From NCBI GenBank assembly GCA_019449555.1, contig JAGRPN010000094.1, positions 1-42,869 on the forward strand: DNA of 42,869 bases. The letters are read 5' to 3'. The DNA is from Ramlibacter sp. GTDB taxonomy: Bacteria; Pseudomonadota; Gammaproteobacteria; Burkholderiales; Burkholderiaceae_C. Below are positions 1 through 42,869 of this stretch, piece after piece. How positions within the stretch are numbered: position 1 is the first letter of the stretch; the number at the start of each line of letters is the position of its first letter. Position numbers and translations under genes: made by a program. The notes beneath the pieces are model-generated. The model ran no database searches, was not told the origin of the DNA, and saw nothing but the letters and a program-made list of their open reading frames with translations.

Positions 1-375
1 CACGTGCGCCCGCGCATCGCGGCGGGGCGCAACGTCAGCGCGCGGGCTTACATCGAGGCGCTGCAATTGCGCGAAGAAATGAAGCGCCAGTTCGCCGCCG
101 CGTTCGAGGGCATCGACGCGCTGCTGACGCCGACCACGGCAACCACGGCGCTGCCGCTCGAAGATGTGGACCAGGCCAAGGCGCCGTCCCACTACACGCG
201 GTTCGGCAACTTCCTCGATCTGTGCGCGCTCGCGTTGCCCAATGGCAGCGGCGCGGGCGGCTTGCCGATTTCACTGCAGGTCGTCTGCCGCGGCTACGAC
301 GAGGCCATGGCCCTGCGCATCGGCTGGGCGTGGCAGAACGCCACCGAGTGGCACCTGCGGCGCCCGCCGGAATAA
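1..375 (+). CDS. Amidase signature family enzyme, C-terminal fragment
   Basis: This is the last ~124 codons of an amidase; the frame is open from base 1, so the start lies outside the window. The stretch DALLTPTTATTALPLE followed by GSGAGGLPISLQVVCRGYDE and a closing WAWQNATEWH segment is typical of the C-terminal third of amidase signature enzymes, which hydrolyse amides with a Ser-Ser-Lys triad. The catalytic residues would lie upstream and are not visible, so substrate cannot be judged. It ends 10 bp before the convergent DUF2231 gene. Family assignment is from characteristic sequence and is fairly secure; specificity is unknown. Confidence 0.85.
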   Translation, partial: HVRPRIAAGRNVSARAYIEALQLREEMKRQFAAAFEGIDALLTPTTATTALPLEDVDQAKAPSHYTRFGNFLDLCALALPNGSGAGGLPISLQVVCRGYDEAMALRIGWAWQNATEWHLRRPPE

Positions 376-384
376 CGCGCGGAT

Positions 385-1011
385 TCAGCGTTCCTGCCGC
401 CGCGATTCGCGAGCCGCGTCGGCCGCCGCGCGCTCTTCGCGCTCGCGCGTGGGCGCCGAGGAGTCGCTGGCCATCGCCCGCTCGCCGAAGCCGCCCGACG
501 CGCCCGCCGCTGCCCGCCGGCCCGTCGTGCGCGTGTCGGTCGCACCGGTCCATTCGGAGCGCGCTGTCGCCGCCGCCTGCTCGGTGTCCACGCCGACGCC
601 GGCGAGGTAAACCATCTTGCCGCCCAGCCAGCCCGAAACCAGCAGCATCGCGATCGCCAGTACCGACAGTCCGAGCGACACGTTGGGCGCGACGGAACCC
701 TGCGCGCGCGTCCAGGCGTTGATGACGTACAGGGCCACGATGGTGAGGTTCAGCGTCATGTGGATCAACGCGGTCTTCTTGATGGCCTTGTCCTTCAGCG
801 ACAGCAGGTCGATGAGGCCCGGCAGTGCGGCCGCGAGGGCGCCGATGACGCCGCCCACCATCGCATAGAAAGCCACCGTCGACCAGGTCGCTGCGTTGGC
901 GGACCGCAGCGCCACCAGATCGGCCACCAGCGAGAACACCCAAAGGCCGATCGGAATCGTCACCAGCATCGGATGGATCGGATGGCCGGCGATATTGGCA
1001 GGAGTGCGCAT
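385..1011 (-). CDS. DUF2231 family membrane protein
   Basis: A 208-residue integral membrane protein. The N-terminal MRTPANIAGHPIHPMLVTIP motif, with paired HP dipeptides, is the DUF2231 hallmark. About four hydrophobic helices follow (roughly residues 15-35, 45-67, 80-100 and 112-135). The last ~65 residues are hydrophilic, rich in Arg, Ala and Glu, and probably a disordered cytoplasmic tail, longer than in many relatives. The function of DUF2231 proteins is not established; some sit near cytochromes or metal proteins, but nothing here supports that. It stands alone between a convergent amidase and a divergent DUF2845 gene. Confidence 0.85.
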   Translation of the reverse strand: MRTPANIAGHPIHPMLVTIPIGLWVFSLVADLVALRSANAATWSTVAFYAMVGGVIGALAAALPGLIDLLSLKDKAIKKTALIHMTLNLTIVALYVINAWTRAQGSVAPNVSLGLSVLAIAMLLVSGWLGGKMVYLAGVGVDTEQAAATARSEWTGATDTRTTGRRAAAGASGGFGERAMASDSSAPTREREERAAADAARESRRQER

Positions 1012-1191
1012 GGAGTTCTCCCGGGTGAGGATGGCAGTCCAGTCTACGGCGACGGATTGCCCCTTATGTAGGAAGGGCGCTGATTTTGGCCGTCGCGCCG
1101 CGCTCGATATGACTCTGCGCTGCGATCACTCTGCAGTCGCCGAACTCTGCTGGTGCACCGCGCGGCATACACGCAAAGATAAGATGCCCGA

Positions 1192-1548
1192 ATGAAGGAA
1201 ACGGCCGTGAGGCTCCTCGGTTTGTTCTGCGTCGTCGCCCTGGCAGGGCTGCCCCGGCCCGCATCCGCGGAATCGCTGCGCTGCCCCGGCGGTATCGTCG
1301 CGGAAGGCGATACCCGGCTGTCCGTCATCTACAAGTGCGGCCAGCCCCTGTTCGCGGACACCTTCTGCGCGCCGGTTTACTACCCTGGCACGATCCAGGT
1401 CGTTCCCGAGCCCTTCGCCTCGAGCGTCGTTCCTTGCCAGCTGGTCGAGGAGTGGCTGTACGAGCGCGGCCCGGGCAATCTCGTCGCGACCGTGTTCGTG
1501 CGCTCGGGTGTCGTCCAGACCATCGTTTACGGCCGCGAGCCGCGCTAG
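1192..1548 (+). CDS. DUF2845 family secreted protein
   Basis: A 118-residue exported protein. A signal peptide is visible at residues 1-27 (basic start, hydrophobic LLGLFCVVALAGL core, cleavage near ASA-E). The mature part has the DUF2845 pattern: LRCPGGIVAEGD near its start, a KCGQP motif, and a VEEWLYERGPG block with a beta-rich end. Four Cys in the mature part could form disulfides. Relatives are small periplasmic or outer-surface proteins of unknown function. The start ATG gives the best signal peptide. It converges closely with the BON-like gene (stops 3 bp apart). Confidence 0.8.
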   Translation: MKETAVRLLGLFCVVALAGLPRPASAESLRCPGGIVAEGDTRLSVIYKCGQPLFADTFCAPVYYPGTIQVVPEPFASSVVPCQLVEEWLYERGPGNLVATVFVRSGVVQTIVYGREPR

Positions 1549-1550
1549 CA

Positions 1551-2066
1551 TCACTTGCGCGCCGCGGGCGCAGCGACTTCATAGCGCGGAGTGCCGCTCG
1601 TGCCGATCATCAGGTAGTTGACCACGCCCTCGATGTCGTCGATGTTGCCGATGAGCGATTCGAGATCGCGGGACTGCGCCGCGCTTTGAACGCAGCCCAT
1701 CAGCGTGACGGTTCGGCGCTGCCCCGAGGCCCAGACACTCGTGTCCGCGAAGCGGCCGGAGTAGCGCGTCGCAATCACCACGCGCGGAACGATCTCCTTG
1801 TCGTACAGGAACGAATTCGGCAGCCGGCAGCGCCCTGCCATGTGGCAGCTGACGCCTCTTTGGGACCTGCCGTGGGCTTCCTCGCGAACCTGGTCCCGCG
1901 AATACAGCGGACCCGCCGGCACCGGGCAGCCGGCCAGCCCCGAAGTGATCTGGACGAACGGGTCGTCAAAATAGTTCGTCCGCTCCGGGGCCTGGCTACC
2001 CGCGTGCCCGGCGGCCAGCACGAGCCACAACGCAGCCGCCATGTTGCGAAAGAGGGTGTCTCGCAT
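1551..2066 (-). CDS. BON-domain-like secreted protein
   Basis: A 171-residue protein with a signal peptide (MAAALWLVLAAGHAGSQA near the N-terminus). The C-terminal half resembles a BON domain: it contains RTVTLMGCVQSAAQSRDLESL, similar to the strand-turn-helix 'V.L.G.V.s..........l' of BON, then a GNIDDIEGVVNYLMI segment like the usual 'v.gV..V.N.l'. BON domains sit in the periplasm and are thought to bind phospholipid or outer membrane. The N-terminal part has four Cys (AGCPVPAG, VSCHMAGRC). The start was chosen for its signal peptide; the longer upstream frame overlaps the LysE gene. Assignment is moderate. Confidence 0.65.
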   Translation of the reverse strand: MRDTLFRNMAAALWLVLAAGHAGSQAPERTNYFDDPFVQITSGLAGCPVPAGPLYSRDQVREEAHGRSQRGVSCHMAGRCRLPNSFLYDKEIVPRVVIATRYSGRFADTSVWASGQRRTVTLMGCVQSAAQSRDLESLIGNIDDIEGVVNYLMIGTSGTPRYEVAAPAARK

Positions 2067-2089
2067 GGACGCCTTCGGCAATGCGAAGC

Positions 2090-2728
2090 TCAGCGCTGGG
2101 GGCGCGTGCCCAGCGCCGCAAGCAGTCCCAGGCCGATGAACGAGGTGCCCGCGAGCCGGTTGCCCCACGCGGCGGGGCGTGCCGCGCGGCTCAGCCGCGG
2201 CGCGATGAAGCTCGCCATCAGTACATAGATGAGGTCGGTGCAGCAGGCGACAGCGACGAACACCGTGCCGAGCGCCAGCGTCTGCACCAGCGGGCTGGCG
2301 TGCGCGTCCATGAACTGCGGCAGGAAAGCGGCGAAGAACAAGGTGGTTTTCGGGTTCAGCAACGCCACCACGAAACCATCGCGGAACACGCGTCGCAGCG
2401 GCTGCCGCGGCACGAGCGGCGCCGCGTCCGTGATCGCCGGCGGCGTCCGCCACAGCCGCACGCCGAGATAGACGAGGTAGGCGGCGCCGGCCCATTTCAC
2501 CACCGTGAATGCGGCCGACGACACGGCGAACAAGGCGGCCAGCCCGAGCGCCGCGCTGGCTGCGTTGGCGAGGTTGCCCAGTGCCACGCCCAGCACCGAA
2601 GCAAGGCCGCAGCCGCGACCCTGGGCCAGCGTGCGGGCCACGATGTAGACGACAGCGGGGCCGGGTGTGAGAGCCAGCACCAGGCTGGCGCCCACGAAAG
2701 CCAGGAGCAACGGCGTGTCGGGAAGCAT
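2090..2728 (-). CDS. LysE/RhtB family amino-acid exporter
   Basis: A 212-residue inner-membrane protein of the LysE/RhtB translocator family, which exports amino acids or homoserine lactone-like compounds. The diagnostic LALTPGPAVVYIVARTLAQG motif lies in the first helix region (residues ~18-37), followed by a Gly/Ala-rich second helix, AAYLVYLGVRLWR, and the conserved LLNPKTTLFFAAFLPQF block near residue 125. About six membrane helices are visible, as in the family. Start ATG at 2728 matches the usual family N-terminus (MLPDTPLLLAF). The exported substrate cannot be predicted. Confidence 0.92.
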   Translation of the reverse strand: MLPDTPLLLAFVGASLVLALTPGPAVVYIVARTLAQGRGCGLASVLGVALGNLANAASAALGLAALFAVSSAAFTVVKWAGAAYLVYLGVRLWRTPPAITDAAPLVPRQPLRRVFRDGFVVALLNPKTTLFFAAFLPQFMDAHASPLVQTLALGTVFVAVACCTDLIYVLMASFIAPRLSRAARPAAWGNRLAGTSFIGLGLLAALGTRPQR

Positions 2729-2807
2729 GCGAACCCCTGAATGCAAAAGCGCAAGTATCGCTGCGCCGCGGCTGTTTGCAAGGACTCGCGCTTTCTTCGC
2801 AGCGCCG

Positions 2808-3692
2808 TCAGCGCCGCGGCAGCGACTGGCTCGGGGCCGGTTGCGCGTGTTCCTCGTCCCCCGCAGGTTCGGCTTCATCGGCGGGAATCGCGGCGGTCCA
2901 AACGGCCACGTCTTCGGGCGTCATGGTGCTGGCGGGGGTGAGGCGCCCGTCCACATAACCGAGCTGCTCGATGTCGTGCAGGTACTGCTCGCGCGAGAGC
3001 AGGGTGCCGGCGCAGACGTGCAAGTGGTCGGCCGGCGACTGGCGGGTTTCGGCCGCCAGGCGGGCGATGAGCTTGTCCATGACCCAGCGCGGCACGCGAT
3101 GCCGCTCGCCGGGATAGATGTAGCCGAACAGCGTGAGATGAGCGAGCAGCACCCGCCAGTGCGGCTCGAACCGCTGCAGCAGTCGGGCCCAGTCCAGCTG
3201 CTCGGCCTTGGCCCGCAGCAGGTGGGCGATGTCGGCGCCGTCGAAGCGCTCGCGCTCCATGATGAACGCCTTGGTGAACAGGCCGTCCTCGATGTTCGCG
3301 AGGCGCACCGGCACGCCCAGCACATCGACCTGCGCGTTGTCCCGGAACCAGAGCTCGTCCACCGGCGCGATGCCGTTGCCGGAGTTGAAGATCAAGTCGA
3401 TGAAGTCCTCGCCCGCATAGACCTTGGCCAGCCAGTGCGGGAACGGGATTTCGGCACGCCAGCCTTCGGCCCGCATCAGCGCGGCGAGGCGCTCGTAGTC
3501 GCCGCGGCGGATGAACAGGTCCAGGTCCTTGGTCGAGCGGCGGATGCCGGTGTAGCACGCATGCGCGAAGGCTCCGCCTACCAGGAAAGGCACTTGCGCA
3601 TCGACCAGCGCCCGCAACGCGCGCCGGTAGAAGCCGGCGGTTGCTGCCGGCACTTCGTCCTCGAGGGACGCGGCGAGCGGGAGGCAGGACAT
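2808..3692 (-). CDS. Nucleotidyltransferase family protein
   Basis: A 294-residue soluble protein with a minimal nucleotidyltransferase fold. The N-terminal region has FLVGGAFAHACYTGIRRSTKDLDLFI: the GG motif, and a DLDLF that supplies the metal-binding Asp pair. The pattern resembles AbiEii-like and related stand-alone nucleotidyltransferases. A further DLIFNSG segment could supply the third acidic residue. The C-terminal half is helical without recognised motifs and ends in a disordered Glu/Ala/Pro-rich tail. AbiEii proteins are toxins in abortive-infection modules, but no antitoxin gene (AbiEi-like) is adjacent, so a defence role is not supported. Substrate unknown. Confidence 0.75.
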   Translation of the reverse strand: MSCLPLAASLEDEVPAATAGFYRRALRALVDAQVPFLVGGAFAHACYTGIRRSTKDLDLFIRRGDYERLAALMRAEGWRAEIPFPHWLAKVYAGEDFIDLIFNSGNGIAPVDELWFRDNAQVDVLGVPVRLANIEDGLFTKAFIMERERFDGADIAHLLRAKAEQLDWARLLQRFEPHWRVLLAHLTLFGYIYPGERHRVPRWVMDKLIARLAAETRQSPADHLHVCAGTLLSREQYLHDIEQLGYVDGRLTPASTMTPEDVAVWTAAIPADEAEPAGDEEHAQPAPSQSLPRR

Positions 3693-3825
3693 GGCCTCCA
3701 GCCTAACCTCGGCCGCCGCGCCTGTGCCAGGACAACTGACCTCATGCAGCGTCGGCCTCGGCCTACACGCTGCCGCGTCCTGAAGACGATATGGTTAGCG
3801 ACTCAACCAGACGACGCTCTATCTC

Positions 3826-4593
3826 ATGGGTAAATCCGCCAGCACAGTGCGCTTCGCCGTCGTCGGCGACCTCCATGTCACCAAGGATTCGGCCGGCAGC
3901 CTGCGCGGCTTGTTCGCCCAGGCCTCAGCCACGGCCGACGCGCTGCTGCTCTGCGGTGACCTCACGGATTACGGCACTGCCGAGGAGGCCCAGGTCCTGG
4001 CCGACGAGCTCGGCGCCGTTTCCGTGCCCATCGTCGCCGTGCTGGGCAACCACGACTACGAATCCGGAACGCCGGAGACCGTCACGGAACTGCTCACTCG
4101 CGCAGGGGTGCGCGTCCTCGACGGCGAGGCCTGCGAGATCGAAGGCGTGGGCATCGCGGGCGCCAAGGGCTTTGCCGGAGGGTTCGGCCACGGCTCGCTC
4201 GGCGCGTGGGGCGAGCCCGCGATCAAGCAGTTCGTGCAGGAGGCGCTGCACGAGGCGATGAAGCTGGAGTCCGCGCTGGCCAAGCTGCGCATGGCGCGGC
4301 GCATCGCGCTGCTGCACTATTCGCCGATCACCGGCACGGTGCAGGGCGAGCCGGTGGAGATCTTTCCCTTCCTGGGCAGCAGCCGGCTTGAGGAGCCGCT
4401 GCTGCGCTACCCGGTGGATGCCGTCTTCCACGGCCACGCGCATCGCGGAACGCTCGAGGCGAAGACCATCAATGGCGTGCCGGTGTTCAACGTGGCCAAG
4501 CCGCTGCTGCTGCGCAGCCGGCCGGACCAGCCGCCGTTTCGCCTGTTCGAGCTGCCGCGCGAGGCGGCGCCGGCGCCGGCAGGCGCCGCATGA
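3826..4593 (+). CDS. Calcineurin-like metallophosphoesterase
   Basis: A 255-residue soluble metallophosphoesterase. All family motifs are visible in order: GDLHV (residues ~14-18), GDLTDYG (~44-50), GNHDYE (~72-77), LHYSP and HGHAHRG near the C-terminus. These place the dinuclear metal site residues (Asp-His, Asp, Asn-His, His, His-x-His). Such enzymes hydrolyse phosphomono- or diesters; substrate cannot be read from sequence. There is no signal peptide, so it is probably cytoplasmic. The last few residues (APAPAGAA) are a non-conserved tail. The next gene lies convergently 12 bp downstream. Confidence 0.92.
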   Translation: MGKSASTVRFAVVGDLHVTKDSAGSLRGLFAQASATADALLLCGDLTDYGTAEEAQVLADELGAVSVPIVAVLGNHDYESGTPETVTELLTRAGVRVLDGEACEIEGVGIAGAKGFAGGFGHGSLGAWGEPAIKQFVQEALHEAMKLESALAKLRMARRIALLHYSPITGTVQGEPVEIFPFLGSSRLEEPLLRYPVDAVFHGHAHRGTLEAKTINGVPVFNVAKPLLLRSRPDQPPFRLFELPREAAPAPAGAA

Positions 4594-4605
4594 GGCGCGG
4601 CAGGG

Positions 4606-4809
4606 CTATTCGCGTTCGGCTGAGGGTGCCGTCCCGTGCAGCCGGCGAGACATGGCGCGGGCCCGTTCCGCGGCCGCGCTCCAGCGGGCCGCCGCCTTCA
4701 CGCGCTCGTTGACGTCCGTGGTCGGCTCGTCGAGCTGCTTCCATAACAGCCGCTCCTCGGCCAGCGCGGCTTCGTATTCCAGATCCTGAAATTGTTCGGT
4801 GCTGTTCAC
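4606..4809 (-). CDS. Small hypothetical protein, helical
   Basis: A predicted 67-residue protein that begins at a GTG preceded by GGGAG with 8-9 bp spacing; an ATG 24 bp further upstream would add eight residues. The sequence (NSTEQFQDLEYEAALAEERL) is strongly helical and charged, has no Cys and no membrane segment. I recognise no domain. It converges with the metallophosphoesterase gene. Coding status is supported by the plausible ribosome binding site and typical high-GC codon usage only. Confidence 0.5.
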   Translation of the reverse strand: MNSTEQFQDLEYEAALAEERLLWKQLDEPTTDVNERVKAAARWSAAAERARAMSRRLHGTAPSAERE

Positions 4810-4942
4810 GTTGTCGACTCCCGCTCGATGCACTGATCTGCATTCACCTTTTCATGATAGACCACGCCGGCCAGGGAGCAAGCGGAAAGTCGCCTCGGCG
4901 GCTCATGTGTCGAGGGCCGGCCCCGCGCCGCGCCCGCGCCGT

Positions 4943-5158
4943 TCAATCCGTTCCGCCCGGCTCCACGGCCGGCACCGCGAGTTCGCGGCCGACCATCGTG
5001 CGCGCGTAGAAATAGTTATTGCGGGCGCTCTCGCTCAGTTCGTCGAGGTTGACGCGGCCCGCGCCGTCGCAAGGGAAGGCGTATCCGCGTCCGCTGTCGA
5101 ACAGGGAGCGGAAACACAATCGGAACGACCCCGATTCCACCCGCAGCACGTCATTCAT
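4943..5158 (-). CDS. Small conserved-looking hypothetical protein
   Basis: A 71-residue soluble protein starting at ATG 5158, preceded by GGAG with 6 bp spacing, which favours this start over the ATG two codons upstream. The sequence MNDVLRVESGSFRLCFRSLF followed by GRGYAFPCDGAGRVNLDELS and ARNNYFYARTMVG reads like a compact alpha/beta protein. It looks familiar from small unnamed proteins in Burkholderiales, but I know no function. Two Cys are present without metal-site spacing. Confidence 0.6.
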   Translation of the reverse strand: MNDVLRVESGSFRLCFRSLFDSGRGYAFPCDGAGRVNLDELSESARNNYFYARTMVGRELAVPAVEPGGTD

Positions 5159-5345
5159 GGACATCTCCGTTGCACTGGAGCCGCAGCTTCGGCGGCGCCT
5201 GCTTCCTCAACGGCACGAGTCGCAGCGCGGACGACGTCCTGCTGCAAAGGATGCGTGAAGACTGTGAAGGTTTGATGCCTGCTGACTTGCGACAAGTGAC
5301 GGTACGACTGCCGCGTCACAATGGACGGGCCGAGGAGGAAACACT

Positions 5346-5900
5346 ATGCCTTACATCCGGATGGACGTCGCGTTCACGGCTGCCGCCGCCGCGGCGCTTC
5401 GGGCCGAACTGGGTGCCGGCTGGGACAAACCACGGCCCATGTTCACCCTCGAACCGCTGCAACACAAATTGCCGTGCACGGGCGACCTGGTCGCGGATCT
5501 CAGGTTGGCCGATCGCGCCTGGCGCGTCGAGCAGCGCGCGGTGCGGGTCGACCAGCATGCCAACGCCACGATTTCGCTTTTGCTTGGCCTGGCGCCGGAC
5601 GCCGGGCTCGGCTGCGACGTGCAGGACGAACGCGTGCAACTGACCGACAACGCCCGCGCCGCGCTGTTCGCCGAGTACGTCGGCCGGGAGCAGCCTTCGG
5701 AATGCCGCGTGGTGATGGTCGCCCTCAGCGCGACGCCCGACCTGCGGGCCGGGGACATCGTGCAGGACACGAGCTTTTCGCGTCACATGTTCTTCATCGA
5801 CGAGCGGCTCTTTCTGTGGACGCCGTCGAACGAAGTGCATGTGCGCTACCTGCTGGACGTGGGCATGAAGGCCGGGGAGTTGCAGCAGCTGCGCCAGTAA
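5346..5900 (+). CDS. Hypothetical soluble protein
   Basis: A 184-residue protein with a strong ribosome binding site (GAGGAGG about 8 bp before the ATG). No signal peptide, membrane helix or catalytic motif was recognised. It has two Cys and no obvious low-complexity segments. Its end is 89 bp before a Bug receptor gene on the same strand. I cannot assign a function; the clean start, length and codon use support a real gene. Confidence 0.65.
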   Translation: MPYIRMDVAFTAAAAAALRAELGAGWDKPRPMFTLEPLQHKLPCTGDLVADLRLADRAWRVEQRAVRVDQHANATISLLLGLAPDAGLGCDVQDERVQLTDNARAALFAEYVGREQPSECRVVMVALSATPDLRAGDIVQDTSFSRHMFFIDERLFLWTPSNEVHVRYLLDVGMKAGELQQLRQ

Positions 5901-5989
5901 GGCGTGGCCCGGGCGGGTTTGATTCCTGTACGATGATTCGGCTGCGCAGCGTTCGCGGCGCACGCGGATCTACGAATCAGGAGACATCA

Positions 5990-6961
5990 ATGCATCGTCG
6001 CAGCATCGTCATCGCAGCGGTTGCCGCCCTCGCCACGGTCACCGCCGTCCAGGCGCAGGACAAATGGCCCGCCAAGCCCATCACCTACATCGTGCCGTTC
6101 GGTCCCGGCGGCACTACCGATGTGCTGGCCCGCCTGGTGACGATCAAGGCCGGGCCGGCACTCGGCACCAGCTTCGTGATCGAGAACAAGCCGGGCGCCG
6201 GCGGCAGCATGGGTTCGGACTACACCGCCAAGGCGGCGCCGGACGGCTACACGATCCAGGGCGGCACCATCAGCTCGCATGCGATCAACGTCAGCCTGTA
6301 TTCGAAGCTGCCCTACGACCCAGTCAAGAACTTCCAGCCGATCACGATGATCGGATCGATGCCCAACATCCTCGTGGTGCGTGCCGACAGCCCGTACAAG
6401 ACGGTGCCGGACGTGATCGCGGCAATCAAGGCCAAGCCCGGCACGATCAACTACGCGTCATCGGGCAACGGCACCTCGCAGCATCTGTCGGGCGTGTTCT
6501 TCGAGCAGATGACCGGCGGCAAGATGGTGCATGTGCCCTACAAGAGCAGCGCGGAATCATTGACGGCGCTGATGAGCGGGCAGGGCGCCGACATCATCTT
6601 CGAGAACCTCGCGCCGGCGCTGCCGCACATCAAGGCCGGCAAATTGCGCGCCCTCGGGGTGACATCCGAGAAGCGCTCCTCGTCGCTGCCCGAGGTTCCC
6701 GCCATCGCCGAGACACTGCCCGGGTTCGGCATCGTCTCGTGGCAGGCGATCTTCGCGCCCGCCGGCGTGCCCAAGCCGGTGGTGGATAAATTGTCCGGCG
6801 AACTGATCAAGGCGATCAACGATCCCGACGTCAAGTCCAAGCTGGTCGCGCAGGGGATCGAACCCGGCGGCATGTCGCCCGCGGAACTGGGCGCCTTCCA
6901 GAAGTCCGAAGTCGAGAAGTGGGCCCGCGTGATCAAGGCGGGCAACATCAAGGTGGATTGA
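5990..6961 (+). CDS. Bug/TctC family periplasmic solute receptor (1)
   Basis: A 323-residue extracytoplasmic solute-binding protein. The signal peptide covers residues ~1-23 (MHRRSIVIAAVAALATVTAV..QAQ). The mature start has the Bug signature WPAKPITYIVPFGPGGTTDV, followed by VIENKPGAGGS, APDGYT and HVPYKSS, all typical of the two-lobed Bug fold that binds carboxylates and related small organic acids. A good CAGGAGA site precedes the ATG. No TctAB permease is adjacent; orphan Bug genes are common in Burkholderiales. The nearby thioesterase and crotonase genes suggest an acyl or aromatic acid ligand, which is inference only. Confidence 0.93.
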   Translation: MHRRSIVIAAVAALATVTAVQAQDKWPAKPITYIVPFGPGGTTDVLARLVTIKAGPALGTSFVIENKPGAGGSMGSDYTAKAAPDGYTIQGGTISSHAINVSLYSKLPYDPVKNFQPITMIGSMPNILVVRADSPYKTVPDVIAAIKAKPGTINYASSGNGTSQHLSGVFFEQMTGGKMVHVPYKSSAESLTALMSGQGADIIFENLAPALPHIKAGKLRALGVTSEKRSSSLPEVPAIAETLPGFGIVSWQAIFAPAGVPKPVVDKLSGELIKAINDPDVKSKLVAQGIEPGGMSPAELGAFQKSEVEKWARVIKAGNIKVD

Positions 6962-7046
6962 CCCCGGTCGGGGCGGGCGCCCCGACGCGTTTGCCCGCAT
7001 TGCGCCAAGTCAAGGAAAAGCGCGCACGGCGAACCATGCTTCTGGC

Positions 7047-8279
7047 ATGCCAAGCTTTGCCCGGATCATGGGGTTTGCCCATGAGGCGCCGCAACCCATC
7101 CATATCCACGGGCATGTGAGCGCCGGCTTCGAGGCCGTGCGCGACGCGTTCCAGCAGAACTTCGCCGGGCGCCGCGAAGCGGGCGGCGCCTGTTGCGTGT
7201 ACTGGCGCGGCCAGAAGGTGGTCGACCTGTGGGGCGGGGTCCGCAACAAATCGACTGGTGAGCCTTGGAACGAGGACACCATGGTGCTGATCTGGTCGGC
7301 CACCAAGGGGCTGGCCGCGATGACACTGGCGCTCGCCCACTCCCGCGGCTGGCTCGATTACGAAGAGCGCGTCTGCACCTACTGGCCGGAATTTGCCCAG
7401 AACGGCAAGGACAAGATCACCGTCCGCCAACTGCTGGCTCACCAGGCGGGCCTGTTCGCCTTCGATGAGCCGGTGGATCGCAGCGTGGTCGCCGACCTCG
7501 ATCGCCTGGCGGTCGTGCTCGCTCGCCAGCGACCGGCGTGGCAGCCGGGAGCGCGGCAGGCCTATCACGCGCTCACCCTCGGTTTCTACGAAGGTGAGTT
7601 GCTGCGCCGGATCGATCCGCGCCATCGCAGCCTCGGGCAGTTCTTCCAGGACGAGATCGCCGCGCGGCTCGGACTCGACCTCTACATCCGGCTGCCCGAA
7701 TCGATCCCGAACGCCAGGCTGGCGACGCTGGCGAGCCCGAGCCCGCTCGAGATGCTGCGCGGGTTCCCGATCCGCCTCACGCTCGCCTCGTTCAACCACC
7801 GCTCGAACATCTATCGCGCGCTCATCGCCAACCCCGGTGCCGATATCTCCCGGGACGGGCAGCGGATCTACTCGCGCAATCTGGAGGTGCCCTCCGGTGG
7901 CGGCGTCGGCACCGCGCGCGCAATCGCCAAGGCGTACAGCGTGTTCGCCATGGATGGATACGAATTGGACTTGCGACCGCAGACGCTGCGGGCGCTGGCG
8001 GCACCGGCGGTTCCGGCGACGCACGGCTTCTATGACGAGTGCCTGTTCGGCGAGGTCCGGTTCTCCCTCGGGTTCATGAAGCCCAGCCCGGCCTGGCCCT
8101 TCGGAAGCGAGAGCTCGTTCGGATCGCCCGGATCGGGCGGCACCCTGGGCTTCGCCGATCCGAAGGCCGGCATCGGTTACGCCTACGTCACCAGCCAGAT
8201 GGGGACAACGCTCACGGGCGACCCGCGCGACGTGGCGCTGCGAAACGCCCTGTATTCCATCATTCCACCGGCGCGGTAG
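7047..8279 (+). CDS. Beta-lactamase-related serine hydrolase (family VIII esterase type)
   Basis: A 410-residue enzyme of the class C beta-lactamase/DD-peptidase fold. The nucleophile motif S-A-T-K is at residues 84-87 and the second motif Y-H-A at ~173-175, the variant typical of EstB-like family VIII esterases rather than the Y-A-N of true class C beta-lactamases. A GSGGTLGFADP segment near the end may hold the third motif. There is no signal peptide, which also points to a cytoplasmic esterase. The start is uncertain: neither ATG 7047 nor ATG 7068 has a clear ribosome binding site. It precedes the thioesterase gene on the same strand. Confidence 0.88.
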   Translation: MPSFARIMGFAHEAPQPIHIHGHVSAGFEAVRDAFQQNFAGRREAGGACCVYWRGQKVVDLWGGVRNKSTGEPWNEDTMVLIWSATKGLAAMTLALAHSRGWLDYEERVCTYWPEFAQNGKDKITVRQLLAHQAGLFAFDEPVDRSVVADLDRLAVVLARQRPAWQPGARQAYHALTLGFYEGELLRRIDPRHRSLGQFFQDEIAARLGLDLYIRLPESIPNARLATLASPSPLEMLRGFPIRLTLASFNHRSNIYRALIANPGADISRDGQRIYSRNLEVPSGGGVGTARAIAKAYSVFAMDGYELDLRPQTLRALAAPAVPATHGFYDECLFGEVRFSLGFMKPSPAWPFGSESSFGSPGSGGTLGFADPKAGIGYAYVTSQMGTTLTGDPRDVALRNALYSIIPPAR

Positions 8280-8383
8280 GAGATAACCGCAGCGAACGAT
8301 TCGGCCATTGCGGCGGGCCGCAGCGCGTCCGTGCGTTTGAGCTAGAGTGGAGCGCGCAAAATTCGAAAGGAACGCACCGCATC

Positions 8384-8854
8384 ATGACCCCCGTCACCAG
8401 AAAAGACACCTTCTACAGCGACATGCTGGTCCGCTTTTCCCATTGCGATCCGGCAGGGATCATCTTCTATCCGCACTATTTCGTGATGTTCAACGGGCTG
8501 ATCGAGGACTGGTTCAACCATGCGCTGGAGATCGACTACGCCAACTTCATCACGACCCGGCGGATGGGGTTGCCGATGGTCAACCTGGTGTGCGACTTCA
8601 TCAAGCCTTCGAAGATCGGCGAGATCATCACACTGACCCTGAAGATCGAGCGCATCGGCAACAGCTCGCTCAAGCTGATCGTGAGCGCGCTCTACAAGGA
8701 CGAGGTGCGCTCGGCCGCGCACCTCACGGTCTGCGTCAATTCGCTGGAGACGGGCCGCGCCGTGCCCATTCCGGACGATCTGCGCAAACGCCTGGAGGAT
8801 TTCCGGCAGGGCAGATTGGACATCCCCCGCCCCAAGGAACTGCTGCACGAATAG
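8384..8854 (+). CDS. 4-hydroxybenzoyl-CoA thioesterase family acyl-CoA thioesterase
   Basis: A 156-residue hot-dog-fold thioesterase. The SHCDPAGIIFYPHYFVMFN segment carries the DPAG motif with the catalytic Asp of the 4HBT/YbgC subgroup; the rest follows the usual single-domain length and ends with PRPKELLHE. These enzymes hydrolyse acyl- or aroyl-CoA thioesters in the cytoplasm. The start ATG has GAAAGGAA upstream, and the upstream frame is non-coding. It sits 46 bp before a crotonase gene, suggesting joint action on CoA thioesters. Confidence 0.9.
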   Translation: MTPVTRKDTFYSDMLVRFSHCDPAGIIFYPHYFVMFNGLIEDWFNHALEIDYANFITTRRMGLPMVNLVCDFIKPSKIGEIITLTLKIERIGNSSLKLIVSALYKDEVRSAAHLTVCVNSLETGRAVPIPDDLRKRLEDFRQGRLDIPRPKELLHE

Positions 8855-8900
8855 CGTTCGCACAGTCGCACGACACTTGCCCATCACTTTGGAGCGCACC

Positions 8901-9734
8901 ATGAGCGATTCCCCCGCCGCGATCGACACCGGCACCGGCGACCTGATCGCCACGCTGCAGGACGGCGTCCTGACCCTCACGCTCAATCGGCCGCAGGCGC
9001 GCAATGCGATGTCGCGCGCGATGAACGAGGCGTTGCAGCAGCAGCTCGCACAGGCGGAGCTCGATCCGGCGGTCAGGTGCATCGTGCTCACCGGCGCCGG
9101 CAATGCGTTCTGCGCCGGAGGCGACGTGAAGGGCATGGCCGCCGCGGGTGACGGCACCGTCGGCGCGATGACCATCGACCAGGCGATCCATCGCCAGCGC
9201 CTGAACCAGCGCGGCACCGCGGGCAAATTGTTCAAGATGCCCAAGCCGACGCTCGCTGCCTTGCCGGGGCCCGCGGCCGGCGCGGGCCTGTCGCTGGCGC
9301 TCGCCTGCGACCTGCGGGTGATGGCCAGCACCGCGATCCTCACCACGGCTTTCGCGCGGGTCGGGTTTTCCGGCGATTACGGCGGCACCTATTTCCTCAC
9401 GCAATTGGTGGGCGCGGCCAAGGCGCGTGAACTGTATTTCCTGTCCGAACGGGTCGCCGCCGACGAGGCGTTGCGCCTTGGCCTGGTGAACTGGGTGTGC
9501 GAGCCCGACGCGCTGGCCGGCAAGGCCCGCGAGATCGCGCTGCGGCTGGCGAACGGGCCGACGGTAGCCTACCGCTACATGAAGGAAAACCTCAATCGGG
9601 CGATGCACGGCGAGGTGGAGGAGTGCATGGACCTCGAGGCGACCCACCATATCCACTGCGGCCAGACCGAAGACCACCGCGAGGCCGCTCGCGCTTTCGT
9701 CGAGAAACGCGAGCCGGTTTTCAAGGGACGCTGA
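8901..9734 (+). CDS. Enoyl-CoA hydratase/isomerase (crotonase) family protein
   Basis: A 277-residue crotonase-fold enzyme with TTTGGAG upstream of the ATG. Family motifs include LTLNRPQARNAMS, VLTGAGNAFCAGGDVKGMA (oxyanion-hole region) and PGPAAGAGLSLALACDLR. The two Glu of classical enoyl-CoA hydratase appear to be missing (GAGLSLAL instead of a GGGCELA-type segment; no Glu in the next block), while GFSGDYGGT has an Asp in the position used by PaaG-like isomerases. I therefore favour an isomerase-like reaction on an acyl-CoA over hydration. It is the last backbone gene before the cassette region. Confidence 0.9.
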   Translation: MSDSPAAIDTGTGDLIATLQDGVLTLTLNRPQARNAMSRAMNEALQQQLAQAELDPAVRCIVLTGAGNAFCAGGDVKGMAAAGDGTVGAMTIDQAIHRQRLNQRGTAGKLFKMPKPTLAALPGPAAGAGLSLALACDLRVMASTAILTTAFARVGFSGDYGGTYFLTQLVGAAKARELYFLSERVAADEALRLGLVNWVCEPDALAGKAREIALRLANGPTVAYRYMKENLNRAMHGEVEECMDLEATHHIHCGQTEDHREAARAFVEKREPVFKGR

Positions 9735-9915
9735 GGGGCGGACGCGCTCTTGCGCGGCGCGGGCCACGTATTGAGTGGGCCTGCGGCGTTTCCCCGTGTA
9801 CTTATCTGCTGGCTGGCGTTAGCATCGCCCCAGTCGCGCCAGCGTGGCGCCGACCCGAGGGGAAGGCCCATGACCGCACAAGCGGCAGATCACAAGTTTA
9901 TCCAGCAGGTTTATC

Positions 9916-9944
9916 CCGCAAGGGGGCCCGAGGCCGTCTTGCGG
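9916..9944. repeat. Short inverted repeat (7-bp arms)
   Basis: CCGCAAG (9916-9922) and CTTGCGG (9938-9944) are perfect inverted complements around a 15-base loop. The left arm lies within a TTTATCCCGCAAG word that recurs in the stronger hairpin at 10034-10063. Role unknown. Confidence 0.55.
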
Positions 9945-10033
9945 CATTCGAGCTGCCAATTTATCCGAGGTGATATCCCGCACCGGGCTAGAGAAAACGT
10001 GTCCGGCCGCGAACTTACGCGCGTCGATGGCGA

Positions 10034-10063
10034 CCTCTTATCGCGCAGTTGCGGGATAAGAGG
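10034..10063. repeat. Strong hairpin, 14-bp arms with 2-base loop
   Basis: CCTCTTATCGCGCA (10034-10047) pairs with TGCGGGATAAGAGG (10050-10063), 13 of 14 positions complementary with only two bases between. No T-run follows directly, although a GTTTTGG does, so it is a weak terminator candidate. Its position directly before the first cassette core suggests a mobile-element end or recombinase-binding site. That is inference. Confidence 0.7.
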
Positions 10064-10070
10064 TTTTGGT

Positions 10071-10098
10071 GTGCGGTCTACATTACGTTAGACCGCAC
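10071..10098. repeat. Perfect palindrome at the first cassette boundary, possible collapsed attC or attI remnant
   Basis: GTGCGGTCTA (10071-10080) and TAGACCGCAC (10089-10098) are perfect 10-bp inverted repeats with an 8-base loop. The right arm contains GTTAGAC (10087-10093), the same integron core-site sequence that ends attC1, attC5 and attC10. The left arm contains GTCTAC, one base short of the matching R'' core GTCTAAC. This looks like an attC reduced to its outer cores, or the right half of an attI. It marks the left edge of the array. Confidence 0.6.
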
Positions 10099-10107
10099 GC
10101 AACCGCG

Positions 10108-10557
10108 ATGAGACACTACTGCTCGCTGTTCATGCGATCGGACAGGCAAGACCAGGCCCACGCGCTGTTCGAACCATCAGTCATCGCCTCACTTCAGTTT
10201 GAAGACCTTCATTCGCCGGAGCGATTGGCACGGTCTCAGCGTTTGCGCAGTGTTGGCCTCGTCTCACGTAGCGACCTCCCTCGCTATTCCTGGTCCCTGA
10301 ATTCAGGTGAAACGGTGGGAACGGACGAGACAGATCCTTATATTCACGTCGCGTGGCTGCTGTCGCAGTTCAAGCCTGGGATATCGTTGGTGTCCGAACG
10401 CGATCGCGGCGTTGAGTTCTCTTTGAGCTTTTATTGGGGTGGCGGTGGTACCGGAGGCGGGCCGTTCATCTCGACTGCCTTGGCGGAGTTACTTCTGCGT
10501 CACCAACTCGGACTCGATGTAGGCTTCTATTTTGAAGGGAGTGGCAATGCGGTCTAA
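10108..10557 (+). CDS. Cassette 1: DUF4279-like protein
   Basis: A 149-residue soluble protein starting at ATG 10108, just inside the cassette; the longer frame would begin within the boundary palindrome. Its pattern, an N-terminal strand, a W-S-L turn (YSWSLNSGE), then PYIHVAWLLSQFKPG and a Gly-rich GGGGTGGG before FISTALAELLLRHQLGLDVGFYFE, resembles DUF4279, a domain often met in integron cassettes. Function of DUF4279 is unknown. The stop TAA lies inside the R'' core of attC1. No clear ribosome binding site precedes the start. Confidence 0.7.
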   Translation: MRHYCSLFMRSDRQDQAHALFEPSVIASLQFEDLHSPERLARSQRLRSVGLVSRSDLPRYSWSLNSGETVGTDETDPYIHVAWLLSQFKPGISLVSERDRGVEFSLSFYWGGGGTGGGPFISTALAELLLRHQLGLDVGFYFEGSGNAV

Positions 10558-10641
10558 CAGGTCCTTCAACACGGCCGCACAACGGTGTCCGCTCCCTTCG
10601 GTCGCACCTGGCTTGTGCGCCGGTCAAGTCCGACGTTAGAC
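10552..10641 (+). other. attC1 recombination site (90 bp)
   Basis: R'' GTCTAAC (10552-10558) and R' GTTAGAC (10635-10641) are perfectly inverted. L'' CTTCAAC pairs with L' GTCAAG with one extra C, the extrahelical base that directs bottom-strand recombination. The middle forms an imperfect hairpin (GGCCGCACAA...TTGTGCGCC). Confidence 0.9.
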
Positions 10642-10662
10642 GGCACTTATAGAGAGGTACTC

Positions 10663-10899
10663 ATGCGGTCTGCAATCTTCGTCGCTCCAGTTTGGATTTT
10701 CGCACTAGGTGCAATCTGGCTGGGCGCATCGCGTAGCGGCAGCGACATTGGCACAGTGTATGTGGGCCTGGGCGGACTTGGCGTATGCATCGCAAATGTG
10801 CTGGTGCTCCAGCACCGCCGACTTTCTGAGCTTGAGCGCCACCTCGAGTCGCTGACCAACACGCTGGCCTCGCAGTCTGGCCGCCGCGAGGCGCCTTGA
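10663..10899 (+). CDS. Cassette 2: small membrane protein with coiled-coil tail
   Basis: A 78-residue protein starting at ATG 10663 with GAGAGG about 6 bp upstream. Two hydrophobic helices are visible (IFVAPVWIFALGAIWLGA and IGTVYVGLGGLGVCIANVLVL), followed by a charged heptad-like tail (HRRLSELERHLESLTNTLAS) that probably forms a cytoplasmic coiled coil. No named family recognised. It fills most of its cassette, ending 10 bp before attC2. Confidence 0.75.
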   Translation: MRSAIFVAPVWIFALGAIWLGASRSGSDIGTVYVGLGGLGVCIANVLVLQHRRLSELERHLESLTNTLASQSGRREAP

Positions 10900-10908
10900 G
10901 ATGGCGCC

Positions 10909-10998
10909 GCCTAACAAGTCCTTCGACACGGACGCACAAGTGCGTCAGTGCGCGTTGCGCACGCGCTACGTGTGCGCCGGTCAAGTCCGACGTTAAGC
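10909..10998 (+). other. attC2 recombination site (90 bp)
   Basis: R'' GCCTAAC (10909-10915), R' GTTAAGC (10992-10998). L'' CTTCGAC versus L' GTCAAG leaves one extra C. The interior is very similar to attC6, differing at only a few positions over 90 bp. Confidence 0.93.
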
Positions 10999-11001
10999 CG
11001 C

Positions 11002-11265
11002 ATGAAAGTCTCTCTCGATGCTCGTCGCGCTTGGGCGGTTGCCGCATCCTTCGGCGCATTTGTCGCTCTTAGTCTACTGGTGGCGTATCTGCTAGGGTTT
11101 CTTCCTTCCATCGAAGAAAAATGCTCGGCCCAATGCACGGCGCGCGGGTTGGAGGGTCACATGATTCACATCTACCCCGCGGCGATGACGGCTGGCATGC
11201 GGGGCAGGGGCCCGTCTGAGTGCAAGTGTTTCCGGCCAGGGACATACAACCCACTCGCGCAATGA
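11002..11265 (+). CDS. Cassette 3: small membrane-anchored Cys-containing protein
   Basis: An 87-residue protein whose ATG (11002) lies only 3 bp after the attC2 core. One hydrophobic helix (AWAVAASFGAFVALSLLVAYLLGF, residues ~10-33) follows a basic start, so the remainder is likely periplasmic. That part has four Cys in a C-x3-C ... C-x-C arrangement (EEKCSAQC and ECKCF), suited to two disulfides or a metal site. No named family recognised. No ribosome binding site is evident before the start. Confidence 0.7.
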   Translation: MKVSLDARRAWAVAASFGAFVALSLLVAYLLGFLPSIEEKCSAQCTARGLEGHMIHIYPAAMTAGMRGRGPSECKCFRPGTYNPLAQ

Positions 11266-11272
11266 GCAGGCG

Positions 11273-11362
11273 GCTTAACAGGTTGGTCAACTCGGACGCC
11301 CAAGGGCATCCGGCCGCTGCGCGGCCCCTTTCCTTGGGCGCCGGTTACCGCCAACGTTAAGG
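11273..11362 (+). other. attC3 recombination site (90 bp)
   Basis: R'' GCTTAAC (11273-11279), R' GTTAAGG (11356-11362; final base departs from the usual Y). L'' GGTCAAC versus L' GGTTACC leaves one extra C. The interior is GGACGCCCAAGG...CCTTGGGCGCC, the second attC subtype of this array. Confidence 0.92.
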
Positions 11363-11370
11363 CTCAGCAT

Positions 11371-11646
11371 ATGAACGCACGTGGCCTGACTTACCTGAAA
11401 TGGTTCACCATTCTGTATAACATTTGTGCTGTCGCCGTTGTTGTAATCTCGCATTCGATGATCGCGTGGAAATGGCCATCTATTTCCAACGTCGCACCTC
11501 TTGACGTCCGCAGTACTCTAAACGTTGTGCTCGTGCTCGCGCCAGGTGCGATTGGTGCGTTGGTGCATTACGTGTTGGAGAGGCGGCTGAAGGAGGCGGA
11601 GGCGAAGGCCGGCGCTAGTCGCACAAGCTTAGGAAACGACCGATGA
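11371..11646 (+). CDS. Cassette 4: small two-helix membrane protein
   Basis: A 91-residue protein. Helix 1 spans about residues 11-34 (WFTILYNICAVAVVVISHSM) and helix 2 about 50-69 (TLNVVLVLAPGAIGALVHYV). The end is a charged helical tail (LERRLKEAEAKAG). The topology (two helices plus a charged C-terminal helix) is like cassette 2, though the sequences are not obviously related. Unusually for this array, 58 bp separate its stop from attC4. No family recognised. Confidence 0.7.
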   Translation: MNARGLTYLKWFTILYNICAVAVVVISHSMIAWKWPSISNVAPLDVRSTLNVVLVLAPGAIGALVHYVLERRLKEAEAKAGASRTSLGNDR

Positions 11647-11704
11647 AGAGCATTGAGCGTTCGCACCCGAGCTTGCACTGCTCGCGCGCCTTCGATGGGC
11701 AGAA

Positions 11705-11794
11705 CCTTAACTTGTCAGTCAACGCGGACGCCCAAAGGCGTCCGGCCGCTGCGCGGCCGACCTTGAGTGGGCGCCGGTTACTTTCACGTTAAAT
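11705..11794 (+). other. attC4 recombination site (90 bp)
   Basis: R'' CCTTAAC (11705-11711), R' GTTAAAT (11788-11794). L'' GTCAAC versus L' GTTAC leaves one extra C. Second subtype (GGACGCCCAAAGG core). The ATG of cassette 5 begins inside R'. Confidence 0.92.
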
Positions 11795-12140
11795 GGCAGC
11801 GCTGACAGTCACTCCAGAAGCGCTCGCCTGCATTCGGCAGACCATTGAGCGCGAAGCGATTCAGAAACCCTTGGTTGCGATCGCGTGGTCGGAAGGGCAG
11901 GCGGACTTGAGTCGTGACGCGTCAGGCAACCCGGTGTGGGTGCGCGAACCCGCCGGCTGGTTGGCTACGGTGCTGGACCTGGCGGAAATTGAGGAAGCCG
12001 GGGGCGCTTGGCCAAGCTCGGTCGTTGAGTTGCATGGCTACAAGTTCTCGCTCTCAGAAATGGCGACGCCTCCTCAGTTTGCAGGTTGCACACTCGCCTA
12101 TGAGGAAGGAAAGTTGGTAGTCCATGAATCAGCCATTTAA
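11793..12140 (+). CDS. Cassette 5: HesB/IscA-like fold protein without the cluster Cys
   Basis: A 115-residue soluble protein with its ATG formed partly by the last core bases of attC4 (GTTAAATG) and its TAA inside the R'' of attC5, so the gene is exactly one cassette long. The start LTVTPEALACIRQTIER resembles the opening strand-helix of IscA/HesB proteins. Beta-rich segments follow. The C-x-C pair and other Cys that bind iron-sulfur clusters in IscA are absent (only two scattered Cys). Resemblance is to the fold only, and a different function is likely. Recognition is tentative. Confidence 0.6.
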   Translation: MAALTVTPEALACIRQTIEREAIQKPLVAIAWSEGQADLSRDASGNPVWVREPAGWLATVLDLAEIEEAGGAWPSSVVELHGYKFSLSEMATPPQFAGCTLAYEEGKLVVHESAI

Positions 12141-12221
12141 CTTGTCAATCGACGCGGACGCCCGAGTGCATCCGGCCGCTGCGCGGCCAGTGCTCGTGTG
12201 CCGGTCATTTTTACGTTAGAC
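12135..12221 (+). other. attC5 recombination site (87 bp)
   Basis: R'' ATTTAAC (12135-12141), R' GTTAGAC (12215-12221). L'' AATCGAC versus L' GTCATT leaves one extra C. Second-subtype interior with GGCCGCTGCGCGGCC as the terminal loop stem. Confidence 0.9.
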
Positions 12222-12242
12222 ATCAGTGAGCCGGCTTTTCTC

Positions 12243-12452
12243 ATGCTAATAGTCACAAGCTACCCCGGGCAAAGTCTTCGATTGATCGAGGCGCCGGAAC
12301 ACCTCATCCCATATCTCTTGGCAGACGGCAAGAGCATCCCGTTTGTCCGTCGAGCGACAAAGGGAGAAGTCGAGACGGCAACGCCGCTGAGCGATTCGGA
12401 GCTCGAGCTTAAACGGCTGCACGATAAAGACCCTCGCTGGGGCAGCTGGTGA
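12243..12452 (+). CDS. Cassette 6: small hypothetical protein
   Basis: A predicted 69-residue soluble protein starting at ATG 12243; earlier in-frame codons fall within attC5 and are unlikely to be used. The sequence begins MLIVTSYPGQSLRLIEAPEH, followed by a charged region ending KDPRWGSW. No membrane helix, no motif, no family recognised. No strong ribosome binding site. Its place between two attC sites is the main support. Confidence 0.6.
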   Translation: MLIVTSYPGQSLRLIEAPEHLIPYLLADGKSIPFVRRATKGEVETATPLSDSELELKRLHDKDPRWGSW

Positions 12453-12498
12453 GCGGAGTGCTGTCGAAAGCTCTACGATCAACCATCGTGGCCCCGAT

Positions 12499-12588
12499 GC
12501 CTAACCGGTCCTTCGACACGGACGCACAAGTGCGTCTGTGCGCGTTGCGCACGCGCTTCCCGTGCGCCGGTCAAGTCCGACGTTAGCC
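12499..12588 (+). other. attC6 recombination site (90 bp)
   Basis: R'' GCCTAAC (12499-12505), R' GTTAGCC (12582-12588). L'' CTTCGAC versus L' GTCAAG leaves one extra C. Almost the same sequence as attC2. Confidence 0.93.
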
Positions 12589-12620
12589 AGCACGTTCAAT
12601 GTCACTGTGAGGAGGCGGAT

Positions 12621-13073
12621 ATGGACTTCGATCAGAGTGTTCTTCTCACGATTTTGGACAAGCTCTTGATCGGGCTTCTCCTCGCCATAGCGGGGTACTG
12701 GCTCAACGGAGCATTGGAACGCATGAAGGGGAGAATTGCGCTTCAGAATGCGTTGGCGCCAGCGCGCTCTGCAGCGTGTGCAAAGCTGTGGGGCTACACC
12801 CAACGGCTCACACCCAGGGGCAACATTCTGCCTTCCGCGGAGGACTGTGAGAGAGCGTTCACAGAAACGCGCGCTTGGTACTACTCGGAAAGTGGAGCGA
12901 TGCACCTTTCTCATCGCGCTACAAGGCTTACTCTCCAGTTGCTGACCAGCTTAGAGGGACGAGACCTTGAGCAGGCGAAGACCGTCGCTTCGGCATTGCG
13001 GACGCAGTTGAAGCTTGATCTCGGGACGTACTCGAAATCTGAGGCGAAGCGGTCCGTTCAGCATGCCGGCTAA
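12621..13073 (+). CDS. Cassette 7: membrane-anchored helical protein
   Basis: A 150-residue protein with GTGAGGAGG about 6 bp before the ATG. A single membrane helix near the N-terminus (LLIGLLLAIAGYWL, residues ~15-29) is followed by a positively charged stretch and a long cytoplasmic helical domain with no recognised motif. The TAA is part of the R'' core of attC7. Such N-anchored helical proteins are seen among uncharacterised phage-defence accessory proteins, but that link is inference only. Confidence 0.75.
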   Translation: MDFDQSVLLTILDKLLIGLLLAIAGYWLNGALERMKGRIALQNALAPARSAACAKLWGYTQRLTPRGNILPSAEDCERAFTETRAWYYSESGAMHLSHRATRLTLQLLTSLEGRDLEQAKTVASALRTQLKLDLGTYSKSEAKRSVQHAG

Positions 13074-13181
13074 CAGGTCGTTCGACGCGGACACGCAGCG
13101 GCATTGCGCCGCGATGCGTGCTGGTGAGCGTACACCTCGCGGCGCAATGCCACTGCGTGCCGGTCAACTCCGACGTTAGCC
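13068..13181 (+). other. attC7 recombination site (114 bp)
   Basis: R'' GGCTAAC (13068-13074), R' GTTAGCC (13175-13181). L'' GTTCGAC versus L' GTCAAC leaves one extra C. The interior is longer than in the other sites and forms an extended stem (GGCATTGCGCCGCGA...TCGCGGCGCAATGCC). Confidence 0.92.
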
Positions 13182-13194
13182 TCATAGGAAGCTC

Positions 13195-13527
13195 ATGTCT
13201 GAACCAATGTCCAAAACTCGCCGCGAACTCCTCATTGAGATGGAGAGCATTCTCGGTAACGAGTGCTACAACGCGAGCATCGAGAACTATGGGCCGGGTG
13301 GTGTAAGGCAAGCACCAGGAAGATCATTTCGCTATCCCATCACTCTTCGTGACACGGATGGAACGACGACGAAGGTGAAAGCCAGCTCCATCAATTCCTT
13401 TTTTTCTGATGACCAGGTTCGCAGCGGCTACTACGCGTTTGGCGCGAATCAGCTCGATGTAATGAGCGGCCTTGAGAAGATTTTGGAGCTGCTGGAGCAG
13501 CGGTACGGGCTTAATCTGGCCAAATAG
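13195..13527 (+). CDS. Cassette 8: hypothetical soluble protein
   Basis: A 110-residue protein starting 13 bp after attC7, with an internal ATG four codons later as an alternative start; AGGAAG lies upstream. The N-terminus is helical (TRRELLIEMESILGNECYN), the middle beta-rich with a DTDGTTTKVKAS turn, and the end a helix-loop with EKILELLEQRYGLNL. One Cys, no membrane helix. I recognise no named family. Confidence 0.7.
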   Translation: MSEPMSKTRRELLIEMESILGNECYNASIENYGPGGVRQAPGRSFRYPITLRDTDGTTTKVKASSINSFFSDDQVRSGYYAFGANQLDVMSGLEKILELLEQRYGLNLAK

Positions 13528-13560
13528 AGTGCACCCGACTATCCGCGACGCTGGCATGAG

Positions 13561-13650
13561 GGCTAACAGGTCAATCAACACGGACGCACGAATGCGTCCG
13601 CTCGCTGCGCTCGCACCTTGTTCGCGCGCCGGTTATCTCCAACGTTAGGC
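13561..13650 (+). other. attC8 recombination site (90 bp)
   Basis: R'' GGCTAAC (13561-13567), R' GTTAGGC (13644-13650). L'' ATCAAC versus L' GGTTAT leaves one extra C. Interior GGACGCACGAATGCGTCC with a CGCTGCGCTCGC loop stem. Confidence 0.92.
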
Positions 13651-13674
13651 AGCAATCCCGCTCGAGGAATCGCT

Positions 13675-14088
13675 TTGAATTACTTCTGCCCTCAGTGCTC
13701 CGAACCGGTCCATCCATTCGCGACGGCTTGCGGCCGCTGCAAGGCTCGGTTTGGAGGGCGGAGTGGGTGGTCTCCCATTTCAGAAGAGGCGCTTGCGCAA
13801 TCCAAGCGGGGCTCCATTGGGGGAATTCTTCTTGTCACTGTCATCAACCTAGTAGTCCTCTTTTCGACATCATTGCTCGCCGCTGGGGGTGACGGAAGCG
13901 ATGATGGCGTTACGACTGTTCGGATCGGTGGGAGCATATTCATTGCTTTTTTCTCGCTCGTGGGCGTGTTCAGGTGGCTGCAGGGCCGTCCCGGCACTCC
14001 AATCGCGGCATTGGCCTTACCTGTAGCCTTCCTTGGCAGTGCAATCTTTGCTGTCATCGCCAGGGCTCTCGGTTACCACGTGGGGTGA
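13675..14088 (+). CDS. Cassette 9: zinc-ribbon membrane protein
   Basis: A 137-residue protein starting at TTG 13675, supported by GAGGA seven bases upstream; a longer frame would start inside attC8. The N-terminus NYFCPQCSEPVHPFATACGRC is a four-Cys zinc ribbon (C-x2-C ... C-x2-C). Three hydrophobic helices follow (IGGILLVTVINLVVLFSTSL, GGSIFIAFFSLVGVF, PIAALALPVAFLGSAIFAVI). This resembles small zinc-ribbon membrane proteins of unknown role. It ends 5 bp before attC9. Confidence 0.75.
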   Translation: MNYFCPQCSEPVHPFATACGRCKARFGGRSGWSPISEEALAQSKRGSIGGILLVTVINLVVLFSTSLLAAGGDGSDDGVTTVRIGGSIFIAFFSLVGVFRWLQGRPGTPIAALALPVAFLGSAIFAVIARALGYHVG

Positions 14089-14092
14089 GCAT

Positions 14093-14173
14093 GCCTAACA
14101 AGTCAGTCAAGACGGACGCCCTCGCGGCAGGCTTCGCCTGCCTGTGGTCCGCCGCTTACCTCCGACGTTAGGG
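14093..14173 (+). other. attC9 recombination site (81 bp)
   Basis: R'' GCCTAAC (14093-14099), R' GTTAGGG (14167-14173). L'' GTCAAG versus L' CTTAC leaves one extra C. Shorter interior than the 90-bp sites, with a GCAGGCTTCGCCTGC loop stem. Confidence 0.9.
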
Positions 14174-14181
14174 CCTTGCAC

Positions 14182-14511
14182 ATGAATGACACGCCAAGAC
14201 AAGCCGACCGCATTTCCACCCTGTACTTGCTTTTGATGACATCGTTTCTTGTTGGCGCAAGTACCTTATTCAGGGCTTTCTCCTATGCAATCGAACGAGG
14301 GGTTTCGCCGCCAGTGGTCGCAAAGGTGGCCATATGTTTGTCGCTCTTTTCTGCCTGTTGCATCTGGCTCAACAAGAAGAATTACTTTTACGATCAGGTG
14401 CAGCGAAAACATCTAATGAATCTTCACTTGAGCTTCCTGCAAATCATATTGACCGTCGCAACACTGCTATTTTGGGTGTTTCTGAAGTTGGCCTTTTTCG
14501 GTTCCAAATGA
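14182..14511 (+). CDS. Cassette 10: three-helix membrane protein
   Basis: A 109-residue protein starting at ATG 14182, 8 bp after attC9. Three membrane helices: LYLLLMTSFLVGASTLFRAF (~residues 12-32), VVAKVAICLSLFSACCIWL (~46-64) and FLQIILTVATLLFWVFLKLA (~84-103). A basic and aromatic loop (KKNYFYDQVQRKHL) joins helices 2 and 3. No named family recognised. It ends 7 bp before attC10. Confidence 0.72.
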   Translation: MNDTPRQADRISTLYLLLMTSFLVGASTLFRAFSYAIERGVSPPVVAKVAICLSLFSACCIWLNKKNYFYDQVQRKHLMNLHLSFLQIILTVATLLFWVFLKLAFFGSK

Positions 14512-14518
14512 GACGCAG

Positions 14519-14584
14519 CCCTAACCCTACGTTGGAGGCGACTTGCGCAAAAGGCCGCGCAGGCGCCTCAACTCCACGTTAGAC
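14519..14584 (+). other. attC10 recombination site (66 bp), different type
   Basis: R'' CCCTAAC (14519-14525), R' GTTAGAC (14578-14584). L'' GTTGGAG pairs with L' CTCAAC with one extra G, unlike the C of the other nine sites. At 66 bp it is the shortest and its interior is unrelated to the others, suggesting a foreign origin. It is the last intact attC. Confidence 0.8.
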
Positions 14585-14635
14585 GGCTCACACGTAGTAG
14601 TGTCCGCACTGCACCCTACACTCCGGAAGAGTGCG

Positions 14636-14658
14636 TTCAGACTTTCTTAAGGTCTGAA
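14636..14658. repeat. Short inverted repeat upstream of the next gene
   Basis: TTCAGAC (14636-14642) and GTCTGAA (14652-14658) are perfect inverted arms around nine bases, within the 128-bp gap between attC10 and ATG 14713. It could be an operator or chance; nothing else recognisable lies in this gap. Confidence 0.35.
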
Positions 14659-14712
14659 CTTCAGTCTACATGGACAGTCAGCGTTGACTGGACTCGGTCG
14701 AAAGGAAGGATC

Positions 14713-14997
14713 ATGAAGCCAAGCAATTTTGCCGTGGTGCTGGGCGTCGCAGCGGCCATGATGAGCATTTCATCGCATGCGGACGATCATCGCAAGGAGT
14801 CACGAGGCAATCATCGCGTCGACTCAGGCATGCAAGCCGTCTTTACTGGCACAAAGAGTGGGCAGCCGGGCCACGGCTGGCGCTACTTCGCCGATGCACG
14901 CGAAGGCAGGGCAGTCGTGATCAGCCCTGGCGGCGACTATTTCTACAGTCACGGGAATGGTCTCGCCCTCGTGTTCAAGGCAACGGGCGCCGTCTAA
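14713..14997 (+). CDS. Small secreted hypothetical protein
   Basis: A 94-residue exported protein with GGAAGGATC just before the ATG. The signal peptide is clear (residues 1-23, AVVLGVAAAMMSISSHA then a charged DDHRKESRG start of the mature protein). The mature part has GHGWRYFADAREGRAVVISPGGDYFYSHGNG, a beta-rich region with aromatic and Gly residues. No family recognised. No attC follows it, so its cassette status is uncertain. Confidence 0.65.
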   Translation: MKPSNFAVVLGVAAAMMSISSHADDHRKESRGNHRVDSGMQAVFTGTKSGQPGHGWRYFADAREGRAVVISPGGDYFYSHGNGLALVFKATGAV

Positions 14998-15231
14998 GCC
15001 TGCCGTTTTGGACCTTATGAAGTCCGACCCGTTCTGCACCTGTGGCTTGCGCCAAGACGTAGAAGTTCTGCACTGGAGCAAAGCGCTCGAGGACAACGAG
15101 CAGCTCGCCCTGCAGCAGGCCGACACCGAGGGTTTTTCCCGAGACGCACAAACAGCAAGTGTGACTTGCGTCAAAGTCATGTTGCGGGCGGGGTCAGTAA
15201 TGTGGTCGTTCTCAATGCCAAAGGAGATGCC

Positions 15232-15639
15232 ATGGTCGCTCGCCGCAGTCTCATCGCAAGCAGCCTAGCCGGCGCAGCCGCACTCTTGGACGGATGTGCC
15301 ACCGGTACGTCGCAACCGTCTGCTTCGTCATCCGGCAAGATAAAGTTGACTATCCTGCACCACACTCCGAAGGACCCTGCCGCCTTCGACAAGTACTACG
15401 AGCAAACGCACCTGCCGCTGGCTGCAGCCGTGAAGGGTCTCCCTGCGATGGAGCGCTCTAAGCCGATGCCGCTGCGGCCAGGTGCGCCCACGCCGTACTA
15501 CCAGATGGTCGAATTCCGGTTCGACAGCCCAGACCACTTCCGATCTGTGATGAGCTCACCGGAATGGGCGAAGGTGGGTGACGACGTGAAGAACTTCGCC
15601 ACCAACGGCATCACCATCGTGGCCTCCCGCATTTTGTGA
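15232..15639 (+). CDS. EthD-like dimeric alpha-beta barrel protein with export signal
   Basis: A 135-residue protein starting at ATG 15232 with AAAGGAG upstream. Residues 1-25 form a signal with a twin-Arg start (ARRSLIASSLAGAAALLDGC), possibly a lipoprotein signal although the Asp two before the Cys is unusual. From ~35 on, KLTILHHTPKDPAAFDKYYEQTHLPLA is the EthD-family opening (a ferredoxin-like alpha-beta barrel), and YYQMVEFRFDSPDHFRSVMSSPEW completes it. Most EthD proteins are cytoplasmic, so export is notable. Function unknown. A half attC follows it. Confidence 0.75.
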   Translation: MVARRSLIASSLAGAAALLDGCATGTSQPSASSSGKIKLTILHHTPKDPAAFDKYYEQTHLPLAAAVKGLPAMERSKPMPLRPGAPTPYYQMVEFRFDSPDHFRSVMSSPEWAKVGDDVKNFATNGITIVASRIL

Positions 15640-15649
15640 GTGGCATCCG

Positions 15650-15679
15650 CCGGACTCGCGGTCAAGTCCAACGTTATGC
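15650..15679 (+). other. attC remnant, 3' half only
   Basis: GGTCAAG (15660-15666), spacer TCCAAC and GTTATGC (15673-15679) match the L'-spacer-R' end of attC1, 2, 6 (GGTCAAGTCCGACGTTA). No matching R''-L'' half lies upstream, and R' has drifted from GTTAGNC to GTTATGC. It marks an old cassette boundary. Confidence 0.65.
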
Positions 15680-15969
15680 TGCACGCGCCCATTGACACAT
15701 CGCTTGTCGCATGGGCACTCGGGGTTGTGCTCGTCATCGCAAATGCGATTGTCTGCGTGGCTGTCGCACGCGCGGGTGGTCTCACGCGTGGACAGATCAT
15801 TGTGCAGACGGTAGTCGTGTGGCTCATTCCTGTGATCGGCGCGGGGATGGTCGGCACATTCTTGTGGTCGGAGGCTCACCCGCGCCGGCGGCTGGACCAA
15901 ACAAGTAACTTGGGGGAAGCGCCTGGCATCGACGGGCATTTTCTGGATGCGGGTGGTCATGCGCCATAG
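15676..15969 (+). CDS. Small two-helix membrane protein (cassette-like)
   Basis: A 97-residue protein whose ATG is part of the decayed R' core (GTTATG). Two hydrophobic helices: SLVAWALGVVLVIANAIVCVAVA and IIVQTVVVWLIPVIGAGMVGTFL; the arrangement is reminiscent of PLDc_N-type small membrane domains. The C-terminal ~30 residues are hydrophilic. Its TAG stop lies in the position of the TAAC core of the decayed site downstream, so start and stop are both embedded in fossil attC sequence, exactly as in cassette 5. Confidence 0.65.
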   Translation: MLHAPIDTSLVAWALGVVLVIANAIVCVAVARAGGLTRGQIIVQTVVVWLIPVIGAGMVGTFLWSEAHPRRRLDQTSNLGEAPGIDGHFLDAGGHAP

Positions 15970-16009
15970 CATGTCAGTCAACGCGGACGCCCAACGGCGG
16001 CCGGCCTGA
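15964..16009 (+). other. attC remnant, 5' half only
   Basis: The segment aligns with the first half of attC4: CCATAGC replaces R'' CCTTAAC, then TGTCAGTCAAC and GCGGACGCCCAA are shared. After about 16009 the similarity stops and no L'-R' half follows. The R'' mutation (AAC to AGC) would prevent recombination. Confidence 0.7.
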
Positions 16010-16066
16010 AGATTGACGGCGACGCCCATGAGAAGGCGACTACGGAAAAGGTGAGGGCCCCGGGTG

Positions 16067-16654
16067 ATGTGGCAGTACCACGGTGAGCGCATTTCCCTCG
16101 AGAGCTACCACGGCGTGCCTGAAGGCTGGCACGCGCGCGAGATTTTAGAGGAGCATCGCCGGTTGGGTGGGGCCTTCGACCTCGGCGGACCGGAAGCTTG
16201 CGAACCAGGCGCGCCGTCGTGGATGCCGGACCGATACGAGTGGTTGCAGTATCGGCAAGCGATGTACCGCGTTGCGGACGGACTTCTGGTTGACGACGCA
16301 GCCTGTGTGGAACTCGCAGTCCGTTTCATCGAGCTGCGCTACATCGGCTCGTATTCTGGGTTCATTCGCTCGCTTCTGAGCAGACGGCTGAAGCACTGCG
16401 CGCTCACTCAAGATCAACGCCAGCGCTTGCACGCGCACTTTTCCGCCCTGGCGATCGGAGAAGACAGGTGTGACGAATTTCGTGACTACATCCGCCTGTG
16501 GCGCCGTTTTATATCTCCCGAGCAAACCCAGGAGCTGGCTGCACGACTCAAGGCGCAATCGAACGGCGAAGCGAGAGCAAAATGGCTGTTATCGACGCTC
16601 TCGCCGGCGGAGCCAGTGCCGAGGAAGGCGAAGCCCAATGAACGGGAGCCCTAA
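16067..16654 (+). CDS. Hypothetical helical protein (cassette-like)
   Basis: A 195-residue soluble protein. GAGGG at 16053-16057 could serve ATG 16067 or the GTG one codon earlier. The N-terminal third has Trp, Gly and Pro-rich sequence (WHAREILEEHRRLGGAFDLG); the rest is helical with LRYIGSYSGFIRSLLSRRLK and ends in a basic tail. No domain recognised. Its TAA overlaps the R'' of the collapsed attC downstream, as expected of a cassette gene. Confidence 0.7.
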   Translation: MWQYHGERISLESYHGVPEGWHAREILEEHRRLGGAFDLGGPEACEPGAPSWMPDRYEWLQYRQAMYRVADGLLVDDAACVELAVRFIELRYIGSYSGFIRSLLSRRLKHCALTQDQRQRLHAHFSALAIGEDRCDEFRDYIRLWRRFISPEQTQELAARLKAQSNGEARAKWLLSTLSPAEPVPRKAKPNEREP

Positions 16655-16671
16655 CAAGTTCGACGTTAGCC
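16649..16671 (+). other. Collapsed attC (23 bp)
   Basis: CCCTAAC (16649-16655) and GTTAGCC (16665-16671) are separated by only nine bases (AAGTTCGAC). Comparison with attC2 and attC6 (CCTAACAAGTCCTTCGAC...CCGACGTTAGCC) shows both ends kept and the hairpin between them deleted. The site lacks L boxes and should not be a substrate. Confidence 0.8.
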
Positions 16672-16676
16672 AGCAC

Positions 16677-17165
16677 ATGAAAGCTGCCGTGGCTCTTGCG
16701 CTGTCATTGATTCCCGCAATCGGTGCGACTGCAGGCGCGCCAGTCCACTTTGATCTCTTCGGCCACTTCGACAATGTCGTGTCCAACGACCAGGGTGAGC
16801 ATTGCGGCGGCTATTCACTGGACTTGTGGAACGCAGACGGGCGTTTGATCGGTCTCTTGCACGAACATTCGGGACTCTGCGGAGACCCGCCCTGCGCTGT
16901 GATCGATTCGGCAATGTTCGACGCAAGCACGCGTCGCTTGCAGTTCAAGACAGTGATTGGGTCAAGGAGGTTCGCGTTTGCGGGCTCGGTTCGCGGCCAG
17001 CTCGTATCCGGCACGCTCAATGGCCGGCCGATTCGGCTAAAGCGGGAAGAAGCATCACGAGCGGATACGTTCGAGCCCGACACCAATGCCCGCGCTTGGT
17101 GCACATTTTGGGAGAGCGTTCCCCGATGTACCGGCGTCAAGGAGCTATGCAGCACGTTGCGCTGA
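16677..17165 (+). CDS. Secreted hypothetical protein (cassette-like)
   Basis: A 162-residue protein whose ATG lies 5 bp after the collapsed attC; the longer upstream frame is a shadow of the preceding gene. A signal peptide is visible (MKAAVALALSLIPAIGATAG). The mature part is beta-rich, with VHFDLFGHFDNVV, HCGGYSLDLWNADGRLIGLL and FAFAGSVRGQLVSGTLNG segments, and seven Cys, probably disulfide-bonded in the periplasm. No named family. No attC is recognised downstream. Confidence 0.7.
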   Translation: MKAAVALALSLIPAIGATAGAPVHFDLFGHFDNVVSNDQGEHCGGYSLDLWNADGRLIGLLHEHSGLCGDPPCAVIDSAMFDASTRRLQFKTVIGSRRFAFAGSVRGQLVSGTLNGRPIRLKREEASRADTFEPDTNARAWCTFWESVPRCTGVKELCSTLR

Positions 17166-17205
17166 CAGTGCAGCCAAACGGTCGTGAGCGAGGAGGTACC
17201 ATGTC

Positions 17206-17310
17206 GTGCATATTGATGAGACGGAGGCGGTCATCGAAGCGTCTTTGGAAGCGGGCACAAAGATATGCGCAACCTGCAGCGCCACCTGGAAGCCCCTACC
17301 TTCCCGGTAG
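17206..17310 (+). CDS. Possible 34-residue small protein behind a strong ribosome binding site
   Basis: AGGAGG (17191-17196) is the best ribosome binding site in this region but serves no long gene. GTG 17206, nine bases later, opens a 34-codon frame: acidic helix DETEAVIEASLEAGTK then ICATCSATWKPLP with a C-x2-C pair. It reads like the end of a real protein, so it may be a true small protein or a remnant. The overlapping ATG 17201 frame is Arg-rich and runs into the next gene, so I reject it. Confidence 0.3.
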   Translation: MHIDETEAVIEASLEAGTKICATCSATWKPLPSR

Positions 17311-17357
17311 GCCGGTGGTCCAACATCTGGCTTCGCCAGCGGTCGGCCGTGCATTCC

Positions 17358-17894
17358 ATGAGAAGGCTTGTCCTGTTTGCCTTGATTTCATTATCGGGCG
17401 CTACCGCCGCGACCGAGCCAACGATCAAGCGTCTTCCTCCAAGCGCCTTCCCGGAGTTGCCGTCCGCGATACGCCAGGCGCTCGAACGACGCGACTGCGC
17501 TATTCCACAGATTTGGGAAGGCTGGAAACAAAAGCGCCACAACGTCATTCGAGGCGCTTTCTTCAAGAAGCGACAGATCGATTGGGCGGTGCTGTGCTCC
17601 ATTGCCGGGAAGTCGGCGATTCTGGTGTTCCCGCCAGGCGCATCGCAACCGGCTGAACTGGCTTTGGCCGATGACAACTCCTTTGTGCAAGAAGTTGAAC
17701 CGGGGAAGTTCGGATTTTCGCGCGCCATCAATGCCACAGGCCGCAAACGTATTCTTGAATATCACGAAGAGTACGGCGGCCCTGGGCCGCCACCGCTGGA
17801 TCATCAAGGAATCAATGATGCGTTTGCCGAAAAGGCGTCGGTGATCCATTATTTCTACAATGGTGAATGGCTTGAGCTTCAAGGCGCCGATTGA
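17358..17894 (+). CDS. Secreted hypothetical protein
   Basis: A 178-residue protein starting at ATG 17358, chosen because it yields a clean signal peptide (MRRLVLFALISLSGATA, cleavage near ATA). The mature part includes a CAIPQIWEGW segment, FKKRQIDWAVLCSIAG and a C-terminal YFYNGEWLELQGAD. Two Cys could form one disulfide. No named family recognised. It lies between the cassette-like gene upstream and the DUF6064 gene, all on the + strand, with no recognisable attC on either side. Confidence 0.65.
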   Translation: MRRLVLFALISLSGATAATEPTIKRLPPSAFPELPSAIRQALERRDCAIPQIWEGWKQKRHNVIRGAFFKKRQIDWAVLCSIAGKSAILVFPPGASQPAELALADDNSFVQEVEPGKFGFSRAINATGRKRILEYHEEYGGPGPPPLDHQGINDAFAEKASVIHYFYNGEWLELQGAD

Positions 17895-17930
17895 GAAAGA
17901 CAACATCGGCCCACACTATCGTGTCGTCCC

Positions 17931-18587
17931 ATGCAGCTACCTTTCACGGTTGAGCAGTTTTTCGAAGTCATCCGCGCGTACAACACGGCGGTGTGGCCAG
18001 CCCAGGTGGTGCTGCTTGCGCTCGCTGTCGGCGCTGTCGTCCTCCTGATCTTCCCGCAGCGCTGGTCCGGCGCCGGCATTTCACTCATTCTTTCCACCCT
18101 CTGGGCCTGGCTCGGTTTGGTCTATCACCTTGCCTTCTTCACGTCCATCAATCCGCTCGCGTATGCATTTGCCGCCATATCGATCGCCGGCGCCGCGGTC
18201 TTCTTCTGGCAGGGCGTCGTTCGGCGGCGGCTGGAGTTCCGATGGGTCGCAAGTGCCCGAGCTGCCGCCGGGCTTGGCCTCGTCGTGTTTGCGCTCATCG
18301 TCTATCCGGCTTGGTCTTCCCTCTCGGGGCACGCCTATCCCGCCTTACCTACATTCGGTCTGCCCTGCCCGACAACTCTATTCACGATCGGCCTGCTTGC
18401 GTTCGTCGTCTCCCCATATCCGCGCAGCACGCTCGTCGCCCCGGTCTTGTGGTGCTTCGTTGGCGCTCAAGCTGCAGTTCTTTTTGGCGTGCACGCGGAC
18501 CTCGGGCTCGTCGTCGCCGGCCTTTTCGGCATAGTGCTGCTCGTCAGGTCGAGAGGAGTCAAATTGCGCCCGAGCGCCGCCCCGTGA
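17931..18587 (+). CDS. DUF6064 family membrane protein
   Basis: A 218-residue integral membrane protein. The N-terminus MQLPFTVEQFFEVIRAYNTA is typical of DUF6064 proteins, and seven hydrophobic helices follow, including VWPAQVVLLALAVGAVVLLIF and ISLILSTLWAWLGLVYHLAF. Function of the family is unknown. GC content has risen back towards that of the backbone, so this may be host DNA or an older cassette; a sequence starting GGCTAACCCTTCC 8 bp after the stop could be a decayed attC start. Confidence 0.8.
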   Translation: MQLPFTVEQFFEVIRAYNTAVWPAQVVLLALAVGAVVLLIFPQRWSGAGISLILSTLWAWLGLVYHLAFFTSINPLAYAFAAISIAGAAVFFWQGVVRRRLEFRWVASARAAAGLGLVVFALIVYPAWSSLSGHAYPALPTFGLPCPTTLFTIGLLAFVVSPYPRSTLVAPVLWCFVGAQAAVLFGVHADLGLVVAGLFGIVLLVRSRGVKLRPSAAP

Positions 18588-18711
18588 AGCTGACGGCTAA
18601 CCCTTCCATCGGGACCCGCAACGGCATGCCACGCTTGGCTCTGATTCCTATCCTGGGGACGGGGTTTAACTGGCCGTGAGACCTGCTGGCCGCGCGTTGC
18701 ACGCTTCCTCC

Positions 18712-19182
18712 ATGCCTGCGTCCGCAGCGATCAGGACAGTCGCGCTGTTCGAGGCTTTCAAGGGTGCTGTGGTGCTGCTGGGCGCCAGTGGGCTTCTCTC
18801 GCTGGTTCACAAGGACGTCCACGCTGCCGCGGCAAAGATCATCGAGCATCTGCACCTGAACCCGGCGGCGCGGTACCCACAGATATTCCTCGACGCGACC
18901 TCGAACCTGCACGACAGCCGGTTGGTCTTGCTCGCTGTCGGCGCAGGAGCGTACGCGCTCGTTCGTTTTGTGGAGGCATATGGACTCTACGGCGAGAAGG
19001 CCTGGGCCGAAGTTTTGGCGGCTGTCAGCGGCGCGATCTACGTACCCTTTGAACTGTTCGAGCTTTTTCATCGGCCGACCTGGCATGGCGCGCTATTCCT
19101 CGCGATCAACCTGATCGTTGTCGCGCTCATGATCCGGGCTCTCCAGCAACGCCGAAGGCGCAGAAGCCAGAATGCGGCCTGA
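18712..19182 (+). CDS. DUF2127 family membrane protein
   Basis: A 156-residue membrane protein starting at ATG 18712; a GTG 36 bp upstream is in frame but extends beyond the usual family start. The opening IRTVALFEAFKGAVVLLGAS and following LLSLVHKDVHAAAAKIIEHL are the DUF2127 hallmark. About four helices, with a highly basic tail (QQRRRRRSQNAA). The function is unknown. It is the last + strand gene before the Tct operon, 161 bp upstream of it. Confidence 0.85.
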   Translation: MPASAAIRTVALFEAFKGAVVLLGASGLLSLVHKDVHAAAAKIIEHLHLNPAARYPQIFLDATSNLHDSRLVLLAVGAGAYALVRFVEAYGLYGEKAWAEVLAAVSGAIYVPFELFELFHRPTWHGALFLAINLIVVALMIRALQQRRRRRSQNAA

Positions 19183-19343
19183 CTGACCTTCATCGAGAGG
19201 GCTGTCCTCTTTTCAAAGGCGTCCAAGTACGCTGCCACTTCCTCCGGAGTCCGGAGTTACTCCGCGACGCGAGCGTTTTCCCGGTTGCCGCCGGACCACG
19301 GTTGCTCCTAAGCTCGCCCGATCGCCCAGAAGGACCAACTCAA

Positions 19344-20354
19344 ATGATCAATTCCATCAATCGTCGTTCCCTGCTGCGCGGCGCCATCGGCGCCGCGGCG
19401 GTTTCCCAGAGTCCCTTCAGCTGGGCCCAGGACAAATATCCCTCCGGCAACATGCGCGTGATCGTGCCGACCGGCCAGGGCGGCTCGGCGGACCGGCTGG
19501 CGCGCGTGTTCGACGATTTCTGGGGGCCGCTGCTGAACACCCACTTCGAATACCAGTTCATGGCCGGCGCGGCCGGTCAGGTGGGCTACGAAACCTACGT
19601 GGGCAAGATGCCCCACGATGGCCAGCACCTCCTGTTCGGCAACATGGGCCCGGAGATGATCATGTACGCGCTGCAAAAACCTTCGTACAAGTTTCCGCAG
19701 GACTATCAGTATTTCTGCCGCCTCGACGTCGACGACAGCATCATTTTTGGCTCCAGGAAGGGCAAGATCCAGACCTTGCAGCAGGCGCTGGACGAATCGA
19801 AGAAACGCACGCTGAACGTGGCCGTGAGCCGCCTGCCGCACCCAGCGTCGATCTGCCTGCTGGCGCTTGGCAAGGCCATCGGCGGCAAGTTCAATCTGGT
19901 GCCCTATGGCGGCGGCAACCCGACCAGCGTCGCCGTGCTGAACGGCGAATGCGACATCGGTGCGCTGCCGATCGCCGGCATTGTGGTGCAGAGCGAAACG
20001 CTCAAGGTGCTCGGCATCTTCAACGACGAGCACAAGATGGGCAAGCACACGGACGCGCCGTCGGTGAACAAGGTGGCAGGCACCAAGATCCCGGCGCTGC
20101 CCTCGTCGCGCTCGTGGGCGGTGCACAGCGAATTCATCGAGAAGTCGCCGCAGAAGTTCGCGCTGCTCGAGAAGACCGCGCGCCAGGTCTTCGACAACCC
20201 GAAGTACAAGGAGGAGTACGCCAAGACCGGCGCGCCGGTGGAGACCATCCAGTACGGCGACCGCAAGCTCTGCACCGAATACGCGAACCACATGGTGGAG
20301 CTCGCCAACGAGTACCGCGACCTGCTGACCGCCAAGAAAAAGGGCGGCAAATGA
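19344..20354 (+). CDS. tctC: TctC-like periplasmic receptor of tripartite tricarboxylate transporter
   Basis: A 336-residue extracytoplasmic receptor, starting at ATG 19344 with a twin-arginine signal (INRRSLLRGAIGAAAVSQS, then SWAQD). Mature start MRVIVPTGQGGSADRLARVF fits the Bug/TctC signature but is divergent (TGQGGSAD replaces PFxPGGxTD), and the usual DGYT is DGQHL. It is the first gene of an operon: its TGA overlaps the ATG of the TctB gene. It should deliver a carboxylate-like ligand to TctAB; the altered pocket loops suggest a non-standard ligand, which is inference. Confidence 0.88.
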   Translation: MINSINRRSLLRGAIGAAAVSQSPFSWAQDKYPSGNMRVIVPTGQGGSADRLARVFDDFWGPLLNTHFEYQFMAGAAGQVGYETYVGKMPHDGQHLLFGNMGPEMIMYALQKPSYKFPQDYQYFCRLDVDDSIIFGSRKGKIQTLQQALDESKKRTLNVAVSRLPHPASICLLALGKAIGGKFNLVPYGGGNPTSVAVLNGECDIGALPIAGIVVQSETLKVLGIFNDEHKMGKHTDAPSVNKVAGTKIPALPSSRSWAVHSEFIEKSPQKFALLEKTARQVFDNPKYKEEYAKTGAPVETIQYGDRKLCTEYANHMVELANEYRDLLTAKKKGGK

Positions 20355-20845
20355 CGACGCAGAAGCGCGTGGCGCTCGGCGCCGAACTCGTGATCCCGGT
20401 GCTCGCACTCGCGTTCGCCATCTATTTCCTGGTGAGCACCGCCGATCTCGAGTGGGAGGCCAAGGCCAACGGCGTCATCATCGGCGGCCTGCTCCTGCTG
20501 CTGCTGGCGGTGCAATTCGTGCGCAGCGCCATTGCGTTCGTGCGCGGCCGGGCAAACCTCAGCTTCGCGCCGTTGCTGCAACCCGCCGACGCCCTGCGCA
20601 AGCGCATCGGCATGCTGGCCGTCACGATCGCGCTGGTGGCGACGGTGCCTTGGCTGGGCCTGGGCCTGGGCCTTTTTCTGTCGCTCGCCGCCAGCCTCAT
20701 CCTGATGGGCGTGCGCGGAGTCGGGCACGCACTGCTGGTGGCCTTCGCGGTCGCCCTCACTACCACGCTGCTGTTCACCGTGGCGCTCGATTCGGGGCTG
20801 CCGCGCGGACCGGTCGACAATTTTCTGTTTCACCTTCTGCGTTAG
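20351..20845 (+). CDS. tctB: TctB-like small membrane subunit
   Basis: A 164-residue membrane protein starting at an ATG that overlaps the TctC stop (ATGA). Four hydrophobic helices are visible: LVIPVLALAFAIYFLVS, GVIIGGLLLLLLAVQFV, MLAVTIALVATVPWLGLGLG with LFLSLAASLILMGV, and ALLVAFAVALTTTLLF. Size, topology and position between TctC and TctA fit TctB, the small permease subunit, whose sequence is poorly conserved. The TctA gene begins 6 bp after it. Confidence 0.9.
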   Translation: MTTQKRVALGAELVIPVLALAFAIYFLVSTADLEWEAKANGVIIGGLLLLLLAVQFVRSAIAFVRGRANLSFAPLLQPADALRKRIGMLAVTIALVATVPWLGLGLGLFLSLAASLILMGVRGVGHALLVAFAVALTTTLLFTVALDSGLPRGPVDNFLFHLLR

Positions 20846-20851
20846 GCCCCG

Positions 20852-22363
20852 ATGACCTGGGACCTTTTGGGGCAACTGCTCGGCGACCAGCTTTCGCTTT
20901 GGTGGATCATCTGGCCGGGCATCCTGCTGGGCATCGTGGTGGGTTTTCTCCCCGGCTTCAACGCGGAGAACACTCTCATCATGCTGCTGCCGCTCACACT
21001 GGCCCTGCCGGTGGCGCATGCGTTGGCCTTCATGACCTCGCTGTATTGCGCAACGCACCTGGGCGGCGGCATCCCCGCGATCCTGGTGCGCATTCCGGGC
21101 ACGCCCGGCGCGGCCGCGACCACGCTCGACGGCTATCCCCTCACGCAGCAGGGGCGGGGCCAATTCGCGCTGGTGCTCTCCTTTGTCGCGTCGGTATTCT
21201 CCGGGCTGATCGCCACGCTGTTGACCATCGCCCTGCTGCCCTGGTTGTCGGCGATGGGCCTGCACTTGCGTTCGGTGGAGATGGTGGTGGTGATGCTGTT
21301 CGGGCTCACGCTGATCGCCGTCATCGCCGCAAAGGACGTCCTGAAGGGGCTGATCGCGGGCCTCTTCGGCTTGCTGATCGGCGTGATCGGGGCCGACCAC
21401 ATCTACAACGCGCCACGCGCCACCTTCGGGTTCCTCGAGCTGTACGAAGGCGTGCCGCTGGTGCCGGCGCTGATCGGGCTGTTCGCGGTGGGCGAAGCGC
21501 TGATGATGGTCGAGCGCAAGCTCATTGTCAGCGCCGACGCCGACGGGCGCCGGCGTACCTCCGGACAAAACTGGGGGCAGACGATCGAAGCGCTGGTCTA
21601 CTCGGTGCGGCATTGGTGGCACATCGTGTGGACCGGCCTGGTCGGGCTGGTGATCGGCATCGTCCCCGGCGCGGGCGCGTCGATCGCATCGTTCGTTGCT
21701 TACCAGCAGTCGCGCATGTGGTCCAAGCACCCCGAGAAGTACGGCACGGGCGAACCGGACGGCGTCATCGCGGCCGAAGGCGGCAACAACGGCGTGTGCT
21801 CGGGCACGCTGGTGCCGATGATGGCGCTGGGCGTGCCCGGCGGGAGCACGGCGGCGGTGATGATGATCGTGCTGCAGTACCACGGCATGACGATGGGCCC
21901 GCAGCTGTTCACCGAGAATCCGCAGCTGGCTTACGGGGTGTTCGTCGGAATGGCGCTCGCCTACGTGTTCATGATGTTCACCATCCTCCCGATGGCGCGC
22001 TACATGTCGCGCATCGTCCTGATCGAAACCACCTACCTGGTGCCCATCATCATTTTGGTCACGGTGGTCGCCGCGTTTTCCGAGCGCCAGTACGTGTTCG
22101 ACATGGGCGTGGCCGTCGTCTTCGGCATCATCGGCTACATCGCGCACAAGACCCAGTACCACGTCGCGGCGATCCTGATCGGCGTGGTGCTCGGGCCGAT
22201 CTTCGAAAAATACCTGGTTCGCGCGCTGCGCCTGTCCGAAGGCGATCCCCGGATCCTGTTCTCTTCCACCACCGGCAACGTGCTGTGGGGGCTGCTCGCG
22301 CTCTCGCTTCTGTTCCCGGTATTTCGCGCCTGGCGCGCGAAGATGAAGGCCTCGAAAACATGA
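20852..22363 (+). CDS. tctA: TctA-like large permease subunit
   Basis: A 503-residue membrane protein with about 11-12 helices. Two TctA signatures are visible: GIVVGFLPGFNAENTLIMLL (residues ~30-49) and GIVPGAGASIASFVAYQQSR near residue 270, the inverted-repeat loops thought to line the substrate path. The first usually reads PGLG; here PGFN. The segment GGIPAILVRIPGTPGAAATTLDG is also typical. With TctB it imports carboxylates, driven by the ion gradient. Its stop overlaps the ATG of the LVIVD gene. Confidence 0.95.
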   Translation: MTWDLLGQLLGDQLSLWWIIWPGILLGIVVGFLPGFNAENTLIMLLPLTLALPVAHALAFMTSLYCATHLGGGIPAILVRIPGTPGAAATTLDGYPLTQQGRGQFALVLSFVASVFSGLIATLLTIALLPWLSAMGLHLRSVEMVVVMLFGLTLIAVIAAKDVLKGLIAGLFGLLIGVIGADHIYNAPRATFGFLELYEGVPLVPALIGLFAVGEALMMVERKLIVSADADGRRRTSGQNWGQTIEALVYSVRHWWHIVWTGLVGLVIGIVPGAGASIASFVAYQQSRMWSKHPEKYGTGEPDGVIAAEGGNNGVCSGTLVPMMALGVPGGSTAAVMMIVLQYHGMTMGPQLFTENPQLAYGVFVGMALAYVFMMFTILPMARYMSRIVLIETTYLVPIIILVTVVAAFSERQYVFDMGVAVVFGIIGYIAHKTQYHVAAILIGVVLGPIFEKYLVRALRLSEGDPRILFSSTTGNVLWGLLALSLLFPVFRAWRAKMKASKT

Positions 22364-23661
22364 GCGTTCCTGTCCACCCGCCGACGCAACTCGCCCGCAA
22401 CGTGCGGCGCATCGGCCGCCTCGAGATTCCCGGCGGCGGGCAGGTGCGGATTCACGGGCACTACGCCTACGTGGGCCACATGAAGCCGCCGCACGGCACG
22501 AGCATCCTGGACATCGCGGATCCCAAGAATCCGCGCGTCGTCGCCACCCTGGAACTGCCGGACGCCCAGTCGCATACGCACAAGGTGCGCGTGGCCGGCG
22601 ACATCATGATCACCAACGTGGAGATGAACAACCGCCACCTGCTGCGGCGCGGCTCGCAGCGGCTGGCCCACGCCGAAGCGGCGCTGTCGGCATCGCTCGG
22701 CCGACCCCCCACCGATGCCGAACTGGCCGCGGAACTGAAGGTCAAGCCCCCCGAGATCGCGCTCATCCGCGACTTCATGCGCAGCGGCTACGAGGAGGGC
22801 GGCTTCAAGGTCTGGGACATTGCAGACAAGTCCAGGCCGCGCCTGTTGCACCACGAGAAGACCTTCGGCTTCGGCGTGCACCGCTTCGACATGGACGAGC
22901 GCTACGCCTACATCTCTACCGAGATGGAAGGCTTCGTCGGCAACATCCTGGTGATCTACGACCTGGCGCGGCCCGAGAAGCCCCAGGAGATCGCCCGCTG
23001 GTGGATGCCGGGGCAACACACTGCCGGCGGCGAGAAGCCCACCTGGAGCGGCTACAAGAACCGCCTGCATCACACTCTGCGCGTGGGCGACCAGCTGTGG
23101 GCATCGTGCTGGCACGCCGGGCTGCGCGTCATCGACGTGTCGGACATCCGCGCGCCGCGCACGGTGGGCGCGTACGACTACCATCCGCCGTTTCCCGAAC
23201 CGACGCACACGGTGCTGCGCGTGCCCTTCAAGCTGGGCGGGCGCGACGTGGCTGTGGTGTTCGACGAGGAACACGATCACGTGCCCGGCCGGCTGCACGC
23301 CGGCATGTGGCTGTTCGACGTGAGCGACCTCGGCAACATCCGGCCGATCTCGATGTTCCATGTGAGCGAGCTCGATTCGCCGTGGTCACGGGTGGGCCGC
23401 TTCGGCGCGCACCAGCCGGCCGAGCACATGAAGCACGGCAGCCTGGTGTTCGCCAGCTGGTTCAGCGGCGGGCTGCGCGTCATCGACATCGCCAACCCGG
23501 AATTGCCGGTGGAGGTGGGGCATTTCATCCCCGAGCCCGCCGCCGGCCAATCCAGTCCGCAATCGAACGACGTCGACCTCGATGACCGCGGCCTCATCTA
23601 CCTGCTCGACCGCAACCACGGAGTGGATATCCTCGAGTTCCAGGGCGGCGCCGCGAGCTGA
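22360..23661 (+). CDS. LVIVD-repeat beta-propeller-like protein with inserted helical segment
   Basis: A 433-residue protein whose ATG overlaps the TctA stop. Repeats of the LVIVD type recur: TSILDIADPKNPRVVATLEL, FKVWDIADKSRPRLLH, LLVIYDLARPEKPQEIA-like, LRVIDVSDIRAPRTVGAY, WLFDVSDLGNIRPI and LRVIDIANPELPVEVGHF, enough for a propeller. His residues are frequent (HTHKVR, HRFDMD, HHTLR), which may bind metal. Residues ~101-140 interrupt the propeller with ASLGRPPTDAELAAELKV, resembling sigma-70 region 3. No signal peptide is visible, so it seems cytoplasmic. Its operon position suggests a role tied to the transported compound; function unknown. Confidence 0.85.
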   Translation: MSVPVHPPTQLARNVRRIGRLEIPGGGQVRIHGHYAYVGHMKPPHGTSILDIADPKNPRVVATLELPDAQSHTHKVRVAGDIMITNVEMNNRHLLRRGSQRLAHAEAALSASLGRPPTDAELAAELKVKPPEIALIRDFMRSGYEEGGFKVWDIADKSRPRLLHHEKTFGFGVHRFDMDERYAYISTEMEGFVGNILVIYDLARPEKPQEIARWWMPGQHTAGGEKPTWSGYKNRLHHTLRVGDQLWASCWHAGLRVIDVSDIRAPRTVGAYDYHPPFPEPTHTVLRVPFKLGGRDVAVVFDEEHDHVPGRLHAGMWLFDVSDLGNIRPISMFHVSELDSPWSRVGRFGAHQPAEHMKHGSLVFASWFSGGLRVIDIANPELPVEVGHFIPEPAAGQSSPQSNDVDLDDRGLIYLLDRNHGVDILEFQGGAAS

Positions 23662-23709
23662 GCGAAAATACCCGGTTTACAGCAGCAACATACCAACAGG
23701 AAACACATC

Positions 23710-24675
23710 ATGAAGATCTGGAAGGCCGCGTTTGCGGCTGTCGCCGCATCACTCATTGCCGTGGGCACCGCCTCGGCCCAAGGCTGGCCCTCGCGGCCGA
23801 TCAAGATCATCGTGCCGTTCGCCCCGGGTGGCAGCACCGACATCATCGGGCGCCTGGCGGCCGACCAGCTGGGCCGCGATCTGGGCCAGCCCGTCATCGT
23901 CGAGAACGTCGGCGGGGGAGCCGGCGCGATCGGCACGATGCAGGCGCTAAGAGCTCCCGCGGACGGCTACACGCTGGGCATCGCGACCGTGAGCACGATG
24001 ATCGTCTACCAGTCCGCGAAACCGAAACCGGAATACAGCGTCGACGACTTCGCGCCGATCACCAACATCGCTTCGATGCCCAACGTCCTGTCGGTCGGCC
24101 CCTCGATCAAGGCGAAGGACCTGAAGGAGCTGATCGCCTTGCTCAAGGCGAGTCCGGGCAAGTACACCTTCGCGACTTCCGGCATCGGCAGCATCAACCA
24201 CCTGCTGGGCGAATCGTTCCAGGCCTATGCGGGCGTGAAGCTCGTGCACGTCCCGTACAAGGGGTCCGGCCCCGGCATGCAGGACGTCATGGGCGGGCAG
24301 GTCGACATGATCTTCGACCAGTTCCCCTCGTCCAAGGGTTCCATCGACGGCGGCAAGCTTCGCGGGATCGGCATCATCTCGCCCCATCGCGTGCCCGGCT
24401 ACAACATCATGACGATGGAAGAGGCAGGCCTGAAGGGTTTCACCGACGAGGCCTGGTACGGGCTGCTGGCCAATGCCAAGACGCCGCCCGACATCGTGGC
24501 CAAGCTGGGCGACGCGATGAAAAAGGTGATCGCCAATCCGGACTTCCGCGCGAAAGTGGAGAAAATAGGCGCGCGTCCCGTGGGCAACTCGCCGGCCGAA
24601 TTCAAGGCCCAGATCCTGCGGGAGGTCGAACAGACCAAGAAGCTCGTCAGGGAACGCAACATCAAATTCGAATGA
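23710..24675 (+). CDS. Bug/TctC family periplasmic solute receptor (2)
   Basis: A 321-residue receptor with signal peptide (AAFAAVAASLIAVGTASAQG) and the signature WPSRPIKIIVPFAPGGSTDI, then VIVENVGGGAGAIG, ADGYTLG and HVPYKGSGP. A GGAAAC sequence lies before the ATG. It is the second receptor of the Tct operon, 48 bp after the LVIVD gene; its stop overlaps an ATG just upstream of the FAH gene. Two receptors for one TctAB may broaden the substrate range. Confidence 0.93.
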   Translation: MKIWKAAFAAVAASLIAVGTASAQGWPSRPIKIIVPFAPGGSTDIIGRLAADQLGRDLGQPVIVENVGGGAGAIGTMQALRAPADGYTLGIATVSTMIVYQSAKPKPEYSVDDFAPITNIASMPNVLSVGPSIKAKDLKELIALLKASPGKYTFATSGIGSINHLLGESFQAYAGVKLVHVPYKGSGPGMQDVMGGQVDMIFDQFPSSKGSIDGGKLRGIGIISPHRVPGYNIMTMEEAGLKGFTDEAWYGLLANAKTPPDIVAKLGDAMKKVIANPDFRAKVEKIGARPVGNSPAEFKAQILREVEQTKKLVRERNIKFE

Positions 24676-24689
24676 AAGAGAACACAGTC

Positions 24690-25394
24690 ATGGCTAAAGA
24701 CAACAGCAACTACGTCATCGATATCGGGCCGGTGCCCTCACTGGCCGTCGAGGGCAGCGACGCGCGCTTTCCCGTGGGCCGCATCTACTGCGTGGGCCGC
24801 AACTATGCAGAGCACGCGCGCGAGATGGGGCACGACCCCGACCGCGAGCCGCCGTTCTTCTTCATGAAGGCGCCCAACTCCGTCGTCCCGAGCGGTTCGA
24901 CCATCGCCTACCCCGTGGGCACCAAGGACGTGCATCACGAGATCGAGATGGTCGTGGCCATCGCCAAGGGCGGCAAGAACATCCCGGTGGAGAAAGCGCT
25001 GGAGCACGTATGGGGCTACGCGGTCGGCCTCGACATGACCCGCCGCGACATCCAGGGCGAGGCCAAGAAGATGGGCCGGCCCTGGGAAATGGGCAAGAGC
25101 TTCGACGAGTCGGCGCCGGTCTCCGCGCTGCGGCCCGCCAGCGCCATCGGCCATCCTGCCAAGGGCGCGATCTGGCTCAAGGTGAACGGCCAGGTCAAGC
25201 AGCAGGGCGATTTGGCGATGCAAATCTGGAGCGTTCCCGAGCAGATCAATTACCTGTCGAACCTGATCACGCTCCAGCCCGGCGACCTGATCTTCTCGGG
25301 CACCCCGGCGGGCGTCGGCCCGGTCAAGCCGGGCGACAAGCTCGAGGGGCACGTCGACGGCGTCGGGGACCTGAGCGTCAATTACCGGGCTTGA
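24690..25394 (+). CDS. Fumarylacetoacetate hydrolase family enzyme, fumarylpyruvate hydrolase-like
   Basis: A 234-residue cytoplasmic enzyme; ATG 24690 preferred with AAAGAGAA upstream, while ATG 24672, overlapping the previous stop, would add six residues. Motifs: [41 protein letters not shown] (metal-binding Glu pair), [11 protein letters not shown] (metal-binding Asp) and [15 protein letters not shown]. This is the single-domain FAH form, closest in pattern to fumarylpyruvate hydrolases of the gentisate pathway. It cleaves C-C bonds of beta-diketo acids. In the operon it may process the imported acid. Confidence 0.9.
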
Positions 25395-25810
25395 AGAAGT
25401 CGGGCGCAAGCCGGGGCCAGCCGGCCTCGGAGCTCATCTCGAAACGAATCGCCGAACTCGGGGACTGGCGCGGGGAAACCCTGGGCAGAATGCGCGATCT
25501 CATCAGGCAAGCAGACCCGGAGGTCGTCGAGGAGTGGAAGTGGATGGGCACGCCGATCTGGTCGCACGACGGCATCATCTGCACTGGCGAATCGTACAAG
25601 TATGTCGTGAAGCTTACCTTCGCCAAGGGCGCGTCCCTGGAGGATCCGGCCCGTCTTTTCAACTCGAGCCTGGACGGAAAGGTACGCCGCGCGATCGACA
25701 TCCACGAAGGAGAACAGGTTGACGAGTCCGCCTTCAAGGCGCTCGTTCGCCAGGCGGTCGCCCTCAACAGTTCGGGCAAGCCGAAAGCTTCGAAGAAAGC
25801 GAAGTCCTGA
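25391..25810 (+). CDS. DUF1801 family protein
   Basis: A 139-residue soluble protein, probably starting at TTG 25391 that overlaps the FAH stop (TTGA). The pattern [21 protein letters not shown], then [20 protein letters not shown] and [13 protein letters not shown], is that of DUF1801 (YdhG-like) proteins, a small alpha-beta fold of unknown function. It ends in a Lys-rich tail ([10 protein letters not shown]). It is the last gene of the Tct operon and converges with a minus-strand gene. Confidence 0.8.
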
Positions 25811-25824
25811 GGCGTCTTTCCGGC

Positions 25825-26211
25825 CTAAGTCTTCGCTGCGAATTGCCTGAGGCACTCCATCTCGCGAGCCGTGAGCTCGGTGCTCGTGGTTGCCGACCTG
25901 GCCAGCGCATCGCACGACGGGTGCTGCCCGATGGCGAGATGATGCAGGTACTCGACCATGTAGGCGAACGTTGCTTCGAACGCGTTGGACATCGCAAGCT
26001 CGCCGGGACCTCGATGCGCCATTCTCGATGACTCCTCGGCCAGGCGCGCGACCACGTCGATGGCAATGCTCAATTGCGGCCCCTCGTGCCAGGACGGCGC
26101 GTCAGCGCAGACGGTCCGCAAGGGCGTGGGTTGCGCCACCAGACGCGGGGCTGGACGAACGCCAACCGGTGCTTCGGGGAAGGATTCACGGAGTGCCAGC
26201 GCGGATTTCAT
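25825..26211 (-). CDS. Hypothetical protein
   Basis: A 128-residue soluble protein. The middle ([20 protein letters not shown], then [16 protein letters not shown]) is helical; the end [16 protein letters not shown] resembles the first helix of a LuxR-type HTH but the protein stops there. No other motif recognised. Convergent with the DUF1801 gene, 14 bp apart. The 256 bp upstream (26212-26467) hold nothing I recognise. Confidence 0.5.
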
Positions 26212-26467
26212 CTCGTCTTCCTTGGTTGAGGCTGATCGAACACTAACAACGGAGCGCTTGGCCCAACAGGGATGGACCAGCCAGATCGAATGGGAGAAAT
26301 GCCCCCAGCCGGGCAGCTGGGCCGGGCGGAGCCGCCGGCCGATAGCTGCATCGGGACACTTGTCCCATGAAAGCTGAGCCTTTCATCCCATGCGGGCGCG
26401 CTGCTGCGGGCTTACCGTTCGCGCAGGAGACTGGCCCACAGCGGGTGATTACGCCAAGGAGACGAGC

Positions 26468-26773
26468 ATGACCCACCGGGAACCCGAGGCTGCCCATGAA
26501 AGCGCGAACCAGATGGGCAAGGTGTTGCTCTCGTTCGTCCTTGCGGCGCTTGCTGCTTGCCTTGTATGGAGATTCGGCGAGCCCCTTTCGCTGAACAAGT
26601 CCGGCGCCGGCGAACCCTGGTGGGTCTATCTGCTTTTCTTCATTCGACCTGTGTTCGCGCTGCGTCGGGTCCTCGGCGATCCACCCAAGATGCGCAAGCC
26701 GATTCGCGATCGGACGTTCTCGGGCTCAACGTCGATATTTCCGGAGGATCCAACGGCACCCATCCTCCGGTAA
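26468..26773 (+). CDS. Small hypothetical membrane protein
   Basis: A 101-residue protein with AAGGAGACGAGC immediately before the ATG, a good ribosome binding site. One clear membrane helix (MGKVLLSFVLAALAACLVWRF, residues ~17-37) and a second, shorter hydrophobic segment (WWVYLLFFIRPVFAL). The C-terminal ~35 residues are hydrophilic and Pro/Arg-rich. No family recognised. Nothing else is seen in the 104 bp to the next gene, which is convergent. Confidence 0.6.
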   Translation: MTHREPEAAHESANQMGKVLLSFVLAALAACLVWRFGEPLSLNKSGAGEPWWVYLLFFIRPVFALRRVLGDPPKMRKPIRDRTFSGSTSIFPEDPTAPILR

Positions 26774-26877
26774 GCGACACGCGGCGCCGCTGCGAAGCCG
26801 CTGTTCGGGCGCAACGACACGCTGGCGGCGCCGACTGGTACCCGAAGCTGGAGTACCCCGCCGCCTGATCGCATCCG

Positions 26878-27858
26878 TCAGGAGAGGGTGGCTCCGCCAT
26901 GGCGTTCCAGCCGCAGCACCGCATCGTCCACCATCCGCTGCAGGACGTCGGCCGCGGGTTCAATGGCATGGACCAGCCCGGCCGCTTCACCGAACCACAC
27001 GGCGGTGTTGTCGGGGTCGCCGGCGGCGAACGCCTGCCGGTAGCGCGGTCCTTCCACGGCGACGTTCTTTTCCAGTTCGTCTTCACGCCCATGCCACCGC
27101 GCGGTGAACGCATTGCTGGCAATGCGTGCCGTGAATCCCTTGGGCCAGGGAATCTGGCGCGCGATGTCCGCGACCCGGGTGCGCAGCGTACCGTCACCGT
27201 TCGCCTCGACGATCGCCTGGTGATGGCGTTGCTTCACCAGCGCCTCCTTCGATGCCCACAGCCGCGTGCCGACCAGCACGCCGTCGGCGCCGAGCATCAA
27301 CGCGGCCGCGAGTCCCCGCCCGTCCGCGATGCCGCCCGCCGCGAGCAATAGCGTGTCCGGCGCATGCCGGGCCAGGAAATCGGCCGCTTCGGGAACGAAC
27401 GTGAGCGTCCCGCGCAAGGCGCCATGGCCCCCGGCCTCGCCGCCTTGCGCCACGACCACGTTGGCGCCCGCATCGACTGCGTCGATGACATGCTCCATGT
27501 CCTGGCACTGGCAGACGAGAAGCGCGCCGGCGGCGCGGATCTCATCGGCGAACGGGTGCGGGTCGCCGAAGGAAAGCATCACGGCCGCGGGCCGATGCTT
27601 CAACACATTGGTCAGGAGCGAGGGCGATTTGCGCAGCGACCAGGTGATGAAGCCCACGCCGATGCGCTGGTCGCCCGCCGCATCGAACTGCTCCTCGAGC
27701 CAAGCCGGGTCGCCGTAGCCGCCGCCGACGAGGCCCAGGCCGCCCGCGCGGGTGACGGCCGCCGCGAGCGCGCCCCCGCCGGCGAAGGCCATCGGGGCCG
27801 AGACGATCGGGTGGCGCACACCCAGGGCGCGCGTGAACCTGGTGGATAACTCGGTCAT
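26878..27858 (-). CDS. Nitronate monooxygenase family enzyme
   Basis: A 326-residue FMN enzyme of the NMO/2-nitropropane dioxygenase TIM-barrel family. Motifs: HPIVSAPMAFAGGGALAAAV at the N-terminus, GVGFITWSL, VVVAQGGEAGGHGA (FMN and catalytic His region), LLLAAGGIADGRGLAAALMLGADGVLVGTRL (phosphate binding). These enzymes oxidise alkyl nitronates, though several relatives have other activities, such as enoyl reductases. Cytoplasmic. The gene diverges from the Bug receptor at 28043; promoters for both should lie in the 184-bp gap. Confidence 0.92.
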   Translation of the reverse strand: MTELSTRFTRALGVRHPIVSAPMAFAGGGALAAAVTRAGGLGLVGGGYGDPAWLEEQFDAAGDQRIGVGFITWSLRKSPSLLTNVLKHRPAAVMLSFGDPHPFADEIRAAGALLVCQCQDMEHVIDAVDAGANVVVAQGGEAGGHGALRGTLTFVPEAADFLARHAPDTLLLAAGGIADGRGLAAALMLGADGVLVGTRLWASKEALVKQRHHQAIVEANGDGTLRTRVADIARQIPWPKGFTARIASNAFTARWHGREDELEKNVAVEGPRYRQAFAAGDPDNTAVWFGEAAGLVHAIEPAADVLQRMVDDAVLRLERHGGATLS

Positions 27859-28042
27859 CGAACGATTCCTTCCATGAGCCCGTTGCCGGGAAGCGCGGTC
27901 ATTATCTGCCCGCGCCAGAGGCCTTCTCGTGGATCACGCCGATTGACGCTGCGTCGCCACTGCCTGTACGCTTCGCTGCTTCCACTGCGGGCAAGGCGTG
28001 AGTCGCCGGCTGCGCGTTGCATCTTTCTTACCAGGAGCCTCC

Positions 28043-29011
28043 ATGCGTTTGCTGCAAAAGCTCGTCTCCGGCCTCGTCCTTCTGTGCTGTGTGTTTGCCG
28101 CCCCGGCAGCCGAACCCGAGTACCCGGCCAAGCCGATCAAGTGGATCGTGTCGTATCCGCCGGGCGGCACGACCGACCTGCTGGCGCGCCTGATGGGGCA
28201 GTGGCTCTCGCAGCGCCTGGGCCAGCAGGTGATCATCGAGAACAAGGCGGGCGCCGGCAACAACATCGGCACCGAGTTCGCGGTGCGCGCGCCGGCGGAC
28301 GGCTACACGATCTTTCTGGTGAACCCGGCCAATGCGATCAATGCCACGCTGTACCGCAAATTGCCCTTCAACTTCCTGGAAGACCTGGTGCCGATCGCCG
28401 GGATCGTGCGCGTGCCGAACGTGATGACGGTGACCAAGAACTTCCCCGCGAAGACCGTGGCGGAATTCATCGAGTACGGCAAGAAGAACCCCGACAAGAT
28501 CAACATGGCCTCGTCGGGCGCGGGCACGTCCGTGCACCTGTCGGGCGAACTGTTCAAGTACATGACCGGCATCAGCATGAAGCACATCCCGTACAAGGGG
28601 GCCGGCCCCGCGATCACCGACCTGATCGGCGGCCAGGTGGACGTGCTGTTCGACAACATGCCTTCCATCATCGGCCACATCCGCGGCGGGGACGTCCGTG
28701 CGCTCGGGGTCACCACCGCCCAGCGCTCGCCCGCGCTGCCCGACGTGCCGGCGGTCGCCGAGACGGTGCCGGGCTACGAAGCAAGCGCCTGGTTCGGCGC
28801 CGCCGCTCCGAAGGGGACGCCGCAGGCCGCCATCGACCGCCTCAATCGCGAGATCAATGCCGCGCTGGCGGACCCCGGCATGAAGGCGAAATTGGCTGCG
28901 CTCGGCGGCGTGCCGCTGCCCGGAACGCCGGAGCAGTTCTGGGCCATCCACAAGATGGAAACCGAGAAGTGGGCCAAGGTCGTGCAGTTCTCCGGCGCGA
29001 AGGTGGAATAG
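28043..29011 (+). CDS. Bug/TctC family periplasmic solute receptor (3)
   Basis: A 322-residue receptor with signal peptide (LLQKLVSGLVLLCCVFAAPA, then AEPEYPAKP). Signature PIKWIVSYPPGGTTDLLARL, then VIIENKAGAGNNIG, ADGYTIF and HIPYKGAGP. CAGGAG precedes ATG 28043. It pairs with the next receptor gene, 165 bp away on the same strand; the two differ enough to bind different ligands. No TctAB genes adjoin. Confidence 0.93.
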   Translation: MRLLQKLVSGLVLLCCVFAAPAAEPEYPAKPIKWIVSYPPGGTTDLLARLMGQWLSQRLGQQVIIENKAGAGNNIGTEFAVRAPADGYTIFLVNPANAINATLYRKLPFNFLEDLVPIAGIVRVPNVMTVTKNFPAKTVAEFIEYGKKNPDKINMASSGAGTSVHLSGELFKYMTGISMKHIPYKGAGPAITDLIGGQVDVLFDNMPSIIGHIRGGDVRALGVTTAQRSPALPDVPAVAETVPGYEASAWFGAAAPKGTPQAAIDRLNREINAALADPGMKAKLAALGGVPLPGTPEQFWAIHKMETEKWAKVVQFSGAKVE

Positions 29012-29176
29012 CCCGCCCCGCTCAATCGCACGTCTTATTTCGCACGACAAAAGTTCTCGGCAGGCATTGGCCGAGATCAACAAGAGCGCGCCCGGCGAGC
29101 GCAGCGGGCACAAACGCCGATGACAACGCGCGGGCCCGGCCACACAATGCCCGCCGGAACAACCTGGAGAACCCCC

Positions 29177-30148
29177 ATGCTGAATCGCCGTGAACTGCTG
29201 GCCGCAGGCGCAGCCACCGCCGCGGGCGCCATCGCCCCGAACGCGCTGGCGCAATCGTTTCCGTCCCGGCCGATCAAGATCGTGGTGCCGTTCCCGCCGG
29301 GCGGCACCGCCGACATCCAGGCGCGCCTGCTCTCGCAGCACATGACGCAGACGCTCGGGCAGCCGGTGGTGATCGAGAACAAGCCGGGCGGCGGCACGAT
29401 CATCGGCTCGGCATTCGTCGCCAAGTCGCCCCCCGACGGGCACACGCTCCTGCTGATGTCCAACAGCTTCGTGATCAACGCGAAGCTGCACACCAACATG
29501 CCGTACGACGGGATCAAGGCGTTCGAACCGGTGGCGTGCCTGACCAATTCGCCGCAGCTGATCGCGGTGAACGCGGCCAGTCCCTACCGCACTTTCAAGG
29601 AATGGGTGGATGCCGCGAAAGCGAAGCCGAACACGATTTCCTACGCCACCGTCGGCCCCGCCACCACGCAGCACATCGCGGGCGAGATGCTGCAGCGCGC
29701 GGCCGGCATCCGCCTGATCTACACGCCGTTCACGGGCGGCGCGCCGGCGGTCCAGGCGGTACTCGCGGGCCACGTGGACACGGTGCTCGCCAACGTCTCC
29801 GAGATGTCCAGCTTCCTCGAAGCGGGCAAGATGCGGGCGCTGGCGGCCACGACGGCGCAGCGGCTCGAGTCGCTCAAGCAGGTGCCCACCGTGATCGAGT
29901 CCGGTTATCCGGGCTACGAAGCGGCGGCCTGGTTCGGACTGGTCGCGCCCGCCGGCACACCGCGCGACGCCATCGCAAAACTGGCGCAGGCGACCGCCGC
30001 CGCGCTGGCGGATGCGGAGATCAAGAAGAAACTGATCGCCGTCGGGCTCGAGCTGTACTCGATGGGCCCGTCACAGTTCGGCGCGCACATCGCGGACCAG
30101 TTCGCGAAGTATTCGAAGGTGATCGACGAGGCCGGCATCAAGGCCTGA
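29177..30148 (+). CDS. Bug/TctC family periplasmic solute receptor (4)
   Basis: A 323-residue receptor exported by a twin-arginine signal (LNRRELLAAGAATAAGAIAP, then ALAQS). Signature PSRPIKIVVPFPPGGTADIQ, then VVIENKPGGGTIIG, PDGHTLL (Gly-His instead of the common Gly-Tyr) and YTPFTGGAPA. ATG 29177 chosen because the twin-arginine motif follows at once; the longer upstream frame lacks family features. Use of Tat here versus Sec for receptors 1 to 3 is notable. Confidence 0.92.
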   Translation: MLNRRELLAAGAATAAGAIAPNALAQSFPSRPIKIVVPFPPGGTADIQARLLSQHMTQTLGQPVVIENKPGGGTIIGSAFVAKSPPDGHTLLLMSNSFVINAKLHTNMPYDGIKAFEPVACLTNSPQLIAVNAASPYRTFKEWVDAAKAKPNTISYATVGPATTQHIAGEMLQRAAGIRLIYTPFTGGAPAVQAVLAGHVDTVLANVSEMSSFLEAGKMRALAATTAQRLESLKQVPTVIESGYPGYEAAAWFGLVAPAGTPRDAIAKLAQATAAALADAEIKKKLIAVGLELYSMGPSQFGAHIADQFAKYSKVIDEAGIKA

Positions 30149-30193
30149 GCCGGGGGCCGGAGGCGGCAACTGCTGCTGCGCCGGCCGCTTGCG

Positions 30194-30490
30194 TCAGCCC
30201 GGTTTCCTGAATTCGGCCAGGGGCACGATGCCTTCGTCGCCGTCCTCGTACACCAGGTGCGCCACTTTTCCTTCGACGACCCAGCAGGCCTTGAGCGACT
30301 GGCCCGAGATCATGGCGCTGGCATCCTTCAATTGCGGCCGCATGCTGGCTTCGATCTGCTCGAGGATCTTCTCGCTCGAGCACTGTGCGTCGGACAGCCG
30401 GACCGAATCGCTGCCATTGCTGGCCACGACCTCATCGGCGAAAGCGGGGGCGGCAAGCAGGGCCGCAGTGCACAGAAGGGCAAATCTCAT
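30194..30490 (-). CDS. Small secreted hypothetical protein
   Basis: A 98-residue exported protein; start at 30490 gives a clean signal peptide (MRFALLCTAALLAAPAFA-D), with GGAGATATCC just upstream. The mature part has two Cys (SDAQCSSEKI and SLKACWVVEG) likely to form a disulfide, and ends with VAHLVYEDGDEGIVPLAEFR. It resembles small unnamed periplasmic proteins of Burkholderiales. Convergent with Bug receptor 4. Confidence 0.7.
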   Translation of the reverse strand: MRFALLCTAALLAAPAFADEVVASNGSDSVRLSDAQCSSEKILEQIEASMRPQLKDASAMISGQSLKACWVVEGKVAHLVYEDGDEGIVPLAEFRKPG

Positions 30491-30699
30491 GGATATCTCC
30501 GGAAGCGGGCTGAACGCACCGACATGATTGGATGCTCCGCCCGTGCCGCGTACCCGCCTGTAGGACTCCCGCAATACGGGCAGTCGTCGCGCGCCGCTGG
30601 TGGCCGCAGGCCGAACCGCTGCGGGGGCCGGGAGCTTGTCGCCTGCCGGGCTCGCAACCACCGATTGACGCGCCCCGTGCAGCCGGCGGCGATTGGCCG

Positions 30700-30930
30700 T
30701 CAGATCAGCCGCGCGCCAGCCTGGGCCTTGCGAACCTGATAAAGCAACCACCTGAGGCGATGGCCCGCGACGAACCTCAGCCGCCGGGTGCGGGCCACGT
30801 CCGCCGGATCGGGAGCAGGGCCTTGCGCGCTGCAATATTCGTCCGCGGCCTGCTCGACGCGGCATTCCGCCTGGAAGGCGGTGTCTTCAGCGCACTCCCA
30901 TTGGGCGACGAGGCTGGCGAAGTGAATCAT
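30700..30930 (-). CDS. Small hypothetical protein
   Basis: A 76-residue soluble, helical protein (FASLVAQWECAEDTAFQAEC, ending RWLLYQVRKAQAGARLI). The frame continues upstream as a shadow of the GH8 gene, so ATG 30930 is taken as start. Three Cys are present. No family recognised. It lies 101 bp after the GH8 gene on the same strand; its coding status rests on codon use and the position. Confidence 0.45.
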   Translation of the reverse strand: MIHFASLVAQWECAEDTAFQAECRVEQAADEYCSAQGPAPDPADVARTRRLRFVAGHRLRWLLYQVRKAQAGARLI

Positions 30931-31031
30931 GGCGGATACCGGTTGCGGACCGCAATTTGGCGCCGGAGCGCCCCACCGGCGCTTGACAAACATCAACCAC
31001 GTCGGGCGCCTCGCCGGCCGCCCGCGCGCGA

Positions 31032-32351
31032 TTACGCCTTCTTCGCGGGGCTCCACCAGTTGCCCGAAGCCACCACCATGCTCAGCAATTGGATTTCGCC
31101 GTCGTAGTAGCCCGTGGTCAGGTGCTTGGCGTTCCAGGTCCACATCGTGTCCAGGAAACCCTGGAAGCGCGCGTCGACGCAGGCCCCGGCGCAGATCGGG
31201 CCGTGGTAGGCCGGGCTGTTGCCGCCGGTCAATTGGGTCCCGTTGAGCGCGTACCCGGTGCCGATGTTGACCGGATCGCCGCCGGACGACGACTTGAAAA
31301 AGTCGATCATCTTGCCGGTCACCGACGCGAAGCGCGCATCGCCCGACAGCATGTAGTCGGAAGCAAAGCGCCACGGGTTGCGGCAGGCGTTCCACCAGAA
31401 GTAGCCTTCCTTGTCGTTGCCATCCCCGATATAGCCGGTCGAGGGCATGGCCGCCGAGTCGTCGTCGGTGTTCATGACGAAGTCGGGCACCAGGCCGACG
31501 CCGGGCGAGTACACCGTCTGCATCCGATCGAGCAGTTTGTAGGCTTTGTCCACGGCACTCTGCCAGAGATCGTCTCCCGTGGCGGCCTGGAACGCGCGGA
31601 AGTGGCCGATCATGTAATCCGAAGTGCGGTTGTTGGCCGCGCTGCGCAGGCCCTTCGTCGCGCCGTTGGCCTTCATGTTGGAGGTCTTGATGGCGCCGAT
31701 CGTGTTGCGGGCTTCCTGCAGATAGTTCCATTTGCCCGCGGAACCCCACTGGCGGTTCGCCATGAGCAATGCCATGGCAATGTCGAGGTCACCGTCCATC
31801 GCATTCCAGCCGTCGCCGGCGGATCCGCCGGCATTAAGCCGCCAGTCCATCAGGTATTTCGCGTTGGGGTCGTACGGGACCAGCGCGTAGGCGGGACGGG
31901 CCCGCACCACCGACAGCAGGCCGTCGAACAGCGCCTGCGCCTTCGAGTCATGGCCGGCGAAGAGCACGGCGATCAGCATGCCGTAGCCCATGCCTTCGGA
32001 TACGGTCAGCACCGAGGCGTTGGAAAACTGGATCGCGTAGCCGCCGGCAACGATCGAATCGGCCGAAACCACCCGCGCGGCTTTCCACGCGTCGTACTGC
32101 GCCGTGAGGACCGCATCCATGGTCGATGCGCTCTGCGTCGGCCCGATGCCGGCGACATAGCGGTCCAGCCGGGCGCCGAAGGGATAGGAGGTGCCGGCCG
32201 GCGTGGCCGCGTACAACGAGGGCGTGGCCGGCGTGGCCGGCGTGGCCGCGCTCGAGTCGGCTTCGGCACCACCTCCACCTCCACCCCCGCCGCAACCGGT
32301 AAGTGCAAGGGCGGCCGCGGCCGAGCCAGAGATAAATAGGCGTCTTCTCAT
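31032..32351 (-). CDS. Glycoside hydrolase family 8 (endoglucanase-like) lipoprotein
   Basis: A 439-residue exported enzyme. Residues 1-22 form an Arg-rich signal with lipobox (RRRLFISGSAAAALALTGC), then a poly-Gly spacer and an Ala/Thr/Pro linker with TPATPATPS repeats. The GH8 domain has SEGMGYGMLIAVLFAG (with the catalytic acid Glu) and AMDGDLDIAMALLMANRQW, the family signature with its Asp. WWNACRNPWRFASDYML is also typical. GH8 enzymes cleave beta-1,4 glucans, xylans or chitosan. No cellulose synthase genes adjoin, unlike bcsZ loci, so the substrate is open. Confidence 0.92.
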   Translation of the reverse strand: MRRRLFISGSAAAALALTGCGGGGGGGGAEADSSAATPATPATPSLYAATPAGTSYPFGARLDRYVAGIGPTQSASTMDAVLTAQYDAWKAARVVSADSIVAGGYAIQFSNASVLTVSEGMGYGMLIAVLFAGHDSKAQALFDGLLSVVRARPAYALVPYDPNAKYLMDWRLNAGGSAGDGWNAMDGDLDIAMALLMANRQWGSAGKWNYLQEARNTIGAIKTSNMKANGATKGLRSAANNRTSDYMIGHFRAFQAATGDDLWQSAVDKAYKLLDRMQTVYSPGVGLVPDFVMNTDDDSAAMPSTGYIGDGNDKEGYFWWNACRNPWRFASDYMLSGDARFASVTGKMIDFFKSSSGGDPVNIGTGYALNGTQLTGGNSPAYHGPICAGACVDARFQGFLDTMWTWNAKHLTTGYYDGEIQLLSMVVASGNWWSPAKKA

Positions 32352-33090
32352 GTTCAACAAGATGTAAAAAATAGGGCTCCACGCGGCAGCGACTGCCATG
32401 CATTCGGCCTGTTGAAAGATGAGCTGCGGTTTAGCGGCCCGGGCTCTTGTCATCCGCGCCGATGGGGCGGCGATGGGATGCGCTCGGGACCTACCTCAGC
32501 AAGATAGTTCACTGTAGTAGGAGAAGTCCCACACGCAAGCGATGAGGGGGCCTACAGGAGTAACGAAATCTGTTGGATGTGTTAGGGGGAACCCGCGGCT
32601 TTGTAGATCCTCCTGGCCGCCCTGGCATCCATACAGGCAATGGATGAGAGCCGCGCCAGCGCTGACTCGACAGCGGTTGCGGATGGGTTGCACAAAGTTG
32701 CTGCTGAGTTCTATCGTGCCGGATGAGACGCTGAACGGGCGATTTCGGGAGCTCAGCCTCAGCCGCAGACCTTACGTTTGATCGCGAACTCGAAAGCGTG
32801 GGACGAGGTGCGCAGCGGCGCGAAGCGGGGCGCGCAATGGGCTGCAATGAGTGCACACGTGGTGTGTGCGCCGGCGGGATCTGGACGCGCCGAGGTACTG
32901 CTCGCGGACGAGGCATAGCGCCTCCCGCGGCCAGATTCGGGCTCCCACAGATGAGAACCAGGTTGCAAAGAATTACCGCCTTAGCGCTGGACAGATGTTT
33001 GCAACGTGGATTACAGGAACGATGCCCGCAGCAGTGGAATTTGTCTGCAAAGTGCGCTCTGGGCTGGCGCACTTTTCCAGCTGGGCTTCA
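32352..33090. other. Long intergenic region, no gene recognised
   Basis: These 739 bp lie between the divergent GH8 and GspB-like genes. The part 32490-32780 is less GC-rich than its surroundings. Frames present on both strands are short or Arg/Pro-rich shadows without ribosome binding sites. Promoters of both flanking genes must lie here. I see no tRNA, attC or strong hairpin. Confidence 0.5.
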
Positions 33091-33726
33091 ATGGATTCTC
33101 GATCGAAAACGAACTGGTGCCCGCGTTTTTGCGCGGCGATACTCGCGGCGGGCGGATGGTCGGCGCCGTCAATGGCGCAGACGTTCGACCGGCCTGCGGC
33201 ACCCCCGGCCGCGTACCCGAGCGGCGCGCCCGCGAGCGCGGCCAGCGCAACGGCTGCCACGGTTCCCGGCGCCGTGCCCGCGAGCGCGGCGGTTGGCGCG
33301 GTTCCCGGCGCCGTGCCGCCCGGTGCGGCGGTCCCTGGCGCGGTGCTAGGCAGCGGGCCCGCTCCGGCGGTCGCACCTCAGGCTCCGATGGGAGTGGGGG
33401 CGCCGCCGCCGCCGGTCCAGCCGCGGCCCGTGCCCCGGCCGCCGCCGGCGCCTGACTTCCAGCCGCCACCCCCGCCACCCGCGCCGCGCCCGCCGCTGCC
33501 GCCGCCCCCGCCCGCCCAGCCGGTGAAGGGCTTGCCGGCCGATGCGCCACCGCTCGTCATCAGTGGTGGCGTGTATTCGGCGGACCGGGACCGGCGCATG
33601 GTGATCGTCAATGGCAAGGTGGTCAAAGAAGGGGCCGACCTGGGCTCGGGCTTGCTGCTCGAGCAGATCACCCCGAGCGGCGTCGTCGTGGGGTTCCGGG
33701 GCACGCATTACCGGCTCATGTATTGA
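33091..33726 (+). CDS. GspB-like protein with Pro/Ala-rich linker
   Basis: A 211-residue protein, probable start ATG 33091, with a hydrophobic N-terminus (FCAAILAAGGWSAPSMAQ) acting as signal or anchor. Residues ~33-150 are a long Ala/Pro/Val linker ending in runs of Pro. The last ~55 residues (ISGGVYSADRDRRMVIVNGK, VKEGADLG, LLLEQITPSGVVVGFRGTHY) match the GspB C-terminal domain, found in type II secretion assembly factors, which bridges the pilotin or GspD machinery. No other type II secretion genes adjoin. Confidence 0.75.
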   Translation: MDSRSKTNWCPRFCAAILAAGGWSAPSMAQTFDRPAAPPAAYPSGAPASAASATAATVPGAVPASAAVGAVPGAVPPGAAVPGAVLGSGPAPAVAPQAPMGVGAPPPPVQPRPVPRPPPAPDFQPPPPPPAPRPPLPPPPPAQPVKGLPADAPPLVISGGVYSADRDRRMVIVNGKVVKEGADLGSGLLLEQITPSGVVVGFRGTHYRLMY

Positions 33727-33803
33727 GCCGCGCTGCTACTGCACGCTGGGCAACGAGTTGGCCATGCTGCCAGGCCATCTTGCAGGCGCCGCGACGCATA
33801 GCG

Positions 33804-34979
33804 TCACCGCTGCAGGAATTGCAGCAGCAGTTTCGTCACTGCCTCGGGCTGCTCCTGCTGGACCCAGTGGCCGGCGCCGCTCACCAGATCGCAGCCGCTC
33901 ATCCGGGTGCACGCGCTGGACTGCATGGCCTCCAGCGCGCCCGGCCGCTGGTGCACGCCCCAATCGCTTTGGCCGGAGATGAAACAGGAAGGCACGTCGA
34001 TGGTGCGGCCGGAAAACACCGCGAGCTCAGTGGCATTGATGCCGCCCGTTTCGCAGCGATACCACTGCAGCCCGCCCTGGAAGCCCGTCCTGGCGAATTC
34101 GGCGCTGTACACGGCGAGTTCGCTTTCGGGCAGCCACTCGCAGGCGGCGATCTGCTGCGGCGCCGGCAGGTACGGCGCCACGGTTTCCGCCATGCCCTGG
34201 CCCAGCTCCATCACGTAATAGGTGGGCATCTTCGCGAGTTCCGCGGCGCTCCACGCCTTCAATGGCGACGGCTGGTTGCCCGCCCAATCGGCGCTCTTGA
34301 CGTGGAAATAAGCGCGCAAAAAGGCATGGATCCCCTGGGGAGCATGGCGCATGTCGTCGTCGGCCAGCGGCGTCGAGTAATAGTGCTGGTAGTGCTTGCG
34401 CGGGGGCGTCAGCGCGGCGAGCGCGCCGTGAATGTCCCGTGGCGCCGAGGGCGGGCGCGGTGACCCGTTCGCGGTGCCGAACGGCAGCGGCGGCAGGCCG
34501 GCGAACGGCGCGCTCATCAACACGACGGAGCGGAACACGTCCGGGCGGATGAGCGAACAGCAAGCGGCCACAGGCGAACCGAAATCGTGGCCGGCAACCG
34601 CTGCGACGGACCGGTAGCCGAACGCGTTCACCAGCGCCAGGGCGTCGGTAGCCAGATTGAGCAGGCCGAACGGGCGCAGATCGCCGTCGTAGCGACCGTC
34701 CCAACCCGTGGTGCGCCCATAGCCGCGCTGGTCCGGCGCGATCACGTGAAAGCCCGCTGCCGCGAGCGGCGGCATGACCTTCCTCCACGTGAAGGCGAGT
34801 TCGGGAAAGCCGTGCAATAGCAGCGCGCAAGGCCGGTCCGCTGATTCGAAGCCCGCCTCCAGCACGTGCATGCGCAGGCCGTTGACGTTCTCCACGAAGC
34901 GCGAGCGGATTCCGGAGGGCAGGGGCAATGCGTCGAGAGGCTGCGGCATGCTCATGAGAGGAGCGGACATCAGGTGCAC
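33804..34979 (-). CDS. Alpha/beta hydrolase, epoxide hydrolase-like
   Basis: A 391-residue cytoplasmic hydrolase. Motifs in order: LLLHGFPELAFTWRKVMP (oxyanion HGFP), DQRGYGRT, AVAGHDFGSPVA (nucleophile Asp in G-H-D-x-G, diagnostic of epoxide hydrolases and haloalkane dehalogenases rather than Ser esterases) and a C-terminal GAGHWVQQEQP (catalytic His). The lid region in the middle is larger than usual. Several Met codons near the start leave the first residue uncertain. It probably hydrolyses epoxides; the natural substrate is unknown. Confidence 0.9.
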   Translation of the reverse strand: MHLMSAPLMSMPQPLDALPLPSGIRSRFVENVNGLRMHVLEAGFESADRPCALLLHGFPELAFTWRKVMPPLAAAGFHVIAPDQRGYGRTTGWDGRYDGDLRPFGLLNLATDALALVNAFGYRSVAAVAGHDFGSPVAACCSLIRPDVFRSVVLMSAPFAGLPPLPFGTANGSPRPPSAPRDIHGALAALTPPRKHYQHYYSTPLADDDMRHAPQGIHAFLRAYFHVKSADWAGNQPSPLKAWSAAELAKMPTYYVMELGQGMAETVAPYLPAPQQIAACEWLPESELAVYSAEFARTGFQGGLQWYRCETGGINATELAVFSGRTIDVPSCFISGQSDWGVHQRPGALEAMQSSACTRMSGCDLVSGAGHWVQQEQPEAVTKLLLQFLQR

Positions 34980-35025
34980 GGATTGTGCCGCGAACCCCGG
35001 CGTCGCGCAGCACGCGGCGCGATCG

Positions 35026-35403
35026 CTACGGCTGCCCGCGCGAGACGATCGCGGCCTTCTTCGCTTCGTATTCCTGCTGCTGGATCTCGCCCCTGGCGAA
35101 GCGCTCGTTCAGGATCTGCAATGCGGGGTCCTCCGGGTGCGACGGGCGATCGGTCCGATGCCACGGGCCGCAGTGCCCGCCGCCCGCACCGTGGCCGCGG
35201 AACATGCCCGCGACGCAGACGATCATCATCAGGAACATCAGCAACGGGAAAATCCACCCGAAGCCCCAGCCATGCGCCATGTGCCAGGGACCCCAATCCC
35301 AGGACGGCGGGGCAGCCGCCTGCTGCGCCAGCGCGAGCAGTGGCTGGAACAGGATGGACAAACCGGTGAGCGCGCGGGTCGAAAACTTCGTTGTCATTTC
35401 CAT
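35026..35403 (-). CDS. SHOCT-domain membrane protein
   Basis: A 125-residue protein: a signal-like N-terminal helix (LTGLSILFQPLLALAQQ), a Trp/His/Gly-rich segment (WDWGPWHMAHGWGFGW), a membrane helix (IFPLLMFLMMIVCVAGMF), a His-rich loop and a C-terminal SHOCT domain (ALQILNERFARGEIQQQEYE). SHOCT domains are short oligomerisation modules. The His and Trp rich parts suggest metal contact. Next gene upstream on the same strand (CMD-like, 14 bp away) probably shares the transcript. Confidence 0.85.
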   Translation of the reverse strand: MEMTTKFSTRALTGLSILFQPLLALAQQAAAPPSWDWGPWHMAHGWGFGWIFPLLMFLMMIVCVAGMFRGHGAGGGHCGPWHRTDRPSHPEDPALQILNERFARGEIQQQEYEAKKAAIVSRGQP

Positions 35404-35417
35404 CTCCTTTCAGCGAT

Positions 35418-35735
35418 TCAGCAGCAGCCGCGGCCGTTTTTCGGGGCCGAAGCTTCCGTTCGCGGCCCAGCTCCGGCAGCGCAGCGATCGCCCCATGTGG
35501 TGCATGAAGCGTCGCCTGCGGGCTGCGGTACCATCTCCAGCGCTGCCTGCAGCACTTTGCGGGCGGGCACTTGCCGAACCTTGTCGGCGCGCTCGATCGC
35601 CGCGCGGATCTCGCGGTCGGTGAGACCGGCCTGGCGCGCTTGCGGCACGAGGTGTTCGAGGCACGGTATGCAGTTGCTGCCCATCGCGGCGCCGAGCGCA
35701 ACGAGTACGCTTTCACGGGGGTTCAGATCGTTCAT
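35418..35735 (-). CDS. Carboxymuconolactone decarboxylase-like (AhpD fold) protein
   Basis: A 105-residue protein; start ATG 35735 is set by AAGGA eight bases upstream. The segment LVALGAAMGSNCIPCLEHLV with C-x2-C, then GLTDREIRAAIERADKVRQ, is typical of AhpD/CMD family proteins, where the Cys pair is redox active. The C-terminal ~35 residues carry four more Cys (DASCTTWGDRC and GRGCC), an unusual tail that may bind metal. It is the probable first gene of a two-gene transcript with the SHOCT gene. Confidence 0.8.
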   Translation of the reverse strand: MNDLNPRESVLVALGAAMGSNCIPCLEHLVPQARQAGLTDREIRAAIERADKVRQVPARKVLQAALEMVPQPAGDASCTTWGDRCAAGAGPRTEASAPKNGRGCC

Positions 35736-35982
35736 GGCTGGTTCCTTCAAAGTGTTGGCCGGCGGTTCTTTCGCCTGCCCCCACTTGGACGAAGCGACTC
35801 CCGGGATGGATACAGCGTCCTCGTCGAGTGCAACCGTGGCCGGTACTGCAACATTCCGCTGCCGAGCTTCACATTTCTTAACCTCGGCATTGCGAGGCGC
35901 CGGTCGTCAGCGCCTCCCGGCAGCGCGTTAGAAGAAGGCCGACACCGCATTTCCGCGGCGCCGCTCCAACAAGGAAGAAACA

Positions 35983-36819
35983 ATGAAACGAAAACTCCAG
36001 GCCCTGCTGGCCGCGTGCGGCATCGCGATCGCTACGCATGCCGCGGCGCAGATCACTCTCTACGAAGGCGAGGGCTTCACGGGCCGGGCGTTCACGACCC
36101 GTGACCGGGTGTGGAACTTCGAGCGCTTCGGCTTCGACGACCGGGCCTCTTCCGTCGTCGTGGAACGGGGCCGCTGGGAGGTCTGCGAGCATGTGCGCTT
36201 CGAGGGCCGCTGCGTCGTCCTGCGGCCGGGCAACTACCCGTCGCTGCGCGAAGCCGGCATGAACAACCGGATCTCGTCCGTGCGTCCGCTGCAGCCTGGA
36301 CGCGGCCACGGCCACGAGGGCCCGCCCGACGTGGTGATGGTGCCGCGGCCGGTCCCGCAAGGTCCGATCTACGCGCCGCCACCGCCGCCGGCCTACTACG
36401 ACGTGCCGGTAACGTCGGTGCGCGCAGTGGTGGGCCCGCCCAGCCAGCGTTGCTGGATCGAGCGCGAGCAGGTCGCGCAGCCCCGCCAATCGCAGCCCAA
36501 CGTCGGCGGCGCGGTCGTGGGTGGGATCGTCGGCGGCCTGCTCGGTCACCAGATCGGCGGCGGCACGGGCAAGGACCTCGCCACCGCGGGCGGCGTGGTC
36601 GCGGGCGCGGTGATCGGGGGCAACGTCAACCGCGGCGAAGGGCCGGCTTACGCCGAGCGGGACGTGCAACGCTGCCAGACGGTGACCAGCACGCGCCCCG
36701 AGTACTGGGACGTGACCTACATCCACCAGGGCGTCGAGCACCGCGTGCAAATGACCGCCGCGCCGGGACCCACGATCCGGGTGAACCCGCAGGGCGCGCC
36801 GATCGTGCTCGCGCGCTAG
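35983..36819 (+). CDS. Beta/gamma-crystallin plus glycine-zipper surface protein
   Basis: A 278-residue exported protein, with AAGGAAGAAAC before the ATG. Signal peptide residues 1-22 (LLAACGIAIATHAAA). Residues ~24-105 form a beta/gamma-crystallin domain with Greek-key motifs (ITLYEGEGFTGRAFTTRD and VCEHVRFEGRCVVLRPGNYP). A Pro-rich linker (YAPPPPPAYYD) follows, then a glycine-zipper 2TM segment (GGAVVGGIVGGLLGHQIGGG, GVVAGAVIGGNV), typical of outer-membrane 17-kDa-antigen-like proteins, and a C-terminal beta domain (YWDVTYIHQGVEHRVQM). It probably stabilises or anchors in the outer membrane. Confidence 0.9.
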   Translation: MKRKLQALLAACGIAIATHAAAQITLYEGEGFTGRAFTTRDRVWNFERFGFDDRASSVVVERGRWEVCEHVRFEGRCVVLRPGNYPSLREAGMNNRISSVRPLQPGRGHGHEGPPDVVMVPRPVPQGPIYAPPPPPAYYDVPVTSVRAVVGPPSQRCWIEREQVAQPRQSQPNVGGAVVGGIVGGLLGHQIGGGTGKDLATAGGVVAGAVIGGNVNRGEGPAYAERDVQRCQTVTSTRPEYWDVTYIHQGVEHRVQMTAAPGPTIRVNPQGAPIVLAR

Positions 36820-36838
36820 CGTCGCGCGGGCAATTTCC

Positions 36839-37480
36839 TCAAACGCCCAAGCCGAGCCACTTGGCTCGCCGTTCGGCCGAACCGAGCAGGCGCATGAGAA
36901 GACGCCGCGTACGCTGGCTGCCGGGCGAATTGTCCGTGAGCCAGTACGCGAACGTGGTCAGGTAGATGGTGGTGAGCGTCGCCTCTTCCAGTTCGCGGCG
37001 CCAGCCCACCGACGGCATCAGCGCCACGTCCCTGAGCCATTGCACCGTGCGGCTGATGCGCTTGATGCCGCGCGCCTGAAGGTGCAGATGCTCCGGGTGC
37101 AACTTGTAGCGCAGCATGCCGCCGACGAGCCTGCGGTGCGGCGCGAGCGCGTCCAGCCACGCCATGATCGCGCGGTACAGGCGCTCGCGGATTTCGAGTT
37201 CCCCCCAGCCGGCCTGCGTGCCGGCGGACAGCAGCTCCGCATCCGCGATGTCGAACCAACCCTCGGCGATGTCGTCCTTGTCCTGGAAGTGGCGCCGTAG
37301 GGCGGCCAGGCTGATGCCGGCTTCGCGGGCGACGACATGCACATGCACGGCGTCCCAGCTGCCCGCTCGCTCGGCGAGCGTGAGCGCCGTCTGCACAATG
37401 GTGCTGCGGACCGGGTCCAGGAGCTCGTCGGGCGTGGGTTCAACGGGTATGTCCAACGAAGCCATGCGAATTCGATCCAC
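36839..37480 (-). CDS. TetR family transcriptional regulator
   Basis: A 213-residue regulator. The N-terminal HTH spans about residues 26-70 with VHVHVVAREAGISLAALRRH and a FQDKDDIAEGWFD end, the standard TetR arrangement. The C-terminal ligand domain is helical with YRAIMAWLDALAPH and no family-specific match. ATG 37465 (five codons later) is an alternative start. No adjacent gene is divergently transcribed from it in the way of a classic target; it lies just downstream of the GspC-like gene. Confidence 0.88.
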   Translation of the reverse strand: MDRIRMASLDIPVEPTPDELLDPVRSTIVQTALTLAERAGSWDAVHVHVVAREAGISLAALRRHFQDKDDIAEGWFDIADAELLSAGTQAGWGELEIRERLYRAIMAWLDALAPHRRLVGGMLRYKLHPEHLHLQARGIKRISRTVQWLRDVALMPSVGWRRELEEATLTTIYLTTFAYWLTDNSPGSQRTRRLLMRLLGSAERRAKWLGLGV

Positions 37481-37486
37481 CCCGAG

Positions 37487-38044
37487 CTAGCGGGCGCCTT
37501 GCACTGCGTCGAGGAAGCGCCTGTTGCGTTCGTGGGCTTGCGCGCTGTCCGTTGCCGGAGCCGGGCCGGCCACGAAACCGGGCAAACGCCGTGCCGCTGC
37601 CGGTGCGGAAGACTGCGGCGCCGGCATGGCGGCTGTGACTGCCGAAGGGGCCGGCGCGGCCACGCCGATGGTCGCCAGTTCCGTCCCGTTGGCCAGCACC
37701 ACCGCTTCCGGCCGGATCGCATGTACCCACCAGCCCGCGGCGACCGGGTCGCCCAGGGCGAAAGTCTGCTCGGGCTGGCCAGCGACGCTCAACAGCACCT
37801 GCGAGCGGTCGCTGCCGCGGTAGATCACTCCATGCAGTGTGATGCTGGGTCGCGTCGGGCCGGGCGCCTGTGGGTGCGGTGCGCGGCCAACTGTTGCTGG
37901 CGGGGCAGGCAGCCGCTGCCCCGGTGCAGCCGCAGCGACGGGCTCCGCAGGGGCCGGCTCCGGCGGGCCGGCAGGACGCAACAGCACGATGGCGATGATC
38001 GCGGCGAACACCGAAGCGCTCGCCAGCAGCGCCGGGCGTTTCAC
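37487..38044 (-). CDS. GspC-like periplasmic-domain protein
   Basis: A 185-residue protein starting at GTG 38044, which overlaps the upstream stop (GTGA). One N-terminal membrane helix (LLASASVFAAIIAIVLL), a Pro/Ala-rich linker, then a domain like the GspC homology region (ITLHGVIYRGSDRSQVLLSV, FALGDPVAAGWWVHAI, VVLANGTELATIGV). A second Ala/Pro-rich stretch and a charged C-terminal end follow. In type II secretion this domain contacts the GspD secretin. No such machinery is seen nearby, so it may act with a distant locus. Confidence 0.75.
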   Translation of the reverse strand: MKRPALLASASVFAAIIAIVLLRPAGPPEPAPAEPVAAAAPGQRLPAPPATVGRAPHPQAPGPTRPSITLHGVIYRGSDRSQVLLSVAGQPEQTFALGDPVAAGWWVHAIRPEAVVLANGTELATIGVAAPAPSAVTAAMPAPQSSAPAAARRLPGFVAGPAPATDSAQAHERNRRFLDAVQGAR

Positions 38045-38454
38045 AAGAAGCTCACGAAGGCACTGCCGACCTGGTTGCCGAGATAGTCGTAAACCGGGCA
38101 GGAACCGCTCAAGCTGCCGCCACTCAAGTTGTCGCAGACCAACTGGTATGTGACACCCATGCTGACGGTCATGTGGAAGTTGCTGAAAGAATCGAAATAC
38201 GCATTGCCCGAGCTTGCGTAGCTGCCGCCCAGGGCAGGGCAGAAGACCTGCCCGTACGCCGAGTAGTTGTTGCTGGCGCCGACGGCGCCGGTCACGTCCA
38301 GCACCAGGAGAGTGCAAGATTCCAGCCCCGGCGCGCTGCTGGAGAAATCCCATGTCAGGCCGGCGAACGTCGAAGCATTGCCGAATGTCTGCGCGTTCAG
38401 GGCCGCTGCGGAACAAAGAGCGGCGATCAATGCGAGCTTGCGAAATGAGCGCAT
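38041..38454 (-). CDS. Secreted hypothetical protein
   Basis: A 137-residue exported protein with signal peptide (LALIAALCSAAALNAQ) and GGAGATTTCC just before the ATG. The mature part is Ser/Gly/Asn-rich and beta-prone (FAGLTWDFSSSAPGLESCTL, ASNNYSAYGQVFCPALGGSY), with four Cys. No family recognised. It is co-transcribed with the GspC-like gene (4-bp overlap), so it might be a substrate or partner of that protein; this is inference. Confidence 0.7.
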   Translation of the reverse strand: MRSFRKLALIAALCSAAALNAQTFGNASTFAGLTWDFSSSAPGLESCTLLVLDVTGAVGASNNYSAYGQVFCPALGGSYASSGNAYFDSFSNFHMTVSMGVTYQLVCDNLSGGSLSGSCPVYDYLGNQVGSAFVSFL

Positions 38455-38604
38455 GGAAATCTCCGAATCGAGGACATTCGATTCTGCCGCGGCGTCCGGT
38501 TGCCGTGGGTCGCTGCCGCGCGGCTGAGCGAGCTTGTTTCAACGGCTGAGCGGTCCCCGGCCGCAACGCACGACGCTGCGGCCGGGCAGAACGCCTTCGC
38601 GCGG

Positions 38605-38835
38605 TTAAAGCAGCGGAACCGACTCGCGCCAGCGGCGCAGCACCAGATACAACTGAGCGCGGGCTTGCGCGGCCGCGATCCGCTGCGACGCCAGATCCTG
38701 CGCGAGCGAAACACCCGGCGCGCCGGCGCGGCCCACCAGGTAGAGGCGGACGGCGCGATCCAATGCGAGCTGCGCGGTCGCGCGGGCCTCTTCGGCCGCG
38801 CGCCAACGGGACAATGCCGTGTCGAATTCCACCAT
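38605..38835 (-). CDS. Small hypothetical helical protein
   Basis: A 76-residue, Ala/Arg-rich helical protein (TALSRWRAAEEARATAQLAL) without membrane helix or known motif. The pattern resembles a fragment of the TolC-type outer-membrane efflux coiled coil (repeated Ala and Arg with Q and L at heptad positions), which I cannot confirm. The gap of 150 bp to the next gene holds nothing recognisable. Confidence 0.4.
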   Translation of the reverse strand: MVEFDTALSRWRAAEEARATAQLALDRAVRLYLVGRAGAPGVSLAQDLASQRIAAAQARAQLYLVLRRWRESVPLL

Positions 38836-38963
38836 GCGCTATTAGATGCGAGGGGGAGAAAGGGGCTGTTTGACCGGCATCAAGTCGAACCGATCCTCGT
38901 ACACGCGCCAAGTCAAGCCGGGTTCATTCTGCCGCGGCGCAGCCCCGAGCGCGCCGGATTCGC

Positions 38964-39359
38964 TTACCGCGCGCCGCTGGCCCGGGCCGCGATCAGCTCG
39001 TGCAGCTTCTGAGCCAGTGCGGCGAAATCCACGGGAGCCGTCATGTAGGCGTCGGCGCCGGCGCGTTCCGCGGCGAGCCGGTCTTTCTCGTCGAGGTACA
39101 CGGCCGATATTTGGACCACCGGCAAGTTGGCGGTAGCCGGGCTGGACCGCAACAAGCGGCAGACCTCGAGCCCGTGCAGGTCGGGCAAGTGAACGTCGAG
39201 GACCACCGCTGACACATACCCGGCCAGTTCGAGCGCCTGCGCCCCCGCCGCCGCCTCCACGGTCCTGAACCCCGCCGCCCGCAAAGCGCGGGCGATCGCG
39301 TAACGGTTGGCGTCGTGGTCGTCGACGACCAGGATGCTGTGGTCTGCCGGCTCGATCAT
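38964..39359 (-). CDS. Single-domain response regulator, conserved Lys missing
   Basis: A 131-residue receiver domain starting at ATG 39359. HSILVVDDHDANRYAIARAL has the acidic pair, VVLDVHLPDLHGLEV the phosphoacceptor Asp, and VVQISA the Thr/Ser position. The usual K-P after strand 5 is replaced by A-P (DAYMTAPVDF), so a key switching Lys is absent. There is no output domain. No histidine kinase gene adjoins. It may be a phosphate sink or a non-canonical regulator. Confidence 0.88.
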   Translation of the reverse strand: MIEPADHSILVVDDHDANRYAIARALRAAGFRTVEAAAGAQALELAGYVSAVVLDVHLPDLHGLEVCRLLRSSPATANLPVVQISAVYLDEKDRLAAERAGADAYMTAPVDFAALAQKLHELIAARASGAR

Positions 39360-39531
39360 TTCAGGTCCGGGTGCCCGTGTTGCCGTTGATGAGATTGGCG
39401 CCACCTCTGCCTGGGCGGCAGCGACGGGCGTCGCATAAATTATCACCCTTTGCGCACCGACACGGGAACCGGGGGTGTGCCCCGACGACATCCTTCCAAT
39501 CCGGCCGCGCTATCGGAGCGCGGCGCCGGGT

Positions 39532-39615
39532 TCAGGCAATGAAGCCAGCGATGGCGCGGAGGAACAATTCCGGCGCCTGCAACTGCGGCACGTGCGCGCA
39601 GCCGGGCACGGTCAG
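39532..39615 (-). pseudogene. C-terminal fragment of an alpha/beta hydrolase, minus strand
   Basis: On the minus strand the last ~27 codons read VPGCAHVPQLQAPELFLRAI and end GFIA then stop. This is the typical end of an alpha/beta hydrolase, with the catalytic His in the GCAHVPQLQAPE motif. Nothing upstream on that strand continues it: the frame there is a shadow of the plus-strand hydrolase. It directly abuts a plus-strand hydrolase that lacks its own N-terminus, so the two look like pieces joined by a rearrangement. Confidence 0.6.
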
Positions 39616-40248
39616 GCGGGCGCGGGGCGCAGCACGCAGCTCGACGAGCCGGTGACGACGCAGGAACTGGCTGCCGACACGCTGGCCCTCATGGACCAAT
39701 TGGGAGTGGGCCAGGCGCACGTGGTGGGCCGCTCGATGGGCGGCGCGATCGCGCAGCACATGGCGCTCGCAGCGCCGGATCGGATTCATTCCCTCGCGCT
39801 GTGCGCATCGTTCGCACGGCTCGATCCGCTCGGGCGGCGCGTGCTCTCGAACATGCGCGAGGCACTCGAGTGGCGCATGAGCTGGGCCGATCACGCGCGG
39901 CATTCGGTGCAGAACTTCGTTTCGGCCGGGTTCTTCAACGAGCAGCCCGAGCAGGTCGCGGCGATCGAGCGCCTGATCGGCGGCGAGACCCGCTTGCCGG
40001 CGTGCTACGTCCGGCAGAACGACGCCTGCCAGACGCACGACACCTTGCCGGACCTGGGCAGCATCCGCCAGCGCACGCTCGTGATGGGCGGCGACAGCGA
40101 CCCGATCTGCTCGCTGACGGCGACGCGGGCGCTGGCGGCGGGCCTGCCGAACGTGCGCACCGAAATCTTTGCCGCAGCGAGCCACTTCTTCCTGATCGAG
40201 CAGCCGGACAAATTCAACCGGCTCTTGCTCGAGTGGCTGGCGCACTGA
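39613..40248 (+). pseudogene. N-terminally truncated alpha/beta hydrolase
   Basis: From about 39613 the plus strand encodes STQLDEPVTTQELAADTLAL, MDQLGVGQAHVVGRSMGGAI (nucleophile Ser in G-R-S-M-G) and a complete C-terminal part (RTLVMGGDSDPICSLTATRA, ASHFFLIEQPDKFN with the catalytic His). The preceding family region, including the first strands and the HG oxyanion motif, is missing; the frame remains open upstream but encodes unrelated sequence. It begins where the minus-strand fragment ends. Probably inactive. The full-length frame from 39475 would be an artificial fusion. Confidence 0.65.
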
Positions 40249-40282
40249 GGGGCGCCGGGCCGGTGGCTATGATCCGCCCAGG

Positions 40283-41533
40283 ATGACGGGCCCCGATTCC
40301 CACTGCCAACGCGATCCACCGACGAGCGGCGCCGCCAGACGCGCCTCGCGCCCGTTCAACGTCATGGCCAAGCCGGCCGGTCCGGCGTGCAACCTGCGCT
40401 GCACGTACTGCTTCTATCTCGAGAAGGAAGCGCTGTTCCCGCCACGCCCCGGCCGTCGCATGAGCGAGGAAACGCTGGAGCTGTTCGTGCGGCAATACAT
40501 CGAAGCGCAACCGGGTGAGCGGGTCGTGTTCGCGTGGCAGGGCGGCGAGCCGACGCTGCTCGGGATCGACTGGTTCCGCAAGGCGCTGGCGCTGCAACGC
40601 CGGCATGCGCGAGGCCGCACGATCGAGAACACGTTGCAGACTAACGGCACGCTGCTCGATGACGCGTGGGGCGCGTTTCTCAAGGAGCACGGCTTCCTGG
40701 TGGGGATCAGCATCGACGGCCCGCCGCATTTGCATGACCGCTACCGGCTGAACACGCACCGGCGCGGCACATCGACCCGGGTCCTGCGCGGCCTGGAAGT
40801 GCTGCAGCGCCATGGCGTGCCGTTCAACACGCTGACCTGCGTCAGTGCAGCCAACGCCGACAGCCCGCTCGAGGTCTATCGCTTCCTCAAGCGCATCGGT
40901 TCGCGCCACCTGCAATTCATCCCGGTCGTCGAGCACGTGCCAGAGGCCGGCGCGGACGGTCCCGCGCCGCCGCCGCAAGACGCGCCCGCGCGCATGAGCC
41001 CGTTCTCGGTCAGCGGGGAGCAATGGGGCCGGTTCCTGGTCGCGATCTTCGATGAGTGGATCCGCGCCGATGTCGGCGAAATGTATGTCGACATGTTCGA
41101 GCTCAGTCTCGCGAAGTGGCTCGGCATCCCGGGCGGCTTGTGCGTACACGGCGAAACCTGCGGCGACGCGCTGGCGATCGAACACGACGGTTCGGTGTAC
41201 GCCTGCGACCACTATGTGTATCCCCGATTCCGGCTCGGGAACATCCGGCAGCAGTCGCTCGCCGCGCTGGCGGACGCGCCACGGCAGCTCCAGTTCGGGC
41301 TGGACAAGTCGCATCGCCTGCCGGACGCGTGTTTTGCCTGTCCGGTGCTGTTCGCGTGCCATGGCGGCTGCCCGAAGCACCGCCTGCCGACGCTCCAGGG
41401 CGAGCGGCGCAACCACCTGTGTTCCGGTTACCTCGCGTACTTCAGCCACGTCGATGCATCCATGCGCACGATGGCCGACCTGTACCGGCGCGGCAAGAGT
41501 CCAGCCGCGATCATGGCGCTCGCGAAAACATAA
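40283..41533 (+). CDS. Anaerobic sulfatase-maturating enzyme homologue (radical SAM/SPASM)
   Basis: A 416-residue radical SAM enzyme. FNVMAKPAGPACNLRCTYCF holds the C-x3-C-x2-C cluster motif, followed by FAWQGGEPTLLGIDWF. The C-terminal SPASM domain has the eight Cys expected for two auxiliary clusters (CVHGETC, YACDHY, CFACP, FACHGGC, LCSGY). Relatives oxidise a Cys or Ser of sulfatases to formylglycine. No sulfatase gene lies in the window. The first ~20 residues are not conserved, so a later start is possible. Cytoplasmic. Confidence 0.9.
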   Translation: MTGPDSHCQRDPPTSGAARRASRPFNVMAKPAGPACNLRCTYCFYLEKEALFPPRPGRRMSEETLELFVRQYIEAQPGERVVFAWQGGEPTLLGIDWFRKALALQRRHARGRTIENTLQTNGTLLDDAWGAFLKEHGFLVGISIDGPPHLHDRYRLNTHRRGTSTRVLRGLEVLQRHGVPFNTLTCVSAANADSPLEVYRFLKRIGSRHLQFIPVVEHVPEAGADGPAPPPQDAPARMSPFSVSGEQWGRFLVAIFDEWIRADVGEMYVDMFELSLAKWLGIPGGLCVHGETCGDALAIEHDGSVYACDHYVYPRFRLGNIRQQSLAALADAPRQLQFGLDKSHRLPDACFACPVLFACHGGCPKHRLPTLQGERRNHLCSGYLAYFSHVDASMRTMADLYRRGKSPAAIMALAKT

Positions 41534-41657
41534 GCAGCCGGCTGCGCGCCGCGGTTTGCACGCGCGCCATTGGTTTACTTCCTGCTGCAACTGTGGCGGC
41601 GCAACGCTGTCAAATCGCGGCTAGGCCACGCTTCGTGGTTCTTGCCGAAAGAGGAAA

Positions 41658-42281
41658 ATGAATCGAATGCCCGACTACCTTGATCCTTCCCGCTACCTGA
41701 ATCCCTCCAACGTGCTGAATCCGTTCATGCTGTGGGCCGACGTGGGCCTGCGGGCGCTCGACCTCACCGTGGCGTCCTCGCAGAACCTCAGCGAGGGCGT
41801 GGACCGGTTCACGCGGGCCAGCGCGAGCCCGGGCGCGACCGAAGCCGCCTTCAGCTTCGCGGCGCCCGGGCGCGAGCCCGGCTCACCGTCCCCCATGCTC
41901 CTGGGGTCCCAGGTGCAGCGCTCGCTGATGGACCTGATGACGCAAGGCTGGGTGCAGTGGATGGCCGCGCTCGGCAGCTTCGTTTCGCTGGCGGCCGGCC
42001 GCAGGCTGTCCGGCGCGACGCGGCGCAGCCTTCCGGCGGACCTCACGAGCAGCGAGCCCACCTCCGGCGAGGCCGCGACGGCTCACACGCGAGCGCAATC
42101 GGAAATCCCTTCGCACCAGCAGCACGGCCGGCGCGCCGAAGCCCACGCAAAGCGCGAGCCGATGGAACACGCCCTGGCCTCCAGCGAGTCCAGGCGGCGC
42201 CGCACCGGCGGCACGCGCGCCGGCAGCGCCCGTGCCGGCAGCGCCCGCTCGAAGGCCAAGCCCCGTTCGCGCCGGGCCTGA
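41658..42281 (+). CDS. Hypothetical protein with basic disordered tail
   Basis: A 207-residue protein with GAGGAAA directly before the ATG. The N-terminal ~120 residues are helical and include YLNPSNVLNPFMLWADVGLR and LLGSQVQRSLMDLMTQGWVQ, a pattern similar to phasin or granule-associated proteins. Residues ~125-207 are disordered and basic (TGGTRAGSARAGSARSKAKP), with histone-like Ala/Lys/Arg repeats. It could bind polyhydroxyalkanoate granules and DNA; this is a guess from composition only. Confidence 0.65.
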   Translation: MNRMPDYLDPSRYLNPSNVLNPFMLWADVGLRALDLTVASSQNLSEGVDRFTRASASPGATEAAFSFAAPGREPGSPSPMLLGSQVQRSLMDLMTQGWVQWMAALGSFVSLAAGRRLSGATRRSLPADLTSSEPTSGEAATAHTRAQSEIPSHQQHGRRAEAHAKREPMEHALASSESRRRRTGGTRAGSARAGSARSKAKPRSRRA

Positions 42282-42333
42282 GCCGCCGTGATCCGGAGCG
42301 GTCCGCAACGGTTGCCGAAGCGAGCTCCCCGGG

Positions 42334-42869
42334 ATGCGATTTCCGCAACGCGGCCGCGCGATGGCCGCGCTAAGCTTGGCCTGCTGGCTCGCCGCCGGCG
42401 CGCTGGCGCAGCCCGCACCCGGCCAGCCACCGGCCGAGCTCCTGGCCGCGCTGTCGGCAACGCGATCGCACGGGTGTGCCGGCCATCCGGGCGTGCGCGC
42501 GCCGCTGCATCCCGTGCAGCAGCTGAGCGAAGCGGCGCAGCGCATGGCGCGCGGAGCACCGGCCGGCCAGGCCATGCGCGAATCGGGCTACCGCTCCACA
42601 CGCCTGTTTGCCGCCAACATGAGCGGCTACGCGTCGGCGGCGGCCGTGGCGAATGTCATGGCTGAAAAATATTGCAACGCGCTGAGCGATCCCAAGCTCA
42701 CCGACATCGGCTTGCACCAGCAGGGCGCGTCGTACTGGATCGTGCTCGCGTCGCCGTTCGCGCCGCCGCAGTCGGGCACGGCCGCGGCGGCGCGCACCGT
42801 CCTGGCGCTCACGAACGCCGCCCGCGCCCAGCCACGCAGATGTGGCGCCACGTCCTTCGAGGCTGCGCC
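42334..42869 (+). CDS. CAP-domain secreted protein, N-terminal part
   Basis: The frame is open from ATG 42334 to the window end, so the C-terminus is missing. The signal peptide is MAALSLACWLAAGALA, starting here or at ATG 42361. Then HPVQQLSEAAQRMARGAPAG and later ANVMAEKYCNALSDPKLTDIG and YWIVLASPF match a bacterial CAP (SCP/PR-1) domain. CAP proteins are secreted with diverse roles. The family match is good; the exact function is unknown. Confidence 0.75.
   Translation, partial: MRFPQRGRAMAALSLACWLAAGALAQPAPGQPPAELLAALSATRSHGCAGHPGVRAPLHPVQQLSEAAQRMARGAPAGQAMRESGYRSTRLFAANMSGYASAAAVANVMAEKYCNALSDPKLTDIGLHQQGASYWIVLASPFAPPQSGTAAAARTVLALTNAARAQPRRCGATSFEAA

Follow-up and report, generated by a model that had tools for sequence, protein, structure and literature searches.

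An integron cassette array headed by an attI-type site, with no integrase gene on its contig, in a Ramlibacter draft genome

Described integrons and the Ramlibacter array

A cluster of attC sites lacking an integron integrase (CALIN, a class of IntegronFinder) comprises two or more attC sites with no intI close to them, and the Ramlibacter array described here is alike in these respects but differs in the presence of an attI leader at its head. IntegronFinder, the standard tool, is described as seeking attI only in class 1 integrons, so that integrase-less arrays are classed as CALINs with or without an attI. With the sedentary chromosomal integrons of Xanthomonas and R. albus the array has in common its attC type, gene orientation and chromosomal location (and, with R. 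albus, its attI type), but it lacks intI and a LexA box. Compared with a complete integron, it appears from its sequence to have the attI, without an intact intI beside it read away from the cassettes. Loss or breakage of intI in place has been reported for Xanthomonas integrons (PMC12444791) and for Treponema phagedenis (PMC3607928). In Delta-attI-type cassettes, reported from class 1 and class 2 integrons, the place of attC behind the gene is taken by attI or by pieces of it, mostly 14-18 nt long and in one type 244 nt (PMC12901181); these are similar in having attI sequence away from its usual place beside intI, but the Ramlibacter attI leaders lie upstream of whole arrays. Among the literature matches listed (titles and abstract openings, with few subscription journals or preprints) there was no account of attI-headed, integrase-less chromosomal arrays, nor of a leader ORF in a chromosomal attI.

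The window, that is the whole stretch of DNA analysed, is an entire contig of 42,869 nt (G000:C373) from a Ramlibacter draft genome (96% complete, 458 contigs, 3% contamination), so that 10 kb of contig precede the array and 28 kb follow it. The GC content of the array is 0.56-0.61, compared with 0.64-0.70 in most of the flanks, which are high in GC on both sides; lowered GC is usual for cassettes. A first-pass annotation had described ten attC sites with one + strand gene between each pair, on a Burkholderiales-like chromosome, and this description holds: the host belongs to the genus Ramlibacter (Burkholderiales), every attC site is on the + strand and a single + strand ORF lies between neighbouring sites, as follows.

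10108..10557, + strand, cassette 1 gene, 149 aa; ORF, unmatched in Pfam, NCBIfam and PADLOC
10552..10641, + strand, attC 1 (E=4.7e-13)
10663..10899, + strand, cassette 2 gene, 78 aa; ORF, membrane-like by eye
10909..10998, + strand, attC 2 (E=4e-16)
11002..11265, + strand, cassette 3 gene, 87 aa; ORF
11273..11362, + strand, attC 3 (E=5e-16)
11371..11646, + strand, cassette 4 gene, 91 aa; ORF
11705..11794, + strand, attC 4 (E=4.3e-11)
11793..12140, + strand, cassette 5 gene, 115 aa; ORF
12135..12221, + strand, attC 5 (E=1.9e-11)
12243..12452, + strand, cassette 6 gene, 69 aa; ORF
12499..12588, + strand, attC 6 (E=9.9e-17)
12621..13073, + strand, cassette 7 gene, 150 aa; ORF
13068..13181, + strand, attC 7, 114-nt form (E=1.7e-14)
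13195..13527, + strand, cassette 8 gene, 110 aa; ORF
13561..13650, + strand, attC 8 (E=3.1e-16)
13675..14088, + strand, cassette 9 gene, 137 aa; ORF, TTG start assumed
14093..14173, + strand, attC 9 (E=5.4e-16)
14182..14511, + strand, cassette 10 gene, 109 aa; 8xMP-like below threshold (PF24838, E=0.0006, 20.1 bits against a cut-off of 30)
14519..14584, + strand, attC 10, compact and weak (E=0.005)

The E values are those of a covariance model, R2, trained on 12 attC sites from contigs C71 and C3 of the same genome and on none from the window. The first pass had named eight or more attC matches as support for its reading; R2 recovered all ten, nine of them at E<=4.3e-11 and the tenth at E=0.005, and the sole additional match in the window at E<=1 had E=0.086. 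The window sites thus match other attC sites of the same genome. As RNAalifold found no structure common to the aligned C71/C3 attC sites, the known attC pairing was entered by hand. Across the ten window sites, 92.5% of 160 cells of the R''/R' and L''/L' arms were paired, a value equalled by 2 of 500 shuffles, compared with just 22-37% in slid versions of the pairing; two-sided changes were present in 11 cells and the covariation score was 0.162, each matched by none of 500 shuffles. The other two of the five measures were weaker (pairs with a two-sided change, 31/500 shuffles; further pair types, 294/500). Site attC 10 is misaligned in this ten-site alignment. Bottom-strand folding relative to shuffles ranged from z -1.1 (attC 5) to -8.4 (attC 7).

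The earlier statement that nearly all the cassette genes are unrecognised is borne out by the libraries tried, since Pfam, NCBIfam and PADLOC identified no family for their products; an Rfam scan of the window likewise gave no family reaching its gathering score. By eye, the cassette 9 protein has a zinc-ribbon-like start and membrane segments. The suggestion that such cassettes might encode phage defence found no support, as none of the ten proteins matched PADLOC at E<=0.1. With five candidates scored in each genome, array DNA was matched in 38 of the 58 other congeners, but the matches listed all fell within attC intervals, give or take about 25 bases, and cassette genes in common could have escaped a comparison of this scope; attC 7 reached 97% identity with attC sites of other Ramlibacter genomes, again among the matches listed. 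Plasmid matches comprised attC-length pieces in two records.

The attI site and its leader reading frame

Upstream of the first cassette, beyond the start of the array as first annotated (10087), the following features were recognized.

9895..10034, + strand, attI leader, upstream part; TTTATCC..GCA repeats at 9897-9920
9999..10091, + strand, leader ORF of GTG plus 29 codons, from sequence; the first cassette contributes, through its R' core, the TAG stop at 10089-10091
10035..10098, + strand, attI site (profile R3, E=8.8e-14), with recombination core CATTAC/GTTAGAC at 10081-10093

Profile R3 was built from 30 intI-adjacent attI sites of relatives with the window left out, and the predicted site, which looks intact and heads the array, is identical to the R. 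albus attI at 55 of 64 bases (86%). Local alignment of the leader to that of C71 spans 9895-10092, and its alignment to the R. albus leader extends to 190 bp before the GTT. A local alignment to the R. albus leader scored 87, the highest of 200 shuffles being 26; in single comparisons with 11 leaders, five stay within their shuffle range. No LexA box with three or fewer mismatches was present within 900 bp upstream, and a consensus scan of 9700-10130 for a Pc promoter found no sigma-70-like sequence.

These findings bear on the first-pass reading of the array as a detached piece, a CALIN without its own platform, which finds no support in that form: an attI leader of its own places a platform at this locus rather than loose cassettes. 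Such a plain CALIN would consist of cassettes from a distant integron inserted by integrase at an attG, a chance genomic site for integrase-mediated cassette insertion. We regard this as very unlikely. It accords with the lack of intI nearby, and about half of Xanthomonas genomes are reported to have attC arrays without an integrase at a distance from the intI locus (PMC12444791), but a chance site should resemble attI little beyond the core, whereas the 64-bp site next to the first cassette here fits the attI profile and its leader aligns to about -190.

The leader ORF crosses the crossover point, and its stop codon is contributed by the cassette core. Many attI sites have a similar short reading frame that ends at a stop codon contributed by the first cassette. 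In class 1 integrons, ORF-11 of attI1 is described as a short ORF over the crossover, with a stop (usually TAG) from positions 3-5 of the cassette GTTRRRY, that aids first cassettes without their own ribosome site and whose peptide sequence is of little importance (PMC8876359). The predicted Ramlibacter leaders are alike in spanning the crossover, in taking the stop from the cassette core and in having a little-conserved peptide, but they are about 20 or 30 codons long rather than 11, differ in sequence and are chromosomal. Across attI sites, the leader frame contained 6 stops in 1372 codons, the other two frames 35 and 48, and a ribosome site with a start codon occurred in that frame at 23 of 49 sites compared with 3 and 2 in the others; for 40 intI-adjacent attI sites, partly overlapping the 49, the corresponding counts were 27, 4 and 0. 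There was no third-position bias (260/244/228) and synonymous changes were hardly raised (29% versus 25% and 25%), from which it follows that the peptide sequence is not conserved.

The open frame could instead be a by-product of conserved IntI-binding motifs, without translation, a reading that fits the lack of codon-position bias and the recurrence of these motifs across attI sites, which are therefore not independent. We consider it unlikely, because the enrichment of ribosome site and start is found in the leader frame alone. The window leader has a GTG start with a weak ribosome site only, and the ATG of cassette 1 lies 16 nt after the leader ORF with no Shine-Dalgarno sequence seen before it. 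Our current working hypothesis is that the leader would hand ribosomes to cassette 1, as ORF-11 does in class 1 integrons, and that it may still aid cassette expression. The leader also points to a wider design among the chromosomal integrons of Burkholderiales, to which the ORF-11 device known from clinical class 1 integrons may belong.

Origin of the array and the pattern within the genus

The absence of an integrase gene noted in the first pass extends to the entire 42.9-kb contig, and no intact intI was found in the draft genome, where TIGR02249 gave four matches, none above its cut-off. Two of these lie in one 417-aa frame on contig C138, as likewise seen in 14 of 14 control genomes; the others are short pieces, an IntI end piece of 27 residues (C401, E=4e-5) and the stub at a second locus on contigs C71 and C3. 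There, an attI adjoins a longer array and IntI residues 1-38, which match a relative at 82% identity (38 aa, E=3e-16). Contig C71 has only attC-length stretches in common with the window. The best match among 15 references to a possible intI remnant in the window was C71 (p ~0.014, uncorrected), which is not significant after 15 comparisons. The draft state of the genome could hide an intact intI.

We think it probable that the locus is a chromosomal integron that has lost intI and kept its attI leader and ten cassettes. A Ramlibacter-type integron (intI, LexA-box promoter, attI, cassettes) would have stood, or been copied, here, and intI would then have been deleted while attI and cassettes stayed. 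Such a deletion would account for the position of the gene on the left flank:

8901..9734, + strand, enoyl-CoA hydratase gene (Pfam PF00378, E=3.4e-57)

The distance from its stop codon to the GTT of attI is 353 bp, which places the end of the gene near the would-be start of intI; in R. albus, intI begins 323 bp before the GTT. The array in this genome is probably static.

An assembly or binning artefact, with intI next to the array in the genome but assembled into a different contig, or with the contig itself foreign, might be suspected from the 458 contigs, the 3% contamination and the array GC below that of most flanks. We regard it as extremely improbable, as the array lies well inside one contig between high-GC flanks and the same attI-headed, intI-less arrangement is carried by two single-contig genomes (G007 and G064).

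Fifty-one attI places were found in 59 Ramlibacter genomes, with an intI match (E<=1e-25) within 1 kb at 15 and none at 36, the latter including the window and C71. At 27 of the 33 intI-less loci retrieved, attC sites lay downstream on the same strand, and none of 97 attC matches there was on the wrong side or strand. For ten of 18 testable intI-less attI sites, the nearest relative was the intI-adjacent attI in the same genome (p=5e-10), and stretches of 377-523 bp at 90-98% identity are common to such loci within each of three genomes (G033, G020 and G028).

A further explanation is that a module of attI and cassettes, lacking intI, was moved or copied to this place and that intI was never at this locus; gene conversion, unequal recombination or integrase-mediated excision on the upstream side of attI are examples of how this might happen. 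At 28 of the 33 retrieved loci there was no IntI-like match and no LexA-like box, which fits complete deletion of intI but also movement of attI without it. Movement would also agree with the kinship of attI sites within genomes, with the lack of a common upstream gene or transposase (upstream ORFs were shared in three locus pairs only) and with leader alignments that break off 171-192 bp upstream of the core in 12 of 35 loci, one of them the window. Against this, the limit near -190 may merely mark the end of leader conservation, and intI starts of differing length persist beside three other attI sites, namely L165 (about 106 codons, in pieces), C71 and L174 (about 10 codons by DNA alignment only, with no tblastn match). 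Nor was an empty site found: orthologues of the enoyl-CoA hydratase gene (E<=1e-80) were present in 2 of 58 other congeners (89% and 85%), with no DNA match beyond the gene. On balance we consider movement as a module possible but rather unlikely here.

In relatives with an intact intI elsewhere in the genome, such attI-headed arrays could still be served in trans, consistent with the stretches common to intI-bearing and intI-less arrays of one genome. We tentatively propose, as an idea more doubtful than not, that Ramlibacter and related genera have multi-platform integrons, with one or no integrase and several attI-headed 'satellite' arrays dispersed over the chromosome, each with a translated leader expressing the first-captured cassette. 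If so, many CALINs would be satellite integrons open to capture in trans rather than debris, and if many arrays carry a working attI, one integrase could feed several expression platforms per cell, and models of how cassettes are captured, silently stored and expressed would have to change. The idea can be tested with the attI profile and the leader ORF.

The eroded tail

Beyond attC 10, and beyond the limit of the first-pass annotation, the array appears to continue in eroded form to about 16000.

14585..16012, + strand, eroded continuation with ORFs, an EthD gene and attC-like stretches
14713-14997, small ORF
15232-15639, EthD gene (E=1.9e-14)
near 15655-15680, right-half attC-like stretch (11-nt match)
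15676-15969, ORF
15972-15994, left-half attC remnant

The longest match in 500 background segments was 11 nt. The right-half stretch, which equals this maximum, is only suggestive of an attC remnant; the left-half remnant is a 23-nt exact match to attC 4.

The cassette array and intI-like fragments in the genome

The array in the window has an attI at its head and is an integron remnant or satellite rather than a bare cluster. The first-pass annotation had described an integrase-less array of ten attC sites; that the array is real and has no intact intI has stood, but the bare cluster has given way, since an attI site heads the array (E=8.8e-14 with R3, a profile of attI sites). The ten candidate attC sites had been recognised by reading the window sequence and, because circular proof was to be avoided, the attC covariance model (R2) was trained outside the window, on 12 sites from contigs C71 and C3 of the same draft genome only, with the known R/L pairing entered by hand. 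R2 recovers all ten window sites, nine at E<=4.3e-11 and the compact tenth (14519-14584) only at E=0.005. Covariation among the ten backs the pairing, strongly by three measures and weakly by two, the clearest case being an A-U/G-C alternation in the L box. Over the whole genome, R2 gives 23 sites at E<1e-3 (nine on C373, seven on C71, six on C3, one on C6). Of these, 13 are training sites or lie near one; the tenth window site, a weak one, is absent from the matches listed. Matches to the array DNA occur in 38 of the 58 other Ramlibacter genomes; those listed fall in attC intervals, so the window cassettes carry genus-type attC sites; the seventh (114 nt) reaches 97 % identity with sites in other Ramlibacter genomes. 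Among the best five candidates scored in each of the 58 genomes, no cassette gene in common with the window was seen.

The host draft genome (5.1 Mb, 458 contigs, 96 % complete), of which C373 (42,869 bases) is entirely the window, is Ramlibacter in the GTDB sense, a genus placed by NCBI in the Comamonadaceae, Burkholderiales, as 'Burkholderiales-like' had implied. No TIGR02249 match above cut-off was obtained anywhere in this draft genome. Broken intI candidates adjoin the C71 attI (residues 1-38, confirmed by tblastn, E=3e-16) and lie on C401 at 6503-6583 (residues 289-315, the last 27 only, E=4e-5), the DNA of the latter being read by eye as MIYTHVLK, a peptide by which IntI was also searched for. 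Neither of the two attI loci identified in the genome thus has an intact intI. No LexA box turned up in the window, where the match to an intI remnant was not significant either.

Two features needed below are as follows.
9999-10091 of the window: leader ORF, GTG start, weak ribosome site
C71 7716-13208 with C3 1-7500: second integron locus, attI at C71 8098-8164, intI stub, 13 attC sites at E<1e-3

The attI site and its leader ORF

The stretch preceding the first window cassette resembles its C71 counterpart (137 by global alignment, against a mean of 44.6 and a maximum of 73.5 in 300 shuffles). In single comparisons with the window, six of 11 leaders beat all their own shuffles and five do not, the top scorer being that of R. 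albus (87 against 26 in shuffles). Beside intact intI in relatives the order is intI, a LexA-like box (in most), a spacer and a core of the form TGCGGTCTACATTAC|GTTAG, with about 290-340 bp of spacer in most Ramlibacter sites and roughly 170 bp in a number of other genera. The R3 profile (alignment A4), built from 30 intI-adjacent sites with the window and C71 left out, places the window attI at 10035-10098, where 55 of 64 bases are identical to R. albus, and finds the C71 attI at E=6.6e-10; a third, weak match in the same genome lies on C216 (E=0.008). A palindrome, CCTCTTATC..GATAAGAGG, occupies 10034-10063 within the window attI, and similar inverted motifs recur at other Ramlibacter attI sites; those of the window may be a pair of sites bound by IntI, or may form an RNA hairpin.

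As in class 1 integrons with ORF-11, many chromosomal attI sites among the window's relatives carry a short putative leader ORF. In 49 attI sites (deduplicated from 54), the frame that closes on the TAR of the R' core has six stop codons in 1372 codons, compared with 35 and 48 in the other frames and about 57 predicted from composition, and it has a start codon preceded by a ribosome site in 23 of the 49 (other frames, 3 and 2). The corresponding figure for 40 intI-adjacent sites of many genera is 27 (other frames, 4 and 0), 15 of these ORFs measuring exactly 20 codons; the two sets overlap partly. Since the sites have motifs in common, the counts are not wholly independent of one another. Changes in the leader ORF are spread evenly over codon positions (30 pairs), which suggests that it would be the act of translation that counts and not the peptide. 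For ORF-11, a review reports that amino acid changes had only slight effect (PMC8876359). In the window, cassette 1 starts 16 nt past the leader stop, with no ribosome site seen before it. Our literature search found no report of an ORF-11-like leader in chromosomal attI.

attI sites without intI in Ramlibacter and the family

In-place loss or breakage of intI has been described in Xanthomonas (PMC12444791) and Treponema phagedenis (PMC3607928), and a single intI-less locus is therefore less surprising; no paper among those searched described integrase-less arrays with an attI at their head as frequent in this family. Applied to 59 Ramlibacter genomes, R3 gave 51 attI places (E<=1e-4, near matches merged) in 30 genomes, 15 within 1 kb of intI (a divergent match, E<=1e-25) and 36 not. 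These 36 sit in 25 genomes, eight of them without an intI match at E<=1e-25; the window's genome contributes two, one of them with the intI stub. When 150 genomes from across the family were searched, 41 had 87 places between them, ten next to intI and 77 not. Such ratios are not prevalences, as R3 misses some intI-adjacent sites, loci are split in drafts, a decayed intI escapes the E limit and filters are stricter in many-genome searches.

We fetched 33 intI-less loci (31 of the 34 places outside the window's genome, and two weaker matches, E 1.2e-4 and 1.5e-3). Same-strand attC sites lie downstream at 27 (within 1.5 kb at 25), and none of 97 attC matches was on the wrong side or strand. Among the remaining six, the contig ends within 506 bases at four, and L156 and L180 lack attC despite 4 kb. 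Nine IntI protein queries had no match at 29 of the 33. At L165 the beginning of a decayed intI survives as fragments from residues 2-107; matches at L173 (positioned upstream in intI orientation), L179 and L180 were discounted as this intI, being only 30-43 % identical. A LexA-like box is present at L174 and C71, one at L180 being set aside as chance because it overlaps the core, and the similarity of L174 to its own genome's integron reaches about 10 codons into intI. The reading favoured for L165, C71 and L174 is that intI was lost where it stood.

Leaders were compared with 24 intI-adjacent references; 18 of the 33 loci have one from their own genome among these. The nearest leader is the own genome's in ten of the 18 (binomial p=5e-10), one narrowly, and another in eight; in three genomes (G033, G020, G028) intI-less and intI-bearing arrays have stretches of 377-523 bp in common at 90-98 %. 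It seems, then, that such loci are both copied inside genomes and acquired from outside. The window and C71 have only attC-length stretches in common.

In the single-contig genome G202, partial IntI-like recombinase matches (C1:1735662-1736192 and 3480316-3480846, E about 1e-30) lie immediately 3' of intI-less attI sites on the same strand, and perhaps represent an element targeting attI.

Cassette proteins and the second locus

No Pfam match over cut-off and no PADLOC match at E<=0.1 was obtained for any of the ten cassette proteins, and NCBIfam gave two sub-threshold matches; the description of the cassette genes as unrecognised holds within these profile libraries.

At the second locus, C71 and C3 have 118 bases in common, end to start. 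A second attI-like core lies inside the C71 array at 9386-9410 (R3 E=0.0016), at a cassette in which no attC is visible by eye, which recalls delta-attI cassettes. One cassette is present twice, near-identical by eye (C71 12414-12825 and C3 4457-4862). On C6, a 1.4-kb element (244-1690), also read by eye, seemingly splits an attC; its ends are inverted, and it carries a pair of toxin-antitoxin-like genes.
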